Under the pieces are notes generated by a model, which saw only the letters and a list, made by a program, of their open reading frames with translations, was not told the DNA's origin and searched no databases. Below are positions 1 through 50,974 of a stretch of DNA of 50,974 nt, piece after piece. Location: assembly GCA_012728915.1 (NCBI GenBank), contig JAAYEC010000027.1:1-50974 (forward strand), written 5' to 3'. Position 1 is the first letter of the stretch; the number at the start of each line of letters is the position of its first letter. Both the position numbers and the translations under genes were made by a program. Source of the stretch: Deltaproteobacteria bacterium (GTDB taxonomy: Bacteria > Desulfobacterota > Syntrophia > Syntrophales > UBA2192).

Positions 1-50
1 ATCCGAAACGCTTGTGGCAAACTCTCGATCAACAACAACGGTGTCTTCAT
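1..50 (-). CDS. 5' end of an unidentified gene leaving the window
   Basis: A minus-strand ATG at 50-48 is preceded by a full Shine-Dalgarno AAGGAGG (complement of 57-63) at a spacing of 6 nt. The frame is open to the window edge and gives MKTPLLLIESLPQAFR as its first 16 residues. That is too short to assign a family. The strong ribosome site is the reason to believe it is real. The site lies inside a 10-bp inverted repeat (51-60 with 82-91), so translation may be controlled by RNA folding. The gene is divergent from the DUF2889 gene to its right. Confidence 0.5.
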   Translation of the reverse strand, partial: MKTPLLLIESLPQAFR

Positions 51-91
51 GGGGTACCTCCTTATGGGATCTGGCAATCTCGAGGTACCCC
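51..91 (-). promoter_or_regulatory. Inverted repeat covering the ribosome site of the leftward gene
   Basis: Positions 51-60 (GGGGTACCTC) and 82-91 (GAGGTACCCC) are perfect reverse complements separated by 21 nt. In the leftward transcript the downstream arm contains most of the AAGGAGG ribosome site and ends next to the ATG. A folded stem would therefore hide the site. Each arm also contains the self-complementary GGTACC, so a protein-binding role at DNA level is equally possible. Confidence 0.5.
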
Positions 92-153
92 TTTCCTGTC
101 TCTGACACAAGATAAGATACGCTACCTCCGGGGCGGGGCCCGCAGGATTGCTG

Positions 154-180
154 TTGACAAGTGCCACCAGGTGGTATACA
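154..180 (+). promoter_or_regulatory. Possible sigma-70 promoter with a palindrome in the spacer
   Basis: TTGACA at 154-159 is a perfect -35 box. TATACA at 175-180 is a good -10 box, but the 15-bp spacer is short. The spacer holds the palindrome CCACCAGGTGG (164-174), which could be a repressor site. If this promoter is used, the GTG at 161 cannot start the DUF2889 protein and a downstream start applies. Confidence 0.35.
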
Positions 181-838
181 GAACGTGAGGCAGCTTGAAG
201 AACAGGGGTCCCCGCTCTTCCGGCGGCGCCCTGACGAGGCGCCGGAGGTCACCGGCCACCGGAGGCGGTTGTGGGAAGTTTTGCAGAAAAAAGAACGAAT
301 CCATTCGAGAACCATTACCGTACACTCCTACGAGACTGACGACTCGTCCCTGCTGGTAGAAGGCAGCCTGGTGGATGAGCGTTTCTTTCCCTCTTTTTAC
401 TACAGCAGAAGCGAGTTCCTGGACCCCGGGATCGTACACGACATCCGCGTCGAGATGAACGTGGCCCTTCCATCGCTCGAGATCACCGGGGTGCATGCCG
501 CGATGCGGAAGGTTCCCGTCGAGGAATGCCTCGGCGTGGAGGCCGGCGCCGGGAAAATCGTCGGCCTCAGGATCCGGCCCGGTTTCTCGCGGGCCCTCAA
601 GGAGAGGCTGGGCGGCACGGCGGGGTGTCTGCACATGGCGACGCTGATCTTCCACATGGGGGCGGCCGCCGTGCAGGGGATGTGGGCCGCCCTGAGCCGG
701 AGGCGGGAAGGTGGAGGCACGAGGGCGCTCGACTACGACCCGGACATCCTGAAGAACAGCTGCTGGCTGTGGCGCGAAGACGGACCCTTCTTCGAGAAGG
801 TAACAAACCTGCGGGGGGAGAGAGAGAGGAAAGCGTAG
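161..838 (+). CDS. DUF2889 family protein
   Basis: Up to 225 residues. The family-like part begins near residue 43 (ERIHSRTITVHSYE) and continues through a His-Asp segment (PGIVHDIRVEM) to a Gly-Cys-His segment (LGGTAGCLHM). This pattern matches the DUF2889 family, whose function is unknown to me. The GTG at 161 gives the longest reading, but the first 40 residues look non-conserved and a promoter-like sequence overlaps this start. In-frame TTG codons at 269 (after GGAGG at 261-265) and 281 are plausible real starts. The gene lies 22 bp before the VanZ-like gene and probably shares its transcript. Confidence 0.6.
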   Translation: MPPGGIQNVRQLEEQGSPLFRRRPDEAPEVTGHRRRLWEVLQKKERIHSRTITVHSYETDDSSLLVEGSLVDERFFPSFYYSRSEFLDPGIVHDIRVEMNVALPSLEITGVHAAMRKVPVEECLGVEAGAGKIVGLRIRPGFSRALKERLGGTAGCLHMATLIFHMGAAAVQGMWAALSRRREGGGTRALDYDPDILKNSCWLWREDGPFFEKVTNLRGERERKA

Positions 839-860
839 ACGGTCTCACTGACGCGTTCAC

Positions 861-1313
861 ATGGCAACGAATCGTAAACTGGAAGGCTTCAACCGGAAAC
901 GCACTCTCCTCTATCACCTGCCTGCCGTCGGGTATGCGGCGCTGATTTTCGCATTGTCCTCGATGACCCTGGACATGGAGGAACTGCAGCCCATCCTGGC
1001 CTTTGACAAACTTCTGCACCTGGCGGAGTACTACGTCCTCGGGTACCTGCTCATGAGGTTGTTCACGACATCGGGTATCCCCGTGCTGGCCGCGAGCCCC
1101 GTTGCGGCGGCGATTCTCGTCGGAAGCGCCTGGGGGCTGGGTGACGAGATGCACCAGGCCTTCGTGCCCGGCAGGGTGGCCAGCCTGTGGGATCTCCTGT
1201 TCGATGCCGCGGGCGTCGGGCTGGCAGCCTGCACATTCTCCTTTGTCCGTCATCGGCTGGGGCCGGTCAGGGCCCTGGAGGATCGAATCGAAGCAGAGGT
1301 GAGCCGCCGTTGA
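861..1313 (+). CDS. VanZ-like family membrane protein
   Basis: 150 residues with about four hydrophobic segments. The VanZ-like signature is present: DKLLHLAEYYVLGYLL in the middle, then GDEMHQAFVPGR and a short SLWDLLFDAAG stretch before the last membrane segment. VanZ itself gives low-level teicoplanin resistance, but most homologues have no known role and no resistance role is implied here. No clear ribosome site precedes the ATG. The stop codon overlaps the TTG start of cmk in TTGA, which indicates translational coupling. Confidence 0.75.
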   Translation: MATNRKLEGFNRKRTLLYHLPAVGYAALIFALSSMTLDMEELQPILAFDKLLHLAEYYVLGYLLMRLFTTSGIPVLAASPVAAAILVGSAWGLGDEMHQAFVPGRVASLWDLLFDAAGVGLAACTFSFVRHRLGPVRALEDRIEAEVSRR

Positions 1314-1993
1314 CGAGGCGATACGTGGTGACCGTCGACGGGCCGGCCGGATCGGGGAAGAGCACGGTCAGCAGGCTGCTTGCCCGGGAGCTTGCCTACG
1401 TGTATCTCGACACGGGGGCCCTGTACCGTGCCGTGGCCTTGAAGGTGAGCCGCTCGGGCCTTGCCGCCGGCGACCGGGCCGGCATTGCAGCCCTTTGCGG
1501 CGAGACGACCGTCACGATTGCCGGGCTCGACGGGGTCACGCGGGTCCTCCTGGACGGTGCGGACGTCACGGAACTCCTCCGCACGCCGGAGATCAGCATG
1601 CTGGCCTCGGCCGTGTCGGCCGTGCCCGAGGTGAGGCAGCGGCTGCTCGCGGTGCAGCGGGAGGCGGCCCTGACCGGCGGGATCGTCGCCGAGGGGCGCG
1701 ACATGGGGACCGTGGTGTTTCCCGGCGCCGACGTGAAGTTCTTCCTCACGGCGGGCCCCGAGGAGAGAGGCCGTAGGCGCTGGCTCGAGTTGAGGGAGCG
1801 CGGTCACGAGGCGGGTCTCGGAGAGGTGATCGAGGACGTGGTCCGGAGGGATCACCAGGACAGCGAGCGGGAGATCGCCCCGCTTCGGCCGGCCGAGGAC
1901 GGGATCGTCATCGACTCGACGGGCAAGACCGTCGAGCAGGTCGTCGACGAGATGCTTCGCGCCATAAAAGATAAAGAGAACAGAGTGTTATAA
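1310..1993 (+). CDS. cmk: Cytidylate kinase
   Basis: 227 residues, the usual bacterial size. It phosphorylates CMP and dCMP with ATP in pyrimidine salvage and supply. The P-loop GPAGSGKST is near the N terminus, followed by YLDTGALYRA, and the family segment VAEGRDMGTVVFP lies in the middle with a basic lid region (RGRRRWLELRERG). I chose TTG 1310 because AGAGGTGAG lies just upstream and it overlaps the preceding stop. A GTG at 1326 is an alternative that keeps the P-loop. The gene is followed by rpsA, the order seen in many proteobacteria. Confidence 0.93.
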   Translation: MTRRYVVTVDGPAGSGKSTVSRLLARELAYVYLDTGALYRAVALKVSRSGLAAGDRAGIAALCGETTVTIAGLDGVTRVLLDGADVTELLRTPEISMLASAVSAVPEVRQRLLAVQREAALTGGIVAEGRDMGTVVFPGADVKFFLTAGPEERGRRRWLELRERGHEAGLGEVIEDVVRRDHQDSEREIAPLRPAEDGIVIDSTGKTVEQVVDEMLRAIKDKENRVL

Positions 1994-2068
1994 AGCCTTG
2001 ATCTTTTGAAATCAGTGTGCTACGCCTCAGTAGTTTATCGGGCGTCGTGTGAAATTCTAACGGGGGTA

Positions 2069-3817
2069 ATGCGGGTGATGGTTACGGAAGAGAGTGTGAA
2101 GGTGGAAGAACAAGACAGGGAGGCGGCAGAGGAGCAGGCGGCGGCGAAAAAGGAGGACGAGGTCGGTTTTTCGGCACTCTACGAGCAGAGCCTGCAGGAG
2201 CTTCGGTCCGGTGAGATCGTGACCGGCAGGGTCGTGCAGGTCAGCGCCGATATGATCATGGTGGACGTGGGCTCCAAGACGGAAGGGATGATCCCCGCGC
2301 GGGAGCTACGCGACGCGGCCGGGAACATCACCGTCAGCGTGGGAGACGAGATCGAGGTCCTCGTGGAAAGAAGGGGCGAGGACGACAGCCTGATCCTCTC
2401 GCGCGACAAGGCCGCCAGGATCAAGACCTGGGGGGTCATCAGGGAGAAGTTCGAGAACGACCAGCCCATCCAGGGGACGATCACGCAGCGGGTCAAGGGC
2501 GGCCTGACGGTGGACATCGGGATCCCGGCGTTCCTGCCCGGCTCCCAGGTGGACATCCGGCCCGTCCGGGACCTGGACCGCTTCGTCGGCCAGACCATGC
2601 AGTTCAACATCCTCAAGTTCGACCGCGACCGCAACAACGTCGTCCTGTCGCGGCGGGCCATCATGGAGAAGGAGCGCGAGTCGGACCGCAAGCAGCTCCT
2701 CGAGACGATCGAAGAGGGGAAGGTCATCGAGGGGATCATCAAGAACATCACCGACTACGGCCTCTTCATTGACCTGGGCGGCATCGACGGGCTGCTCCAC
2801 GTCACCGACATCTCCTGGGGCAAGGTTCCGAAGCCCTCGGAGAACTTCGGCAAGGGCGACAGGATCCGGGTGAAGGTGCTGTCCTTCGACCGCGAAAAGG
2901 AGCGGGTCTCCCTGGGCCTCAAACAGCTTACCCCGAACCCCTGGGAGCGGATCACCGAGAAGTATTCCGTCGGTGCCATCCTCGAAGGCAAGGTGGTCAG
3001 CATCGTCGACTACGGCGCCTTCGTCGAGCTCGAACCGGGCGTCGAAGGCCTCATCCATGTCTCGGAAATGTTCTGGACAAGGGAGATCCGCCACCCCTCC
3101 AAGGTCCTCTCCGTCGGACAGGTGCTGAACGTCATGGTCCTCGAGGTGAATGCCGAGGGCAAGCGCATCTCGCTGGGCCTCAAACAGACGACGCCGAACC
3201 CCTGGCTGGCTCTGCAGGAAAAGTATCCCGAGGGCACCGTCATCCGGGGCCGCATCCGCAACATCACGGACTTCGGAGTCTTCGTGGGCGTCGAGGAGGG
3301 GATCGACGGCCTCGTGCACGTGTCCGACATTTCGTGGAAGCACCGCGTCAAGCATCCCTCGGAGCTCTACAAGAAGGGCCAGGAAATCGACGCTGTCGTG
3401 CTGAATGTCGATGTCGAAAACGAGAAGTTCTCCCTGGGCATCAAACAGCTCGAGAAAAACCCCTGGGAGGAGTTCTGCGAGCGCTACAACCCCGGCGCCG
3501 TCATCACCGGCAAGGTGACCAACATCACCGACTTCGGCATCTTCGTGGAGATCGAGGAGGGAATCGAGGGCCTCGTGCACATCTCCGAGCTGAGCCAGAA
3601 ACGGGTCAAGGCGGCATCGGACCTCTACAGCGTGGGCGACGCGGTCACGGCCGTGGTGAAGAGCATCGATCCGAGAAACCGCAAGATCCGGCTGAGCATC
3701 AAGGACCACGAGGCGACGGTCCAGCAGTCCTCCCCGGCCCGGCAGTACATCAACAACAAGGAGAATCTCGGGTCGAGCCTCGGCAAGGCGCTGGCGGACA
3801 TCAAGCTCGATTCATAA
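2069..3817 (+). CDS. rpsA: 30S ribosomal protein S1
   Basis: 582 residues with six S1 RNA-binding repeats, the normal proteobacterial architecture. Repeats 3 to 6 are the most regular, each with a pattern such as GKVTNITDFGIFVEIEEG, a GLVHISELS-like segment, and LGLKQL or LSIKDH at the end. S1 sits on the small subunit and helps bind mRNA leaders. The reading frame is open back to 2006, but the start is most likely ATG 2069 or ATG 2078 (MVTEESVKVEEQ), after a G-rich stretch at 2062-2066. The leading 30 or so residues are acidic and low in complexity. It follows cmk by 75 bp. Confidence 0.95.
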   Translation: MRVMVTEESVKVEEQDREAAEEQAAAKKEDEVGFSALYEQSLQELRSGEIVTGRVVQVSADMIMVDVGSKTEGMIPARELRDAAGNITVSVGDEIEVLVERRGEDDSLILSRDKAARIKTWGVIREKFENDQPIQGTITQRVKGGLTVDIGIPAFLPGSQVDIRPVRDLDRFVGQTMQFNILKFDRDRNNVVLSRRAIMEKERESDRKQLLETIEEGKVIEGIIKNITDYGLFIDLGGIDGLLHVTDISWGKVPKPSENFGKGDRIRVKVLSFDREKERVSLGLKQLTPNPWERITEKYSVGAILEGKVVSIVDYGAFVELEPGVEGLIHVSEMFWTREIRHPSKVLSVGQVLNVMVLEVNAEGKRISLGLKQTTPNPWLALQEKYPEGTVIRGRIRNITDFGVFVGVEEGIDGLVHVSDISWKHRVKHPSELYKKGQEIDAVVLNVDVENEKFSLGIKQLEKNPWEEFCERYNPGAVITGKVTNITDFGIFVEIEEGIEGLVHISELSQKRVKAASDLYSVGDAVTAVVKSIDPRNRKIRLSIKDHEATVQQSSPARQYINNKENLGSSLGKALADIKLDS

Positions 3818-3889
3818 ATGAGAGGCTGAAGGCAAGAGGGGGCATCTTCTTGTCTCGTGCCCGCTTTCCGGCGGGTGGAAAGGGAGACC

Positions 3890-4795
3890 ATGCGCAAACG
3901 GCATCCCGTTCTCTTCGGACTGCTCCTGCTGCTCGTCATCGGGGCGGGGTTCTTCCTTCTCGTCTACAGCATGAGTTCCGTGACGGGGGAAAAGGCGGCC
4001 TTCATCGCGAAGGAGCGTATCGGCGTGGTCACCCTCAAGGGGGTCATCACGGATTCGAGGCCCGTCCTCGACGTCCTGGAGAAGTTCGGCAAGGACGACA
4101 GCATCAAGGCGATCGTGCTGCGCATCGACACGCCCGGCGGGGGCGTGGGCCCCTCCCAGGAGATCTACGAGAAGGTCCGCACGCTGCGCAAGAAGAAGAC
4201 CGTGGTGGCGTCCATGGGTTCCATGGCCGCCTCGGGCGGCTACTATGTCGCCTGTGCGGCCGAGAAGATCGTCGCCAACCCGGGATCGCTGACAGGCAGC
4301 ATCGGCGTGATCATGCACTTCACCAACATGGAAGACCTCTTCAGGAAGGTGGGCCTGCGCGCGTCGGTCATCAAGAGCGGCCGTTACAAGGATGCCGGCT
4401 CCCCATTCCGGGATATGACCGGAGAGGAACGGCAACTGCTGCAGGCGCTGATCGATGACGTCCACGAGCAGTTCGTCGATGCCGTGTCCGAGGGCCGGGG
4501 GATCGAGAAGGGGAAGGTGATCGAGGTGGCCGATGGCCGGGTCTTCACGGGCCGTCAGGCGCTGAAATTGAGGCTCGTCGACGAACTCGGGGACCTGGAT
4601 CATGCCGCGGAAATCGCGGCAAAGCTGGCACAGCTCGAAGGCAAGCCGGAGCTGTACTTCCCCAGGGAGGAAAAACGCTCGGTCTGGCGTTACGTGATGG
4701 AAGAGGCGGTTTCGGTTCTCAAGCGGGAGATGGCGGCAACGGTGGCGGAAACGGCACCGGGCCTGGGCTACCTTTATCTGGGTCGGGGAAGGTGA
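3890..4795 (+). CDS. sppA: Signal peptide peptidase SppA, 36K type
   Basis: 301 residues, the short single-domain form. An N-terminal membrane anchor (about residues 7-27) is followed by the S49 protease fold. The nucleophile is the Ser in MAASGGYYVA and the general base is the Lys in SGRYKDAGSP, both present. The family segment RIDTPGGGV is also seen. SppA degrades signal peptides left in the membrane. ATG 3890 is chosen because AGGGAG lies just upstream and the anchor follows directly. An upstream in-frame GTG (3857) adds only a charged, unlikely extension. It lies between rpsA and the IHF-like gene in one probable operon. Confidence 0.9.
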   Translation: MRKRHPVLFGLLLLLVIGAGFFLLVYSMSSVTGEKAAFIAKERIGVVTLKGVITDSRPVLDVLEKFGKDDSIKAIVLRIDTPGGGVGPSQEIYEKVRTLRKKKTVVASMGSMAASGGYYVACAAEKIVANPGSLTGSIGVIMHFTNMEDLFRKVGLRASVIKSGRYKDAGSPFRDMTGEERQLLQALIDDVHEQFVDAVSEGRGIEKGKVIEVADGRVFTGRQALKLRLVDELGDLDHAAEIAAKLAQLEGKPELYFPREEKRSVWRYVMEEAVSVLKREMAATVAETAPGLGYLYLGRGR

Positions 4796-4802
4796 CGCTT
4801 CC

Positions 4803-5099
4803 ATGACAAAGAGGGATTTGATCGCGAGGATTCAGGAACAGCTCACGGAGTACCCGCGCAAGGATGTGGCGCACGCCGTGGAGATCGTGTTCGAATCGAT
4901 GGTGCAGGCCATGAAGAAGGACGAGCGCATCGAGATCCGGGGGTTCGGCAACTTCACGGTTCGCAAGAGGGACCCGCGGCGGGGGCGAAACCCCATGACG
5001 GGCGCGTCCGTGGACGTCCCGACGAGGCGTTTTCCCTTCTTCAAGGTGGGGAAGGACCTCAAGGAGCGGGTCGACCGAAAAAAACAGGATATCGGGTAA
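4803..5099 (+). CDS. ihfB: Integration host factor beta-like (HU/IHF family) DNA-bending protein
   Basis: 98 residues, the usual length. The signature GFGNFTVRKRDPRRGRNP spans the start of the DNA-contacting arm, followed by the tip NPMTG and the C-terminal VGKDLKERV. The gene order cmk-rpsA-ihfB matches that of Escherichia coli except for the inserted sppA, which favours the IHF beta assignment over HU. It starts 7 bp after the sppA stop. A short hairpin TGAACG-CCCC-CGTTCA (5104-5119) follows the stop and may be a weak terminator. Confidence 0.85.
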   Translation: MTKRDLIARIQEQLTEYPRKDVAHAVEIVFESMVQAMKKDERIEIRGFGNFTVRKRDPRRGRNPMTGASVDVPTRRFPFFKVGKDLKERVDRKKQDIG

Positions 5100-5229
5100 T
5101 CGGTGAACGCCCCCGTTCATTTCAGCCGCCTGCAGCCTGCCGCCCCGACCGCGCGTTCATCCGATCGAGCCGATCAGCTCCGCCCGATCCGCCGGCACAA
5201 ACCAGGCCTGCCTTCAAGGTCAACCGGTT

Positions 5230-5997
5230 ATGGACTATAAGACCATCCGCATCACAAGGGAGGACGGCTATGCCGTCGTCGTGCTCAATCGCCCGCACGA
5301 GATGAACGCCCTTTCCCGGGAGATGAAGACCGAACTCGTCGATTGCTTCTCGGTGCTCGAAACCGACGATGCCGTACGTGCCGTCATCCTCACGGGAGGC
5401 GACTACTTCTTCTCGGCCGGGATGGACCTCAAGGAAATGGCGGCCCTCGGCGACGAGGAGATCGACGATTACTTCGGCCTCATCGCGAGCTACCTGCAGA
5501 AGATCTTCGCCTTCCGCAAGCCGGTCATTGCGGCCGTGGGAGGGATCGCCCTGGGGGGCGGCTTCAACCTGGCAACCGTCTGCGATCTCATCGTTGCCTC
5601 TGAAAGCGCGATTTTCGGTCACCCGGAGCTGAAGTTCGGCCTGAACCCCCTGTTCAACCCGATTAACCGCCTTGTCGGAACGGCCAAGGCCAAGGAGATC
5701 ACGATGCTCGGGGAGCCGATCGGGGCCATGGAGGCCCTGCGGATCGGGCTGGTCAACAAGGTGGCCCCCCCGGATCGATTCATGGAGGAGGCCCGGGTCA
5801 TGGCCAGGGAGCTTGCGGCAAGGCCGCCCAGGGCCGTCGAGGCGGTGAAGCGGATCTCGGAAGTGGCGCCCTTCCTCGACAAGAGCTCCGCCCTGGGATA
5901 CGAGTTCGAGATGTCCGCCCTGCTGTACTCGCGCGCAGAGCGAAAGGAGTGCATGCGCCGTTTTCTCGAGGAGTTGAAGCAGAAAAAAAAGAAGTGA
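5230..5997 (+). CDS. Enoyl-CoA hydratase/isomerase (crotonase family)
   Basis: 255 residues. Crotonase features are clear: LNRPHEMNALS near the N terminus, the oxyanion segments FSAGMDLKEM and GGIALGGGFNLA, and one catalytic-type Glu at residue 133 in FGHPELKFGL. The other hydratase Glu position is not obviously conserved, so isomerase, hydratase or hydrolase activity remains open. The C terminus is a Lys-rich tail. It resembles the crotonase at 32665 more than the one at 31768. It stands 130 bp after ihfB and faces the orphan sigma-like gene, with only 33 bp between their stops. Confidence 0.85.
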   Translation: MDYKTIRITREDGYAVVVLNRPHEMNALSREMKTELVDCFSVLETDDAVRAVILTGGDYFFSAGMDLKEMAALGDEEIDDYFGLIASYLQKIFAFRKPVIAAVGGIALGGGFNLATVCDLIVASESAIFGHPELKFGLNPLFNPINRLVGTAKAKEITMLGEPIGAMEALRIGLVNKVAPPDRFMEEARVMARELAARPPRAVEAVKRISEVAPFLDKSSALGYEFEMSALLYSRAERKECMRRFLEELKQKKKK

Positions 5998-6030
5998 TGC
6001 GGCGTTGCCGCCTGCCGCCCTGGCCTTCCT

Positions 6031-6306
6031 TCAGCGGTAATCCTTGTCAAAGTCGGGCGATGCGAAATCCTTCAGCTGGTCCCGTCGCTTCTTGTGCTGC
6101 AGTTTCCGCAGGGCCTTTGCCTCGATCTGGCGGATACGCTCACGGGTTACCCCCATCATCTCGCCGACTTCCTCCAGCGTGAAGGGACCGTAGTTGCAGG
6201 CAACCCATGTGCAATTGCAGAACATCTCGTTCTTGAGCCACCATTCGCAGACCGTATCCTGGCAGGGATCGGTGATGAGGATCGCCTTCTTCTTGCACTT
6301 GTACAT
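6031..6306 (-). CDS. Small Cys-rich protein with a sigma-70 region 4 helix-turn-helix
   Basis: 91 residues. Residues about 40-72 ([19 protein letters not shown] and following) are a textbook sigma-70 region 4.2, the part that reads the -35 box. There is no region 2 or 3, so it cannot act as a complete sigma factor. The first 40 residues hold six cysteines (4, 15, 20, 30, 32, 37), which could bind zinc or an iron-sulfur cluster; that is inference. Similar short sigma-like proteins are known to me from Desulfobacterota without assigned function. A strong promoter lies upstream. AGGAG (complement of 6319-6323) sits rather far, 12 nt, from the ATG. Confidence 0.75.
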
Positions 6307-6342
6307 GCGCGCTGCGGTCTCCTGCGGTGAAGAATTGTTCCT

Positions 6343-6370
6343 ATACTAATGCCCCTTTTTATTTTGTCAA
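6343..6370 (-). promoter_or_regulatory. Sigma-70 promoter of the sigma-like gene
   Basis: Read on the minus strand: TTGACA (complement of 6365-6370), a 16-bp AT-rich spacer and TAGTAT (complement of 6343-6348). The -35 box is perfect and the -10 box matches 4 of 6. Transcription would begin about 30 nt before the start codon at 6306. Confidence 0.6.
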
Positions 6371-7049
6371 CGCCAAAGGAGCAGTTTTTCTCCCATTTTT
6401 CCGATTCATGGCGTTCGGCTGCCGGCCCCCCGGCCGGCGGCGGCCTCTTGCCCGTCATGCGAGGCGGGTGCCGCAGGACCTTTTGAGCAAGGCCCGTTCG
6501 CGGCAAATCCCGGTCGAGCAAATGTTGCATACGTTGCAGAAAGGGCTCGGTGTTCCGACATTTTTTTGACGGAATGACGGCCGTATATGTATCGGAATAT
6601 ACTAAAGAATTCATAAAACCGAGACCATTCACAAGCACTGTGAAGTATCTGTGGATAAATGTGTTGGCCTTTCGGGTAAGTCAGTGCAGCAAAAGAGGAA
6701 ATACCGGAATGCACGCTTTGGCGTCACAGGGAATAGCGGCATTATTTCAACCGGTTATGATATTCGTGGTCCCGCTTCCGAGCTCGGGGCCGCGGCAGAG
6801 GTAAGTGGCGCCCGCCCGGCTGTCTGTCTTTTTGACGTTCATTTTTCCTTCAAGGACACGGGAATCCGCGATTGCCCGCCCCCATGTCCACATCAGGGAC
6901 CGGTCCGCCCGGTTGTCGCCATCCAGCCGGATTTCTCTCAGCAGTCCGGGGGCGCGTGCCGTGCGGGGCAAAAGGGGAAGCCGGGCGATGCGGCGCAAGA
7001 GACGCCGTCGAGGCCCCGTCCGGTTCCGTGGCTATCGGCCCGATTTATC

Positions 7050-7078
7050 TTGACAATTCATGGTGAATGCATTAGCGT
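7050..7078 (+). promoter_or_regulatory. Probable promoter of the PTS genes
   Basis: TTGACA at 7050-7055 (perfect), 17-bp spacer, TAGCGT at 7073-7078 (3 of 6). It lies about 80 bp before the EIIA start and is the best promoter candidate in that gap. Confidence 0.45.
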
Positions 7079-7155
7079 TACCCATCGCGAAACGGGCTGT
7101 CGAAGACCCTGCGGGGCGCCTGGACAGTCCACTTTCAGAATCGGGAGAGTGAGTC

Positions 7156-7572
7156 ATGATCGGGGTCCTGGTCATCACGCACGGCAACCTCGGGAACGAG
7201 CTGGTCAAGGTGGCGGAGCTGATCAAGGGAAGCCTGGACGGGACCCTCTGCGTCTCGGTGGACGCCACCAGGGGGCTCGATGACCTGAGAAAGGAAATCA
7301 CGTCGGCCATCCGGAAAGTGGATTCGGGCTCCGGCGTGCTCGTCCTGACGGATCTCTTCGGTGGAACCCCTTCGAACGTATCCCTGGCCTTTCTGAAGGA
7401 GGGCAAGGTCGAGGTCGTCACGGGGGTCAATCTGCCCATGCTCCTCAAGGTTCCCGACGTGAGGGAGAAGGAGGACGACCTTTCGAGATTCGCCGCCGAG
7501 ATCCGGGACTACGGCAAGAAGAATATCTACCTGGCAAGCGAGGTTCTCAAGAAGAAAATTGGCGACAGTTGA
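7156..7572 (+). CDS. PTS mannose-type EIIA component
   Basis: 138 residues, a single mannose-family EIIA domain. The phospho-accepting His is residue 9 in GVLVITHGNLG. LVLTDLFGGTPSNV and the NLPMLLKV segment are further family hallmarks. In a complete PTS, phospho-HPr passes phosphate to this His and then to EIIB. GGGAGAG precedes the ATG. In Desulfobacterota such EIIA proteins often have regulatory roles, because many of these organisms do not live on sugars; that is family knowledge, not shown here. EIIB and EIIC follow closely. Confidence 0.92.
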   Translation: MIGVLVITHGNLGNELVKVAELIKGSLDGTLCVSVDATRGLDDLRKEITSAIRKVDSGSGVLVLTDLFGGTPSNVSLAFLKEGKVEVVTGVNLPMLLKVPDVREKEDDLSRFAAEIRDYGKKNIYLASEVLKKKIGDS

Positions 7573-7641
7573 CACAGGGCCGGGCGCCCGCCCCGAAGGG
7601 CATCCGGCTTTTTGCCCCGTCGCGTGAGTTGTGGACGCCCG

Positions 7642-8139
7642 ATGGATTTCTCCCTCGTCAGAGTCGATAACCGCCTGGTTCATGGGCAGATCATCGAGAC
7701 GTGGCTTCCGTTCCTCAGGGCGACACGGATCATCGTCGTCAACGACGAAGTGGCAAGCAGCTTCTTCCGCGAGACCGTCATCCGCATGGCGGTTCCGCGT
7801 GAAGTGGACGTCCTGGTCTACGGGGTGGAGGAGTTCGGCCTCAGCGACAACGCCCGACAGAACGAAGACGGGAGGACCATTGTTCTCTTCAGCGGGTTGA
7901 ACGACATCATGCGGGCCTTCGAGGACGGGTTTCGCTTTCCGTCGCTCAACATCGGCAACCTCTACAGCGACGACTGCACGCTTCGGTGTTCCCCGTCTGT
8001 CGCCCTGGCCGCCACGGACATTGCCCATATCCGGACGTTGCTCGAGTCGGGCGTGACGGTGGAGCTGAGATCCGTGCCGAGCGACAAGCCGCTGGACGTT
8101 CGCGCGCTTCTCGCCCCCGGCAATGAACAGGGGCGCTGA
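7642..8139 (+). CDS. PTS mannose/sorbose-type EIIB component
   Basis: 165 residues from ATG 7642. The signature DNRLVHGQI carries the phospho-His (residue 14). IIVVNDEVA and a C-terminal domain ending ELRSVPSDKPLDV fit the sorbose-type EIIB fold. It takes phosphate from the EIIA encoded just before it and would normally give it to a sugar held by EIIC/EIID. An upstream in-frame GTG at 7612 gives a longer form, but its first ten residues do not look like the family. The stop lies before the chosen EIIC start at 8186. Confidence 0.9.
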   Translation: MDFSLVRVDNRLVHGQIIETWLPFLRATRIIVVNDEVASSFFRETVIRMAVPREVDVLVYGVEEFGLSDNARQNEDGRTIVLFSGLNDIMRAFEDGFRFPSLNIGNLYSDDCTLRCSPSVALAATDIAHIRTLLESGVTVELRSVPSDKPLDVRALLAPGNEQGR

Positions 8140-8185
8140 CTTCGCGGGACTCGAGGGCCGGGCCGCGTTGTCCGGGGGAGCGAGC

Positions 8186-8872
8186 ATGCTGATCGAGACA
8201 GCCGTCACGGCGGGGGCGGGCGCATTGATCTGCCTCGACCGGGTCGCCGTTCAGCTCATGGTTTCCAGGCCCGTCGTGGCCGGTCCGCTGATGGGCCTGA
8301 TCCTTGGAGATGCGCTCACGGGGCTCGTCACGGGGGCCCTCCTGGAACTGCTCTGGATCGACCGCATCCCGGTCGGCTCCCATGTGCCCCCGCACGACAC
8401 CTTCGTGGCGGTCCTCGCAACGGCCGGGGCCGTCCTGACCGCCCCGTCCGGGGCGCCCCCCCCTCGCGAGTTGATTGCCCTGGCGGTCCTCCTGTTTGCC
8501 CCCGCCGCCTGGCTCGGGCAGAGGATGGAGATCCTCCTCCGTCAATGGAACGAGAGGTGGCTGGGCCGGGCCCTCGAGGATGCAAGGGCGGGCGACCCGG
8601 CAAGGCTCTCGCGCCGTCACCTCTCGGCGCTTGCGGGCTACTTCGCGGCATCCCTTTTCTGCCTGACGGCGGGGATGCTCTGCGGGGTTCCGCTGCTCCG
8701 GCTCGTCTATGTCTCCCTGCCGCCAGCGGCGCTCCGGGTCCTGGCGTACGCCTATTCCCTGCTGCCGCTCATCGGGGTGGGCGTGGCTCTCAACACGGTC
8801 AAGCGGCGAGGGACCGTTCCCGTCTTTTGCGGCGTGTTTTTACTGCTTGCGCTTGCCTTGGAATTCCTTTAA
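8186..8872 (+). CDS. PTS mannose/sorbose-type EIIC membrane component
   Basis: 228 residues with about six hydrophobic segments. The N-terminal part (RPVVAGPLMGLILGD, then GALLELLWIDRIPVG) matches the sorbose-type EIIC family. GGGGGAG lies before ATG 8186; the frame is open to an earlier ATG at 8123 that overlaps EIIB. No EIID gene follows, although EIIC normally works with EIID. Either EIID is elsewhere or this is a non-transporting remnant used for signalling. Confidence 0.82.
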   Translation: MLIETAVTAGAGALICLDRVAVQLMVSRPVVAGPLMGLILGDALTGLVTGALLELLWIDRIPVGSHVPPHDTFVAVLATAGAVLTAPSGAPPPRELIALAVLLFAPAAWLGQRMEILLRQWNERWLGRALEDARAGDPARLSRRHLSALAGYFAASLFCLTAGMLCGVPLLRLVYVSLPPAALRVLAYAYSLLPLIGVGVALNTVKRRGTVPVFCGVFLLLALALEFL

Positions 8873-8959
8873 ACACCGGCAGTGAAACAGGTCTGCACGG
8901 CCCGCACCCGCCGTGCAAGGGTGCATCCATGGGATATGCGGATGCGAGACGCTCGAGGC

Positions 8960-9436
8960 ATGGCAGTCGGCGTGGAAAAGGCAGGCGACATCGAGATCGG
9001 GCCGCTGACGGAGGGGGACCTCGACGAGGTCCTGCGGATCGAACGGGCCTCCTTCACAGCCCCGTGGTCCCCCGGCATGTTCCGGCAGGACTTGAACTTT
9101 CCCCTTGCCCGCTGCCTTGCGGCGCGCTGTCCGCAAGGGGGGGGAAAGCCGCTGGCAGGCTACCTCATCTGCTGGTTCGTCGCAGACGAGGTCCACATCA
9201 CGAACCTCGCCGTGAGGAGGGACAGGCGCAACCGCGGGATTGCGGGGCGCCTGGTCGAAGGGGCGCTGAATCTTGCCCGCCAGTGCGGGATGCGGGTCTG
9301 CACCCTCGAGGTCAGGCGGTCCAACGAGGCGGCCAGGGCGTTATACGGGAAGTTCGGTTTCGAGTTTCGGGGCATCCGCCCGGGGTATTACTCCGACAAC
9401 AACGAGGACGCCCTGGTCATGGCCCTGGATCTCTGA
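8960..9436 (+). CDS. rimI: Ribosomal-protein-alanine N-acetyltransferase RimI
   Basis: 158 residues from ATG 8960. This GNAT enzyme transfers acetyl from acetyl-CoA, typically to the N terminus of ribosomal protein S18. FTAPWSPGMFRQDL near the N terminus, the acetyl-CoA loop RRDRRNRGIAGRL and the C-terminal LEVRRSNEAARALYGKFGF are RimI hallmarks. In-frame starts at 8882, 8936 and 8942 also exist and none has a clear ribosome site; 8960 gives the usual length. It precedes the pyrK-pyrD pair. Confidence 0.85.
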   Translation: MAVGVEKAGDIEIGPLTEGDLDEVLRIERASFTAPWSPGMFRQDLNFPLARCLAARCPQGGGKPLAGYLICWFVADEVHITNLAVRRDRRNRGIAGRLVEGALNLARQCGMRVCTLEVRRSNEAARALYGKFGFEFRGIRPGYYSDNNEDALVMALDL

Positions 9437-9513
9437 GCATCGGAGCCGCTCGCGGAGAGCCGGAGGCGTGAAAGAAGCCGGGCAGGCACGGCAGGGAACG
9501 GACGGGGTAGACC

Positions 9514-10347
9514 GTGACCGGACACACGATGGTTACCAGGGAAGACTTGACAGCCGAAATCCTTTCGAACGCGGAGGTGGCTCCCTGCCACTACCTCCTG
9601 GCGCTTGCCGTCAGCCCTGTCTACCGGGATGCCCGGCCGGGGCAGTTCGTGATGCTTCGTCCCGGTGGCCTCGGGATACCATTCCTGGGCCGGCCGCTCG
9701 GGATCTACAGCCTCTCCGGCCATGCGCGCGGGGCACGGATCGAGATCCTGTACCGTGCAGCGGGACGGGGGACGAAGGTCATCTCGACGCGTTGCGAGGG
9801 GGACCGTCTCGAGGTCCTGGGCCCGCTCGGGAACCGGTTCACCTGCTTTCCCGGGATGGATACCGCCGTTCTCGTGGCGGGAGGCATCGGGATTGCGCCC
9901 CTCGTTTTTCTGGCCGAACGGTTGACGACCGGCCCGGCGAAGGACAGGGTGCGGGTCGTCGCCTACATCGGGGCCCGGGATGCGGCGACACTGCTCGGCG
10001 TGGACCGCGTGAGGGCCTTCGGCGCCGAGGTCCGCATCAGCACGGATGACGGGAGCGCTGGCCACAGGGGGCCCGTGACCGAGTTGTTCCGGAATGAAAT
10101 GGGGTCGTTTGACACGGCCAGGACGGGGGTCTTCGCCTGCGGTCCCTATCCGATGCTGAGGCGCATGGGCGAGATCGTCGCGGATCGCCCCATGCCCTGC
10201 CAGGTGCTCATGGAGGAGCGCATGGCCTGCGGCATGGGCGCGTGTCTCGGGTGCACCATCGAGGTGCGAGGGCCCGGGGGACCGGAGTACCGCCAGGTCT
10301 GTACGGACGGCCCGGTCTTCGATCTGCGCGACATCCTGTGGCGATGA
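9514..10347 (+). CDS. pyrK: Dihydroorotate dehydrogenase electron transfer subunit PyrK
   Basis: 277 residues. It carries FAD and a [2Fe-2S] cluster and passes electrons from the class 1B PyrD to NAD. RPLGIYS is the flavin-binding segment and LVAGGIGIAPLVFLAERL the NAD-binding one. The cluster ligands are Cys239, Cys244, Cys247 and Cys263 (ACGMGACLGC and QVCTDGP). GTG 9514 follows a G-rich stretch; ATG 9529 is an alternative. It is next to pyrD, its partner subunit, as in many Gram-positive and Desulfobacterota genomes. Confidence 0.92.
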   Translation: MTGHTMVTREDLTAEILSNAEVAPCHYLLALAVSPVYRDARPGQFVMLRPGGLGIPFLGRPLGIYSLSGHARGARIEILYRAAGRGTKVISTRCEGDRLEVLGPLGNRFTCFPGMDTAVLVAGGIGIAPLVFLAERLTTGPAKDRVRVVAYIGARDAATLLGVDRVRAFGAEVRISTDDGSAGHRGPVTELFRNEMGSFDTARTGVFACGPYPMLRRMGEIVADRPMPCQVLMEERMACGMGACLGCTIEVRGPGGPEYRQVCTDGPVFDLRDILWR

Positions 10348-10349
10348 CG

Positions 10350-10425
10350 AGGAAGGCAAAGGGCGAAGGCTAAAGGCCAAAGGCCAAAGGCGAAGGGCTA
10401 AAGCGAAGAGCGAAGGGCGGAAAGC
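10350..10425. repeat. Degenerate 7-bp tandem repeat
   Basis: About ten imperfect copies of a unit close to GGCAAAG or GCGAAGG follow the pyrK stop and lie in the pyrK-pyrD gap. No start codon or secondary structure of note is visible. I assign no function. Confidence 0.7.
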
Positions 10426-10505
10426 TGCCTGGTTTTTTGCCTGCAACCTGTATCCTGCGGCCCGGGCGCGCGTGCAGGAAGAAGGAAGAAAAAAAGGGGA
10501 TTGCG

Positions 10506-11426
10506 TTGTTGAGACCCCTCACCGAAGTGAAGATCGGCAGCCTGGTCCTGAAAAACCCCGTCATGACGGCATCGGGGACCTTCGGCTACGGCGAGGAGTA
10601 TTCCCCCTACGTCGATCTCAACCGCCTAGGGGCCGTGGTGGTGAAAGGCATCTCCCTGGAGCCCCGCAAGGGGAACCCGCCGCCCCGGATCATGGAGACA
10701 CCCGGCGGGATGCTGAATGCCATCGGTCTGCAGAACGTGGGGGCGAGGGCCTTTGTCACCGAAAAGCTTCCCTGGCTGCGGCAATTCGACACGAAGGTGA
10801 TCGTGAACATCTTCGGCGAGACGCTGGGGGAATATGGCGAGGTGGCCGCCGCGCTGACCGGTGTGCCGGGAATTCACGCCCTCGAGGTCAACATCTCCTG
10901 CCCCAACGTGCAGAAGGGGGGCCACGTCTTCGGCTGCGACCCCGGCGTGTCCGGCGAGGTCACCCGCGCGGTGCGATCGGCCACGGACCTTCCGGTCATC
11001 GTGAAGCTCTCGCCCAACGTGTCCGACATCGCGGAGATCGCCCGCTCCTGCGAGTCCGCGGGGGCCGATGCGCTGTCGCTGATCAACACGCTGCTGGGCA
11101 TGTCCATCGACGTCGAAAGGCGCGTCCCTCACCTCAGGAACATCACCGGCGGCCTGTCGGGCCCCGCCGTCAGGCCCGTGGCGGTCCGCATGGTCTGGAA
11201 CACCGTGAACGCCGTTTCCATCCCGGTCATCGGGATCGGCGGAATAATGGAGGCCGGCGACGCCCTCGAGTTCCTCATCGCGGGGGCGAAGGCCGTGCAG
11301 GTGGGAACGGCCAATTTCGTGAATCCCCGGGTCACGATGGAGATCGTCGACGGGATCGAGGAGTACCTCCTGCGTCATGGCTTCGGCGATGTCAATGAAG
11401 TCATCGGCTCGCTGAAGACGGGATAA
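10506..11426 (+). CDS. pyrD: Dihydroorotate dehydrogenase, class 1B catalytic subunit
   Basis: 306 residues from TTG 10506, normal for the class. It oxidises dihydroorotate to orotate in pyrimidine synthesis, using FMN, and hands electrons to PyrK. Visible features are [14 protein letters not shown] near the N terminus, the catalytic Cys in NISCPNV that marks class 1 enzymes, and the FMN phosphate loop [24 protein letters not shown] (10496-10499) lies 6 nt before TTG 10506, and the protein body starts directly after it ([12 protein letters not shown]). The frame is open further upstream but that part is unlike the family. Confidence 0.92.
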
Positions 11427-11480
11427 GGCAGAGGGCAGGGGGAGGTTGTTGTACGCCCCCGTGCCACACGTTCGGACAGG

Positions 11481-12200
11481 ATGGAGCAGACGAAAGAGCC
11501 TGCAGGGACGGTTGACATGGGCAAAGCGGAACGGATCATAGAGGGCGTCTGGCTCGTGGGCGGCCCCAATATCTCCCTCTCCGAGGACGCGACGGTCTTC
11601 GTCATCGACTTCTCAGGCGATCTCGTCATGATCGACGCGGGAGCCGGGCGGAGCGCCCGCACGCTGGTGCGCAACATCGAGGGGGCGGGACTCGACCCGG
11701 CGAAAATCTCCACGGTGATCCTCACGCACTGCCACATCGATCACATCGGTGCGGCGCCCTATTTCCGGGACCGCTTCGGCTGCAGGCTGGCCGCCCACGA
11801 GCTGGACGCCCGCGCCATCGAAGAAGGCGACCCGGTCCTGACGGCCGCCAACTGGTACGAGACGGACTTCCCCCCCACCCCGATCGACATCCGCTTCAAG
11901 GCCGACCACGAGATCCTGCGGTACGGCAGCGAGGAGCTCCACCTGCTTCATACGCCCGGCCACACACCGGGTTCCCTGTCCGTCTACCTCGACCGGGCGG
12001 GCAGGAGGGTGCTCTTCGGCCAGGACATCCACGGCCCCTTCCTGCCCAGCTTCGGCTCCGACGTGGGCCGGTGGCGAAAATCCATGGAACAGCTGCTCGC
12101 CCTCGAGGCCGACATCCTCTGCGAAGGCCACTTCGGGATCTTCCGGACGAAGGAACAGGTCCGGACGTACATACAGAATTACATGAGACAATATTCGTGA
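11481..12200 (+). CDS. Metallo-beta-lactamase fold hydrolase
   Basis: 239 residues. The metal site motif THCHIDHIG is complete, with further His ligands in HTPGHTPGSL, the bridging Asp in FGQDIHG and the last His in CEGHFG. The family covers glyoxalase II-like thioesterases, lactonases and others, and the substrate cannot be read from sequence. ATG 11481 follows ACAGG; a second ATG at 11517 is possible. It is convergent with dinB, and a GC-rich hairpin (12248-12266) with a pyrimidine-rich tail between them may end both transcripts. Confidence 0.85.
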   Translation: MEQTKEPAGTVDMGKAERIIEGVWLVGGPNISLSEDATVFVIDFSGDLVMIDAGAGRSARTLVRNIEGAGLDPAKISTVILTHCHIDHIGAAPYFRDRFGCRLAAHELDARAIEEGDPVLTAANWYETDFPPTPIDIRFKADHEILRYGSEELHLLHTPGHTPGSLSVYLDRAGRRVLFGQDIHGPFLPSFGSDVGRWRKSMEQLLALEADILCEGHFGIFRTKEQVRTYIQNYMRQYS

Positions 12201-12247
12201 AGAAAGGCCTCGGAAATACAGAAGAAGGGTATCGGGGAAAAAGGGAA

Positions 12248-12266
12248 GCCGGGCCCGGTCCCCGGC
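12248..12266. terminator. Possible terminator between convergent genes
   Basis: GCCGGG (12248-12253) pairs with CCCGGC (12261-12266) across a 7-nt loop. It is followed on plus by CTTCTATCGTTCTTCC. It sits between the MBL-fold gene and dinB, which face each other. There is no long T run, so confidence is modest. Confidence 0.4.
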
Positions 12267-12269
12267 CTT

Positions 12270-13337
12270 CTATCGTTCTTCCCCGGCCCCTGAGCCCCGA
12301 ACCCGGTCCTCCGCTTTTTCCAGGTTGCTGACCCGCACCCCGATCAGTCTCACCCGTTTTTTCAGCTCGACCTTCTTGAGGCACTCGAACGCCGTGCGGC
12401 GGACCGTTTCCTCCGAGTCCGTCGGCTCCTTGAGGCTGATGGAGCGCGTGTGCGTCTCGAAGTCGCTGAAGCGGATCTTCAGCGTCACCGTGCGTCCCCG
12501 GTATCCGTCCTGATGAAGGGCCGCGACGACGTCCTTGGCGGCTTCCGCCGTCGCCCGGGCGATGGCCTGCCAGTTGCGGACGTCCGACGCGAATGTCGTC
12601 TCACGGCTCATCGAGCGCGGCTCCCAGTGGGTGACCACGAGGCGGTCGTCGATGCCTCTCGATGCGTCGTAGAGGCCGCGGCCCCAGGATTGGCCGAACT
12701 CCTCCGTCAGCCGGCCGAGCGGCAGGGCGGCGATCTGCCCGATGGTCTCGACGCCGATCCGCTTCAGGTGGGCCTCCGCTTTTGGCCCCACGCCCGGGAG
12801 CTTCCGTGCCGGCAACGGCCAGATCCGGGGCGGCACGTCCTCCTCGGACAGGACCGTCAGGCCGTCGGGTTTCTGCAGGTCCGAGGCGATCTTGGCCAGC
12901 AGTTTGTTGGGGGCGATCCCGATCGAGCAGGTCAGTCCCGTCTCGTCAAGGATCTGTTTCTTGATCTCGGCGGCGATCTCCCGGGACGGACGGTCGATCC
13001 CGGAGAGGTCGAGATAGGCCTCGTCGATCCCGACGTCTTCCATGGCGGGGCTGAACCGCTGCAGCACGGCCTTGAAAAGAACGGAGTAGCGCAGGTACTC
13101 ATCGTAATCCACGGGCAGGAAGACGGCCCGGGGGCAGAGCCGGTACGCCCTGCGAAGCGGCATGGCCGAATGGATTCCGTACTTTCGGGCCTCGTAGGAT
13201 GCGGTGGCCACGACCCCCCGGCTCGCCGGGTCGCCGCCCCCGCCGATCACGACGGGTTTGCCCCGCAGGCCGGGGTTTCGCCTTTCTTCGACGGCCGCGA
13301 AGAAGGCATCCATGTCGAGGTGCAGGATGCGTCTCAT
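12270..13337 (-). CDS. dinB: DNA polymerase IV (Y family)
   Basis: 355 residues, the usual length. Translesion polymerase, often induced by DNA damage. HLDMDAFFAAVE at the N terminus carries the first catalytic Asp (residue 8), and DVGIDEAYLDLSG carries the second Asp-Glu pair. SIGIAPNKLLAKIAS and the helix-hairpin-helix segment KLPGVGPKAEAHLKRIG follow, then the little-finger domain. The start at 13337 gives the canonical N terminus. A -10 box lies only 10 bp upstream, so the mRNA would have almost no leader. No LexA-like box was recognised. Confidence 0.95.
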   Translation of the reverse strand: MRRILHLDMDAFFAAVEERRNPGLRGKPVVIGGGGDPASRGVVATASYEARKYGIHSAMPLRRAYRLCPRAVFLPVDYDEYLRYSVLFKAVLQRFSPAMEDVGIDEAYLDLSGIDRPSREIAAEIKKQILDETGLTCSIGIAPNKLLAKIASDLQKPDGLTVLSEEDVPPRIWPLPARKLPGVGPKAEAHLKRIGVETIGQIAALPLGRLTEEFGQSWGRGLYDASRGIDDRLVVTHWEPRSMSRETTFASDVRNWQAIARATAEAAKDVVAALHQDGYRGRTVTLKIRFSDFETHTRSISLKEPTDSEETVRRTAFECLKKVELKKRVRLIGVRVSNLEKAEDRVRGSGAGEER

Positions 13338-13347
13338 GGCGGAAGGG

Positions 13348-13376
13348 ATTATAGGAAATCGCGGGGGTGAATGCAA
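13348..13376 (-). promoter_or_regulatory. Promoter of dinB, close to leaderless
   Basis: On the minus strand: TTGCAT (complement of 13371-13376), 17-bp spacer, and a perfect TATAAT (complement of 13348-13353). Only 10 bp separate the -10 box from the ATG, so transcription would begin within about 0-5 nt of the start codon. Confidence 0.6.
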
Positions 13377-13478
13377 AAACCAAAAGATCGATGAGGCGGC
13401 GATGGAAAAACTCCTTTTCATTGCCTGCCATTGGGTGTACATAGGAACCCGTTTGACTGCACCAGGGGGGGAGCGTCC

Positions 13479-13898
13479 ATGAAATCCTACCGCAGGGAGC
13501 TGTGGTTCAACGTGCCGGCCCGGATGGGCTTCGTGAACATCACGCCCCAGGTCGAATCGTGCCTGGCCGAAAGCGGCATCCGGGAGGGTCTCGTCCTCGT
13601 CAACGCCATGCACATCACGGCGTCGGTGTTCATCAACGACGACGAGCCGGGGCTTCACAGGGATTACGAGGAGTGGCTGGACGGCCTGGCCCCCCACGAG
13701 CCGGTCTCGCGCTACCGACACAACCGGACGGGTGAGGACAACGGCGATGCCCACCTGAAGCGCCAGGTCATGGGCAGGGAGGTCGTCGTGGCCGTGACGG
13801 GAGGACGGCTCGATTTCGGTCCCTGGGAGCAGATCTTCTATGGGGAGTTCGACGGCCGGCGCCGCAAGCGGGCGCTGGTGAAGATCATCGGGGAGTAA
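13479..13898 (+). CDS. YjbQ / UPF0047 family protein
   Basis: 139 residues, the family length. The conserved core is present: [19 protein letters not shown], then [19 protein letters not shown], and the C-terminal [18 protein letters not shown]. Members have weak thiamine-phosphate synthase activity in E. coli, and their true role is not settled. ATG 13479 is preceded by GGGGGAG. The gene is divergent from dinB. Its upstream region contains GTGTACATAGGAAC, a sequence shared with the leader of the tyrosine kinase gene near 48378. Confidence 0.85.
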
Positions 13899-14030
13899 CG
13901 GGGGCCGGACCCCGGAGGAAAACGACGAGGAGGGCCTCCGTCGTCTCCCGATACCCGGTTCTTGCGCGGCTCGAACTCGCGGGGGATGTCGCCTCAACCC
14001 GGCAATGCTGTTCTTCAAGGAGGGTGAAGG

Positions 14031-16070
14031 ATGGAGAAGGTCTTTTTCCCGGCAAGCGTCGTTGTCTTCGGGGTTTCCGCGTCACCCGCCAATCTGGCCC
14101 GCAACATCGTCCTGAACCTTCAGCGCTTCGGCTTCAAGGGGGCCGTCTACGCCGTCGGCAAGGACGGCGGCGAGGTCAACGGCGTGCGCATCCACCCGAC
14201 GGTCGACGACGTCCCGGCCGTCCCGGAGCTGGCCGTTTTCCTGCTGCCCGCGCGGTACATCCCCGGGGCGGTCGAGGCCTGCGGGCGCAAGGGCATCCGG
14301 CGGGTCATCATCGAATCGGGCGGGTTCGGCGAGTTTGCGGATGAGGGACGCGACCTCGAAGATGAGGTCCTCAACATCGCGAGGCGGTGGGGCATGCGCG
14401 TCGTGGGACCGAACTGCATCAGCATTGTCAACCTGGAAAACGGTCTTGCCCTGCCTTTCGTGCCCCTCGACGACCGGGAGGTGCGGAAGGGCCACATCTC
14501 GATCGTGGCCCAGAGCGGAGGGGTTGCGATCGACTGCATGCGCCTGCTCTCCTACGAGAACCTCGGCGCGAGCAAGCTCATCAGCATGGGCAACAAGCTC
14601 GACGTCAACGAGAACGATTTCATCGAGTTTCTGAATGCCGACCCCGACACCCGTGTCATCGGGTGCTACCTGGAGAACGTGGCCGACGGCGCCCGGCTGA
14701 TGCGGCTGGCGGGCCGGACGGACAAGCCGCTCGTCGTCCTGAAGGCCAACACGAATCCCGTGAGCCACCGGGCGGCGCAATTTCACACGGCGGCACTCGC
14801 CGGGGACGACGAGGTCGTCACGGCGGCCTTCCGCCAGGCCGGGATCCATCGGGTCCAGAACCTCTCCGAGATGATGGAGTGCTTCAAGGTTTTTTCGCTT
14901 CCCGTCATCAAGGGGCCGCGGCTGGCCGTGCTGGGCCGCTCGGGGGGGCAGGCCGTCCTGCTGGCTGACGCGGTGCACCGTTACGGGTTCGAACTCGCCG
15001 CGCTCTCCGATGATTTCTTCGGCCATGTCAGGCAGCATCTCCGGGCCGGCGTGATCCGCATGTCCAACCCCCTGGACATGGGGGACATCTTCAACATCGA
15101 CTCCTACGCGGGGATCGTGGAGAAGGCCCTGTCCGAGGACGGGGTCGATGGGGTCGTCTTCAGCCATGCCTACGTGGCCAGCCTGGAGGTGGCGCCGTCG
15201 AAGCGTCTTCTCGGGGCCTCCCTCGAATTGGCCCGCCGATACGGCAAGCCTGTCATCCCCTGCATCATCCCGGACAGGCACGCATGGTTCTCCGTGAAGG
15301 AGGACGCCAAGGCCTTTCTGTTCGAGGACGTCGATCTGGCGATGAAGGCCCTGTCCCGATCGCTGCGGCACCACCGTTTTCATTCTGAACGGAAGGCGAG
15401 GGTGCCGGGGGAACCCGCGCGCACCCGCAGGAAGGCCGCCCTGCCCGGGGGATTCATGGGCCCGCTCGAGGCCTTCTCGCTTCTGGGCGCCTACGGTGTG
15501 CCCGCCGCCGCCTCGGCTGCCGTTGCCTCCGTCGGAGAGGCCGTCAAGGCGGCGCGCCGGCTGCGGTACCCCGTGGCGCTCAAGACGGCCGATCCCGGCG
15601 TGCTGCACAAGACGGAGAAAGGCGGGGTGGCCCTGGGCATCCGGTCCGAGGCGGAGCTGCGGAAAGCCTGTCGGGCCATGAAGGCCGGACGCTTCCTTGT
15701 CCAGAAGATGGCGCCGGCGGGCACCGAGGTCATCATCGGGGCCCGCAGGGACAACGAGTTCGGCCACGTGCTTCTCTTCGGCCTCGGCGGGATTTTCGTC
15801 GAGGTCCTGAAGGACACGGCCTTGAGGGTCGCCCCGCTGTCGGCGAAAGAGGCCGTGGCCATGGCGCTGGACATCAAGGCAGCGGCCCTGCTGAAGGGGT
15901 TCCGGGGCGGCGGGGCGCTCGATGTGAAGGCGCTCAGCCGTTGCATCGCCGGCGTCTCCAGGCTCCTGGCGGATCACCCCGAGATCGGCAACATTGACAT
16001 CAACCCGCTCATCCTCTACGGTAAGGGGCAGGGCTGCATCGCAGTGGACGCCAAGATAGAAGTCTCATAA
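14031..16070 (+). CDS. ADP-forming acyl-CoA synthetase (acetate-CoA ligase type)
   Basis: 679 residues, a single-chain fusion of alpha and beta parts. It interconverts acyl-CoA, ADP and phosphate with acid, CoA and ATP, conserving energy in anaerobes. An N-terminal CoA-binding Rossmann domain (from SVVVFGVSASP) leads to succinyl-CoA ligase-like domains. The phospho-His is probably His252 in AAQFHTAALAGDDEVV. The C-terminal ATP-grasp part starts near residue 470 (FSLLGAYGVP) and includes GGIFVEVLKD and GNIDINPLI. AAGGAGG lies 7 nt before the ATG. The preferred acid (acetate, other short acids or aryl acids) cannot be told. Confidence 0.88.
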   Translation: MEKVFFPASVVVFGVSASPANLARNIVLNLQRFGFKGAVYAVGKDGGEVNGVRIHPTVDDVPAVPELAVFLLPARYIPGAVEACGRKGIRRVIIESGGFGEFADEGRDLEDEVLNIARRWGMRVVGPNCISIVNLENGLALPFVPLDDREVRKGHISIVAQSGGVAIDCMRLLSYENLGASKLISMGNKLDVNENDFIEFLNADPDTRVIGCYLENVADGARLMRLAGRTDKPLVVLKANTNPVSHRAAQFHTAALAGDDEVVTAAFRQAGIHRVQNLSEMMECFKVFSLPVIKGPRLAVLGRSGGQAVLLADAVHRYGFELAALSDDFFGHVRQHLRAGVIRMSNPLDMGDIFNIDSYAGIVEKALSEDGVDGVVFSHAYVASLEVAPSKRLLGASLELARRYGKPVIPCIIPDRHAWFSVKEDAKAFLFEDVDLAMKALSRSLRHHRFHSERKARVPGEPARTRRKAALPGGFMGPLEAFSLLGAYGVPAAASAAVASVGEAVKAARRLRYPVALKTADPGVLHKTEKGGVALGIRSEAELRKACRAMKAGRFLVQKMAPAGTEVIIGARRDNEFGHVLLFGLGGIFVEVLKDTALRVAPLSAKEAVAMALDIKAAALLKGFRGGGALDVKALSRCIAGVSRLLADHPEIGNIDINPLILYGKGQGCIAVDAKIEVS

Positions 16071-16161
16071 TAAGGGGCCCTTCCCGCGTTTTTTCTCCCA
16101 TTCCTCAATGCCGCAAGGCGGCGTGTTTTTTGCACATTCCGATTTTTTGCGGAGGTGTTTC

Positions 16162-16713
16162 ATGAGGTGGCGGCTCATCCGGCTCATCCTTGCCTGCGGG
16201 CTCTGCGCCTGGCTGGCGGCGTGTGCGGGGGGGGGCGGGGCGTCCGGGCCCGAAGCGGCGCTCTCGCAGTATGTCTCGGCCTGCCTCGAGGGGCGCTACG
16301 AGGATGCGTGGCAGCACCTCAGCGCGGCGGACCGCGAGCAAAAGCCCCTCGAGGCCTACGTCGAGGAGAGAAAGGATCCCGGCACCCTGCTTGCCAGAAA
16401 CCTGGGCAGGTTCATCAGCCACGACATTCGGGACATCGAGCGGGTGAATGAACACTGCGCCCGCGCCACGGTGGACGTCTGTATCCCCGATTTCCGCGCC
16501 ATTGTCGGCGAGGTGTCCGGCGCCATGGAGGCGGCCGCGTGGCCCGAAGGCGCCCTCGACAACGTGTCCTTCGTGCGCCGCCATGTGGGGTCCTTCGAGC
16601 GGAAGTACCAGGAACAGGGCATACCGAAACGAACGGTTCGGGAGACCATCCTGCTCGTCCGGGAGAACGGGCAGTGGAAGGTCAGCGCCGGCTGGGGCCG
16701 CGGGAGAGACTGA
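16162..16713 (+). CDS. Predicted lipoprotein of unknown function
   Basis: 183 residues from ATG 16162. The N terminus is a lipoprotein signal: MRWRLIRLILACG, then the lipobox LAAC with Cys near residue 20, followed by a Gly-rich linker. The mature part (EAALSQYVSACLEGRYEDAW, then ending GQWKVSAGWG) resembles NTF2-like or DUF4878-type small domains, but I cannot assign it firmly. GGAGGTG sits 6-7 nt before the ATG. It ends 5 bp before the phosphate transporter gene and is probably cotranscribed with it. Confidence 0.75.
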   Translation: MRWRLIRLILACGLCAWLAACAGGGGASGPEAALSQYVSACLEGRYEDAWQHLSAADREQKPLEAYVEERKDPGTLLARNLGRFISHDIRDIERVNEHCARATVDVCIPDFRAIVGEVSGAMEAAAWPEGALDNVSFVRRHVGSFERKYQEQGIPKRTVRETILLVRENGQWKVSAGWGRGRD

Positions 16714-16718
16714 AAGCC

Positions 16719-18323
16719 ATGACGTGGGTCCGGGAAGCCCTCCTTTTCGCGGCAGGCATCGCTCTTTTCCTTTTCGGGATGATGCGTCTGAGCGAAGAGG
16801 TCCAGCAGTACCTCAGCAACGTACGAATCCGCCAGTTCTTCCGGCTGGCCGTAAAGAGGCCGCTTTACGGCCTGATCACGGGCATCGTCACGACCATCCT
16901 CTTCCAGAGCAGCACGGCAACCTCCGTTCTCGTCGTCGGCATGGTCAGCGCCGGGCTCATGAGCTTTTACCGGTCCCTGGCCATTATCCTCGGGGCCGAC
17001 GTGGGCGCCACCGTCACGGTCCAGCTCGTCGTCTGGAAGGTCAACGCGCTCTCGCCGGTAATCGTGTTTTTCGGCGGGATGATCTGGCGTTTCGGCGGAG
17101 AACGGTGGAAAAAGATCGGCGAGGGGATCTTCTATTTCGGCCTGATCTTCTTCGGCCTGGAGCTGGTCTCCATGGCGACGGAGCCCTTCAAGGAGAGCGC
17201 CGCCATGGCGTCCATGTTCCGGCTGGCCGATCATCCGCTGCTGGGACTTGCCATCGGCGTTGCGACGGCCTCGGCCGTTGCCTCCTCCGCCATCCCGATC
17301 ACGATCCTTGTCGTTCTGGCTCATCATGGTGTCATCTCCCTCTCCCATGCGCTGCCCATCGTCTTCGGCGCCAACATCGGGACGGCGGTCACGGCCCTGC
17401 TGGCAAGCCTCACCGCCAACGTCAACGGCAAACGGACGGCCCTGTCGCACTTTCTCTTCAAACTCATCGGCGCCCTGCTGTGCATGCTGGCGCTTCCCCT
17501 GTTCATGCGGGCCGTGACGGTCCTATCCCCCGAAGTGCCCCAGCAGATCGCCTTCGGCCATCTGCTGTTCAACCTTTTCATCGTGACCTTCTTCTTTTTC
17601 CTCCTCCAGCCCTTCTCCTATCTCGTGGAGAGGATCATCCCCGGGAAGGTCGAGACGCTGCCCATCTGGCCCGAGTTCCTCGACGAGAAGTGCCTCCAGA
17701 ACCCGGAAGCGGCCCTGGAGCAGGTGCGCAAGGAGCTGCGCCGCCAGATGTACCTCGTCAGGCAGATGTGCGTCGAGAGCATGCGGCTCATTTCCTCTTT
17801 CGAAGAAGGGAGGGCCCGCGACATCCGCTACCTCGAGCTGGTCGTGAACAACCTGAAGAGGGAACTGAACCGATACCTGATGAAGATCTCCAGGGGCGGG
17901 CTCGCGGTCGAGCTGTCCGGGAAGCTCTTCGCCTATTCAGGGATCGCGGATGACATCGAGCGCATCGGCAATCATGCCGTCTCCGTCGTGGGCCTCGTGC
18001 GGGACAAGCGCCGGGGCAACATCGAGTTCACGAAGTGGGCCCACGCGGAGATCGACGAGATCGCCGGGTTGATCGTCCAGAATCTCGAGGATACCGTGAC
18101 CCTCCTCGACGGGAGCAGCAGTGAACTGGTTTCGAGGATTTTTTCCCGCGAGGACAGGGTCGACCGGCTGGTCCGCGAGGCCCGTAAGCGACACCAGGAA
18201 CGCTACCACACGGGCGCCTGCCAGCCTGATGCGGGCCCCATCTTCGTCGAGATGATTCTGCGCCTCGAGCGGATGTCCGATCACTGCGAAAACATCGCCG
18301 AGTACGCGAGGGAGCTCAAATAA
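16719..18323 (+). CDS. Na/Pi cotransporter family protein with C-terminal PhoU domain
   Basis: 534 residues. The N-terminal 300 or so form the two-repeat Na/Pi cotransporter core: TTILFQSSTATSVLVVG in repeat 1 and ATASAVASSAIPITILVV in repeat 2, with GANIGTAVTALLA after it. The C-terminal 200 residues are helical and PhoU-like (DDIERIGNHAVSV and RLERMSDHCENIAEYA). The fusion suggests phosphate uptake or export with built-in regulation. In repeat 2 the usual QSSSAT motif is degenerate, so transport of phosphate is not assured. The start follows the lipoprotein gene by 5 bp. Confidence 0.85.
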   Translation: MTWVREALLFAAGIALFLFGMMRLSEEVQQYLSNVRIRQFFRLAVKRPLYGLITGIVTTILFQSSTATSVLVVGMVSAGLMSFYRSLAIILGADVGATVTVQLVVWKVNALSPVIVFFGGMIWRFGGERWKKIGEGIFYFGLIFFGLELVSMATEPFKESAAMASMFRLADHPLLGLAIGVATASAVASSAIPITILVVLAHHGVISLSHALPIVFGANIGTAVTALLASLTANVNGKRTALSHFLFKLIGALLCMLALPLFMRAVTVLSPEVPQQIAFGHLLFNLFIVTFFFFLLQPFSYLVERIIPGKVETLPIWPEFLDEKCLQNPEAALEQVRKELRRQMYLVRQMCVESMRLISSFEEGRARDIRYLELVVNNLKRELNRYLMKISRGGLAVELSGKLFAYSGIADDIERIGNHAVSVVGLVRDKRRGNIEFTKWAHAEIDEIAGLIVQNLEDTVTLLDGSSSELVSRIFSREDRVDRLVREARKRHQERYHTGACQPDAGPIFVEMILRLERMSDHCENIAEYARELK

Positions 18324-18412
18324 GGGGCCCGGGAGCCGGGGGATCGGGTCCGGGGCGCGCCGGGAAAACCGGTGGACAGGACCCGGCACGGGCGCGGGTG
18401 CTTTCATACGCC

Positions 18413-18441
18413 TTGACATTTCCGGAATCGATCAGTTAGAT
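18413..18441 (+). promoter_or_regulatory. Promoter of the histidine kinase operon
   Basis: TTGACA (18413-18418, perfect), 17-bp spacer, TTAGAT (18436-18441, 3 of 6). Transcription from here leaves a leader of about 185 nt before ATG 18633. The rest of the 309-bp gap after the transporter gene holds GC-rich inverted repeats at about 18340-18390, possibly a terminator, and no gene. Confidence 0.5.
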
Positions 18442-18632
18442 GAAGCCCATCACGGGAGGGAAACGCAAGGGGCTGTTTGCCGGTGGCGGGCGGATCGATC
18501 CGTTCCCGGTGTCCCGGCCTCCCGTTGTGCTTCCCGTTCCGGTCGACCGTTCCATGCCGGGTCAGCGCTGTTACACTCCGGATTTCCCGGCCGTTGGAGA
18601 GATCCCTCCGCTGCCGCCTCAAGAGGTGTCCC

Positions 18633-21600
18633 ATGCCTGCAAGGGGCCCTGAAAAGAAAACCGTCCGCAAGAAGAAGGACGGCGAACTGCACTGCGACCC
18701 GGCGTCGCGGAAACGCCGGGGAACTCAGTCCGCCGCGGGTCGCGCCGGGCGGACGAGCAAGGCCGCAGCCGCACCCCCGGGCGACGCCGGAGCGCTGTAC
18801 ACGAGCCTCTTCCGTGACAGCCATACGATCATGCTTCTCATCGACCCCCGAGACGGGCGGATCGTGGATGCCAACCGGGCGGCCGTCCGGTTTTACGGGT
18901 ATCCGGCCCGCACGCTGAAATCCATGCGGATCGGCGACGTCAATCTGCTCGACGAGGGGCCCCTCCGCGAGAACATGGGGCAGGCCGAAAGGAAGGAGAG
19001 GCGCCAATTCCATTTCCGACACCGACTTGCCATGGGGGCGGTTCGCGACGTCGAGGTCCACAGCGGTCCCATACGGCTCGGGGGCCGAACGCTTCTCTAT
19101 TCCATCATTGAGGACATCACGGAGCGCGTGCACGCGCAGGAGGCGGTGCGGAAGGAGCGCGATTTCAGCACGGCCGTGCTGGACACGGCCGGCGCGCTGG
19201 TGGTCGTCCTTGACCGGGAGGGCCGGATCACGAGATTCAACCGGGCCTGCGAGGCCATGACGGGATATTCCGAGTCGGAGCTCGTCGGACGGGTTGTCTG
19301 GGAATCCCTCGTGCCGCCGGAGGACAGGCAGGGGGTTGAGCAAACGTGGTCCGGCCTGTGCGCGGGGTCTTCCCCGAACCGTCATGAGAACCGGTGGGTG
19401 TCGAAAGACGGGCTGCGACACCTCATCTCCTGGTCCAATACGGTGATCACCGGCGCTGCGGGAGAGATCGAATACATCATCGGAATCGGTGTCGACATCA
19501 CGGAGCAAAAGAGGGCCGAGGAGGCCCTGCGCGACAGCCTCGAGACGGCAAGCGCCATGCTCAATGCTGTCACGGAATCTTTTTTGCTCGTCGACACGGA
19601 CGGAGTCGTGATTGCGGCCAACGAGGCGTTTGCCCGGGGGCTCGGCACGACGCTGGACGCTGTGATCGGCACATCCGTCTATGGGCAACTGGGCGGGGCG
19701 TCGGCGGAGTGCCGCAGGGAGCTGGTCCGGGAGGTCATTCGAAACGGGCATCCCCTCCGCTTCACCGACGAGCGGGCGGGGCGCTGGCTCGAGAACAGCA
19801 TTTACCCCATTTTCGATTCGCGGGGCAGGGTCGGCCGGCTCGTGATCTACGCGCAGGACATCACGGACCGGCGCCGCTCCGAAGAGACCCTGATGCGGAG
19901 CGAGGCGCTGCTGAAGAGCATCTTCCAGGCGGCCCCGATCGGGATCGGGATCGTGTACAACCGCGTGCTCGGCTGGACCAACGACCAGATCGCGCGCATG
20001 CTCGGGTATTCCGCCGAGGAGCTGGCGGAGAAGAGCGCCCGCATATTTTACGACAGCGACGAGGAATTCGAGCGGGTGGGGCGTGAAAAGTACGTCGAGG
20101 TCCGGCAGGGAGGAACGGGCGTGATCGAGACCCGGTGGCGGCGCAGGGACGGCGCCCTGCTGGACATCCTGCTGAGTTCGAAGGCCATCGACCCCCACGA
20201 CCTCTCCGCCGGGGTGGTCTTCACGGCGCTCGACATCACCGACCGCAAGCGCAGCGAGGAGGCCCTGCACCGCTACCAGGACGATCTCGAGCAGCGTGTC
20301 CGGGAGCGGACCTCGGAGCTGATGATGGCCAACCAGGTCCTGAGCCTGGAGATCGAGGAGCGCAGGCGGGCGGAGAATGCCCTGAGGGATTCGGAGAGAA
20401 AGCTCTCCGACATCATTTCCTTCCTGCCGGACGCCACCTTCGTTGTCGACTGCGACGGCAAGGTCATCGCCTGGAACCGTTCCATGGAGGCCATGACGGG
20501 GATTGCGGCGGCGGAGATGCTCGGCAAGGGCGATTATGAGCATTCCCTGCCGTTCTACGGGAAACGAAGGCCCATGCTCATCGACATTGCCCTGGCCGGC
20601 GACACGGACGCTGCGGGCCGGAAAGCCGGGATCGTGAAGCGCGGCGGGATCTTTTTCGGGGAAAGCTACACCCCCGCCCTCGCCGGCCGCAGCGATCGGG
20701 TCTATCTCTCCGGCACGGCGGCGCCCCTCTACGATGCCCGCGGCCGCATTGTCGGCGCCGTCGAGTCCATCCGCGACATTTCGGAACGAAAGCGCACCGA
20801 GGAGGCCCTCCGCTACCGCGACGCGATCCTGGAAGTGGCCAGCTTCGCCGCCGAGCGGTTCCTGAAGGCGGCCTCCTGGGAGACGGACATCCTGGAGATT
20901 CTGGCGCGGCTGGGCACGGTCACCGGCGCAAGCCGGGTCTACATCTTCGAGAACCGGACCTCCGCGGAGGGCGCCCTGCTCACGAGCCAGCGCTACGAGT
21001 GGGTTGCGGGGGGGATCAAGGCCGAGATCGAAAACCCCGCCCTGCAGGATCTCCACCTGGAGCGGGAGGGATTTACCCGCTGGGTCGAGATCATGGGCCG
21101 CGGGGGGAACATCTCCGGCATCGTCCGGGAGTTTCCCGACAGCGAGCAGCCCCTCCTGGAATCGCAGGGCATCCTCTCCATTGCCCACGTGCCCGTCTAT
21201 GCCGGCGATCGCTGGTGGGGGTTCATCGGGTTTGACGATTGCGCGAGGGAGCGGGAGTGGTCCGAGGTGGAGATGGAGGCGCTCAGCGTCGTGGCGAGCA
21301 CGCTGAGTGCGGCCCTGTCCCGCGAGCACGTCGAGGCGAGGCTGGCCCAGACCTCTGAGCGGCTCTCCGTGGTCCTCGAATCCCTGCCCATCGTCACCTT
21401 CGCCGCATCCGGGGGCGAAGGGAGGGAGATCGCCTACATCTCCGGCACCGTGGAGGAGATCACGGGGTTTCGTCCCGAGGCGTTCCTCAAGGACCCCGCA
21501 TTTTTCCTGGAGCAGGTCCACCCCGATGATCGTCCGCAGGTCCGCAGCTGCCGAGCCGGGGTGGCGTCGAAGGGTGTCTGCAACTGCGAGTTCCGCTTCC

Positions 21601-22910
21601 GCGCGGCGAACGGTTCCTACCGTTGGCTCAGCGAGTTCTGCCGGCTGACCGGCGGGTCCGAGGGATCGACCGGGCGCATCGTGGGCATGTGGCAGGACGT
21701 CACCGAGGAGAAGCGCATCCTGAAGGAGTCCAACACGCGCCTGCAGCAGGTGATCCAGGCCCACAAGCTGGCCTCCCTGGGCGAGATCGTGGCGGGCGTC
21801 GTCCACGAGATCAACAACCCCAACAGCTTCATCGCTTACAACATCCCCCTGCTGGAAGAGATCTGGAAGCTCTGCGAGCCTGTTTTGGCCGAGCATGCCG
21901 CCGCCAACCCGGGCTGGGGAAAGCGTGACGTGAGATTCGAGGAGATCCGCGACGACATGGCAGAGATCATCGCGGCCTTCCGGATCGGCTCGGACCGGAT
22001 CACCCGGGTCGTGTCGAACCTGAAAGACTTTGCCCGCGCCGAGGAGGGAGAGCGCGCGCAGCCCGTTTCCGTCAACGACGTGGTCGAGAAGACCCTCCTG
22101 ATCGTGGGCGGCCAGATCCGTCGCTCCGCCTCCAGGCTGGATCTCGAGCTCGGCGACGGCCTTCCGCCGGTCATGGGCCATTTCCAGAAGCTCGAGCAGG
22201 TCATGGCCAACCTTCTCGTCAACGCCCAGCAGTCGATCTCCGACAAGGGGCGGGGACGGATCCGGGTCTCCACGCGGCACCTCCCGAGACTGGGTGCCGT
22301 CGCTGTTGCCATCGAGGACAACGGGATCGGCATGGCAAGACCCGTCCTCGATCGCCTCTTCGAGCCCTTTTTCACGTCGCGACGCGATGCGGGAGGAACC
22401 GGCCTGGGGCTTTCCGTGTCCTACGGCCTCATCCGGGAGCATCAGGGCGTCATCGGCGTGCTGTCGCGACCGGGGCATGGGAGCCGGTTCACCGTTTTCC
22501 TCCCCGTGAGGCCCGGGATGCCGCTGAACCTCCGCCCGCTCATCCTGCCCCTGGAATCCGATCCCGACCGCCTTGAGGAACTGCAGATGGAGGTGGGCGG
22601 CATCGACGATGGCTTCGCTCACTGGTTCTTCCGCCGCGAACAGTCGGCGGCGCGCCTCTCGGAATACATCGACCGGCACCCCGAGGTGGACATCGTCATG
22701 CTGGCGGGAGCCGGGGCGGGCGTCGATCCAGGGCAGTATGTGAAGATCATCCGCGAGAGGCACCCGCTTGTCCAGACGATCGCCCTCGGGGGGACGGAAC
22801 GTGATTTCACGGGACCCGGCGGGGAGAAACCCGACATCCACATCGAGGGCCCTCCGGATATCCGGAAGCTCAAGGAGGTCCTCGAAGGGCTGACGAGACA
22901 GCGATTCTAG
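18633..22910 (+). CDS. Multi-PAS/GAF sensor histidine kinase with a degenerate receiver-like tail
   Basis: 1425 residues, apparently soluble, with no membrane segment. In order: five PAS-type domains (first from FRDSHTIMLLIDPRDG, later ones each ending in a DITERK-like motif), a coiled linker (RVRERTSELMMANQ), a GAF domain, a sixth PAS, then the kinase core. The phospho-His is about residue 1058 in VVHEINNP. The ATPase boxes are NLLVNAQQSI, EDNGIGM, FEPFFTS and GGTGLGLSV. The last 130 residues look like a receiver domain in which the phospho-Asp position is Ala (about 1358). AGAGGTG precedes the ATG. The sigma-54 regulator 83 bp downstream is its obvious partner. Confidence 0.88.
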   Translation: MPARGPEKKTVRKKKDGELHCDPASRKRRGTQSAAGRAGRTSKAAAAPPGDAGALYTSLFRDSHTIMLLIDPRDGRIVDANRAAVRFYGYPARTLKSMRIGDVNLLDEGPLRENMGQAERKERRQFHFRHRLAMGAVRDVEVHSGPIRLGGRTLLYSIIEDITERVHAQEAVRKERDFSTAVLDTAGALVVVLDREGRITRFNRACEAMTGYSESELVGRVVWESLVPPEDRQGVEQTWSGLCAGSSPNRHENRWVSKDGLRHLISWSNTVITGAAGEIEYIIGIGVDITEQKRAEEALRDSLETASAMLNAVTESFLLVDTDGVVIAANEAFARGLGTTLDAVIGTSVYGQLGGASAECRRELVREVIRNGHPLRFTDERAGRWLENSIYPIFDSRGRVGRLVIYAQDITDRRRSEETLMRSEALLKSIFQAAPIGIGIVYNRVLGWTNDQIARMLGYSAEELAEKSARIFYDSDEEFERVGREKYVEVRQGGTGVIETRWRRRDGALLDILLSSKAIDPHDLSAGVVFTALDITDRKRSEEALHRYQDDLEQRVRERTSELMMANQVLSLEIEERRRAENALRDSERKLSDIISFLPDATFVVDCDGKVIAWNRSMEAMTGIAAAEMLGKGDYEHSLPFYGKRRPMLIDIALAGDTDAAGRKAGIVKRGGIFFGESYTPALAGRSDRVYLSGTAAPLYDARGRIVGAVESIRDISERKRTEEALRYRDAILEVASFAAERFLKAASWETDILEILARLGTVTGASRVYIFENRTSAEGALLTSQRYEWVAGGIKAEIENPALQDLHLEREGFTRWVEIMGRGGNISGIVREFPDSEQPLLESQGILSIAHVPVYAGDRWWGFIGFDDCAREREWSEVEMEALSVVASTLSAALSREHVEARLAQTSERLSVVLESLPIVTFAASGGEGREIAYISGTVEEITGFRPEAFLKDPAFFLEQVHPDDRPQVRSCRAGVASKGVCNCEFRFRAANGSYRWLSEFCRLTGGSEGSTGRIVGMWQDVTEEKRILKESNTRLQQVIQAHKLASLGEIVAGVVHEINNPNSFIAYNIPLLEEIWKLCEPVLAEHAAANPGWGKRDVRFEEIRDDMAEIIAAFRIGSDRITRVVSNLKDFARAEEGERAQPVSVNDVVEKTLLIVGGQIRRSASRLDLELGDGLPPVMGHFQKLEQVMANLLVNAQQSISDKGRGRIRVSTRHLPRLGAVAVAIEDNGIGMARPVLDRLFEPFFTSRRDAGGTGLGLSVSYGLIREHQGVIGVLSRPGHGSRFTVFLPVRPGMPLNLRPLILPLESDPDRLEELQMEVGGIDDGFAHWFFRREQSAARLSEYIDRHPEVDIVMLAGAGAGVDPGQYVKIIRERHPLVQTIALGGTERDFTGPGGEKPDIHIEGPPDIRKLKEVLEGLTRQRF

Positions 22911-22993
22911 GGGCCGGGACGAGGGCTGGACAGCCTCTTGCCCTCTGGACGAAGCAGGCGAAACAGGCCGAACTGACTCTTTCAAGGTGCGCG

Positions 22994-24361
22994 ATGAGGA
23001 TTCTTGTTGTCGACGACGAGGACGTGGTCCTTTCCTCCATGAAAAGGCTCCTGCGGTGGCAGGGAATCAAGAACGTGGAGACCTGCGACAGCGGCAGAGA
23101 GGCCATACGATGGATCAAGGAGGGCGACTACGACATCGTGCTGCTCGACCTGCTGATGCCCGAGGTGGACGGCATCCAGGTGCTGGAGGCCGCCAAGCCC
23201 TTCAGGCCCGATACGGAATTCATCATCATTACCGCCGTCGACGTCGTCGCGCAGGCCGTGAAAGCGATGCGTCTCGGCGCCTACGATTACCTCGTCAAGC
23301 CCGTGGACAACGAGCACCTCATGAGAGTCCTCGAGCGGGCCTACGAGCGCAAGGGGCTCCTGGCCGGGATGAATCCGGCCCGCCGGGCCCGCGACGCCCG
23401 TCAGCCGGACGGGTTCGCGGCGATCGTGACCGAGTCGCCGCAGATCCGGTCGCTTCTTTCCTACGCCCAGATCATGGCCAAGGGGGGAAACCCCATCCTG
23501 ATCACGGGTGAATCCGGGACGGGAAAGGAGCTGCTCGCCCGGGGAATTCACCGGGAGGGCCCCTCGCCGGCGGGGCCCTTTGTCGCCGTGAACATCTCCT
23601 CCATTCCGGATACCCTTTTCGAGAGCCAGTTCTTCGGGCACATCAGGGGGGCCTTTACGGGGGCCCTTCGCGATTACGAGGGGTTCTTCGAGCAGGCGGA
23701 CGGGGGGACGCTCTTCCTCGATGAAATCGGGGAGTTCCCGCAGCAGATGCAGTCGAAGCTCCTGCGCGTGCTCGAGGAGAAGTCCTTTACGCGGCTGGGT
23801 GAGACGAAACCCATTCGGGTCGATGTGCGGATCGTCTCGGCGACCAACAAGGATCTCGACAAGGCCTGCCAGGAAGGAAAATTCAGGCTCGACCTTATGT
23901 ACCGGCTGCGGTCCGCCCACATCCACCTGCCCCCGCTCCGGGAGCGCAAGGAGGACATCCCGGCGCTGGCCTCCCATTTCCTGAAGCTGGCCGTCGAGAA
24001 GCATGCCAGGCAGATCCACGGGTTCAGCCCGGAGGCGATGGATATCCTCCTGCGCCGCGACTACCCAGGCAACGTCCGGGAGCTGGCCCAGATCGTGGAA
24101 AATGCGGTTTTGCTGGCCGACTCGGCCGCCATCATGCCGCGGCACCTTGGAGAGGAAATCGCCGCTGCGCCCCTGTATGCACGGACCCTCTGCAGCCTCA
24201 GGGAAAATTACGAGACCCACGTCCTGTACGTGCTCAACCACACCGGAGGAGACCGCAAGCAGGCGGCCCGAATCCTTGGCATCACGGTCAGGCAACTGCA
24301 GCGAAAGCTCGTGGAGATGCGCCGCAACCCCCGATGGAAACTCCTGCTGGGCGACCTTTAA
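22994..24361 (+). CDS. Sigma-54-dependent response regulator, NtrC family
   Basis: 455 residues. The receiver domain (1-120) has its phospho-Asp at residue 52 (VLLDLLMP) and the acidic pair in VVDDED. The AAA+ domain follows, with Walker A GESGTGKE (172-179), the sigma-54 contact loop GAFTGA (219-224) and Walker B LFLDE. The C terminus has a Fis-type helix-turn-helix (RKQAARILGITVRQLQRKL). Phosphorylation, most likely by the kinase encoded just upstream, should allow it to open sigma-54 promoters. A matching promoter lies about 200 bp downstream. AAGGTG precedes the ATG. Confidence 0.93.
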   Translation: MRILVVDDEDVVLSSMKRLLRWQGIKNVETCDSGREAIRWIKEGDYDIVLLDLLMPEVDGIQVLEAAKPFRPDTEFIIITAVDVVAQAVKAMRLGAYDYLVKPVDNEHLMRVLERAYERKGLLAGMNPARRARDARQPDGFAAIVTESPQIRSLLSYAQIMAKGGNPILITGESGTGKELLARGIHREGPSPAGPFVAVNISSIPDTLFESQFFGHIRGAFTGALRDYEGFFEQADGGTLFLDEIGEFPQQMQSKLLRVLEEKSFTRLGETKPIRVDVRIVSATNKDLDKACQEGKFRLDLMYRLRSAHIHLPPLRERKEDIPALASHFLKLAVEKHARQIHGFSPEAMDILLRRDYPGNVRELAQIVENAVLLADSAAIMPRHLGEEIAAAPLYARTLCSLRENYETHVLYVLNHTGGDRKQAARILGITVRQLQRKLVEMRRNPRWKLLLGDL

Positions 24362-24497
24362 GTCACGGCAGGTGACAGAAAGGTCTCTTGTCCATATCCT
24401 CCGTTATTTCAAATGATTTTGTGCCGTCGTCCGGCTCCTGTCCCCGCTGCCGTAAGCCGGGCTGTGACCCGCCGCGACGGCTTCCCATCCTTATCGA

Positions 24498-24535
24498 TAC
24501 GCCCTTTCAGTCAATTTCATCTTTTCCGGGGCGTA
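24498..24535. promoter_or_regulatory. Inverted repeat upstream of a sigma-54 promoter, candidate enhancer
   Basis: TACGCCC (24498-24504) and GGGCGTA (24529-24535) form a 7-bp inverted repeat with a 24-nt gap; ATCG and CGAT flank it in imperfect continuation. It lies about 57-94 bp before the predicted sigma-54 start point, a normal place for an activator site. The adjacent NtrC-type regulator is the natural candidate to bind it. This is inference. Confidence 0.4.
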
Positions 24536-24565
24536 CTTAACGATCTTTCCCCGTCCGTGACACAC

Positions 24566-24581
24566 TGGCATTTCCCTTGCT
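24566..24581 (+). promoter_or_regulatory. Sigma-54 promoter
   Basis: TGGCATTTCCCTTGCT matches the consensus TGGCAYR-N4-TTGCW at nearly every informative position, with the invariant GG and GC at the correct spacing. Start point predicted near 24592, giving a 138-nt leader to the 65-residue protein. The other parts of the 368-bp gap from 24362 hold no gene that I can support. Confidence 0.75.
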
Positions 24582-24729
24582 TATACATGGGCAGGACTCG
24601 ATGGCGAATTCCGTGAGTCCGGATCCGCCTCAGTTCGGTCCGGCTGATCGGTTCGGCCGGCCGGTGGACCCGGCGAAACGGCCCTGCGAGGCGAAAGCGG
24701 CGCGGGCAGCGAATGGAAGGAGCGGAAAG

Positions 24730-24927
24730 ATGAAAGCACTTGCGGCAACCGGCGTGCAGAGAGAGAGCCGGGCGGGCAGGCAGGCACAGATGGAGTCCAA
24801 TATCGTCGAGACCATGCGCAGATATTTCCAGATTGATACGGGGAAGACGAAGGGGGACCTCGAGTACACGATTCTCAATTCCGTGAAGCGCTACTTCGAG
24901 GGCAAGCTCTCCGAAAAGCAGAGGTGA
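24730..24927 (+). CDS. Small protein of unknown function under a sigma-54 promoter
   Basis: 65 residues, basic, no membrane segment or signal peptide. AAGGAG (24717-24722) lies 7 nt before ATG 24730, and the frame then reads MKALAATGVQ and ends LSEKQR. The middle and C-terminal part (NIVETMRRYFQI and LEYTILNSVKRYFEGKL) has two amphipathic helices with the repeated motif RYF. I recognise no family. Earlier in-frame starts (24577, 24601) exist but lack ribosome sites. Its place between the sigma-54 promoter and a PAS protein suggests it is the first target of the neighbouring two-component pair. Confidence 0.6.
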   Translation: MKALAATGVQRESRAGRQAQMESNIVETMRRYFQIDTGKTKGDLEYTILNSVKRYFEGKLSEKQR

Positions 24928-24966
24928 TTCGATTACGTATGGCAGGCAGTTCATCCGGAAGAGATC

Positions 24967-25959
24967 ATGTGCCTTCTCAATCTTCTCGCATTGCAGATTC
25001 TGGATGCCGTCGGCAGGATCGAGGCCTGGATCGAATCCTCCATCCTGGACAATGAAGACAGCCCTCTGGCCACGGTCCTGGGTCTTTTCCTGGCCCTTCT
25101 CTTCGGTCTGTGGCGCCGCTGTGCCGTTCCCCTCTTCCGGATCGGGGAGTCTGCCCCCGAATCGGCTCGCGTGCCGCATGCCGAAAACTGTGTCCGGATT
25201 GCAGGCAGACCGGGCTCAGCAGAGTTCCGCTTCGACCTCCGGGGCCGCGTGATCGAAGCGCCCGCCGACACGGAGGGCCTGACGGGCTCCGATCGCGGGT
25301 CCATGATCGGCTCCCTCTTCAGCCGCTTCCTCGAGGAACAGGATATTCCCCCCGTGATCGACGGGTTCATCCGCGTGCTGCGTGGCGAAAGCGTCTCCGG
25401 CCTGAGGGTCCGACTTCGGAGAGCGGACGGCGCACTTGTGCCGGCACGATTGGACCTCTTCCCGGCCCTTCGGTCCGGTGAGATCGAGGGGGTGCGGGGG
25501 ATCATGAGAAGCGAGCCCGGTTCCTCCCCGGCGCCGGGAAGAGAGCGGGTCCGGCGGGGCGCGAGCGTGTATATTTTCCGCAAGGGAGAGATGCTCTTCG
25601 TCAACCCCCGATTCGAGGAGAGCTGCGGCTATGGGCGCAGGGATCTCCCCTCGATCGACCCGATGGAGATCGTCCACCCCGCGGACCGCTCCAGGGTCCG
25701 CCGGAGCAACATCGGTTTCCTCAAGGGGGAGCATCACCCATCCTGCGATTTCCGCATCGTCACCCGCGACGGCCGCGTGCGATGGGTGCGTGCCCGGGTT
25801 CGCCCCGTGACATACAAGGGGCAGAAGGCCATTCTCGGAAATTTCGTCGTCATGCCCTCCAGGGGTGAACCTTTACCGGGCAGAGGCGGCCGCGATGACA
25901 GGGCAGCCTCCGCTCATTTCGGCTGTTCCGCTTCGGCGTCGGCGGGACCGGCCCGATAA
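24967..25959 (+). CDS. Membrane-anchored PAS-domain protein without an output domain
   Basis: 330 residues. One strong hydrophobic segment at about residues 34-58 (LATVLGLFLALLFGLW) follows a short N-terminal region. A degenerate PAS-like part spans about 85-180 and a clearer PAS about 195-305 (SVYIFRKGEMLFVNPRFEES and HPADRSRV, ending in VRWVRARVRP). No kinase, cyclase or DNA-binding domain follows; the tail is low in complexity. It may be an accessory sensor for the kinase upstream. GGAAGAG precedes the ATG, 39 bp after the small protein. Confidence 0.7.
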   Translation: MCLLNLLALQILDAVGRIEAWIESSILDNEDSPLATVLGLFLALLFGLWRRCAVPLFRIGESAPESARVPHAENCVRIAGRPGSAEFRFDLRGRVIEAPADTEGLTGSDRGSMIGSLFSRFLEEQDIPPVIDGFIRVLRGESVSGLRVRLRRADGALVPARLDLFPALRSGEIEGVRGIMRSEPGSSPAPGRERVRRGASVYIFRKGEMLFVNPRFEESCGYGRRDLPSIDPMEIVHPADRSRVRRSNIGFLKGEHHPSCDFRIVTRDGRVRWVRARVRPVTYKGQKAILGNFVVMPSRGEPLPGRGGRDDRAASAHFGCSASASAGPAR

Positions 25960-26103
25960 CCCCGATTCCTGCAAAAGACGCCAACCGCCGTCAACGTGCA
26001 ACGGCTCCCGGCAGGGCGCATCGGATCGAGCGTCCCTCATCGGGCAGATGTCAGATGCCATCTCCGTAAATATTTTTCCAACACAAGAAGTTGTGATGAT
26101 TTC

Positions 26104-27201
26104 ATGAAGCATCGCATGAATAGATTCCTGCCAAGTGAGGCCATGCTCTGGCGTCCACGCAGGGAAGGTGGGGGCGTCGAGTGCTACCTCTGCAATCATC
26201 ACTGCAGGATTGCGGGCGGGGAGTATGGCATCTGCGGGATGCGTGAGAATCGCGACGGGAGACTCCGGACCCATGCCTACGGCGAACTGGTCACCGCACA
26301 CGCAGACCCGATCGAGAAGAAACCCCTCTATCACTTCCTGCCCGGCACGACGTCACTCTCCGTGGCCGGCATGGGGTGCAATTTCAGGTGTTCCTTTTGT
26401 CAGAACTGGCAGATCTCCCAGTTGTCGGTCCGCGACGGCCCGCTGGCCGAGGGGTACCGGATGCGGCCGAAGGATGTCGTGGAGATCGCCCTTGAGTACC
26501 GATGCAGCAGTATATCCTACGCCTATACCGAGCCGACCGTCTTTTTCGAGTACGCTTACGACATCGCGCGCCTCGCTCGGCTCGAGGGGCTCGCGAACAT
26601 CTTCGTGACAAACGGCTTCATGACCACGGAGGCCCTCGCGCTCATCGGCCACTTCCTGGACGCGGCGAACGTCGACCTGAAATCCTTCCGCGAGGAGTTT
26701 TACGCGACGATCTGTCGGGCGAGTCTCATGCCGGTGCTGGAGTCCATCCGGTTCATGAAGAAACTGGGTATCTGGATCGAGATCACCACCCCCGTCATCC
26801 CCGGCGCCAACGACAGTGTCGAGGAGCTCTCGAACATCGCCCGCTTCATTGCCGAGGTTGATCGGGACATCCCCTGGCACGTCAGCCGATTTCATCCGGA
26901 TTACCGGATGTCGGGCTTGGATGCCACCCCTGTCGAGTCGCTGCGCGGCGCCCTCTCCGCGGGCAGGGAGGCCGGGCTTCGCCACGTCTACATCGGAAAC
27001 GTCGTCGGCGAGGCGGCCGAGACCCTGTGCCCCGGCTGCGGAAACCCCGTCATACGGCGAAGGGCTTTCTGGCTGGAGCGCAACGACCTTCGCGACGGCC
27101 AGTGCCCCCGCTGCGGCACGCGCATTGCCGGCGTCTTCCGGAAGCGGCAGGCCGGCCTTGCCCCGCAGGGTCAGAGGGCTGAGGCGACGGGCAACCGGTA
27201 A
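26104..27201 (+). CDS. amrS: AmmeMemoRadiSam system radical SAM enzyme
   Basis: 365 residues. The radical SAM cluster motif is CNFRCSFC, directly followed by QNWQIS. An N-terminal cysteine group (ECYLCNHHCRIAGGEYGICG) and a C-terminal zinc-ribbon-like part (CPGCGN and CPRCGT) are typical of this PflA-like family. SYAYTEPTVFFEYA and ITTPVIPGAND are further family segments. The partners AmrA (AMMECR1) and AmrB (Memo) are not in the window, and the product of the system is not known to me. ATG 26104 fits the family N terminus, but no clear ribosome site is seen. Confidence 0.88.
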   Translation: MKHRMNRFLPSEAMLWRPRREGGGVECYLCNHHCRIAGGEYGICGMRENRDGRLRTHAYGELVTAHADPIEKKPLYHFLPGTTSLSVAGMGCNFRCSFCQNWQISQLSVRDGPLAEGYRMRPKDVVEIALEYRCSSISYAYTEPTVFFEYAYDIARLARLEGLANIFVTNGFMTTEALALIGHFLDAANVDLKSFREEFYATICRASLMPVLESIRFMKKLGIWIEITTPVIPGANDSVEELSNIARFIAEVDRDIPWHVSRFHPDYRMSGLDATPVESLRGALSAGREAGLRHVYIGNVVGEAAETLCPGCGNPVIRRRAFWLERNDLRDGQCPRCGTRIAGVFRKRQAGLAPQGQRAEATGNR

Positions 27202-27859
27202 CGGGGTCGCCTGTCGTCTTCCTCCTTTTCTCCGGCTGCCCCCGCTGCGCCGTTCCTCCCTGTCGAAGGCCTTGCGACCCGTCCGAGGATCACCTTTTCC
27301 CTTGCTTTCCGACTGCCGGGATGTTATCAGAATATCTACGTTTCAGCCCGTCCATCGGTCAACACGACCGCCCGTTTCAATCGTAAGACGGCGGCGTGAC
27401 CACGGACCGGGCGACACCTTTCTCTTCCTGCTTTCCGATCTTCTTGGGTGGCGCAACATGATGGATTACGCCATCACCCTTTCGCCGGCGAACCGCGGCC
27501 CGTCCGCTGCGCCAATCCCCGACTGCAAGAGAAGAACGCCCCGCCGGTCCTGCGGCACCGGCTGCCGCCCGACTCATGGAAAAAGGTATCGGCTGTCGAT
27601 TCCAGGCTATGGGGAGGAAGGACGATTCCAATGGCAGAGAAATCTGTAGCGAGCTCAATCCCTGTACGCGAAACCCTGGACCGCGATCCGCCTGAACCCT
27701 GCACGTGAGGTCTCACGGCGCCTGACTCCGCAGATTCGGGACGGAGGGAAAGGAGGTGAACCGAGGGTCATAGAGTCCGAGTGATCGATCGGCACGGCGA
27801 TCGTGGGGATGATCCGAGTCCTGCATTCAATCGTTGCGGTCTTCAAAGGAGGGAGCTTT
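27202..27859. other. Long leader region before the CoA-transferase operon
   Basis: 658 bp without a convincing gene. A weak promoter candidate is TTGCTT (27303-27308), 17 bp, TATCAG (27326-27331). Near 27748-27761 there is an extended ribosome-site-like sequence, AAAGGAGGTGAACCG, with no start codon at usable distance. The real ribosome site of the first CoA-transferase is the AAAGGAGGG just before ATG 27860. Confidence 0.4.
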
Positions 27860-29185
27860 ATGACTGTCTTCAATCATTACGTCGAAAACAAACACAGGAG
27901 GCCCGGGCCCCTGAGCGGCATCCGGGTCATCGAGGTCTGTACGCTCCTTTTCGGCCCCTCCGGTCCCTCCTTCCTCGCGGAACTGGGCGCCGAGGTCATC
28001 AAGGTCGAGCTTCCCCCCGCGGGTGACGTGACCCGTTCCCTGAACCCCTTCGGATGGTTCTACAGGGAACAGTCCCCCATGTTCATGCACATCAACCCCA
28101 ACAAGTACTACATGGCCCTGGACCTGCACATCGACATGGCCCAGCAGATCTTCAAGGAGCTCTGCGCCAAGTCCGATATCGTCGAGTTCAACCTGAGGCC
28201 CGCCGTCACGAGCCGCTGGAACATCGGCTACGAGGACATCAGGAAGATCAACCCCGGCATCATCTACATCGAGAAGAACGGCTTCGGGCAATGGGGAGCC
28301 TACGCCGAACAGGATCGTCCCTCCAATGACGGCGCCGCCCAGGCCCTGTCCGGGTATGCGTGGATCTCGAGCTTTCCGGGGCGCCCGCCCCTGAAGCAAT
28401 CCATCTGGATCGCCGATTACTACGGCGGTCTCATGGGCGAGGTGGCCGTCCTGGCGGCCCTGCACCACCGGAAGAAAACCGGCAGGGGGCAGTTCATCGA
28501 GATGTCCCAGACGGAGAATCTCATGAGAGCCATGAGCTGGGTGTGGCCCTTCCAGCAGGCGACGCAGAAAGGCGTCGAGCCGTCGGGAAACCGCGACCAG
28601 TGCATATGCCCCGCCGACACCTTCCTGTGCAAGGACAACCGGATGGCCGCGATCGCCGCGCCGGCGCCGGACGAGTTCAAGGGCCTCTGCGCGGCCATGG
28701 GCAAACCGGAGCTTGCCGGGGATCCCCGCTTCAGGGAGCACACGGACCGCCTCAAGACGGAAAACGCGCTGGCCATCCTCAAGATCGTCGCCGACTGGGC
28801 GCGCTCGAAAACGGCCGACGAAGTGGAGGCGGCGGGCGTGAAGCACGGTTTTGCAGCCACGCGGCTGCACAACGCCGTCGATCAGAATACCGATCCGCAC
28901 CGGCGGGCGCGGGGGTTCGTCAAGGAGATCGACGACCCGCTCTACGGACGATACGTGGAGCACGAGTTCCCCGTCATGATGTCCCGGACGCCGCCGAGGA
29001 TCAAATGGACGGTCCGGCCTGTCGGGTTCGACAATGACTACGTCATGACGAAGATCCTGGGGCGCAGCCAGCGACAGATCGACGAGCTTTACGGACACGG
29101 CGTGCTGGGGAAGTGGAAAGATCAACAGGGCCGCAGGCCGCCTCCCGGCTGGGACGGAAAGGAAGGCATGATCATAAGGAGGTGA
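27860..29185 (+). CDS. Family III CoA-transferase (CaiB/BaiF), first subunit
   Basis: 441 residues. Family III enzymes move CoA between acids through an aspartyl-CoA intermediate. GIRVIEVCTLLFGPSGPSFL and AELGAEVIKVE form the N-terminal nucleotide-fold part, and the catalytic Asp is most likely the one in RPSNDGAAQALSG. AAAGGAGGG precedes ATG 27860. A second, related gene follows after only 5 bp, so the product is probably a heteromer like the benzylsuccinate CoA-transferase BbsE/BbsF. The acid substrate is not revealed by the sequence. The closing segment TPPRIKWTVRPVGFDNDYV is shared with the partner. Confidence 0.85.
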   Translation: MTVFNHYVENKHRRPGPLSGIRVIEVCTLLFGPSGPSFLAELGAEVIKVELPPAGDVTRSLNPFGWFYREQSPMFMHINPNKYYMALDLHIDMAQQIFKELCAKSDIVEFNLRPAVTSRWNIGYEDIRKINPGIIYIEKNGFGQWGAYAEQDRPSNDGAAQALSGYAWISSFPGRPPLKQSIWIADYYGGLMGEVAVLAALHHRKKTGRGQFIEMSQTENLMRAMSWVWPFQQATQKGVEPSGNRDQCICPADTFLCKDNRMAAIAAPAPDEFKGLCAAMGKPELAGDPRFREHTDRLKTENALAILKIVADWARSKTADEVEAAGVKHGFAATRLHNAVDQNTDPHRRARGFVKEIDDPLYGRYVEHEFPVMMSRTPPRIKWTVRPVGFDNDYVMTKILGRSQRQIDELYGHGVLGKWKDQQGRRPPPGWDGKEGMIIRR

Positions 29186-29190
29186 GAGCC

Positions 29191-30540
29191 ATGGCAGATC
29201 AGAAGAGACCGAAATGGGCCGCCTGGGCGGATCACATCCGCTCCCTGGACGACCCGGCCAGGAATTTCGAGAAGCCCGAGGCCCTCGATGACCTCGTCGT
29301 GATCGACCTGAGCTCCCGCAGCATGGCGGGCTGCTACTGTTCCTCGCTCCTGGCCGAGCTGGGCGCCGAGACGATTCGCATCGAGCCCCCGGGGGGCGAT
29401 CTGGTCAGGACGTACTCCCCCGACGGAATCATGGTGAAGGACACGGGCCTTGCCTACCTCCAGGAAGGCCGCAACAAGTATCACGTTACCCTGAACCTCG
29501 AAACGGAGGAGGGCAGGGACATGCTGAAGGCCTTTGCGGGCCATGCGGACATCCTCATCGAGACCTATCCCGCGGGCAAGATGGAGGCCTGGGGGCTCGG
29601 GTACGAGGAGCTGGCCAAAATCAACCCGCGCCTCATCCTGTGCTCCATCACCGCACACGGGCAGTTCGGCCCCGAGAGCGGCCGCGGGCAGTACGACTAT
29701 GACAACGTCGCCCAGGCCCGCTCCGCGATCCAGTACGCGACGGGGGAGGTGCTGCCCGAGGGCAAGACGATGGAAGAGGTGCCCCATGCCGTTTCGACGA
29801 AGGCGGGCCCCTGGATTGCCTGGTCTACGTCGGGCACCTTTGCGGCGCTTTCGATCCTGGCGGCTGTCCATTACCGGGAAATGACCGGCGAGGGTCAGGC
29901 CATCGATGTGTCCACCCCCGAGGCCTACGAGCGGCTCAATGACTACGCCCTGCACTGGTATGCCGATCAGGGGGTCTGCAACGAGCGCTTCGGCAGCCTG
30001 GACACGTGCCTGTGGCTCTACGGGTTTTACCCGACGAAGGACGGCGGCGTGTTCCTGGGCGGCCTGCGGCTCGAGATGTGGAAGGCCTTCGTCGACATCA
30101 TCGGCAAGTACGACGAGTGGAAGGCCGAGGAGTGGACGACGCTGGCGCCCTTCATGAAGAAGGACTGGCAGCTCAAGTACCAGTCCATGATCGACCCGGA
30201 GACCGCGAAATACACGAGCCACGAGCTGACCATGAAGTCCATCGAATATGCCAAGAGCGGTCGCCTGGCCCCGATCACCCCGGTCGTCGCCGAGATCGTC
30301 TCGCCCTGGGCGGCGATGCACGACGAGAACTGGCAGGACCGGGGAATCTTCACGCCGGTCCAGGATCCGGTCTACGGCTCCATTGTGTGCGCCCAGGCCC
30401 AGTGGAAGGCCACGGAAACGCCGCCCCGAACCAAGTGGGCCTGCCGTCCCGTGGGATTCGACAACGGCTACGTCTATCTGAACTATTTCGGCTTCGGCCC
30501 CGAGAAGCTCAAGGAGCTCGAGGGCAAGGGCGTCATCTAG
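29191..30540 (+). CDS. Family III CoA-transferase (CaiB/BaiF), second subunit
   Basis: 449 residues. VVIDLSSRSMAGCYCSSLLAEL and GAETIRIEPPGGD make up the N-terminal fold. The candidate catalytic Asp lies in QYDYDNVAQARSA. It shares the C-terminal pattern TPPRTKWACRPVGFDNGYV with the upstream gene, showing common descent. AAGGAGG lies 8 nt before the ATG, and only 5 bp separate the two genes, which supports a two-subunit enzyme. Downstream are a palindromic repeat and then an alpha/beta hydrolase. Confidence 0.85.
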   Translation: MADQKRPKWAAWADHIRSLDDPARNFEKPEALDDLVVIDLSSRSMAGCYCSSLLAELGAETIRIEPPGGDLVRTYSPDGIMVKDTGLAYLQEGRNKYHVTLNLETEEGRDMLKAFAGHADILIETYPAGKMEAWGLGYEELAKINPRLILCSITAHGQFGPESGRGQYDYDNVAQARSAIQYATGEVLPEGKTMEEVPHAVSTKAGPWIAWSTSGTFAALSILAAVHYREMTGEGQAIDVSTPEAYERLNDYALHWYADQGVCNERFGSLDTCLWLYGFYPTKDGGVFLGGLRLEMWKAFVDIIGKYDEWKAEEWTTLAPFMKKDWQLKYQSMIDPETAKYTSHELTMKSIEYAKSGRLAPITPVVAEIVSPWAAMHDENWQDRGIFTPVQDPVYGSIVCAQAQWKATETPPRTKWACRPVGFDNGYVYLNYFGFGPEKLKELEGKGVI

Positions 30541-30598
30541 AAACCGTGACAGAAGTGGCGGAAGCGAAGGAAGTGGAAGAAGTGAAGATATAAGAACA

Positions 30599-30671
30599 GT
30601 CATTGCGAGGAGTGCGAACGACGAAGCAATCCCGGTCAAAAGCGAGATTGCTTCGCTTCGCTCGCAATGAC
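30599..30671. repeat. Palindromic repeat, copy A
   Basis: 73 bp with perfect 11-bp ends GTCATTGCGAG (30599-30609) and CTCGCAATGAC (30661-30671). Inner arms (GAAGCAATC and GAGATTGCTTC) can also pair, giving a long hairpin. Related copies lie at 31635, 35825, 40007 and 48263, and a half copy at 43844. Confidence 0.85.
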
Positions 30672-30731
30672 GGAACAGACGAGACAGACAAAACAGACAA
30701 AATAGACGAAATAGACAAAATAGACGAATTA
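30672..30731. repeat. 9-bp tandem repeat attached to palindrome A
   Basis: About six units of ACAGACAAA / ATAGACGAA follow palindrome A directly. The same unit follows palindrome B (31708-31735), precedes the gene at 32665 in two copies (ACAGACGGG, ACAGACGGA) and makes a clean array at 45542-45590. Confidence 0.8.
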
Positions 30732-30783
30732 AACGGCTTTCTGCAGACCGGGCAGGCCAGAGCGAAGCGATAGGGGAGAAACA

Positions 30784-31560
30784 ATGATTCGTGAGATGAT
30801 GATCGACGGGACGGCGATTGCCTGCCGGGTCAACGATGACGGGTTCGTCGAGGGGCGGAAGGGCATCGTGTTCGTGCACGGCTCGGGCGGCGACCACACC
30901 CTGTGGGACGGCCAGAGCAAGGCCCTCCAGGGAGAGTTTAACGTGGCCGCCCTCAACCTGCCCGGGCACGGCCTGTCCGGCGGTGCAGGCGAGCGTGACG
31001 TGATGCGCTACGTGCAGTGGGTGAAAAAGGCAATTGGCGCACTCGGCCTGCGGGGGCCCGTACTGGTCGGGCATTCCCTCGGGGCGGCGATCAGCCTCAA
31101 CTTCGCCATCCACGAGGGCTACCTTCTGTCGGCCATCGTGCCCGTGGGGGGCGGGCTGACCATGCCCGTCAACCCCGAGATCCTCGAGAAGATCCACGGC
31201 GATCTGCCTTCCGTGATCTCCATGGTCGTCAAGTTCGCCATCTCGAAGCCGAACCGCGAGGCCGTCGGCCCGTACCTGCAGGAGGGGCTCGAGCAGGCCG
31301 ACCCGGACGTATTCCATGGAGATCTCTATGCCTGCAACAGGATGGACATCACACAGGGGGTCGGCAGGATCGCCATCCCGGTACTCGTGGTCTGCGGGGA
31401 CGACGACAAGATGACGCCCCCGGACCTGTCGCGGTCCATCGCCGGGGCGATCCCGGGCGCAAGGCTGACCCTCATCGCGGGCGCCGGTCACTACGTGATG
31501 AGGGAGAAGCCGACGGAGTTCAACTCGGTGTTGTCGGCATTTGTCAGGTCACTGCCGTAA
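30784..31560 (+). CDS. Alpha/beta hydrolase
   Basis: 258 residues. The triad is complete: nucleophile Ser98 in GHSLGAA, acid in VVCGDDDKM and His in GAGHYVM. The oxyanion segment is FVHGSGGDH. The fold covers thioesterases, esterases and C-C bond hydrolases. Its place among CoA-transferases and crotonases makes a thioesterase or ring-fission hydrolase role attractive, but that is inference. GGGGAG precedes the ATG. Confidence 0.82.
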   Translation: MIREMMIDGTAIACRVNDDGFVEGRKGIVFVHGSGGDHTLWDGQSKALQGEFNVAALNLPGHGLSGGAGERDVMRYVQWVKKAIGALGLRGPVLVGHSLGAAISLNFAIHEGYLLSAIVPVGGGLTMPVNPEILEKIHGDLPSVISMVVKFAISKPNREAVGPYLQEGLEQADPDVFHGDLYACNRMDITQGVGRIAIPVLVVCGDDDKMTPPDLSRSIAGAIPGARLTLIAGAGHYVMREKPTEFNSVLSAFVRSLP

Positions 31561-31634
31561 CGAAGGGAACATGGGCGAGTAGAAGTGTCTTAGTGCGTGA
31601 GTGTCAAGGCGGCTGAGTGAAGATATGAAAGGCA

Positions 31635-31735
31635 GTCATTGCGGCGAGCGAAGAGCGGCACCGGTTGAACGGCGGGGTTGCTTCGTCGCTTCGCTTCTCG
31701 CAATGACGGAACAGACGAAACAGACGGAATAGACC
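31635..31735. repeat. Palindromic repeat, copy B, with 9-bp repeat tail
   Basis: Ends GTCATTGCG (from 31635) and CTCGCAATGAC (to 31707) enclose 73 bp, the same length as copy A. ACAGACGAA and ACAGACGGA units follow to about 31735. It lies between the hydrolase and the next crotonase gene. Confidence 0.8.
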
Positions 31736-31767
31736 TTCTTCAGAAACCGGAAAGGCGGAGCGCAGCG

Positions 31768-32559
31768 ATGACGTTCGACAACATCCTCTTCGAGCGAAAG
31801 GACGGGGTGGCCACGATTCGGCTCAATCGGCCGAAGAATTTCAACGCCATCAATTTCGGCCTCGGAAGCGAGCTGGCGAGGGCCCTGGAAATCTGCCACG
31901 ACGACGATAACGTCCGCGTCATCGTCCTGACGGGGCAGGGGAAGGCGTTCTGTTCGGGCGGTGATCTCAAGCTGTTCTACGAGAACATGCAGCCCTATCC
32001 CCAGGACATCGTCCGCCAGCTCGTCAAGGCCTTCAACGTGATCATCCTTGCTTTGCGGCAAATGCCGAAGCCTGTCGTGGCCGTCGTCAACGGGCCCGTC
32101 GGCGGGGGCGGTTTCAGCCTTGCCGCGGCCTGCGACATCCGGATCGCCGCCCGTTCGGCCATCTTCCGGCAGGCCTATACGAGCGTCAGCCTCGTTCCCG
32201 ACGGCGCCTGGACCCTCGTGGTCCCCATGCTGATCGGGTTCGGCAAGGCCATGGAACTCGTGCTGCTCGACCCGATCCTTTCCGCGCAGGAAGCCCTCGA
32301 GTGGGGCCTGGTGCACCGTGTCGTCGATGACGCCGAGCTCTGGAAGGCGGCCGACGAGATCGTCGGCAGGCTGGCTGCAGGCCCCACGCGCGCCTTTGCC
32401 ATCGCCAAGGAGAACCTCAACAACGCCATGCTCGGGCTGCTGTACCGCCAGCTGGAGCTGGAGCGTTCGGGGATGATCGCCGCGGCCAAATCCGACGACT
32501 ACCGCGAGGGCCTATCGGCGTTCTTCGGCAAGCGACCGGCAGTTTTCAAGGGCAAGTGA
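31768..32559 (+). CDS. Enoyl-CoA hydratase/isomerase, PaaG-like
   Basis: 263 residues from ATG 31768. Oxyanion segments are FCSGGDLKLF and GPVGGGGFSLAAACD. At the catalytic site it reads SLVPDGAW, with Asp145 in place of the second hydratase Glu and no Glu at the first position. This is the PaaG-like isomerase pattern rather than a classical hydratase. GGCGGAG lies upstream of the start. It follows palindrome B and precedes another crotonase, so two different steps are likely. Confidence 0.82.
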   Translation: MTFDNILFERKDGVATIRLNRPKNFNAINFGLGSELARALEICHDDDNVRVIVLTGQGKAFCSGGDLKLFYENMQPYPQDIVRQLVKAFNVIILALRQMPKPVVAVVNGPVGGGGFSLAAACDIRIAARSAIFRQAYTSVSLVPDGAWTLVVPMLIGFGKAMELVLLDPILSAQEALEWGLVHRVVDDAELWKAADEIVGRLAAGPTRAFAIAKENLNNAMLGLLYRQLELERSGMIAAAKSDDYREGLSAFFGKRPAVFKGK

Positions 32560-32566
32560 TCGGTGA

Positions 32567-32614
32567 AAATCCCCCTTACATCCCCCTTTGTCAAAGGGGG
32601 AACGAGGGGGATTT
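32567..32614. repeat. C-run/G-run palindrome
   Basis: AAATCCCCC (32567-32575) pairs with GGGGGATTT (32606-32614), and an inner TCCCCCTTTG pairs with CAAAGGGGGA. It begins just after the stop of the upstream crotonase gene. Palindromes of this kind recur between genes in many bacterial genomes; this one could also act as a transcription stop. Confidence 0.75.
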
Positions 32615-32664
32615 GGACCGAAGACGGAAAAGGCGGAACAGACGGGACAGACGGAGCGAAGCGT

Positions 32665-33399
32665 ATGGACTTCAAGACTATCCGGACCGTTGAATTGGCA
32701 GGCGGGATCGGAATCCTCACCCTGAACCGGCCCGAGCGCAGAAACGCCATTTCCATCGAGATGCGGCGGGAAATCATCCAGTGCCTGCAGCGGTGGAAGG
32801 AGACGGAGACGATCGGCGTGACGATCCTCACCGGTGCGGGCGACGCCTTCACGGCAGGCTTCGACCTCACGGAGTTTGCGAGGCCGGAGCTCTTCAGCGA
32901 GATCTTCAGGACCTCCTCGGCGTATCACCGGGAACTCTGGTATTTTCCCAAGCCCACGATCGCCGCGGTCAACGGGGCGGCCCTGGCGGGAGGGTTCGAC
33001 CTGGCGAAGCTCTGCGACATCCGGATCTGTTCGCCCACGGCCGTCTTCGGACACCCCGAGATCAAGTTCGGCATCCCGCCGCTCGTCACACCCCTGCGCT
33101 GGATCGTCGGGGAGGGGCTGGCGCGGCACCTCTGCCTCACGGGAAGACGGGTGGATGCCATGGAGGCCTGCCGGATCGGCCTGGTGAGCGAGGTCGTCGA
33201 GGGGGACAAGCTGCTCGAGCGCGCCGTGAAGATCGCCACGGAGATTATGGAGACATCGCCGGAGGCTCTGGCGCTGACCAAGAAGCTGATGATCGACTGC
33301 TCGGGCAAGGGGTTCGAGGAGTCCTTCTGCCAGGAGCACGACTGCGTGTTCCAGGAGTACCTGCTGAAGAAGGCCTCGACCGCATCGCAGCCGAAATGA
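32665..33399 (+). CDS. Enoyl-CoA hydratase/isomerase
   Basis: 244 residues from ATG 32665. LNRPERRNAIS, the oxyanion segments FTAGFDLTEF and GAALAGGFDLA, and the single catalytic-type Glu132 in FGHPEIKFGI are present. It resembles the crotonase at 5230 closely, with the same HPE-KFG site and similar length. GGAG lies before the start. It ends the plus-strand acyl-CoA run; 153 bp separate it from the ACT-domain gene. Confidence 0.85.
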   Translation: MDFKTIRTVELAGGIGILTLNRPERRNAISIEMRREIIQCLQRWKETETIGVTILTGAGDAFTAGFDLTEFARPELFSEIFRTSSAYHRELWYFPKPTIAAVNGAALAGGFDLAKLCDIRICSPTAVFGHPEIKFGIPPLVTPLRWIVGEGLARHLCLTGRRVDAMEACRIGLVSEVVEGDKLLERAVKIATEIMETSPEALALTKKLMIDCSGKGFEESFCQEHDCVFQEYLLKKASTASQPK

Positions 33400-33552
33400 C
33401 GTGGGGAGTGCGACGGGGGCGGCTGCATCTTGCGCTTGCTTTTTCCCCCGCGACCTGATACCTGCACGGCGGTGAAGGACGAGTCGCGCGGCCAGCCGGG
33501 GACGCCGGGACCGCCGCGGGGGAAGAAACCGGGAACGCCACGGAGCTGACCG

Positions 33553-34092
33553 ATGAGATCCTACGTCGTTTTTTCATCCATGGGGCCCGACCGCCCGGGT
33601 CTGGCGAGGCAGATCGCGGAATTTTTCACCGCCCGGGGCATCAACATCGAGCGCTCGCGCGGCTGCGTCCTGGGAGGCGAGTTCGGCATGGTCATTCTCA
33701 CCTCGGGCAGCACCGACGACATCGAGAGGCTCATCAGGGACCTGGACAGCCTGCGCGAAAAGACGGGCCTCGAGATCCACGTCCGCAAGACGAAGGCCCC
33801 GCTGCACCGGGAGATCACCCCGTCGATCCCCTACAAGCTCATCGCCACCTCCATTGACCGGCCGGGGATCATCCACCAGATCTGCAGGGCCCTGCACAGC
33901 AGGGGCATCAACATCGACGACATCGCCACCAACGTGGACAGCAACCCCGTCACGGGCGCCGATGTCTTCCGGATGGTTTGTTATTTCTCGCTGCCGCCGG
34001 CCGTGAAGATCCTGGATTTGAAGAACGACCTCAACCGCATCGGAGATGAGTCCAACATCGATATCCGGTTCGATGCGGTGATCAGCGTGTAG
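33553..34092 (+). CDS. Double ACT-domain regulatory protein (GcvR-like)
   Basis: 179 residues with two ACT domains: the first starts YVVFSSMGPDRPGLARQIA, the second LIATSIDRPGIIHQICRAL. Each has the GPDRPG or DRPG loop that binds small ligands, often amino acids. GcvR-type proteins control glycine cleavage, and the next gene, 4 bp on, makes formyl-THF. A link to one-carbon metabolism is therefore likely, though not proved. GGAG precedes the ATG. Confidence 0.82.
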   Translation: MRSYVVFSSMGPDRPGLARQIAEFFTARGINIERSRGCVLGGEFGMVILTSGSTDDIERLIRDLDSLREKTGLEIHVRKTKAPLHREITPSIPYKLIATSIDRPGIIHQICRALHSRGINIDDIATNVDSNPVTGADVFRMVCYFSLPPAVKILDLKNDLNRIGDESNIDIRFDAVISV

Positions 34093-34096
34093 ACGC

Positions 34097-35794
34097 ATGA
34101 CACGGCACAGCGATCGACCGGCGGCGCCGGCCCTGAAGCCCATCATCGAGATAGCGGCGTCCGTCGGCCTTTCCGAGGACGACCTGGAAACCTACGGCCG
34201 GTACAAGGCCAAGGTAAGGCTCGAGGCCATCCGCCGGTTTCAGAGGCGCCCCGATGCGTCGCTGATTCTCGTCTCGGCCATGACGCCCACCCCGGCGGGC
34301 GAGGGCAAGACCACCGTCTCCATCGGGCTCGCCCAGGCCCTGGCCAGATTGGGAAAGGCCACCATCGCGGCGCTCCGGGAGCCGTCCATGGGCCCCGTGT
34401 TCGGCATGAAGGGAGGCGCCACGGGGGGAGGGCTCTCCCGCGTCCACCCGGTGGATGACATCAACCTGCACTTCACCAACGACTTTCACGCCGTGGAGAG
34501 CGCCCACAATCTGCTCTCCACCATCGTGGACAACTCGGTCTACCATGACAACCCCCTGAACATCGACCCGCGGAAGATCACCTGGCGCCGCGTCCTGGAC
34601 ATGAACGACCGCTTCCTCCGGGACATCGTCATCGGCCTCGGCGGCTCCATCAACGGCGTGCCCCGGGAAACGGGGTTCGACATCGTCCCCTCCAGCGAGA
34701 TCATGGCCATCCTGTGCCTTTCCCGGACCTACGCGGAGCTGAAAGAGAAGATCCGCAGGGTCCTGGTGGGGTTCACCCACGACAATCGGCCGGTGATGGC
34801 GGCGGACCTGAAGGTGGAGGGGGCCGTCACGGCGCTGCTGAAGTATGCCCTGCTGCCCAACCTCGTGCAGACCACGGAAAACGTCCCGGCGATCATCCAC
34901 GGCGGGCCTTTCGCCAACATCGCCCAGGGCACGAGCAGCATCATGGGCACCGATCTGGCGCTCCGCCTGGCCGATTACGTGGTCACCGAGGCCGGGTTCG
35001 GGTTCGATCTGGGCGCCGAGAAGTTTTTCGACATCGTCGCCCCCTACGGCAACCTGGACCCGCGCATCGTGGTCCTCGTGGCGACGGTGCGGGCCCTGAA
35101 GTACCACGCCGGTGTCGCCCGGGAGGATCTCGACCGGTCCAACCCCAGGGCGGCCGTCCTCGGCATGGCCAATCTCCGGAAGCATTACCAGAACATCGAC
35201 AAATTCCGCATTCCCTGCATCGTCGCCCTGAATCGCTTTCCGTCCGACACGGACGAGGAGGTGAGGGCCGTCGTCAAGGCGGCGGAAAACGAGGGGATGA
35301 ACATCGCGCCCTGCGATATCTTCCGCCTGGGCGGCGAAGGGGGTCTGGAACTGGCCGAAAGGACAATCTCGATCCTTCAAAACGCGCCGGGCTGTTTCCG
35401 TCCTCTCTACGACTGGGAACTCCCCGTGGAGGACAAGATCTTCAAGGTGGCCGGCGAGATCTACGGCGCCGTCTCCATCGACTACCAGCCCCTGGCCCGG
35501 CGAAATCTCGACCTGATCAACCGCTACGGCTTCGATAAACTTCCCGTCTGCATCGCCAAGACGCAGCAGTCCCTTTCCGACAACCCCAGCCTCCTGGGGC
35601 TTCCCCGCGACTTCATCGTGACCGTCCGGGAGATCAAGATCGCCTCCGGGGCCGGGTTCCTCATCCCCATCACGGGCGAGATCCTCCGCATGCCAGGCCT
35701 GTCGAAGATGCCCGCCGCCTACAACATCGACATCGACGACGAGGGCGTCATCACCGGCGTAAGCAGCCCGGGAGAGATCGGCCCGCTGACGTAG
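34097..35794 (+). CDS. fhs: Formate--tetrahydrofolate ligase
   Basis: 565 residues. It makes 10-formyl-THF from formate, THF and ATP, the entry of formate to the methyl branch of the Wood-Ljungdahl pathway. The P-loop-like TPTPAGEGKTT is in place, with REPSMGPVFGMKGGATGGG and the C-terminal KIASGAGFLIPITGEI. The start is 4 bp after the ACT gene, which suggests translational coupling; no clear ribosome site is seen. A strong bidirectional terminator lies downstream at 35939-35973. Confidence 0.95.
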   Translation: MTRHSDRPAAPALKPIIEIAASVGLSEDDLETYGRYKAKVRLEAIRRFQRRPDASLILVSAMTPTPAGEGKTTVSIGLAQALARLGKATIAALREPSMGPVFGMKGGATGGGLSRVHPVDDINLHFTNDFHAVESAHNLLSTIVDNSVYHDNPLNIDPRKITWRRVLDMNDRFLRDIVIGLGGSINGVPRETGFDIVPSSEIMAILCLSRTYAELKEKIRRVLVGFTHDNRPVMAADLKVEGAVTALLKYALLPNLVQTTENVPAIIHGGPFANIAQGTSSIMGTDLALRLADYVVTEAGFGFDLGAEKFFDIVAPYGNLDPRIVVLVATVRALKYHAGVAREDLDRSNPRAAVLGMANLRKHYQNIDKFRIPCIVALNRFPSDTDEEVRAVVKAAENEGMNIAPCDIFRLGGEGGLELAERTISILQNAPGCFRPLYDWELPVEDKIFKVAGEIYGAVSIDYQPLARRNLDLINRYGFDKLPVCIAKTQQSLSDNPSLLGLPRDFIVTVREIKIASGAGFLIPITGEILRMPGLSKMPAAYNIDIDDEGVITGVSSPGEIGPLT

Positions 35795-35824
35795 CAGCTT
35801 CGCTGCGAGTGAATAGAAAAATAT

Positions 35825-35862
35825 GTCATTGCGAGACGAGCCTTGCGAGGCGTGGCAATGAC
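35825..35862. repeat. Palindromic repeat, short copy C
   Basis: GTCATTGC (35825-35832, continuing GAG) and GCAATGAC (35855-35862) form a 38-bp palindrome of the same family as copies A and B, with a shorter centre. It lies after fhs. Confidence 0.75.
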
Positions 35863-35938
35863 TCTTTTTCCACTTTCCGATCCCGACGCCAACGCCGGAA
35901 TCGCGAATCCCTTCTTCACTGAACCCTGGACCCCACGC

Positions 35939-35973
35939 AAAAAAGGCGATCCCGAACGGGGGATCGCCTTTTT
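35939..35973. terminator. Bidirectional intrinsic terminator
   Basis: GGCGATCCC (35945-35953) pairs with GGGATCGCC (35960-35968), with a run of A on the left and TTTTT on the right. This gives a good intrinsic terminator in both directions. It separates the convergent fhs and acyl-CoA dehydrogenase genes. Confidence 0.9.
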
Positions 35974-35991
35974 GCTGATTCGCTATGCAAA

Positions 35992-37149
35992 TTACTTCAG
36001 GCTGCTCAGGATGTCCCTGGCGATGATGAGGCGCTGGATCTGGTTCGTTCCCTCGTAGATCGAGGTGATGCGAACGTCGCGCGCGTAGCGCTCCACGGGG
36101 AATTCGTTGGTGTAGCCGTATCCGCCCAGGATCTGGATGGCCTTGTAGCAGGCTCTCTCGGCCGCTTCCGTGGCGTAGTACTTGGCCATGGAGGCCTCGC
36201 GCGCGAAGAACTTGCCCTGCTCTTTCTTGAAGGCCGCGTTCATGAGCAGCAGCCGCGCCGCCTCGAGTTCCGTGTAGCTCTCGGCGATCATCCACTGGAT
36301 GGCCTGGAAGTTCGTGATGGGCTGGTCGAACTGGGTGCGGTTCATGGCGTACTTGGTGGCGTACTCGATGGCCGCCAGGCCGCAGCCGAGGCCCAGGGAG
36401 CCGATGCCGATGCGCCCGCCCGCCAACTCGCCGACGGCGGTGCGGAAGCCGTCGTTGAGTTTGCCCATGAGGGCCGTCTTCGGGATGCGGCAGTCTTCGA
36501 AGAGCAACTCGTTGGTGGCCGAGGCGTGCTGTCCCATCTTGTGCTCGGCGCGTCCCACGGTGAACCCCTTCGTTCCGTTTTCCACGAGGAAGGTGCTGAT
36601 GCCTTTGCCTTTCGGGGCCTTGGGGTCCGTGACGGCCCAGACGACGCAGACGCCTGCGTACTCGGCGCTCGTGATGAAGATCTTCGAGCCGTTGAGCACC
36701 CAGGAGTCGCCGTCCAGGACGGCCGTGGTCTTCATCCCCGAGGGGTCGGAGCCCGCCATCGTCTCCGTCAGGCCGAAGCCCCCCGCGTAGTATTCACCCG
36801 AGGCGATCTTGGGGATGTAGGCCTTCTTCTGTTCCTCCGTGCCGATGGCCTGAATGACCTCGCAGACCATGTTGTTGACGGACATGGTGACGCCCGTCGA
36901 GGCGCAGGCCTTGCCGATCTCGGTGATGGCCAGGCTGAAGGCGATGACGCCGGCCTCGGAGCCGCCGTACTGCTCCTTCACGTTGATGGCCATGAGCCCC
37001 AATTCGCCGAGCTTCCGCAGGTTCTTCAGGAAGGTCTCGCGGTCTCCCTGCTGGTCCAGCTTGGCGGCGACGGGGTCAAGCTCCGATTTGGCGAAGTTGC
37101 GCGCCGTGTCCTGTATCATTTTCTGGGTTTCTGTCAGCTCCAGATTCAT
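35992..37149 (-). CDS. Acyl-CoA dehydrogenase
   Basis: 385 residues, standard length. FAD-dependent dehydrogenation of an acyl-CoA, with electrons normally passed to ETF. FGLTETMAGSDPSG and the FAD-binding part RTQFDQPITNFQAIQW are clear, and the catalytic Glu366 lies in IYEGTNQIQR. This site matches the short-chain (butyryl-CoA) type. The substrate is unknown; the neighbouring glutaconate CoA-transferase-like genes hint at a dicarboxylic or ring-derived acyl-CoA. GGAGGAAG precedes the start. It lies 207 bp after gctB, with hairpins between. Confidence 0.9.
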   Translation of the reverse strand: MNLELTETQKMIQDTARNFAKSELDPVAAKLDQQGDRETFLKNLRKLGELGLMAINVKEQYGGSEAGVIAFSLAITEIGKACASTGVTMSVNNMVCEVIQAIGTEEQKKAYIPKIASGEYYAGGFGLTETMAGSDPSGMKTTAVLDGDSWVLNGSKIFITSAEYAGVCVVWAVTDPKAPKGKGISTFLVENGTKGFTVGRAEHKMGQHASATNELLFEDCRIPKTALMGKLNDGFRTAVGELAGGRIGIGSLGLGCGLAAIEYATKYAMNRTQFDQPITNFQAIQWMIAESYTELEAARLLLMNAAFKKEQGKFFAREASMAKYYATEAAERACYKAIQILGGYGYTNEFPVERYARDVRITSIYEGTNQIQRLIIARDILSSLK

Positions 37150-37182
37150 AAATGCTTCCTCCCCTCTCCAGGATTTAAGCTG

Positions 37183-37217
37183 GACGGTCCTTGCGGGCGC
37201 AAGGGCCGTCTTCTTTT
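37183..37217 (+). terminator. Terminator-like hairpin on the strand opposite to the genes
   Basis: GACGGTCCTTGCG (37183-37195) pairs with CGCAAGGGCCGTC (37198-37210) with one mismatch, followed on plus by TTCTTTT. It reads as an intrinsic terminator for plus-strand transcripts, yet both flanking genes run on minus. In the minus transcript it would be a leader stem before the acyl-CoA dehydrogenase. Confidence 0.6.
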
Positions 37218-37291
37218 GCCCCCGTTAGGAAACCACCCGCCCGCGGCGCTCCCGGCGCGGATGGATGTTCGCCCATATCAGGAAATGAGGA

Positions 37292-37337
37292 AGAGGTCAA
37301 GGAGGGGTTCGTCGCCGAACCGCACCCCTTGACCTCT
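37292..37337 (-). terminator. Long hairpin after the gctAB pair
   Basis: AGAGGTCAAGG (37292-37302) pairs with CCTTGACCTCT, with a further inner GGTTCG/CGAACC stem. It lies 20 bp past the gctB stop in the minus direction. No strong T run follows on minus, so it may slow or partly end transcription, or protect the mRNA end. Confidence 0.55.
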
Positions 37338-37356
37338 CTCCTTGGCGTCGGACGAA

Positions 37357-38256
37357 TCAGCCGTTGATGATCTTCTGGATCGACGCAGGGTATTCAACCT
37401 TCTGCGGCAGGAAGATCAGCTCCGCGTCGACGAACTCTCTCAGGACGAAAAGCTCCCGATAGGTGGGCGGCTTAGTCTCGCCCTTGACGTTCTTCACGTT
37501 GAGGTCAAACCCGCAGTTTTCCTTGATCTGCTCCACGGTGACGCCGGGGTGGAACGTCTCGAGGAAAATTTCGCCCTTGTCGTCGAACTTGTAGACGCCC
37601 ATGTTGGTCACGACGGCCACGGGGCCGGAGTCCGCGTAGGGAGTTCCCTTCCAGACTTCCTTCTTGGGCCTCCACTCGTTCTTCTTGAAGTCCCAGCACC
37701 ACCAGCCGGGGGTCGTGGTGTACTCGTTACGCTCCAGGAAACGCCTCTTTTCCTGGAGGATGATGTAAGCCACCCTCTTGGACAGCGTCCCGATGTCGGA
37801 GTTGCCGCCGGAGCCCGTGAAGCGGTGCGCGGGCGACCAGTAGTCGCCGATGGAAGTGACGTTGACGCCGCCGTACTTGTCGATGGCCGCCCCGCCGAGG
37901 AACCCCAGGGAAACAAAGCCCTGCTGGAGGAAGAAGCCGAAAGTGTCCACGAGGCCGCCCAGGGAGGAGCTCATGTTGGCCGCCCTCTGGTCGCAGACGG
38001 ACATGGGGACGTGCATCGTCTTGCCGTCGCAGATCCCCGCCTCGTAGATGAGAAGGGCGTTCGGCGCGTTCAGCATGTTCGCCGTCATGATGCCGACCAT
38101 GGGAAGGCCGGTTCCGGCGAACACGATGTCGTCGTTGCGAACCTGGTGAGCGATCTGGATGGCCATCAGCTCGGGGAGAATGAACTCGCCCGACTTTGCC
38201 GGCTCATCGGGAATTTTGTCGATCAATGCCATCAACTCTTCTGACGTTTTAGCCAT
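37357..38256 (-). CDS. Glutaconate CoA-transferase-like beta subunit
   Basis: 299 residues, family I CoA-transferase beta chain. The likely catalytic Glu is Glu72 in LLIYEAGICDG, which I align from memory with Glu54 of Acidaminococcus glutaconate CoA-transferase. GDYWSPAHRFTGSGG and EKRRFLERNEYTTTPGW are strongly similar to that enzyme. The ring-opening hydrolase IpdB is a related alternative, but I understand that family to lack this Glu. AAAGGGGGG precedes the start, and the alpha gene lies 20 bp upstream. The true acid may not be glutaconate. Confidence 0.85.
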   Translation of the reverse strand: MAKTSEELMALIDKIPDEPAKSGEFILPELMAIQIAHQVRNDDIVFAGTGLPMVGIMTANMLNAPNALLIYEAGICDGKTMHVPMSVCDQRAANMSSSLGGLVDTFGFFLQQGFVSLGFLGGAAIDKYGGVNVTSIGDYWSPAHRFTGSGGNSDIGTLSKRVAYIILQEKRRFLERNEYTTTPGWWCWDFKKNEWRPKKEVWKGTPYADSGPVAVVTNMGVYKFDDKGEIFLETFHPGVTVEQIKENCGFDLNVKNVKGETKPPTYRELFVLREFVDAELIFLPQKVEYPASIQKIING

Positions 38257-38276
38257 TGTTTGTGTCCCCCCTTTCT

Positions 38277-39326
38277 TTAGTAGCCGCTTCTTGCAACGGA
38301 CAGAGGCATCTTCATCCTGGGCGCCGGTTTCTTACCCCTCATGATCCTCGTGCTGTAGCCGGTGACGCTGTCGGCCTTGAGGTCGAGCAGCCGCTTGGCG
38401 CCGACTTTTGTCATCACCTCTTCCCACGTCTTCGGCCCCCTGACCCAGTCGTCAACCCATTTCTTCAGGTCTTCGGTATTTCTCGACGCGACGTCCATGA
38501 CCCTCATGAAGGGCGCATCGTAGTCGTAGTAGAAGGGCACCGAACTCGGATAGCCGCCCCAGGGGCACTCGACGATGGCATCCACGACGAAGTAGGGGAT
38601 CTGGTTGTTTTCCGGGTTTTTGCGAAGCTCCGCTTCGGGCACGAGCTCTTCGCAGACCACGATGACCTTGTCGGCGGCAAAGCAGATCTCCTTGTCGATC
38701 GTGCCGATGCCGCGCCAGCGGGCTGTTCCCTTCTCACCGCACTGGGCCACGTGAATGACGGCGACATCCAGTCGGGCCGCGGGAAGCAGCATGACATTGC
38801 CCGCTCCGAAGAATGGGTCGGCCATTTCCTGGAATTTGAGTTTGGGAATCTTGGGATTCTTGCCCCTCAAGCCGGCCCGCCCGAGGGCGTCGTACTTGGG
38901 GTTGTACAGGTCGGAACCCAGCGGCGCGTAATAGGGAATGAATGGCGCGCCGATTGCGCCCGCGAGGAAGCGCATGGCCATGGCGCCATGGGAGTAGTCC
39001 TCCAGGATCATCTTCCCCGCCTTGTAGTTCCGCTCCAGGTTGACGTCGAGCTTGCCGGCCATCTCGCCCCAGCCCATCCAGTCCGTCTCGTAGATCTTGA
39101 TGGCCCCGACGGCATTGAGCATCCAGGTGCACACGCTGCCGTGGCGGTCCATCACGTGCAGGTCCTTGACGCCCTGCCGGACCATTTCCCAGGCGACGGC
39201 TGTAGGGTTCCTGTTGAAACCGGTGAATCCACCAAACCCGATCATGCATCCATCCTTGATGAATGTCTTAACGGCCTCTTCCAATGACATGACCCGGGCC
39301 TTTTTCGTTGCTCCACGTTTAAGCAT
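38277..39326 (-). CDS. Glutaconate CoA-transferase-like alpha subunit
   Basis: 349 residues, family I CoA-transferase alpha chain. IGFGGFTGFNRNPTAVAWEMV with RQGVKDL at the N terminus, AGKMILEDYSHGAMAMRF, and IPYFVVDAIVECPWGGYPSS followed by YDYD all follow the glutaconate CoA-transferase alpha pattern. It is about 30 residues longer than the Acidaminococcus protein, mainly at the ends. A perfect AAGGAGG sits before the ATG. It is the first gene of the minus-strand unit. Confidence 0.85.
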   Translation of the reverse strand: MLKRGATKKARVMSLEEAVKTFIKDGCMIGFGGFTGFNRNPTAVAWEMVRQGVKDLHVMDRHGSVCTWMLNAVGAIKIYETDWMGWGEMAGKLDVNLERNYKAGKMILEDYSHGAMAMRFLAGAIGAPFIPYYAPLGSDLYNPKYDALGRAGLRGKNPKIPKLKFQEMADPFFGAGNVMLLPAARLDVAVIHVAQCGEKGTARWRGIGTIDKEICFAADKVIVVCEELVPEAELRKNPENNQIPYFVVDAIVECPWGGYPSSVPFYYDYDAPFMRVMDVASRNTEDLKKWVDDWVRGPKTWEEVMTKVGAKRLLDLKADSVTGYSTRIMRGKKPAPRMKMPLSVARSGY

Positions 39327-39854
39327 TGTTACCTCCTTTTCTTGACAGGTAGAGCGCCACGAAGAATCCTGAGATGAATTAATAAAAAACTCCCCCCAAA
39401 ACGCTTAAAGCCGGCGATTCACCTCCTTTCCAATTGAATATGAGAAAAGCTCAGTCCCTGACTGCTGATGCTTTACTCTTTCCTTCGTTGCCGTAACGTG
39501 AACACGAGACCTTCCGTGCTTGGGAACCCGCAAGATGATCCCCCGGGCGCACTTCAGGTGTTCGGTCTTTCCTGTTCGGATGAAAAACGTGAAGAACGAT
39601 GCCCGTGGTAACGGGGATTCTTCCGGATCGCGCTTGTTCAGCGAGTGAATGTTCCCGGGGAAAGCGGCCGCTTTCGCCCGGCACCTGCCGCATTGGTTGA
39701 CGGGGTAGGGGCGCGAAGCCCTGCTGGGGCCCGACGCCGCATGGATGACTTCCTTATTATCGGAAACCCCGCTCGGCGGAGAACATCATGTCGGGAGAGC
39801 GTATATCAAAGCCCGAAAAAAGGTGTTTTCGGCACTCCTGTAATACAAGAAGGC

Positions 39855-39882
39855 TTTATATTAGTCGAAGCCGCACTGTCAA
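39855..39882 (-). promoter_or_regulatory. Strong sigma-70 promoter reading towards gctA
   Basis: On minus: TTGACA (complement of 39877-39882, perfect), 16-bp spacer, TATAAA (complement of 39855-39860, 5 of 6). The start point would be about 39848, leaving a leader of about 520 nt if it serves gctA. Confidence 0.6.
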
Positions 39883-40006
39883 GGAAAAATTGGGTTTTCC
39901 CCGGGAAAAATCAACCCCGCGTCGCTGCAGCGGCCACAGCGACGCGGCATGGCCGCGGTACTGCAGGCCTTTTGTTTCAATTTTGAGCGGATAGTGGTAT
40001 AGACTT

Positions 40007-40086
40007 CGAGGATTTCGAGCGCAGCGAAGCAATCTCAACCGTGTCACGGGATTACCGCGTCGGTCTTACGCCCTCCTCGCAATGAC
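40007..40086. repeat. Palindromic repeat, degenerate copy D
   Basis: The right end CTCGCAATGAC (40076-40086) is intact and the inner GCGAAGCAATCTC is recognisable, but the left GTCATTGCGAG end is eroded. It lies upstream of the TPR lipoprotein gene. Confidence 0.6.
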
Positions 40087-40151
40087 GGATCGGCACTGAA
40101 ACGGATTTTGAAAGACTGAAGTAAACATACAAGACCTTTCTGGAGGTACTG

Positions 40152-42431
40152 ATGCATCATCGCAATCGCTGGACGTTGGCCATCGCGGCGATTCTTTGCG
40201 CCGTTTTCCTCGCAGGCATTGCCGGCTGCAGCAAGGAGGGCAAGAAGGAGGGCCACTTCAAGAAGGGCGAGACCTACCTGTCGGAGGACAAGTTCCGCGA
40301 AGCCGTCATCGAGTTCAAGAACGTCCTGCAGATCGACCCCAACGACGCGAAGGCGCAGCTCAAGCTCGGCATAGCCCAGCTGGGGGCGGGTGATCCCCGC
40401 GAGGCCTATGCGGCATTCAGCAAGGCGATCGAGCTTGATCCCGACTCCCTGGAGGCCCGGGTGCAGCTGGGCCGGCTCTTCCTCATGGCGCGGGAACCCG
40501 AGAAGGCCCGCGAGCAGGCGAAATACATCATCGGGAAGGAACCCGGCAACGCCAAGGGGCATCAGCTGATGAGCATGGTCTACCTCGGTGACCGCAAGCT
40601 CCCCGAGGCCATCGCCGAGGCTGAAAAGGCCGTCGAGGCCGATCCGAAAAAGGCGGAGAGCCGCCTGCACCTGGCCGGCCTGTACATCCTGAACAAGGAC
40701 CTGCCCAGGGCCGAGGAGGCCTTCAAGGCCGCCGTGGCGTCCGAACCCGATTCCGTCCAGGCGCGCCTGGCCCTGGCGGGCTTCTATGCCCGCTCGGGCA
40801 AGCCGAAGGAGGCCGAGGAGACCTACCTGGAGGCGACGAAGGCGGCCGGCAGGGAGCCTTCCGCCCGGGTCGCCCTCGGGAACTTCTACCTCTCCCAGAG
40901 GCGGCTGGAGGATGCGGAAAAGCAGTTCATCCAGGCCGCTGAAGCGGCCCCGAAGAAGGCCGCCGCCCTTGTCTACCTGGGCGACTTCTACCTGGCCTGG
41001 CAGAAGCGCGACAAGGCCCTCGAGAGCTACAGAAAGGCCGCCGACAGCGAGCCCGAAAACATCGCGCCCCAAGTGAAGCTTGCCGAGTACTACCTGGCCG
41101 AGCGCAAGACCGATGAGGCATCGAAGGCGCTCGAGAAGATCCAGAAGATCAACCCCAGGAGCCACGAGGGGACGATCATCAAGGCGCAGATCCTCGTGGC
41201 AAGAAACGAGTTCGCCGAAGGGATTACCCTCCTGCAGGGCTATTTGAAGGATAATCCCAAGTCGCCCGCGGGGCACTACTACCTGGGGCTGGCCCAGTTC
41301 GGAAACCGCGAGGTGCAGCAGGCCAAGGCCTCGATCGCAGAGGCCATCAAGCTCAACCCCCGGTGGCTCGAACCCCGGCTCGTGCTGGCGGACCTGGCAA
41401 TCTCGACGGGCGACAGCAAGACGGCCATCGAGACCCTCCAGGCCGTCCTCAAGGAGGACCCGAGAAACGCGCGCGCGCTGATGAGTCTCGGAAACGCCTA
41501 CGCCGTCAGGAGCGACTGGGCGAAGGCCGAAAGCGTCTTTGACGAACTCATCAGGGTGAGCCCCCAGAATGCCATGGCCTATGTCCAGTCCGGCCGCGTC
41601 TATCTTGCCCGCAAGCATGAGAAGGAGGCCCTGGCCCGCTTCGAGAAGGCCCTGACGCTGCAGCCGGGCGCCGCCGAGCCCATGCGGTTCATCGTCAACG
41701 CCTACATGGGCCGCGGCGAGGCCCAGAAGGCGATCGACCGGGTCGAGGCCCAGTTGAAGGCGGCCCCCGGCAACCCCTACTTCTACAACCTGCTCGGGGC
41801 ACTCTACGAGACGAAGAAGGATATGGCCAGGGCCGAGCAGTACTACCGCAAGTCGATCGAGTCGAATCCCGACGCCCCCGACCTCTACGTGTCCATTGCC
41901 AGCTTCTACGCAAGGCGGAACATGGCCGACAAGGCCGTTGGCGAGCTCAACGCGGCCCTGCAGAAGAACCCCGATTCCGTCTCGGCCCTCATGGCACTGG
42001 CCGGCATCTACCAGAGCCAGAACAAGTATGACCTGGCCAAGGAAAACTACCGGAAAGTATTGAAGATCAACCCCAAATTCCCACCGGCGGCCAATAACCT
42101 CGCCTACATCTACGCAGACGAAAACACCAATATCGACGAGGCCCTGACCCTGGCCCAGTCGGCCAGGGAGGCCCTGCCCGACAACCCCTACATGGCCGAC
42201 ACACTGGGGTGGGTCTACTATCGAAAGAATGTCTACACCCGGGCCATCGTTTACCTGAAAGAGGCGGCCGAAAAGCTTCCCAACCAGCCCACGGTCCGAT
42301 ACCACCTCGGCATGGCCTATCACAAGAACGGCAATGCCGACCTTGCCAGGAAAGAACTCGGCAAGGCCCTCGAGCTTGACCCGAAACTCAGGGGAAATGA
42401 AGAGGCGAAGGCCATCCTGCAAAAAAAGTAA
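40152..42431 (+). CDS. prsT: TPR-repeat lipoprotein of the XrtA/PEP-CTERM system (PrsT-like)
   Basis: 759 residues. A lipoprotein signal ends in LAGIAGC (Cys near 26). The rest is almost entirely tetratricopeptide repeats of 34 residues, about 20 copies, such as REAVIEFKNVLQIDPNDAKA. The size, architecture and place beside exopolysaccharide genes match PrsT, a putative lipoprotein of PEP-CTERM systems. TPR arrays of this kind bind partner proteins at the membrane. TGGAGGTAC precedes the ATG. A terminator follows at 42457-42489. Confidence 0.8.
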   Translation: MHHRNRWTLAIAAILCAVFLAGIAGCSKEGKKEGHFKKGETYLSEDKFREAVIEFKNVLQIDPNDAKAQLKLGIAQLGAGDPREAYAAFSKAIELDPDSLEARVQLGRLFLMAREPEKAREQAKYIIGKEPGNAKGHQLMSMVYLGDRKLPEAIAEAEKAVEADPKKAESRLHLAGLYILNKDLPRAEEAFKAAVASEPDSVQARLALAGFYARSGKPKEAEETYLEATKAAGREPSARVALGNFYLSQRRLEDAEKQFIQAAEAAPKKAAALVYLGDFYLAWQKRDKALESYRKAADSEPENIAPQVKLAEYYLAERKTDEASKALEKIQKINPRSHEGTIIKAQILVARNEFAEGITLLQGYLKDNPKSPAGHYYLGLAQFGNREVQQAKASIAEAIKLNPRWLEPRLVLADLAISTGDSKTAIETLQAVLKEDPRNARALMSLGNAYAVRSDWAKAESVFDELIRVSPQNAMAYVQSGRVYLARKHEKEALARFEKALTLQPGAAEPMRFIVNAYMGRGEAQKAIDRVEAQLKAAPGNPYFYNLLGALYETKKDMARAEQYYRKSIESNPDAPDLYVSIASFYARRNMADKAVGELNAALQKNPDSVSALMALAGIYQSQNKYDLAKENYRKVLKINPKFPPAANNLAYIYADENTNIDEALTLAQSAREALPDNPYMADTLGWVYYRKNVYTRAIVYLKEAAEKLPNQPTVRYHLGMAYHKNGNADLARKELGKALELDPKLRGNEEAKAILQKK

Positions 42432-42456
42432 GCCCGAAGACCGCCACCTACAAAAA

Positions 42457-42489
42457 AAGGAGGTCGGTATTTTTAGCCGACCTTCTTTT
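42457..42489 (+). terminator. Intrinsic terminator after the TPR lipoprotein gene
   Basis: AAGGAGGTCGG (42457-42467) pairs with CCGACCTTCTT (42477-42487) with one mismatch and a 9-nt loop. It is followed by TT, with A-rich sequence on the left. It is a clear end for the upstream transcript. Confidence 0.75.
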
Positions 42490-42555
42490 CTTTGCTTGCA
42501 GGAAATCCATCATAAATCCGAAATAACCCTTAAATTCACCCGATTGAAGAAAGAT

Positions 42556-42572
42556 ATTGTAAAAAATTTTTA
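42556..42572. promoter_or_regulatory. TGTAAA-N5-TTTACA dyad, candidate enhancer site 1
   Basis: A 17-bp dyad, TGTAAA-AAATT-TTTACA, located about 102 bp before the -24 box of the sigma-54 promoter at 42674. This is the usual distance for an NtrC-type enhancer, and the half-site plus 5-bp gap layout is like that of NtrC sites. An identical dyad apart from the centre occurs at 43012. Confidence 0.6.
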
Positions 42573-42673
42573 CAGGATAAAGAATAGTCTCTCCGGAGAG
42601 CCTTCGCTGTGGCGGGTTACAGAGTAATACTTGAATATCATTAGCGAATATTAACGATGACAATGACCTAATA

Positions 42674-42689
42674 TGGAATGATAGTTGCA
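42674..42689 (+). promoter_or_regulatory. Sigma-54 promoter of the exopolysaccharide operon
   Basis: TGGAATGATAGTTGCA has the invariant GG and GC at correct spacing and matches the consensus except for the C after GG. Start point predicted near 42701. Sigma-54 control is known for PEP-CTERM-type exopolysaccharide loci through PrsK/PrsR. Confidence 0.65.
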
Positions 42690-42833
42690 ATCAAAAAAGC
42701 AGATGCCGCTCAGCAAGTTCGATAGAAGTTCCGAAGGCGGAAGTCATTCAAAAACGTCCCTGGACGATCCAGGAATTCTCCTCTTTCTCAAAACAGATTT
42801 TTGAGCGTATCCGGATCGAGGAGACTATTGCAT

Positions 42834-43016
42834 ATGTTGCAATCGATTCATTTTAAGAAAGATGTAATCGACGGGGCGAAGCTGTATCCGGAGATGCTTT
42901 CCTCTTTGAAAGAGAAAAAATACGACATAAATCATACTTCCGTCGTATTGATTTCCACAAGTGGTTACGTAGAATGCGTTAAAGATCGGAAACACCCGCA
43001 AAATTCAAATTTGTAA
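42834..43016 (+). CDS. Possible small AT-rich gene in the exopolysaccharide leader
   Basis: 60 residues from ATG 42834 (MLQSIHFKKDVIDG to QNSNL), with GAGGAG about 10 nt upstream. It follows the sigma-54 promoter and stops just before the sigma-70 promoter. No family is recognised, and base composition is much more AT-rich than the neighbours. It may be a leader peptide, a decayed gene or chance. Confidence 0.3.
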   Translation: MLQSIHFKKDVIDGAKLYPEMLSSLKEKKYDINHTSVVLISTSGYVECVKDRKHPQNSNL

Positions 43017-43028
43017 ATTTTTTTTACA
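43012..43028. promoter_or_regulatory. TGTAAA-N5-TTTACA dyad, site 2
   Basis: TGTAAA-TTTTT-TTTACA, 17 bp, sharing both half-sites and gap length with the dyad at 42556. Its right end is 8 bp before the -35 box of the sigma-70 promoter at 43037, so a protein bound here could activate or block that promoter. Confidence 0.5.
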
Positions 43029-43036
43029 ATTATTTA

Positions 43037-43065
43037 TTGCCATGAGAGTGGCGAGCACTTATAAT
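43037..43065 (+). promoter_or_regulatory. Strong sigma-70 promoter of the polysaccharide export gene
   Basis: TTGCCA (43037-43042, 5 of 6), 17-bp spacer, TATAAT (43060-43065, perfect). The start point near 43072 leaves a 90-nt leader. It rules out the ATG at 43042 as the export gene start. Confidence 0.7.
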
Positions 43066-43161
43066 GACCCATCAGCCAAAAACGCTGCAGACGCCCGCAC
43101 GGCATCGGAAATCATTTTCCACGGGGTCGGTTCGGCCCGTTCACCTAGCCGCTGGAGAGAG

Positions 43162-43827
43162 ATGATGAGAAGACTTCAGATCGCAGGTCTTTTTTTGATC
43201 GCCTATTGTCTGCTGGCCGGCGTCGCCGTTGTCTTTGCCCAGCAGGCGGCTCAAGATGCCGGAAAGGCTGAGAAGAAAGCCGTCGCGCCGAAGGCCGAGC
43301 TTCAGGCGAGGCAGGCCACGGCACAGGTCGCCGCCGACAGCGGAACATACGTGATCGGTCCCGAAGACGTCCTTTACATCTACGTGTGGAAAGAGGAGAA
43401 CCTCTCCCGATCGGTTCCCGTCCGGATGGACGGCATGATTTCCATCCCTCTCGTCGACGACATAAAGGCGGCCGGCCTCACGCCGCTGCAGCTCAAGGAG
43501 CTTCTCCTGGCAAAACTGCGGGAGTTCGTAGACACCCCTGATGTCACCGTCATCGTCACGGAGGCCAACAGCTACAAGGTCTACGTCCAGGGCGAAGTGA
43601 GGACACCGGGTGTCATACGCCTCCGTGCGGAGACCTCTCTCGTACAGGTCATTGTCCTGGCCGGCGGTTTTACCGACTGGGCCGACAAGAAGAAGATCAC
43701 GATCCTCCGCAAGGAAGGCGGCAAGGAGAGCCGCATCCGGGTCAACTACAAAAAAATCATCGACGGGGACGAAGGAGCCCGGGACATCATCCTCAAGTCC
43801 GGCGACATCATCATCGTTCCCAATTAA
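43162..43827 (+). CDS. Polysaccharide export protein (Wza family)
   Basis: 221 residues. A signal peptide (RRLQIAGLFLIAYCLL, likely cut after VFA) lacks a lipobox, unlike many Wza proteins. The export domain follows (YVIGPEDVLYIYVWKEENL, DDIKAAGLTPLQLKELL), then one SLBB domain (YVQGEVRTPGVIRL, ending LKSGDIIIVPN). It forms or gates the outer-membrane exit for exopolysaccharide. GGAG lies 4-7 nt before ATG 43162/43165. First clear gene of the operon after the sigma-54 and sigma-70 promoters. Confidence 0.88.
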   Translation: MMRRLQIAGLFLIAYCLLAGVAVVFAQQAAQDAGKAEKKAVAPKAELQARQATAQVAADSGTYVIGPEDVLYIYVWKEENLSRSVPVRMDGMISIPLVDDIKAAGLTPLQLKELLLAKLREFVDTPDVTVIVTEANSYKVYVQGEVRTPGVIRLRAETSLVQVIVLAGGFTDWADKKKITILRKEGGKESRIRVNYKKIIDGDEGARDIILKSGDIIIVPN

Positions 43828-43843
43828 CCCGACCAACAAGAAT

Positions 43844-43854
43844 GTCATTGCGAG
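43844..43854. repeat. Half copy E of the palindromic repeat
   Basis: GTCATTGCGAG matches the left arm of copies A and B. The matching right arm is not found within 100 bp; the following sequence only contains scattered similar words. Confidence 0.5.
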
Positions 43855-44063
43855 CCCCGGGCCCCGTTTGGGAACGGAGTACTCGATGAAAGGAACAGCG
43901 CCGATCCGTCAGTGCGAGGAGGGCGTGAGCCCGACGGGGCAACCCCTACCAACGCGGTCTGCGGATGGACGAAACAAGGGAAATCAACGAACCAACGACC
44001 TTTGACCGAGACAGACTTTCTTCCGAAACGACCGGATAGACGGAAAAAGAAGGAGGGGGCCCC

Positions 44064-45488
44064 TTGAAACGCAAGCACTCGATCGCGCTGGCGAGTCTTT
44101 TTTTACTGCTTATTCTGTCAACCAACGCGGCCGGCCAGGCCGCTTCACCCGGTGCTTCCGGAACCTCCGGCACATCCGGCACTCCTTCGACGTCCGGAAC
44201 ACCCGATACATCCGATCGTTCAGCCCCAATATATATTACCGGCGAGAGAGGTCCGGCCGGGCCGGTGCCGCTGCCCGGTGAGGCGCGCTTCGAACTGAGG
44301 CCCTACGTCACCGTTCAGGAACGTTACACGAGCAATGTTGATTTGACTCCCGATGGGCCCGGGAAAAAAGAGGACTGGATCACCACCGTCTATCCGGGGA
44401 TCTCGTTTATCAGCAACGACGCGCGGCTCGGCGCGGAGTTGAACTACCGCGCGGGCTTCAACTTTTACGCGCATGAGAGCGACCGGAACTATGTAAGCCA
44501 CGACGGCCTCGTGAATCTGCGGTACAACCCCGATCCGCGCCTGACCTTTCGCCTCCGTGATTTTCTGCAGCGCTCCGACGATCCGCGGCCTGCAGTTTAC
44601 GGGGCGGGGCAGGCAGGATACCAATTGACATCATACCAAGGCAGGCAGCGGTACTGGCGCAACGTGTTCGAGCCGGCCGTGGACTGGCAGTTCGCCCGGG
44701 AAAGCACGATCGGCCTCTACTATCGCAACAACATCCTGCGAAACGACGACAACGCCCTGTACGAAGACAGCACGGAAAATTACGTCGGCCCGCGCCTCAC
44801 CTACTGGTTTGACCAGCGCAACGGGATCGTCCTCGAGTACGGGTACACGGCCGGCGATTTCGACACCTCGGCCGACTTCAAAGGGCATCGTGCCTACGCA
44901 CGGTACAACTACCGTGCAAGCGCGATGACGACGCTATTCGTCGATTATGAGTTCCTGGCACGCGACTACGAGGACCCGGGAAACGACTATGTCGTCCATG
45001 CGCCTGCGGTCGGGATCGATTATCGTTTCAGCCCGACGCTGTCCGCTACCGCCCGGGCCGGTTACTTTCGATGGGACCCCGACCGGGGGAATGCCGAGGA
45101 CGGGTTCAACGGCCTGCTGAGCCTGACGCAGAGAGACAGGGTGACGACGTACACGCTGACTCTGGAGGGCGGTTACCGGGAGGATCTGTTCTCGGCGGAC
45201 AACCTGGGCTTTGCCAGGTACTACCGGGGCTCGGCCATCGTGAACCACCGGTTGACGGAGCGGTTTTCCGTCGGACTGATCGGCATCGTCGAACGGACCG
45301 ATTATACCCAATTTTCCAGGAAGGACTGGCTCTACACGGCGGACGTCACGGCGGACTACCGGATCCTGCGGTGGCTGACCGTCGGCGCTCGGGCGGGCTA
45401 CGGGGAAGACGATTCGAACATCCCCACTGCATGCTACGATGAATGGCATGCCTTCCTGACCCTGACGGCAAGCTACAACGTTTTCTAA
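44064..45488 (+). CDS. Outer-membrane beta-barrel protein, PEP-CTERM system-associated type
   Basis: 474 residues from TTG 44064, with AAGGAGGG at good spacing. A signal peptide is followed by a Ser-Gly-Thr linker made by a short DNA repeat (GTSGTSGTPSTSGTPDTSD). The rest is alternating strands rich in Tyr and Arg, ending in Phe (LTASYNVF), the usual C-terminal signature of an outer-membrane barrel. Position and size fit the uncharacterised barrel seen in XrtA exopolysaccharide clusters. It may form the export pore with the Wza-like protein. Confidence 0.75.
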   Translation: MKRKHSIALASLFLLLILSTNAAGQAASPGASGTSGTSGTPSTSGTPDTSDRSAPIYITGERGPAGPVPLPGEARFELRPYVTVQERYTSNVDLTPDGPGKKEDWITTVYPGISFISNDARLGAELNYRAGFNFYAHESDRNYVSHDGLVNLRYNPDPRLTFRLRDFLQRSDDPRPAVYGAGQAGYQLTSYQGRQRYWRNVFEPAVDWQFARESTIGLYYRNNILRNDDNALYEDSTENYVGPRLTYWFDQRNGIVLEYGYTAGDFDTSADFKGHRAYARYNYRASAMTTLFVDYEFLARDYEDPGNDYVVHAPAVGIDYRFSPTLSATARAGYFRWDPDRGNAEDGFNGLLSLTQRDRVTTYTLTLEGGYREDLFSADNLGFARYYRGSAIVNHRLTERFSVGLIGIVERTDYTQFSRKDWLYTADVTADYRILRWLTVGARAGYGEDDSNIPTACYDEWHAFLTLTASYNVF

Positions 45489-45533
45489 CGTCTGTTCACC
45501 ATTCAAAACCCGCAGCTTTTTCTGCCTGGTTGA

Positions 45534-45591
45534 ATGACCGAACAGACGAAATAGACAAAATAGACAAAATAGACAAAATAGACAAAACAGG
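45534..45591. repeat. 9-bp tandem repeat array (copy G)
   Basis: ACAGACGAA followed by four ATAGACAAA units and a partial unit (45542-45590). The preceding GAATGACCGAACAGACG resembles the right end of palindromes A and B plus tail, so this looks like a remnant of the same composite element. It sits directly before the chain-length gene. Confidence 0.8.
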
Positions 45592-45611
45592 CCATATAGA
45601 TTGGTGCCAAC

Positions 45612-47033
45612 ATGATCAACCCCGGCCGTTCATACAACGTCGAAGACTACAAGGAAATCTTCCTTCGCAGGAGACTCTATTTTATCATCCCTCTCGTGGT
45701 CGTTTTCCTGGGCGCCTGCGTTTGGGCGGCCTTGGCCCCGCGGAAATACATGGCGTCCACTCTCGTCCTGGTTACCCCTCCACGGGTTCCTGCCGAACTG
45801 GTCCGGTCGACGGTGACCAGCGGCATCACGGAACGTCTCAACTCCATCAGCCAGGAGATCATGAGCCGCACACGGCTGGAAGCGGTCATCGACGAGTTGA
45901 AGCTGTTTCCTGAAGAATCGAAGAAGGTGGACCGCGAAGTCCTTGTCGAGTTGATGAGGCAGAACATCAGGGTGGACATTCCGCAGAGGACATCGGAGAA
46001 CGTAGGCTATTTTGCAATCAAGTACACCTCGAAAGACCCGGTTGTCGCCGCTGCGGTGGCCAACAAGCTTTCCTCGCTCTTTATCGAAGAGAACCTGAAA
46101 CAGCGCGAACAACAGGCTGTCGGCACGTCGGAGTTTCTCTCGAACGAACTCAAGACCACGAGGGAGCGTCTCGAGACACAGGGGAAGGAATTGGCCGATT
46201 ACAAACGACGGCACCTCGGGGAACTTCCGGAGCAGAGGGATACGAACATCCGGCTCCTGGAGCAGATCCAGCTTCAATACCAGCGGAACGAGGAGAGTCT
46301 CAGGGCGGCGCAGGACCGGCAGCTGCTGATCGGACGTCAGATGAGGGATCTCGAGAATCCAACCGTCCAGCCGGGTGAAACGGGTTCGGGAGGCAGATCC
46401 CGGGGAAGTTTCGAGACCCAGCTCGATGACATGAAAAAGAACCTGGCGGAACTGCAGTCACGCTACACCGAGCGGCACCCCGATGTGGTTTCGCTGAAGA
46501 GAAAAATCGCCGAAATGGAAAAGAGGAAAGACGCCTTCAACATCAACAATGACCCGCGGTACCGGGAGCTGGCGAATGCCATGGCGGCAACGGACCTCGA
46601 GATCAAGCGGCTCCAGGACGAGAGCGGCAAGCTGCGTGCCCAAATCGGCCAGTACCGGGGAAGGGTCGAGGGCGCTACGGTTCGCGAACAGCAGATGTCT
46701 TCGCTCGTCCAGGAGTATGACAACACGAAGAGGCTCTACGAGTCTCTTTTAAGAAAGAGCGAAGAGGCCCAGCAGGCGGAAAACCTCGAGCGGCGACAGA
46801 AGGGCGAGCAGTTCCGCGTGGTAGATCCCGCAAGGGTGCCTGAGAAGCCTGTCCAGCCGGATGTTCCGAAGGTGCTCCTTTTAGGGTTGATCGGCGGCCT
46901 GGCCTGCGGATTCGGCGGCATCTTTGCCCGCGAGCAGCTCGACCGTTCCTTCCACGATCCCGAGGACATTGAGGCCACCCTGGGCTTCAGGGTGCTCGCC
47001 AGCATCCCCAGAATCACAAGCAAGGCACAGTGA
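45612..47033 (+). CDS. Polysaccharide chain-length determinant (Wzz family, XrtA type)
   Basis: 473 residues. An N-terminal membrane segment (FIIPLVVVFLGACVWAAL) and a C-terminal one (VLLLGLIGGLACGFGGIF) enclose a long coiled-coil periplasmic part (about 150-400). The Pro-rich stretch before the second segment (RVPEKPVQPDVPK) is typical of Wzz proteins. It sets polymer length together with the tyrosine kinase encoded downstream. No strong ribosome site is visible. The stop overlaps a GTG start option for the next gene. Confidence 0.87.
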   Translation: MINPGRSYNVEDYKEIFLRRRLYFIIPLVVVFLGACVWAALAPRKYMASTLVLVTPPRVPAELVRSTVTSGITERLNSISQEIMSRTRLEAVIDELKLFPEESKKVDREVLVELMRQNIRVDIPQRTSENVGYFAIKYTSKDPVVAAAVANKLSSLFIEENLKQREQQAVGTSEFLSNELKTTRERLETQGKELADYKRRHLGELPEQRDTNIRLLEQIQLQYQRNEESLRAAQDRQLLIGRQMRDLENPTVQPGETGSGGRSRGSFETQLDDMKKNLAELQSRYTERHPDVVSLKRKIAEMEKRKDAFNINNDPRYRELANAMAATDLEIKRLQDESGKLRAQIGQYRGRVEGATVREQQMSSLVQEYDNTKRLYESLLRKSEEAQQAENLERRQKGEQFRVVDPARVPEKPVQPDVPKVLLLGLIGGLACGFGGIFAREQLDRSFHDPEDIEATLGFRVLASIPRITSKAQ

Positions 47034-47035
47034 CC

Positions 47036-48115
47036 ATGTATAAGAAATTCTACGGACTGAAAGACAAACCCTTCGAGATCACGCCGGATCCCAGGTACCT
47101 GTACCTGAGCGAAAGCCACCGGGAGGCCCTGGCCCACCTGACCTACGCGCTCAACGAGTCGAAGGGCTTTACCGTCATCACGGGCGAGGTCGGAACGGGG
47201 AAGACGACACTTGTCCAGATGCTCCTCTCGCGGCTCGACAGCCACACGCGGATTGCCCACCTGTTCAACCCGAAGCTCGGCACTCGCGATTTCTTCAAGT
47301 ACATATGCCAGGACTTCGGGCTGAAGACGGACGGGATCGCCACCAAGGGGGAGTTCCTCTCGCTGCTTCACACGTTCCTCATGGAGTGCTACGCACGGCG
47401 GGAGCGGGTGGTCCTGATCGTTGACGAGGCCCAGACGCTGTCGCCGGCGCTGCTCGAGGAGGTGCGGCTCATCACCAACCTGGAGACGCCGAAGGCCAAA
47501 CTCCTGCAGGTCATTCTTCTCGGCCAGCCGGAGCTTGACAAAACCCTTGCCATGAGCGAGTTCCGGCAGCTCAAACAGCGGATCTCCCTGCGTTTCAACC
47601 TCAAGCCCCTGAACAGGCAGGAAACAGGGGAGTACATCGTCCGCCGCCTCAAGGCGGCAGGGGCGAGGAACACGAGCCTGTTCGACGACGACGCCGTCAA
47701 GGAGATCTTCCGTTACTCGAAAGGCATTCCCCGGCTCATCAACGTGGTCTGTGACAACTCGCTCATGACGGGCTTTGTGTACGAGAAACATATCATTGAC
47801 CGGGGCATCGTTCGTGAGGTCATCAAGGATATGGAAGGGCCTGCCGTGAGAAAGGGATGGAAGGCCATCCTTATCCCCGCAATCGTCATCCTTGCGATCG
47901 CAGGCGTTCTCATCGCCTGGTGGGGCAATCTGAGCTTCGGCGATCGGTCCTGTGAGGGGGAAAGCATCCAGAAGGTCTTCCGCAGCAAGATCTCCAAGGT
48001 CCTCGAGGTTACCTCACTCGACCGCATTGACAGGGCCACAGAAGCCTCGCAAAACAACAACTCCGCCGCGGAGCAGGACACCCCGGCCTCCAATTCGCCG
48101 GAGCCGAACAAGTAG
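47036..48115 (+). CDS. XrtA/PEP-CTERM system-associated ATPase
   Basis: 359 residues from ATG 47036 (GTG 47030 overlaps the previous stop as GTGA). The ExeA/GspA-like AAA domain starts YGLKDKPFEITPDPRYLYLS, with Walker A GEVGTGKT (50-57) and Walker B VVLIVDEAQ. A membrane segment (ILIPAIVILAIAGVLIAWW) near residue 280 is followed by a polar tail of about 60 residues. ATPases of this kind are standard members of XrtA exopolysaccharide clusters; the exact role is not known. Confidence 0.85.
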   Translation: MYKKFYGLKDKPFEITPDPRYLYLSESHREALAHLTYALNESKGFTVITGEVGTGKTTLVQMLLSRLDSHTRIAHLFNPKLGTRDFFKYICQDFGLKTDGIATKGEFLSLLHTFLMECYARRERVVLIVDEAQTLSPALLEEVRLITNLETPKAKLLQVILLGQPELDKTLAMSEFRQLKQRISLRFNLKPLNRQETGEYIVRRLKAAGARNTSLFDDDAVKEIFRYSKGIPRLINVVCDNSLMTGFVYEKHIIDRGIVREVIKDMEGPAVRKGWKAILIPAIVILAIAGVLIAWWGNLSFGDRSCEGESIQKVFRSKISKVLEVTSLDRIDRATEASQNNNSAAEQDTPASNSPEPNK

Positions 48116-48129
48116 GCACTCCGTGTCAA

Positions 48130-48160
48130 TTATGAGTTTTGAGTGTTGAATTTCGAGTTG
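48130..48160. repeat. Degenerate TTTTGAG-type heptamer repeat
   Basis: TTATGAGTTTTGAG and its variants run on to TTTCGAG. A reverse version (ACTCATAACTCAAG, 48404-48417) lies on the other side of the inverted-repeat element at 48245-48374. Confidence 0.5.
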
Positions 48161-48244
48161 AACGACAGATTCGATGAACAGAACAACGTATCAGCTCGAA
48201 GAGAAGGATAAGACGGACATCGTAAAACGAGCACATACATCCCG

Positions 48245-48374
48245 AATCCAGCGATAAACCACGTCATCGCGAGCAAAGCGTGGCGATCTCGCTGTTTCCA
48301 TGAGATTGCCGCGCACCCTGCGGGTACTCGCAATGACCCTTTCTAACCGTATTTATGCTTCTTATCGCTGGATT
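48245..48374. repeat. 130-bp element with 13-bp inverted ends enclosing palindrome copy F
   Basis: AATCCAGCGATAA (48245-48257) and TTATCGCTGGATT (48362-48374) are perfect inverted repeats. Inside lies copy F of the palindromic family: GTCATCGCGAG (48263-48273) to CTCGCAATGAC (48327-48337), with inner GCGATCTC/GAGATTGC. The element occupies the 324-bp gap between the ATPase and kinase genes, which otherwise holds no gene. No target duplication was confirmed. Confidence 0.75.
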
Positions 48375-48439
48375 GGGGTACATAGGAACTGCGGATCGCA
48401 CATAAACTCATAACTCAAGACTGTTTACGGAAAACGAAA

Positions 48440-49468
48440 ATGGGTAAGCTCTACAAAGCCCTCGAGAAAGCCGAAAAAGAGCGCATAGGTATCCAGCTGC
48501 CGCAGGTGCCCCGGGAGGAGCCAGCCGTGGAGCTCCCGGAGCCGCAGCATGCAACGGCAGCAGCGCCGGTAACCGTGACAATGCCTGATGGGGCTGAAAT
48601 CCGAACCGCGAGAGGCGCAGAACCGCAACCTGTAAGGGCACCAGCACCGATCAGCATGGCATTGCCCGAAGAGACGGTCTTCCCGGAGTTCGATGAGAAA
48701 CTCGTGGCGTACCGCGAGCCGGGGTCCGTCGTATCGGAACAGTTCCGGAAACTGAGGACGCAGCTGCTGACTCTGAATTTACCCGGACAGCCCAAGACGA
48801 TCATGGTCACCAGCGCTTCGGAGGGGGAGGGGAAGACGCTCGTATCCACGAATCTTGCGACGGTCCTTGCCCACGACCTGAACTCCCATGCCCTGCTCGT
48901 GGATGCCGATCTCCGCAATCCGGCCCTGTCCCGCTGGTTCGGGCTGTCCAACGGGCGCGGGCTCTCCGATTACCTGACGGGCGGCGCGGACATGCCGGAG
49001 CTTCTCCTGAAGACGAAGATCGCCAAGCTCTCGATCCTTTCGAGCGGGACGATCCGGGACAACCCCGTCGAGCTGATCGGCTCGAAAAGAATGGAGGCCC
49101 TCGTCAATGAACTCAAGAGCCGCTACAGCGACAGGTACATCATCTTCGACTCGTCCCCGCTGCTGGCCACGACGGAGCCCAGCGTGCTCACGAAGCTTGT
49201 CGACGGGATCATCCTCGTGGTGAGGGCAGGGGTCACGCCCCGCGAGTCGGTAAAGCAGGCCCTCACGACGATCGACCCGGCGAAGATCCTGGGCATCGTT
49301 CTGAATGATCTGGCGCTGCAGTCAAAAGACCTCAATGCCAGGTATTTCGGGACCTCGAAATACTACTACCGCTACGGGTATGGTGAATCGAAGGAGCAGC
49401 CGGAGGAGGAAACGGGGGCTGACAAGGTCCTGAAAAACGTGTCGCGGTTTTTCAAGAGGGACGAATGA
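48440..49468 (+). CDS. Bacterial tyrosine kinase of exopolysaccharide synthesis (CpsD/XrtA type)
   Basis: 342 residues. The N terminus GKLYKALEKAEKER is typical of the XrtA-associated kinase. A Pro-rich linker leads to the BY-kinase domain with Walker A SASEGEGKT (125-133), Walker A' LLVDADL (152-158) and IIFDSSPLL as Walker B. A Tyr cluster near the C terminus (SKYYYRYGYGES) is the likely phosphorylation site. It regulates polymer length with the Wzz protein. The ribosome site is poor. The gene is separated from the ATPase by an inverted-repeat element. Confidence 0.88.
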   Translation: MGKLYKALEKAEKERIGIQLPQVPREEPAVELPEPQHATAAAPVTVTMPDGAEIRTARGAEPQPVRAPAPISMALPEETVFPEFDEKLVAYREPGSVVSEQFRKLRTQLLTLNLPGQPKTIMVTSASEGEGKTLVSTNLATVLAHDLNSHALLVDADLRNPALSRWFGLSNGRGLSDYLTGGADMPELLLKTKIAKLSILSSGTIRDNPVELIGSKRMEALVNELKSRYSDRYIIFDSSPLLATTEPSVLTKLVDGIILVVRAGVTPRESVKQALTTIDPAKILGIVLNDLALQSKDLNARYFGTSKYYYRYGYGESKEQPEEETGADKVLKNVSRFFKRDE

Positions 49469-49618
49469 TGGCCACTTCCGGTACGGCCGTCGGTCTTGGA
49501 GAATGCTGCTGCGGAAAATGCGAAGCAACCCTTCATCGGGGCCTTCACGTAACCGAGAAGGCGGAAGCGTGCGCGCACACCGGCAACCATATGAACGAAG
49601 CGGGGACCGGTCTGAAGA

Positions 49619-50974
49619 ATGTCTGAAATGATCAGCTTCAATCATCGTTCGGCGATGAGTTATATTTTCGCTTTTGTGGATGCGGCACTGGTGCTGTCGG
49701 CGGTCATCGCGGCCTTCTTCGTGAATCCAGGGGACCGGGATGCCGTTCTTGTCTCGGAACTTCACCCGGTCATCAAAATCATGCTCGTTGTTGCCGTGGT
49801 GGAACTGACGCTCTATTACCTCGACCTCATGGACCTCAAAGTTCTCAGGCATCGAATCCGGACAGGCGTACAGCTTCTCAAGGTTGGGGTATCTATACGG
49901 TCATCCTGGCCGTCATTTACTACATGTTTCCGATTGTATCCATAGGTCACGGGGCACTGTTCATCAGCCTGGGTTTGATCTTCTGGGTGACGTTTACGTG
50001 GAGGCTTCTGTATCCGTGGATTGCCAATAATGCCGCATTCAAGGAAAGGGTACTGATCGTCGGCACCGGCGATCTGGCCATGACAATTTACAAGGATATC
50101 GAAGAAAATGGACTGGACGCTTACGAAGTCGTTGGTTTTGTGGATGAGAACCGAAATAGAGTCGGAGAAAGAATCTCACCCGATGATCATCGGGGAGTTC
50201 AAGCAAATCTCTTCCATCTGCAAAACCTGTCAAATTGACCGCGTGATCGTGGCCCTCGATGAACGGCGCGGGAGCCTTCCATTGAGCGAGCTCCTGCAGT
50301 GCCGGCTCAAGGGGATTCACGTGGATGACGGGATCTCGTTCCGTGAAAGCGTGCTCGGCAAGCTGTCCATCGAGCATCTTCCGCCCAGTGCGATCATCTT
50401 TTCGGACGGGTTCCGCGGGGTGATGATTTACAGGGGGATCAAGCGCGCTTTCGATCTGGCGGCATCCGCGCTCGCCCTGGTCCTGTTTCTGCCCCTGAGC
50501 CTGCTGATCGCGCTGGCCATCAAGCTGGATTCACGGGGACCCGTGCTCTACTCGCAGGAGAGAGTAGGCAAGGACGGACGGCTCTTCAACCTGTTCAAAT
50601 TCCGCTCGATGACGGTGGACGCGGAGAAGGACGGGCCGGTGTGGGCCGTGATCAATGATCAGCGCGTAACCCGTGTCGGACGGTGGCTTCGAAAGCTGCG
50701 GCTGGATGAGATTGCCCAGTTCATCAACGTCATCCGGGGGGAGATGAGCCTCGTCGGGCCGAGGCCCGAGAGACCGTTCTTTGTGAGAAAGCTGGAGAAA
50801 AAGATTCCCTTCTATTGTCATCGCCATGCCGTGAAACCCGGCATTACGGGATGGGCACAGATTTTGTATCCCTACGGGGCAACGCAGGAAGATGCGCAGG
50901 AGAAATTAAAATACGACCTGTACTACATCAAGCACCTGTCCCCGATCATGGACCTCCGGATCATCACGGAGACG
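49619..50974 (+). pseudogene. XrtA-type polyprenyl glycosylphosphotransferase, two frameshifts, cut by window end
   Basis: The enzyme puts the first sugar on undecaprenyl phosphate to start the exopolysaccharide repeat unit. N-terminal membrane segments (SYIFAFVDAALVLSAVIAAF onward), a nucleotide-fold part (ERVLIVGTGDLAMTIYKDI) and the catalytic domain (IKRAFDLAASALALVLFLPL, LFNLFKFRSM, GEMSLVGPRPERP, VKPGITGWAQ) are all recognisable. The frame breaks at the GGGG run 49886-49889, where one more G restores it, and again at the CCC run 50179-50181, where one fewer C restores it. The two shifts cancel, so the catalytic part is in the starting frame. No stop before 50974. Sequencing error and real inactivation are both possible. 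Confidence 0.8.

Follow-up and report, generated by a model that had tools for sequence, protein, structure and literature searches.

Within the window, a stretch of 50,974 nucleotides of a Syntrophales genome, we identified two 17-bp dyads of the form TGTAAA-N5-TTTACA upstream of an XrtA-type exopolysaccharide (EPS) export operon. We consider it likely that these dyads are binding sites of the response regulator PrsR and that the operon is thereby controlled by the two-component system behind the PEP-CTERM surface proteins. What could be read directly from the DNA is which box this is, which genes it accompanies, that PrsK and PrsR are encoded and that the sites are conserved.

Identity of the dyads

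Both dyads fall within the 733 bp separating prsT from the EPS operon (42432-43164), together with a -24/-12 site and a TTGCCA-17-TATAAT promoter (Table 1). The first-pass annotation had described the two as sharing identical half-sites and gap, and both match the pattern exactly; dyad 2 was correctly placed at 43012, while dyad 1 begins at 42558, 2 bp from the 42556 originally given. In a genome-wide scan the perfect dyad occurred nowhere else in the 2.79 Mb. The refuting case named in that annotation, a dyad only as frequent as AT content predicts, was not borne out by shuffling. Shuffling the 733-bp intergenic region 2000 times yielded no exact dyad, local 115-bp shuffles around dyad 2 gave one in 0.01 %, and the number of dyad matches with up to two mismatches in the window was equalled by no dinucleotide shuffle. 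Sites as good as the sigma-54 promoter P1 and the sigma-70-type promoter P3 appeared in 0 of 400 and 0.25 % of shuffles respectively. As shuffles so rarely reproduce each of them, neither the dyads nor P1 or P3 would be expected by chance.

Table 1 Features of the prsT-EPS region, with coordinates in the window
Feature	Coordinates	Strand	Evidence
prsT, XrtA/PEP-CTERM system TPR lipoprotein, upstream neighbour	40152..42431	+	TIGR02917 488.5 bits, cut-off 312.2
Predicted intrinsic terminator of prsT	42455..42489	+	14-pair stem and T run; fold z -4.4; 91% conserved in G005
Putative PrsR box 1 (PEP-CTERM box, Haft motif 1), TGTAAAAAATTTTTACA	42558..42574	.	Exact dyad
P1, candidate sigma-54 -24/-12 promoter TGGAATGATAGTTGCA, predicted start ~42700	42674..42689	+	Consensus score, conservation
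P2, sigma-70-like promoter; block ATACTTCCGTCGTAT (42934-42948) overlapping TTGATT-16-TAGAAT (at 42948), predicted start ~42982	42934..42975	+	Conservation
Putative PrsR box 2, TGTAAATTTTTTTTACA	43012..43028	.	Exact dyad
P3, sigma-70-type promoter TTGCCA-17-TATAAT, predicted start ~43072	43037..43065	+	11/12 vs TTGACA-17-TATAAT
XrtA/PEP-CTERM EPS export protein, operon gene 1	43165..43827	+	TIGR03027 the best match
Remaining XrtA EPS operon genes in the window	44064..49468	+	NCBIfam matches

A 17-nt motif ending in TTTACA, sometimes repeated and followed by a -24/-12 motif, was reported upstream of PEP-CTERM genes by Haft et al. in 2006 (PMC1569441), with the -24 (GG)/-12 (GC) site following the box at 32-92 nt. 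The motif co-occurs with PrsK, PrsR and PrsT, and as "motif 1" was predicted to be the target of the response regulator PrsR. Both of our dyads have the 17-nt length and the TTTACA end, and the same box precedes PEP-CTERM genes of this genome and of the genus. Because boxes before PEP-CTERM genes elsewhere in this genome match the description of Haft et al., prsT lies upstream and XrtA-type EPS families lie downstream, the dyad is most likely the PEP-CTERM box and PrsR its activator; therefore no unknown activator is required.

PrsR is encoded on contig C75 (14051-15478, minus strand; 615.6 bits with TIGR02915, whose cut-off is 502.6), with receiver, sigma-54 interaction and Fis-type HTH domains and the loop GAYTGA. 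PrsK matches TIGR02916 with 388 bits, above its cut-off, and PrsR, PrsK and PrsT are thus all present in the genome. The single NtrC-type sigma-54 enhancer-binding protein that had been postulated for both dyads is supported and can now be given a name. Dyads with one mismatch number two genome-wide, C75:11977 and C75:13930, both before PEP-CTERM genes. The PEP-CTERM genes of this contig sit immediately downstream of prsK-prsR, and each of the three has boxes or near-boxes along with a -24/-12 site. In the prsK-prsR/PEP-CTERM cluster of the same contig, a gene for a fibronectin-type-III protein is preceded by a c-di-GMP-I riboswitch (L015:6926-7020, minus strand, 68.8 bits).

Four genomes of the genus contain prsT, namely the window's own (G000), G003, G004 and G005, and among them we counted 13 exact dyads against none of the reversed pattern, in agreement with the enrichment foreseen at PEP-CTERM genes that have sigma-54 sites. 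Of the 13, at least six precede PEP-CTERM genes, one is near VPLPA-CTERM genes and four are the EPS copies; for several, a -24/-12 site follows after 62-66 bp. The exact dyad was rejected as an order-wide marker of PrsR, its counts outside the genus being about those of the reversed control. The upstream regions of 33 PEP-CTERM genes revealed the alternative half-sites TGTAAA or TGTCGG/TGTCGA, giving the refined box pattern TGT(AAA|CGR)-N5-(TTT|YCG)ACA. Boxes before these genes commonly come in pairs, with 53-66 bp from the proximal copy to the -24 element and ~141-165 bp from the distal one.

Promoters and flanking genes

P1 has the architecture TGG-N8-TTGC with the canonical GG-N10-GC spacing and begins 99 bp past dyad 1; the position about 100 bp after the dyad proposed by the first-pass annotation stands, and the gap of N9 given there is corrected to N8. 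It matches 10 of the 12 bases specified in TGGCACGNNNNTTGCA, GG and GC included, when judged against the sigma-54 context TGGCACG-N4-TTGCW, and has the same sequence in G005. The distance of 99-100 bp between box 1 and the -24 element is beyond both the 32-92 range of Haft et al. and the local mode of 62-66, and other boxes in the genus are also found 117-240 from a -24/-12 site. Box 2 is followed by just a poor GG/GC match, 93 nt downstream. RpoN (TIGR02395) had no match in the 81-contig draft of G000 despite its ~20 NtrC-type homologues. As four other NtrC-type proteins that were checked retain the GAFTGA loop, we suspect an assembly gap.

The sigma-70 promoter P3 was upheld in its position 8 bp after dyad 2. 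Its hexamers are conserved at 12/12 bases in G005 and its spacer at 7/17; no counterpart was found in G003 or G004. A third promoter-like block, P2, was missed in the first reading and is more deeply conserved than P3. The pattern ATACTT-N4-CGTAT over TTGxxT-16-TAGAAT occurs in one copy each in 5 of 155 genomes of the order (reversed control 0), each time ahead of the EPS export gene. The block ATACTTCCGTCGTAT, centred at ~ -41 of P2, looks like a possible operator. One P2-bearing genome, G001 (the same sequence as L046), has no PrsT match, no PrsR above the cut-off and no box near P2, which makes it probable that P2 is the operon's older promoter and independent of PrsR, the PrsR boxes presumably having been added in the PrsR-bearing branch.

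On the upstream side the prsT terminator is predicted to insulate the region. Downstream, the EPS export protein scores 150 bits against TIGR03027, under the model's cut-off of 180, and the start of its gene was placed by conservation at 43162/43165, 43162 being an earlier in-frame ATG. With the true operon start here, P1 and P3 are both intergenic, and an ORF start at 43042, overlapping P3, is unlikely since conservation sets in only at 43162/43165. The following genes encode a TIGR03016-like barrel, a chain length determinant (TIGR03007), an ATPase (TIGR03015) and a tyrosine autokinase (TIGR03018); among the XrtA-specific models at 44064..49468, TIGR03007 alone exceeds its curated cut-off. 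A short ORF at 42834-43016 was discarded as a gene, having no family match and a length and frame that vary among relatives, and a leader RNA element was likewise discarded, all Rfam matches being sub-threshold and fold z-scores ~ -1. Between P1 and P2 we observed a second conserved stretch (42838-42892), in which a hairpin-like TCGATT...AATCGA is followed by a run 95% identical in G005; it has no match in Rfam.

Conservation of the boxes among relatives

G005, a sister species, is 59% identical to G000 over the intergenic region. With the exact pattern dyad 1 gave the impression of being non-conserved, which was overturned under the refined box, the G005 sequence at the aligned place being the accepted variant TGTAAAAATAACCGACA. 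Measured from the prsT stop, box 1 lies at +127 in G000 and +129 in G005, and P1, identical at 16/16 bases, at +243 and +246. Box 2 is at +581 in both genomes, with half-sites differing by one base in the G005 copy CGTAAAATTTTTTTACA, and the P3 hexamers are at +606 in both.

G003 and G004 have a pair of boxes separated by 32 bp directly upstream of P2, one of which deviates from the pattern at a single position; both genomes have a perfect TGTAAAGATATTTTACA before P2. A weaker sigma-54-like site is found farther upstream of these boxes, with no box upstream of it. Neither genome has a PrsR above the cut-off (best ~45% identity), though boxes and PEP-CTERM genes are present, which would reflect either missing contigs or a diverged regulator. 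Boxes are thus located directly upstream of sigma-70-like promoters in 4/4 species having the arrangement, with centres at ~ -52 from the predicted start of P3 (G000, G005) and ~ -62 from that of P2 (G003, G004). In a more distant Syntrophaceae genome a one-mismatch dyad, TGTAAAAATCTTTTACT, occurs 101 bp before the EPS export gene (L051:3837-3853).

Proposed regulation and alternatives

In the model that we infer, PrsK would phosphorylate PrsR, and PrsR on box 1 (centre ~ -134) would activate P1 at 42674 with sigma-54 RNA polymerase; the eps mRNA would then have a long leader and be made in step with PEP-CTERM gene expression. Binding and activation by PrsR, the start sites and an influence of box 2 on P3 are all predictions here. 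The sigma-70-like P2 (42948) and P3 (43037) would provide PrsR-independent or PrsR-modulated expression, and box 2, just upstream of P3, may modulate the latter. The box centres fit an upstream activator at P3 and P2. For control of sigma-70 promoters by PrsR, which we only infer, the adjacency of boxes to such promoters in the four species is no more than indirect support. We have little confidence in the fuller version, in which PrsR would work on one operon in two modes, turning it on from box 1 with sigma-54 and tuning a sigma-70 promoter from box 2, such that EPS export and PEP-CTERM proteins are co-induced, unlike in Zoogloea.

The role of box 2 in particular can be read in several ways. 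NtrC-type activators can act at a distance, and box 2 could be a remote enhancer of P1 from downstream or a DNA-loop partner of box 1, its closeness to P3 being incidental. The paired boxes usual at PEP-CTERM promoters of the genus are in line with this, as are G003 and G004, where both boxes are downstream of the sigma-54-like site. In G000 and G005, however, box 2 follows P1 at a distance of over 300 bp and yet has its offset to P3 kept exactly, and it abuts P2 in G003 and G004, so that a sigma-70-like promoter is adjoined in every species with the arrangement; we regard a remote role as doubtful. A purely compositional reading, that dyad 2 is an A+T-rich UP element of P3 with an accidental likeness to the box, takes its support from the location of dyad 2 within -40 to -60 and its all-A/T run. 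We find it improbable given the rarity of the exact dyad in local shuffles, the half-sites retained in G005 bar one base and the perfect copy before P2 in G003 and G004. Recognition of the dyads by a different factor with a similar palindrome, of Crp/Fnr type or another of the NtrC-type regulators that this genome encodes in number, is very improbable: a 17-bp symmetry is that of NtrC-type sites while a Crp site has 16 bp, and the boxes track PEP-CTERM genes and -24/-12 sites as reported by Haft et al.

A switch between two modes, PrsR directly repressing or activating the sigma-70-type promoter from box 2 and activating sigma-54 transcription from box 1, has a parallel in FleQ of Pseudomonas aeruginosa, an NtrC-type protein that controls sigma-54 flagellar promoters and the sigma-70 EPS promoter of pel, the latter through two boxes (PMC10723142). 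The box centres at P3 and P2 are one helical turn apart, and box and hexamers are conserved where the spacer is not, both of which favour such a switch. The independent geometries number only two, however, and we know of no dual sigma-54/sigma-70 role for PrsR, so that this reading too seems rather unlikely. FleQ furthermore binds c-di-GMP and works with FleN while PrsR is a phospho-receiver protein, and in our case both promoter types precede a single operon.

The arrangement that we favour, PrsR boxes on the EPS operon, resembles the system of Haft et al. in its 17-bp box ending in TTTACA, downstream -24/-12 site, repeated boxes, PrsK/PrsR/PrsT and XrtA-type EPS genes. It differs in what follows the box, an EPS export operon instead of a PEP-CTERM gene, in its spacing (99 against 32-92) and in having, more than 300 bp farther downstream, a second box next to a sigma-70-like promoter. 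The PrsK-PrsR-RpoN control of pepA in Zoogloea and Aquincola (PMC9850573, PMC9012009) is similar in that an RpoN-dependent -24/-12 promoter has a predicted upstream enhancer in the same sorting system. EPS biosynthesis there is however reportedly independent of PrsK, PrsR and RpoN, with normal EPS production stated for Zoogloea prsK and prsR mutants (PMC9012009), whereas here the boxes are on the EPS operon. DVUA0057 of Desulfovibrio vulgaris is likewise a response regulator predicted for PEP-CTERM genes and located in an EPS-related operon; its DAP-chip targets included PEP-CTERM genes and other matches, with no binding motif validated, and the promoter layout seen here is not described there (PMC3333781).

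The box type has been known since 2006 and normally switches on exosortase-sorted surface proteins; what is new is its wiring before an EPS operon as a conserved pair. Because this pair precedes a polysaccharide export operon, the sugar and protein components of the matrix may share a single coordinating regulator. In the floc-formers studied, PrsK-PrsR and RpoN control the matrix proteins and reportedly not the polysaccharide, while in this Syntrophales lineage both halves of the matrix could be switched jointly. The EPS operon promoter offers a clean case for an NtrC-type phospho-regulator on sigma-54 and sigma-70 promoters of one operon, and the refined box pattern should aid searches for PrsR regulons elsewhere.
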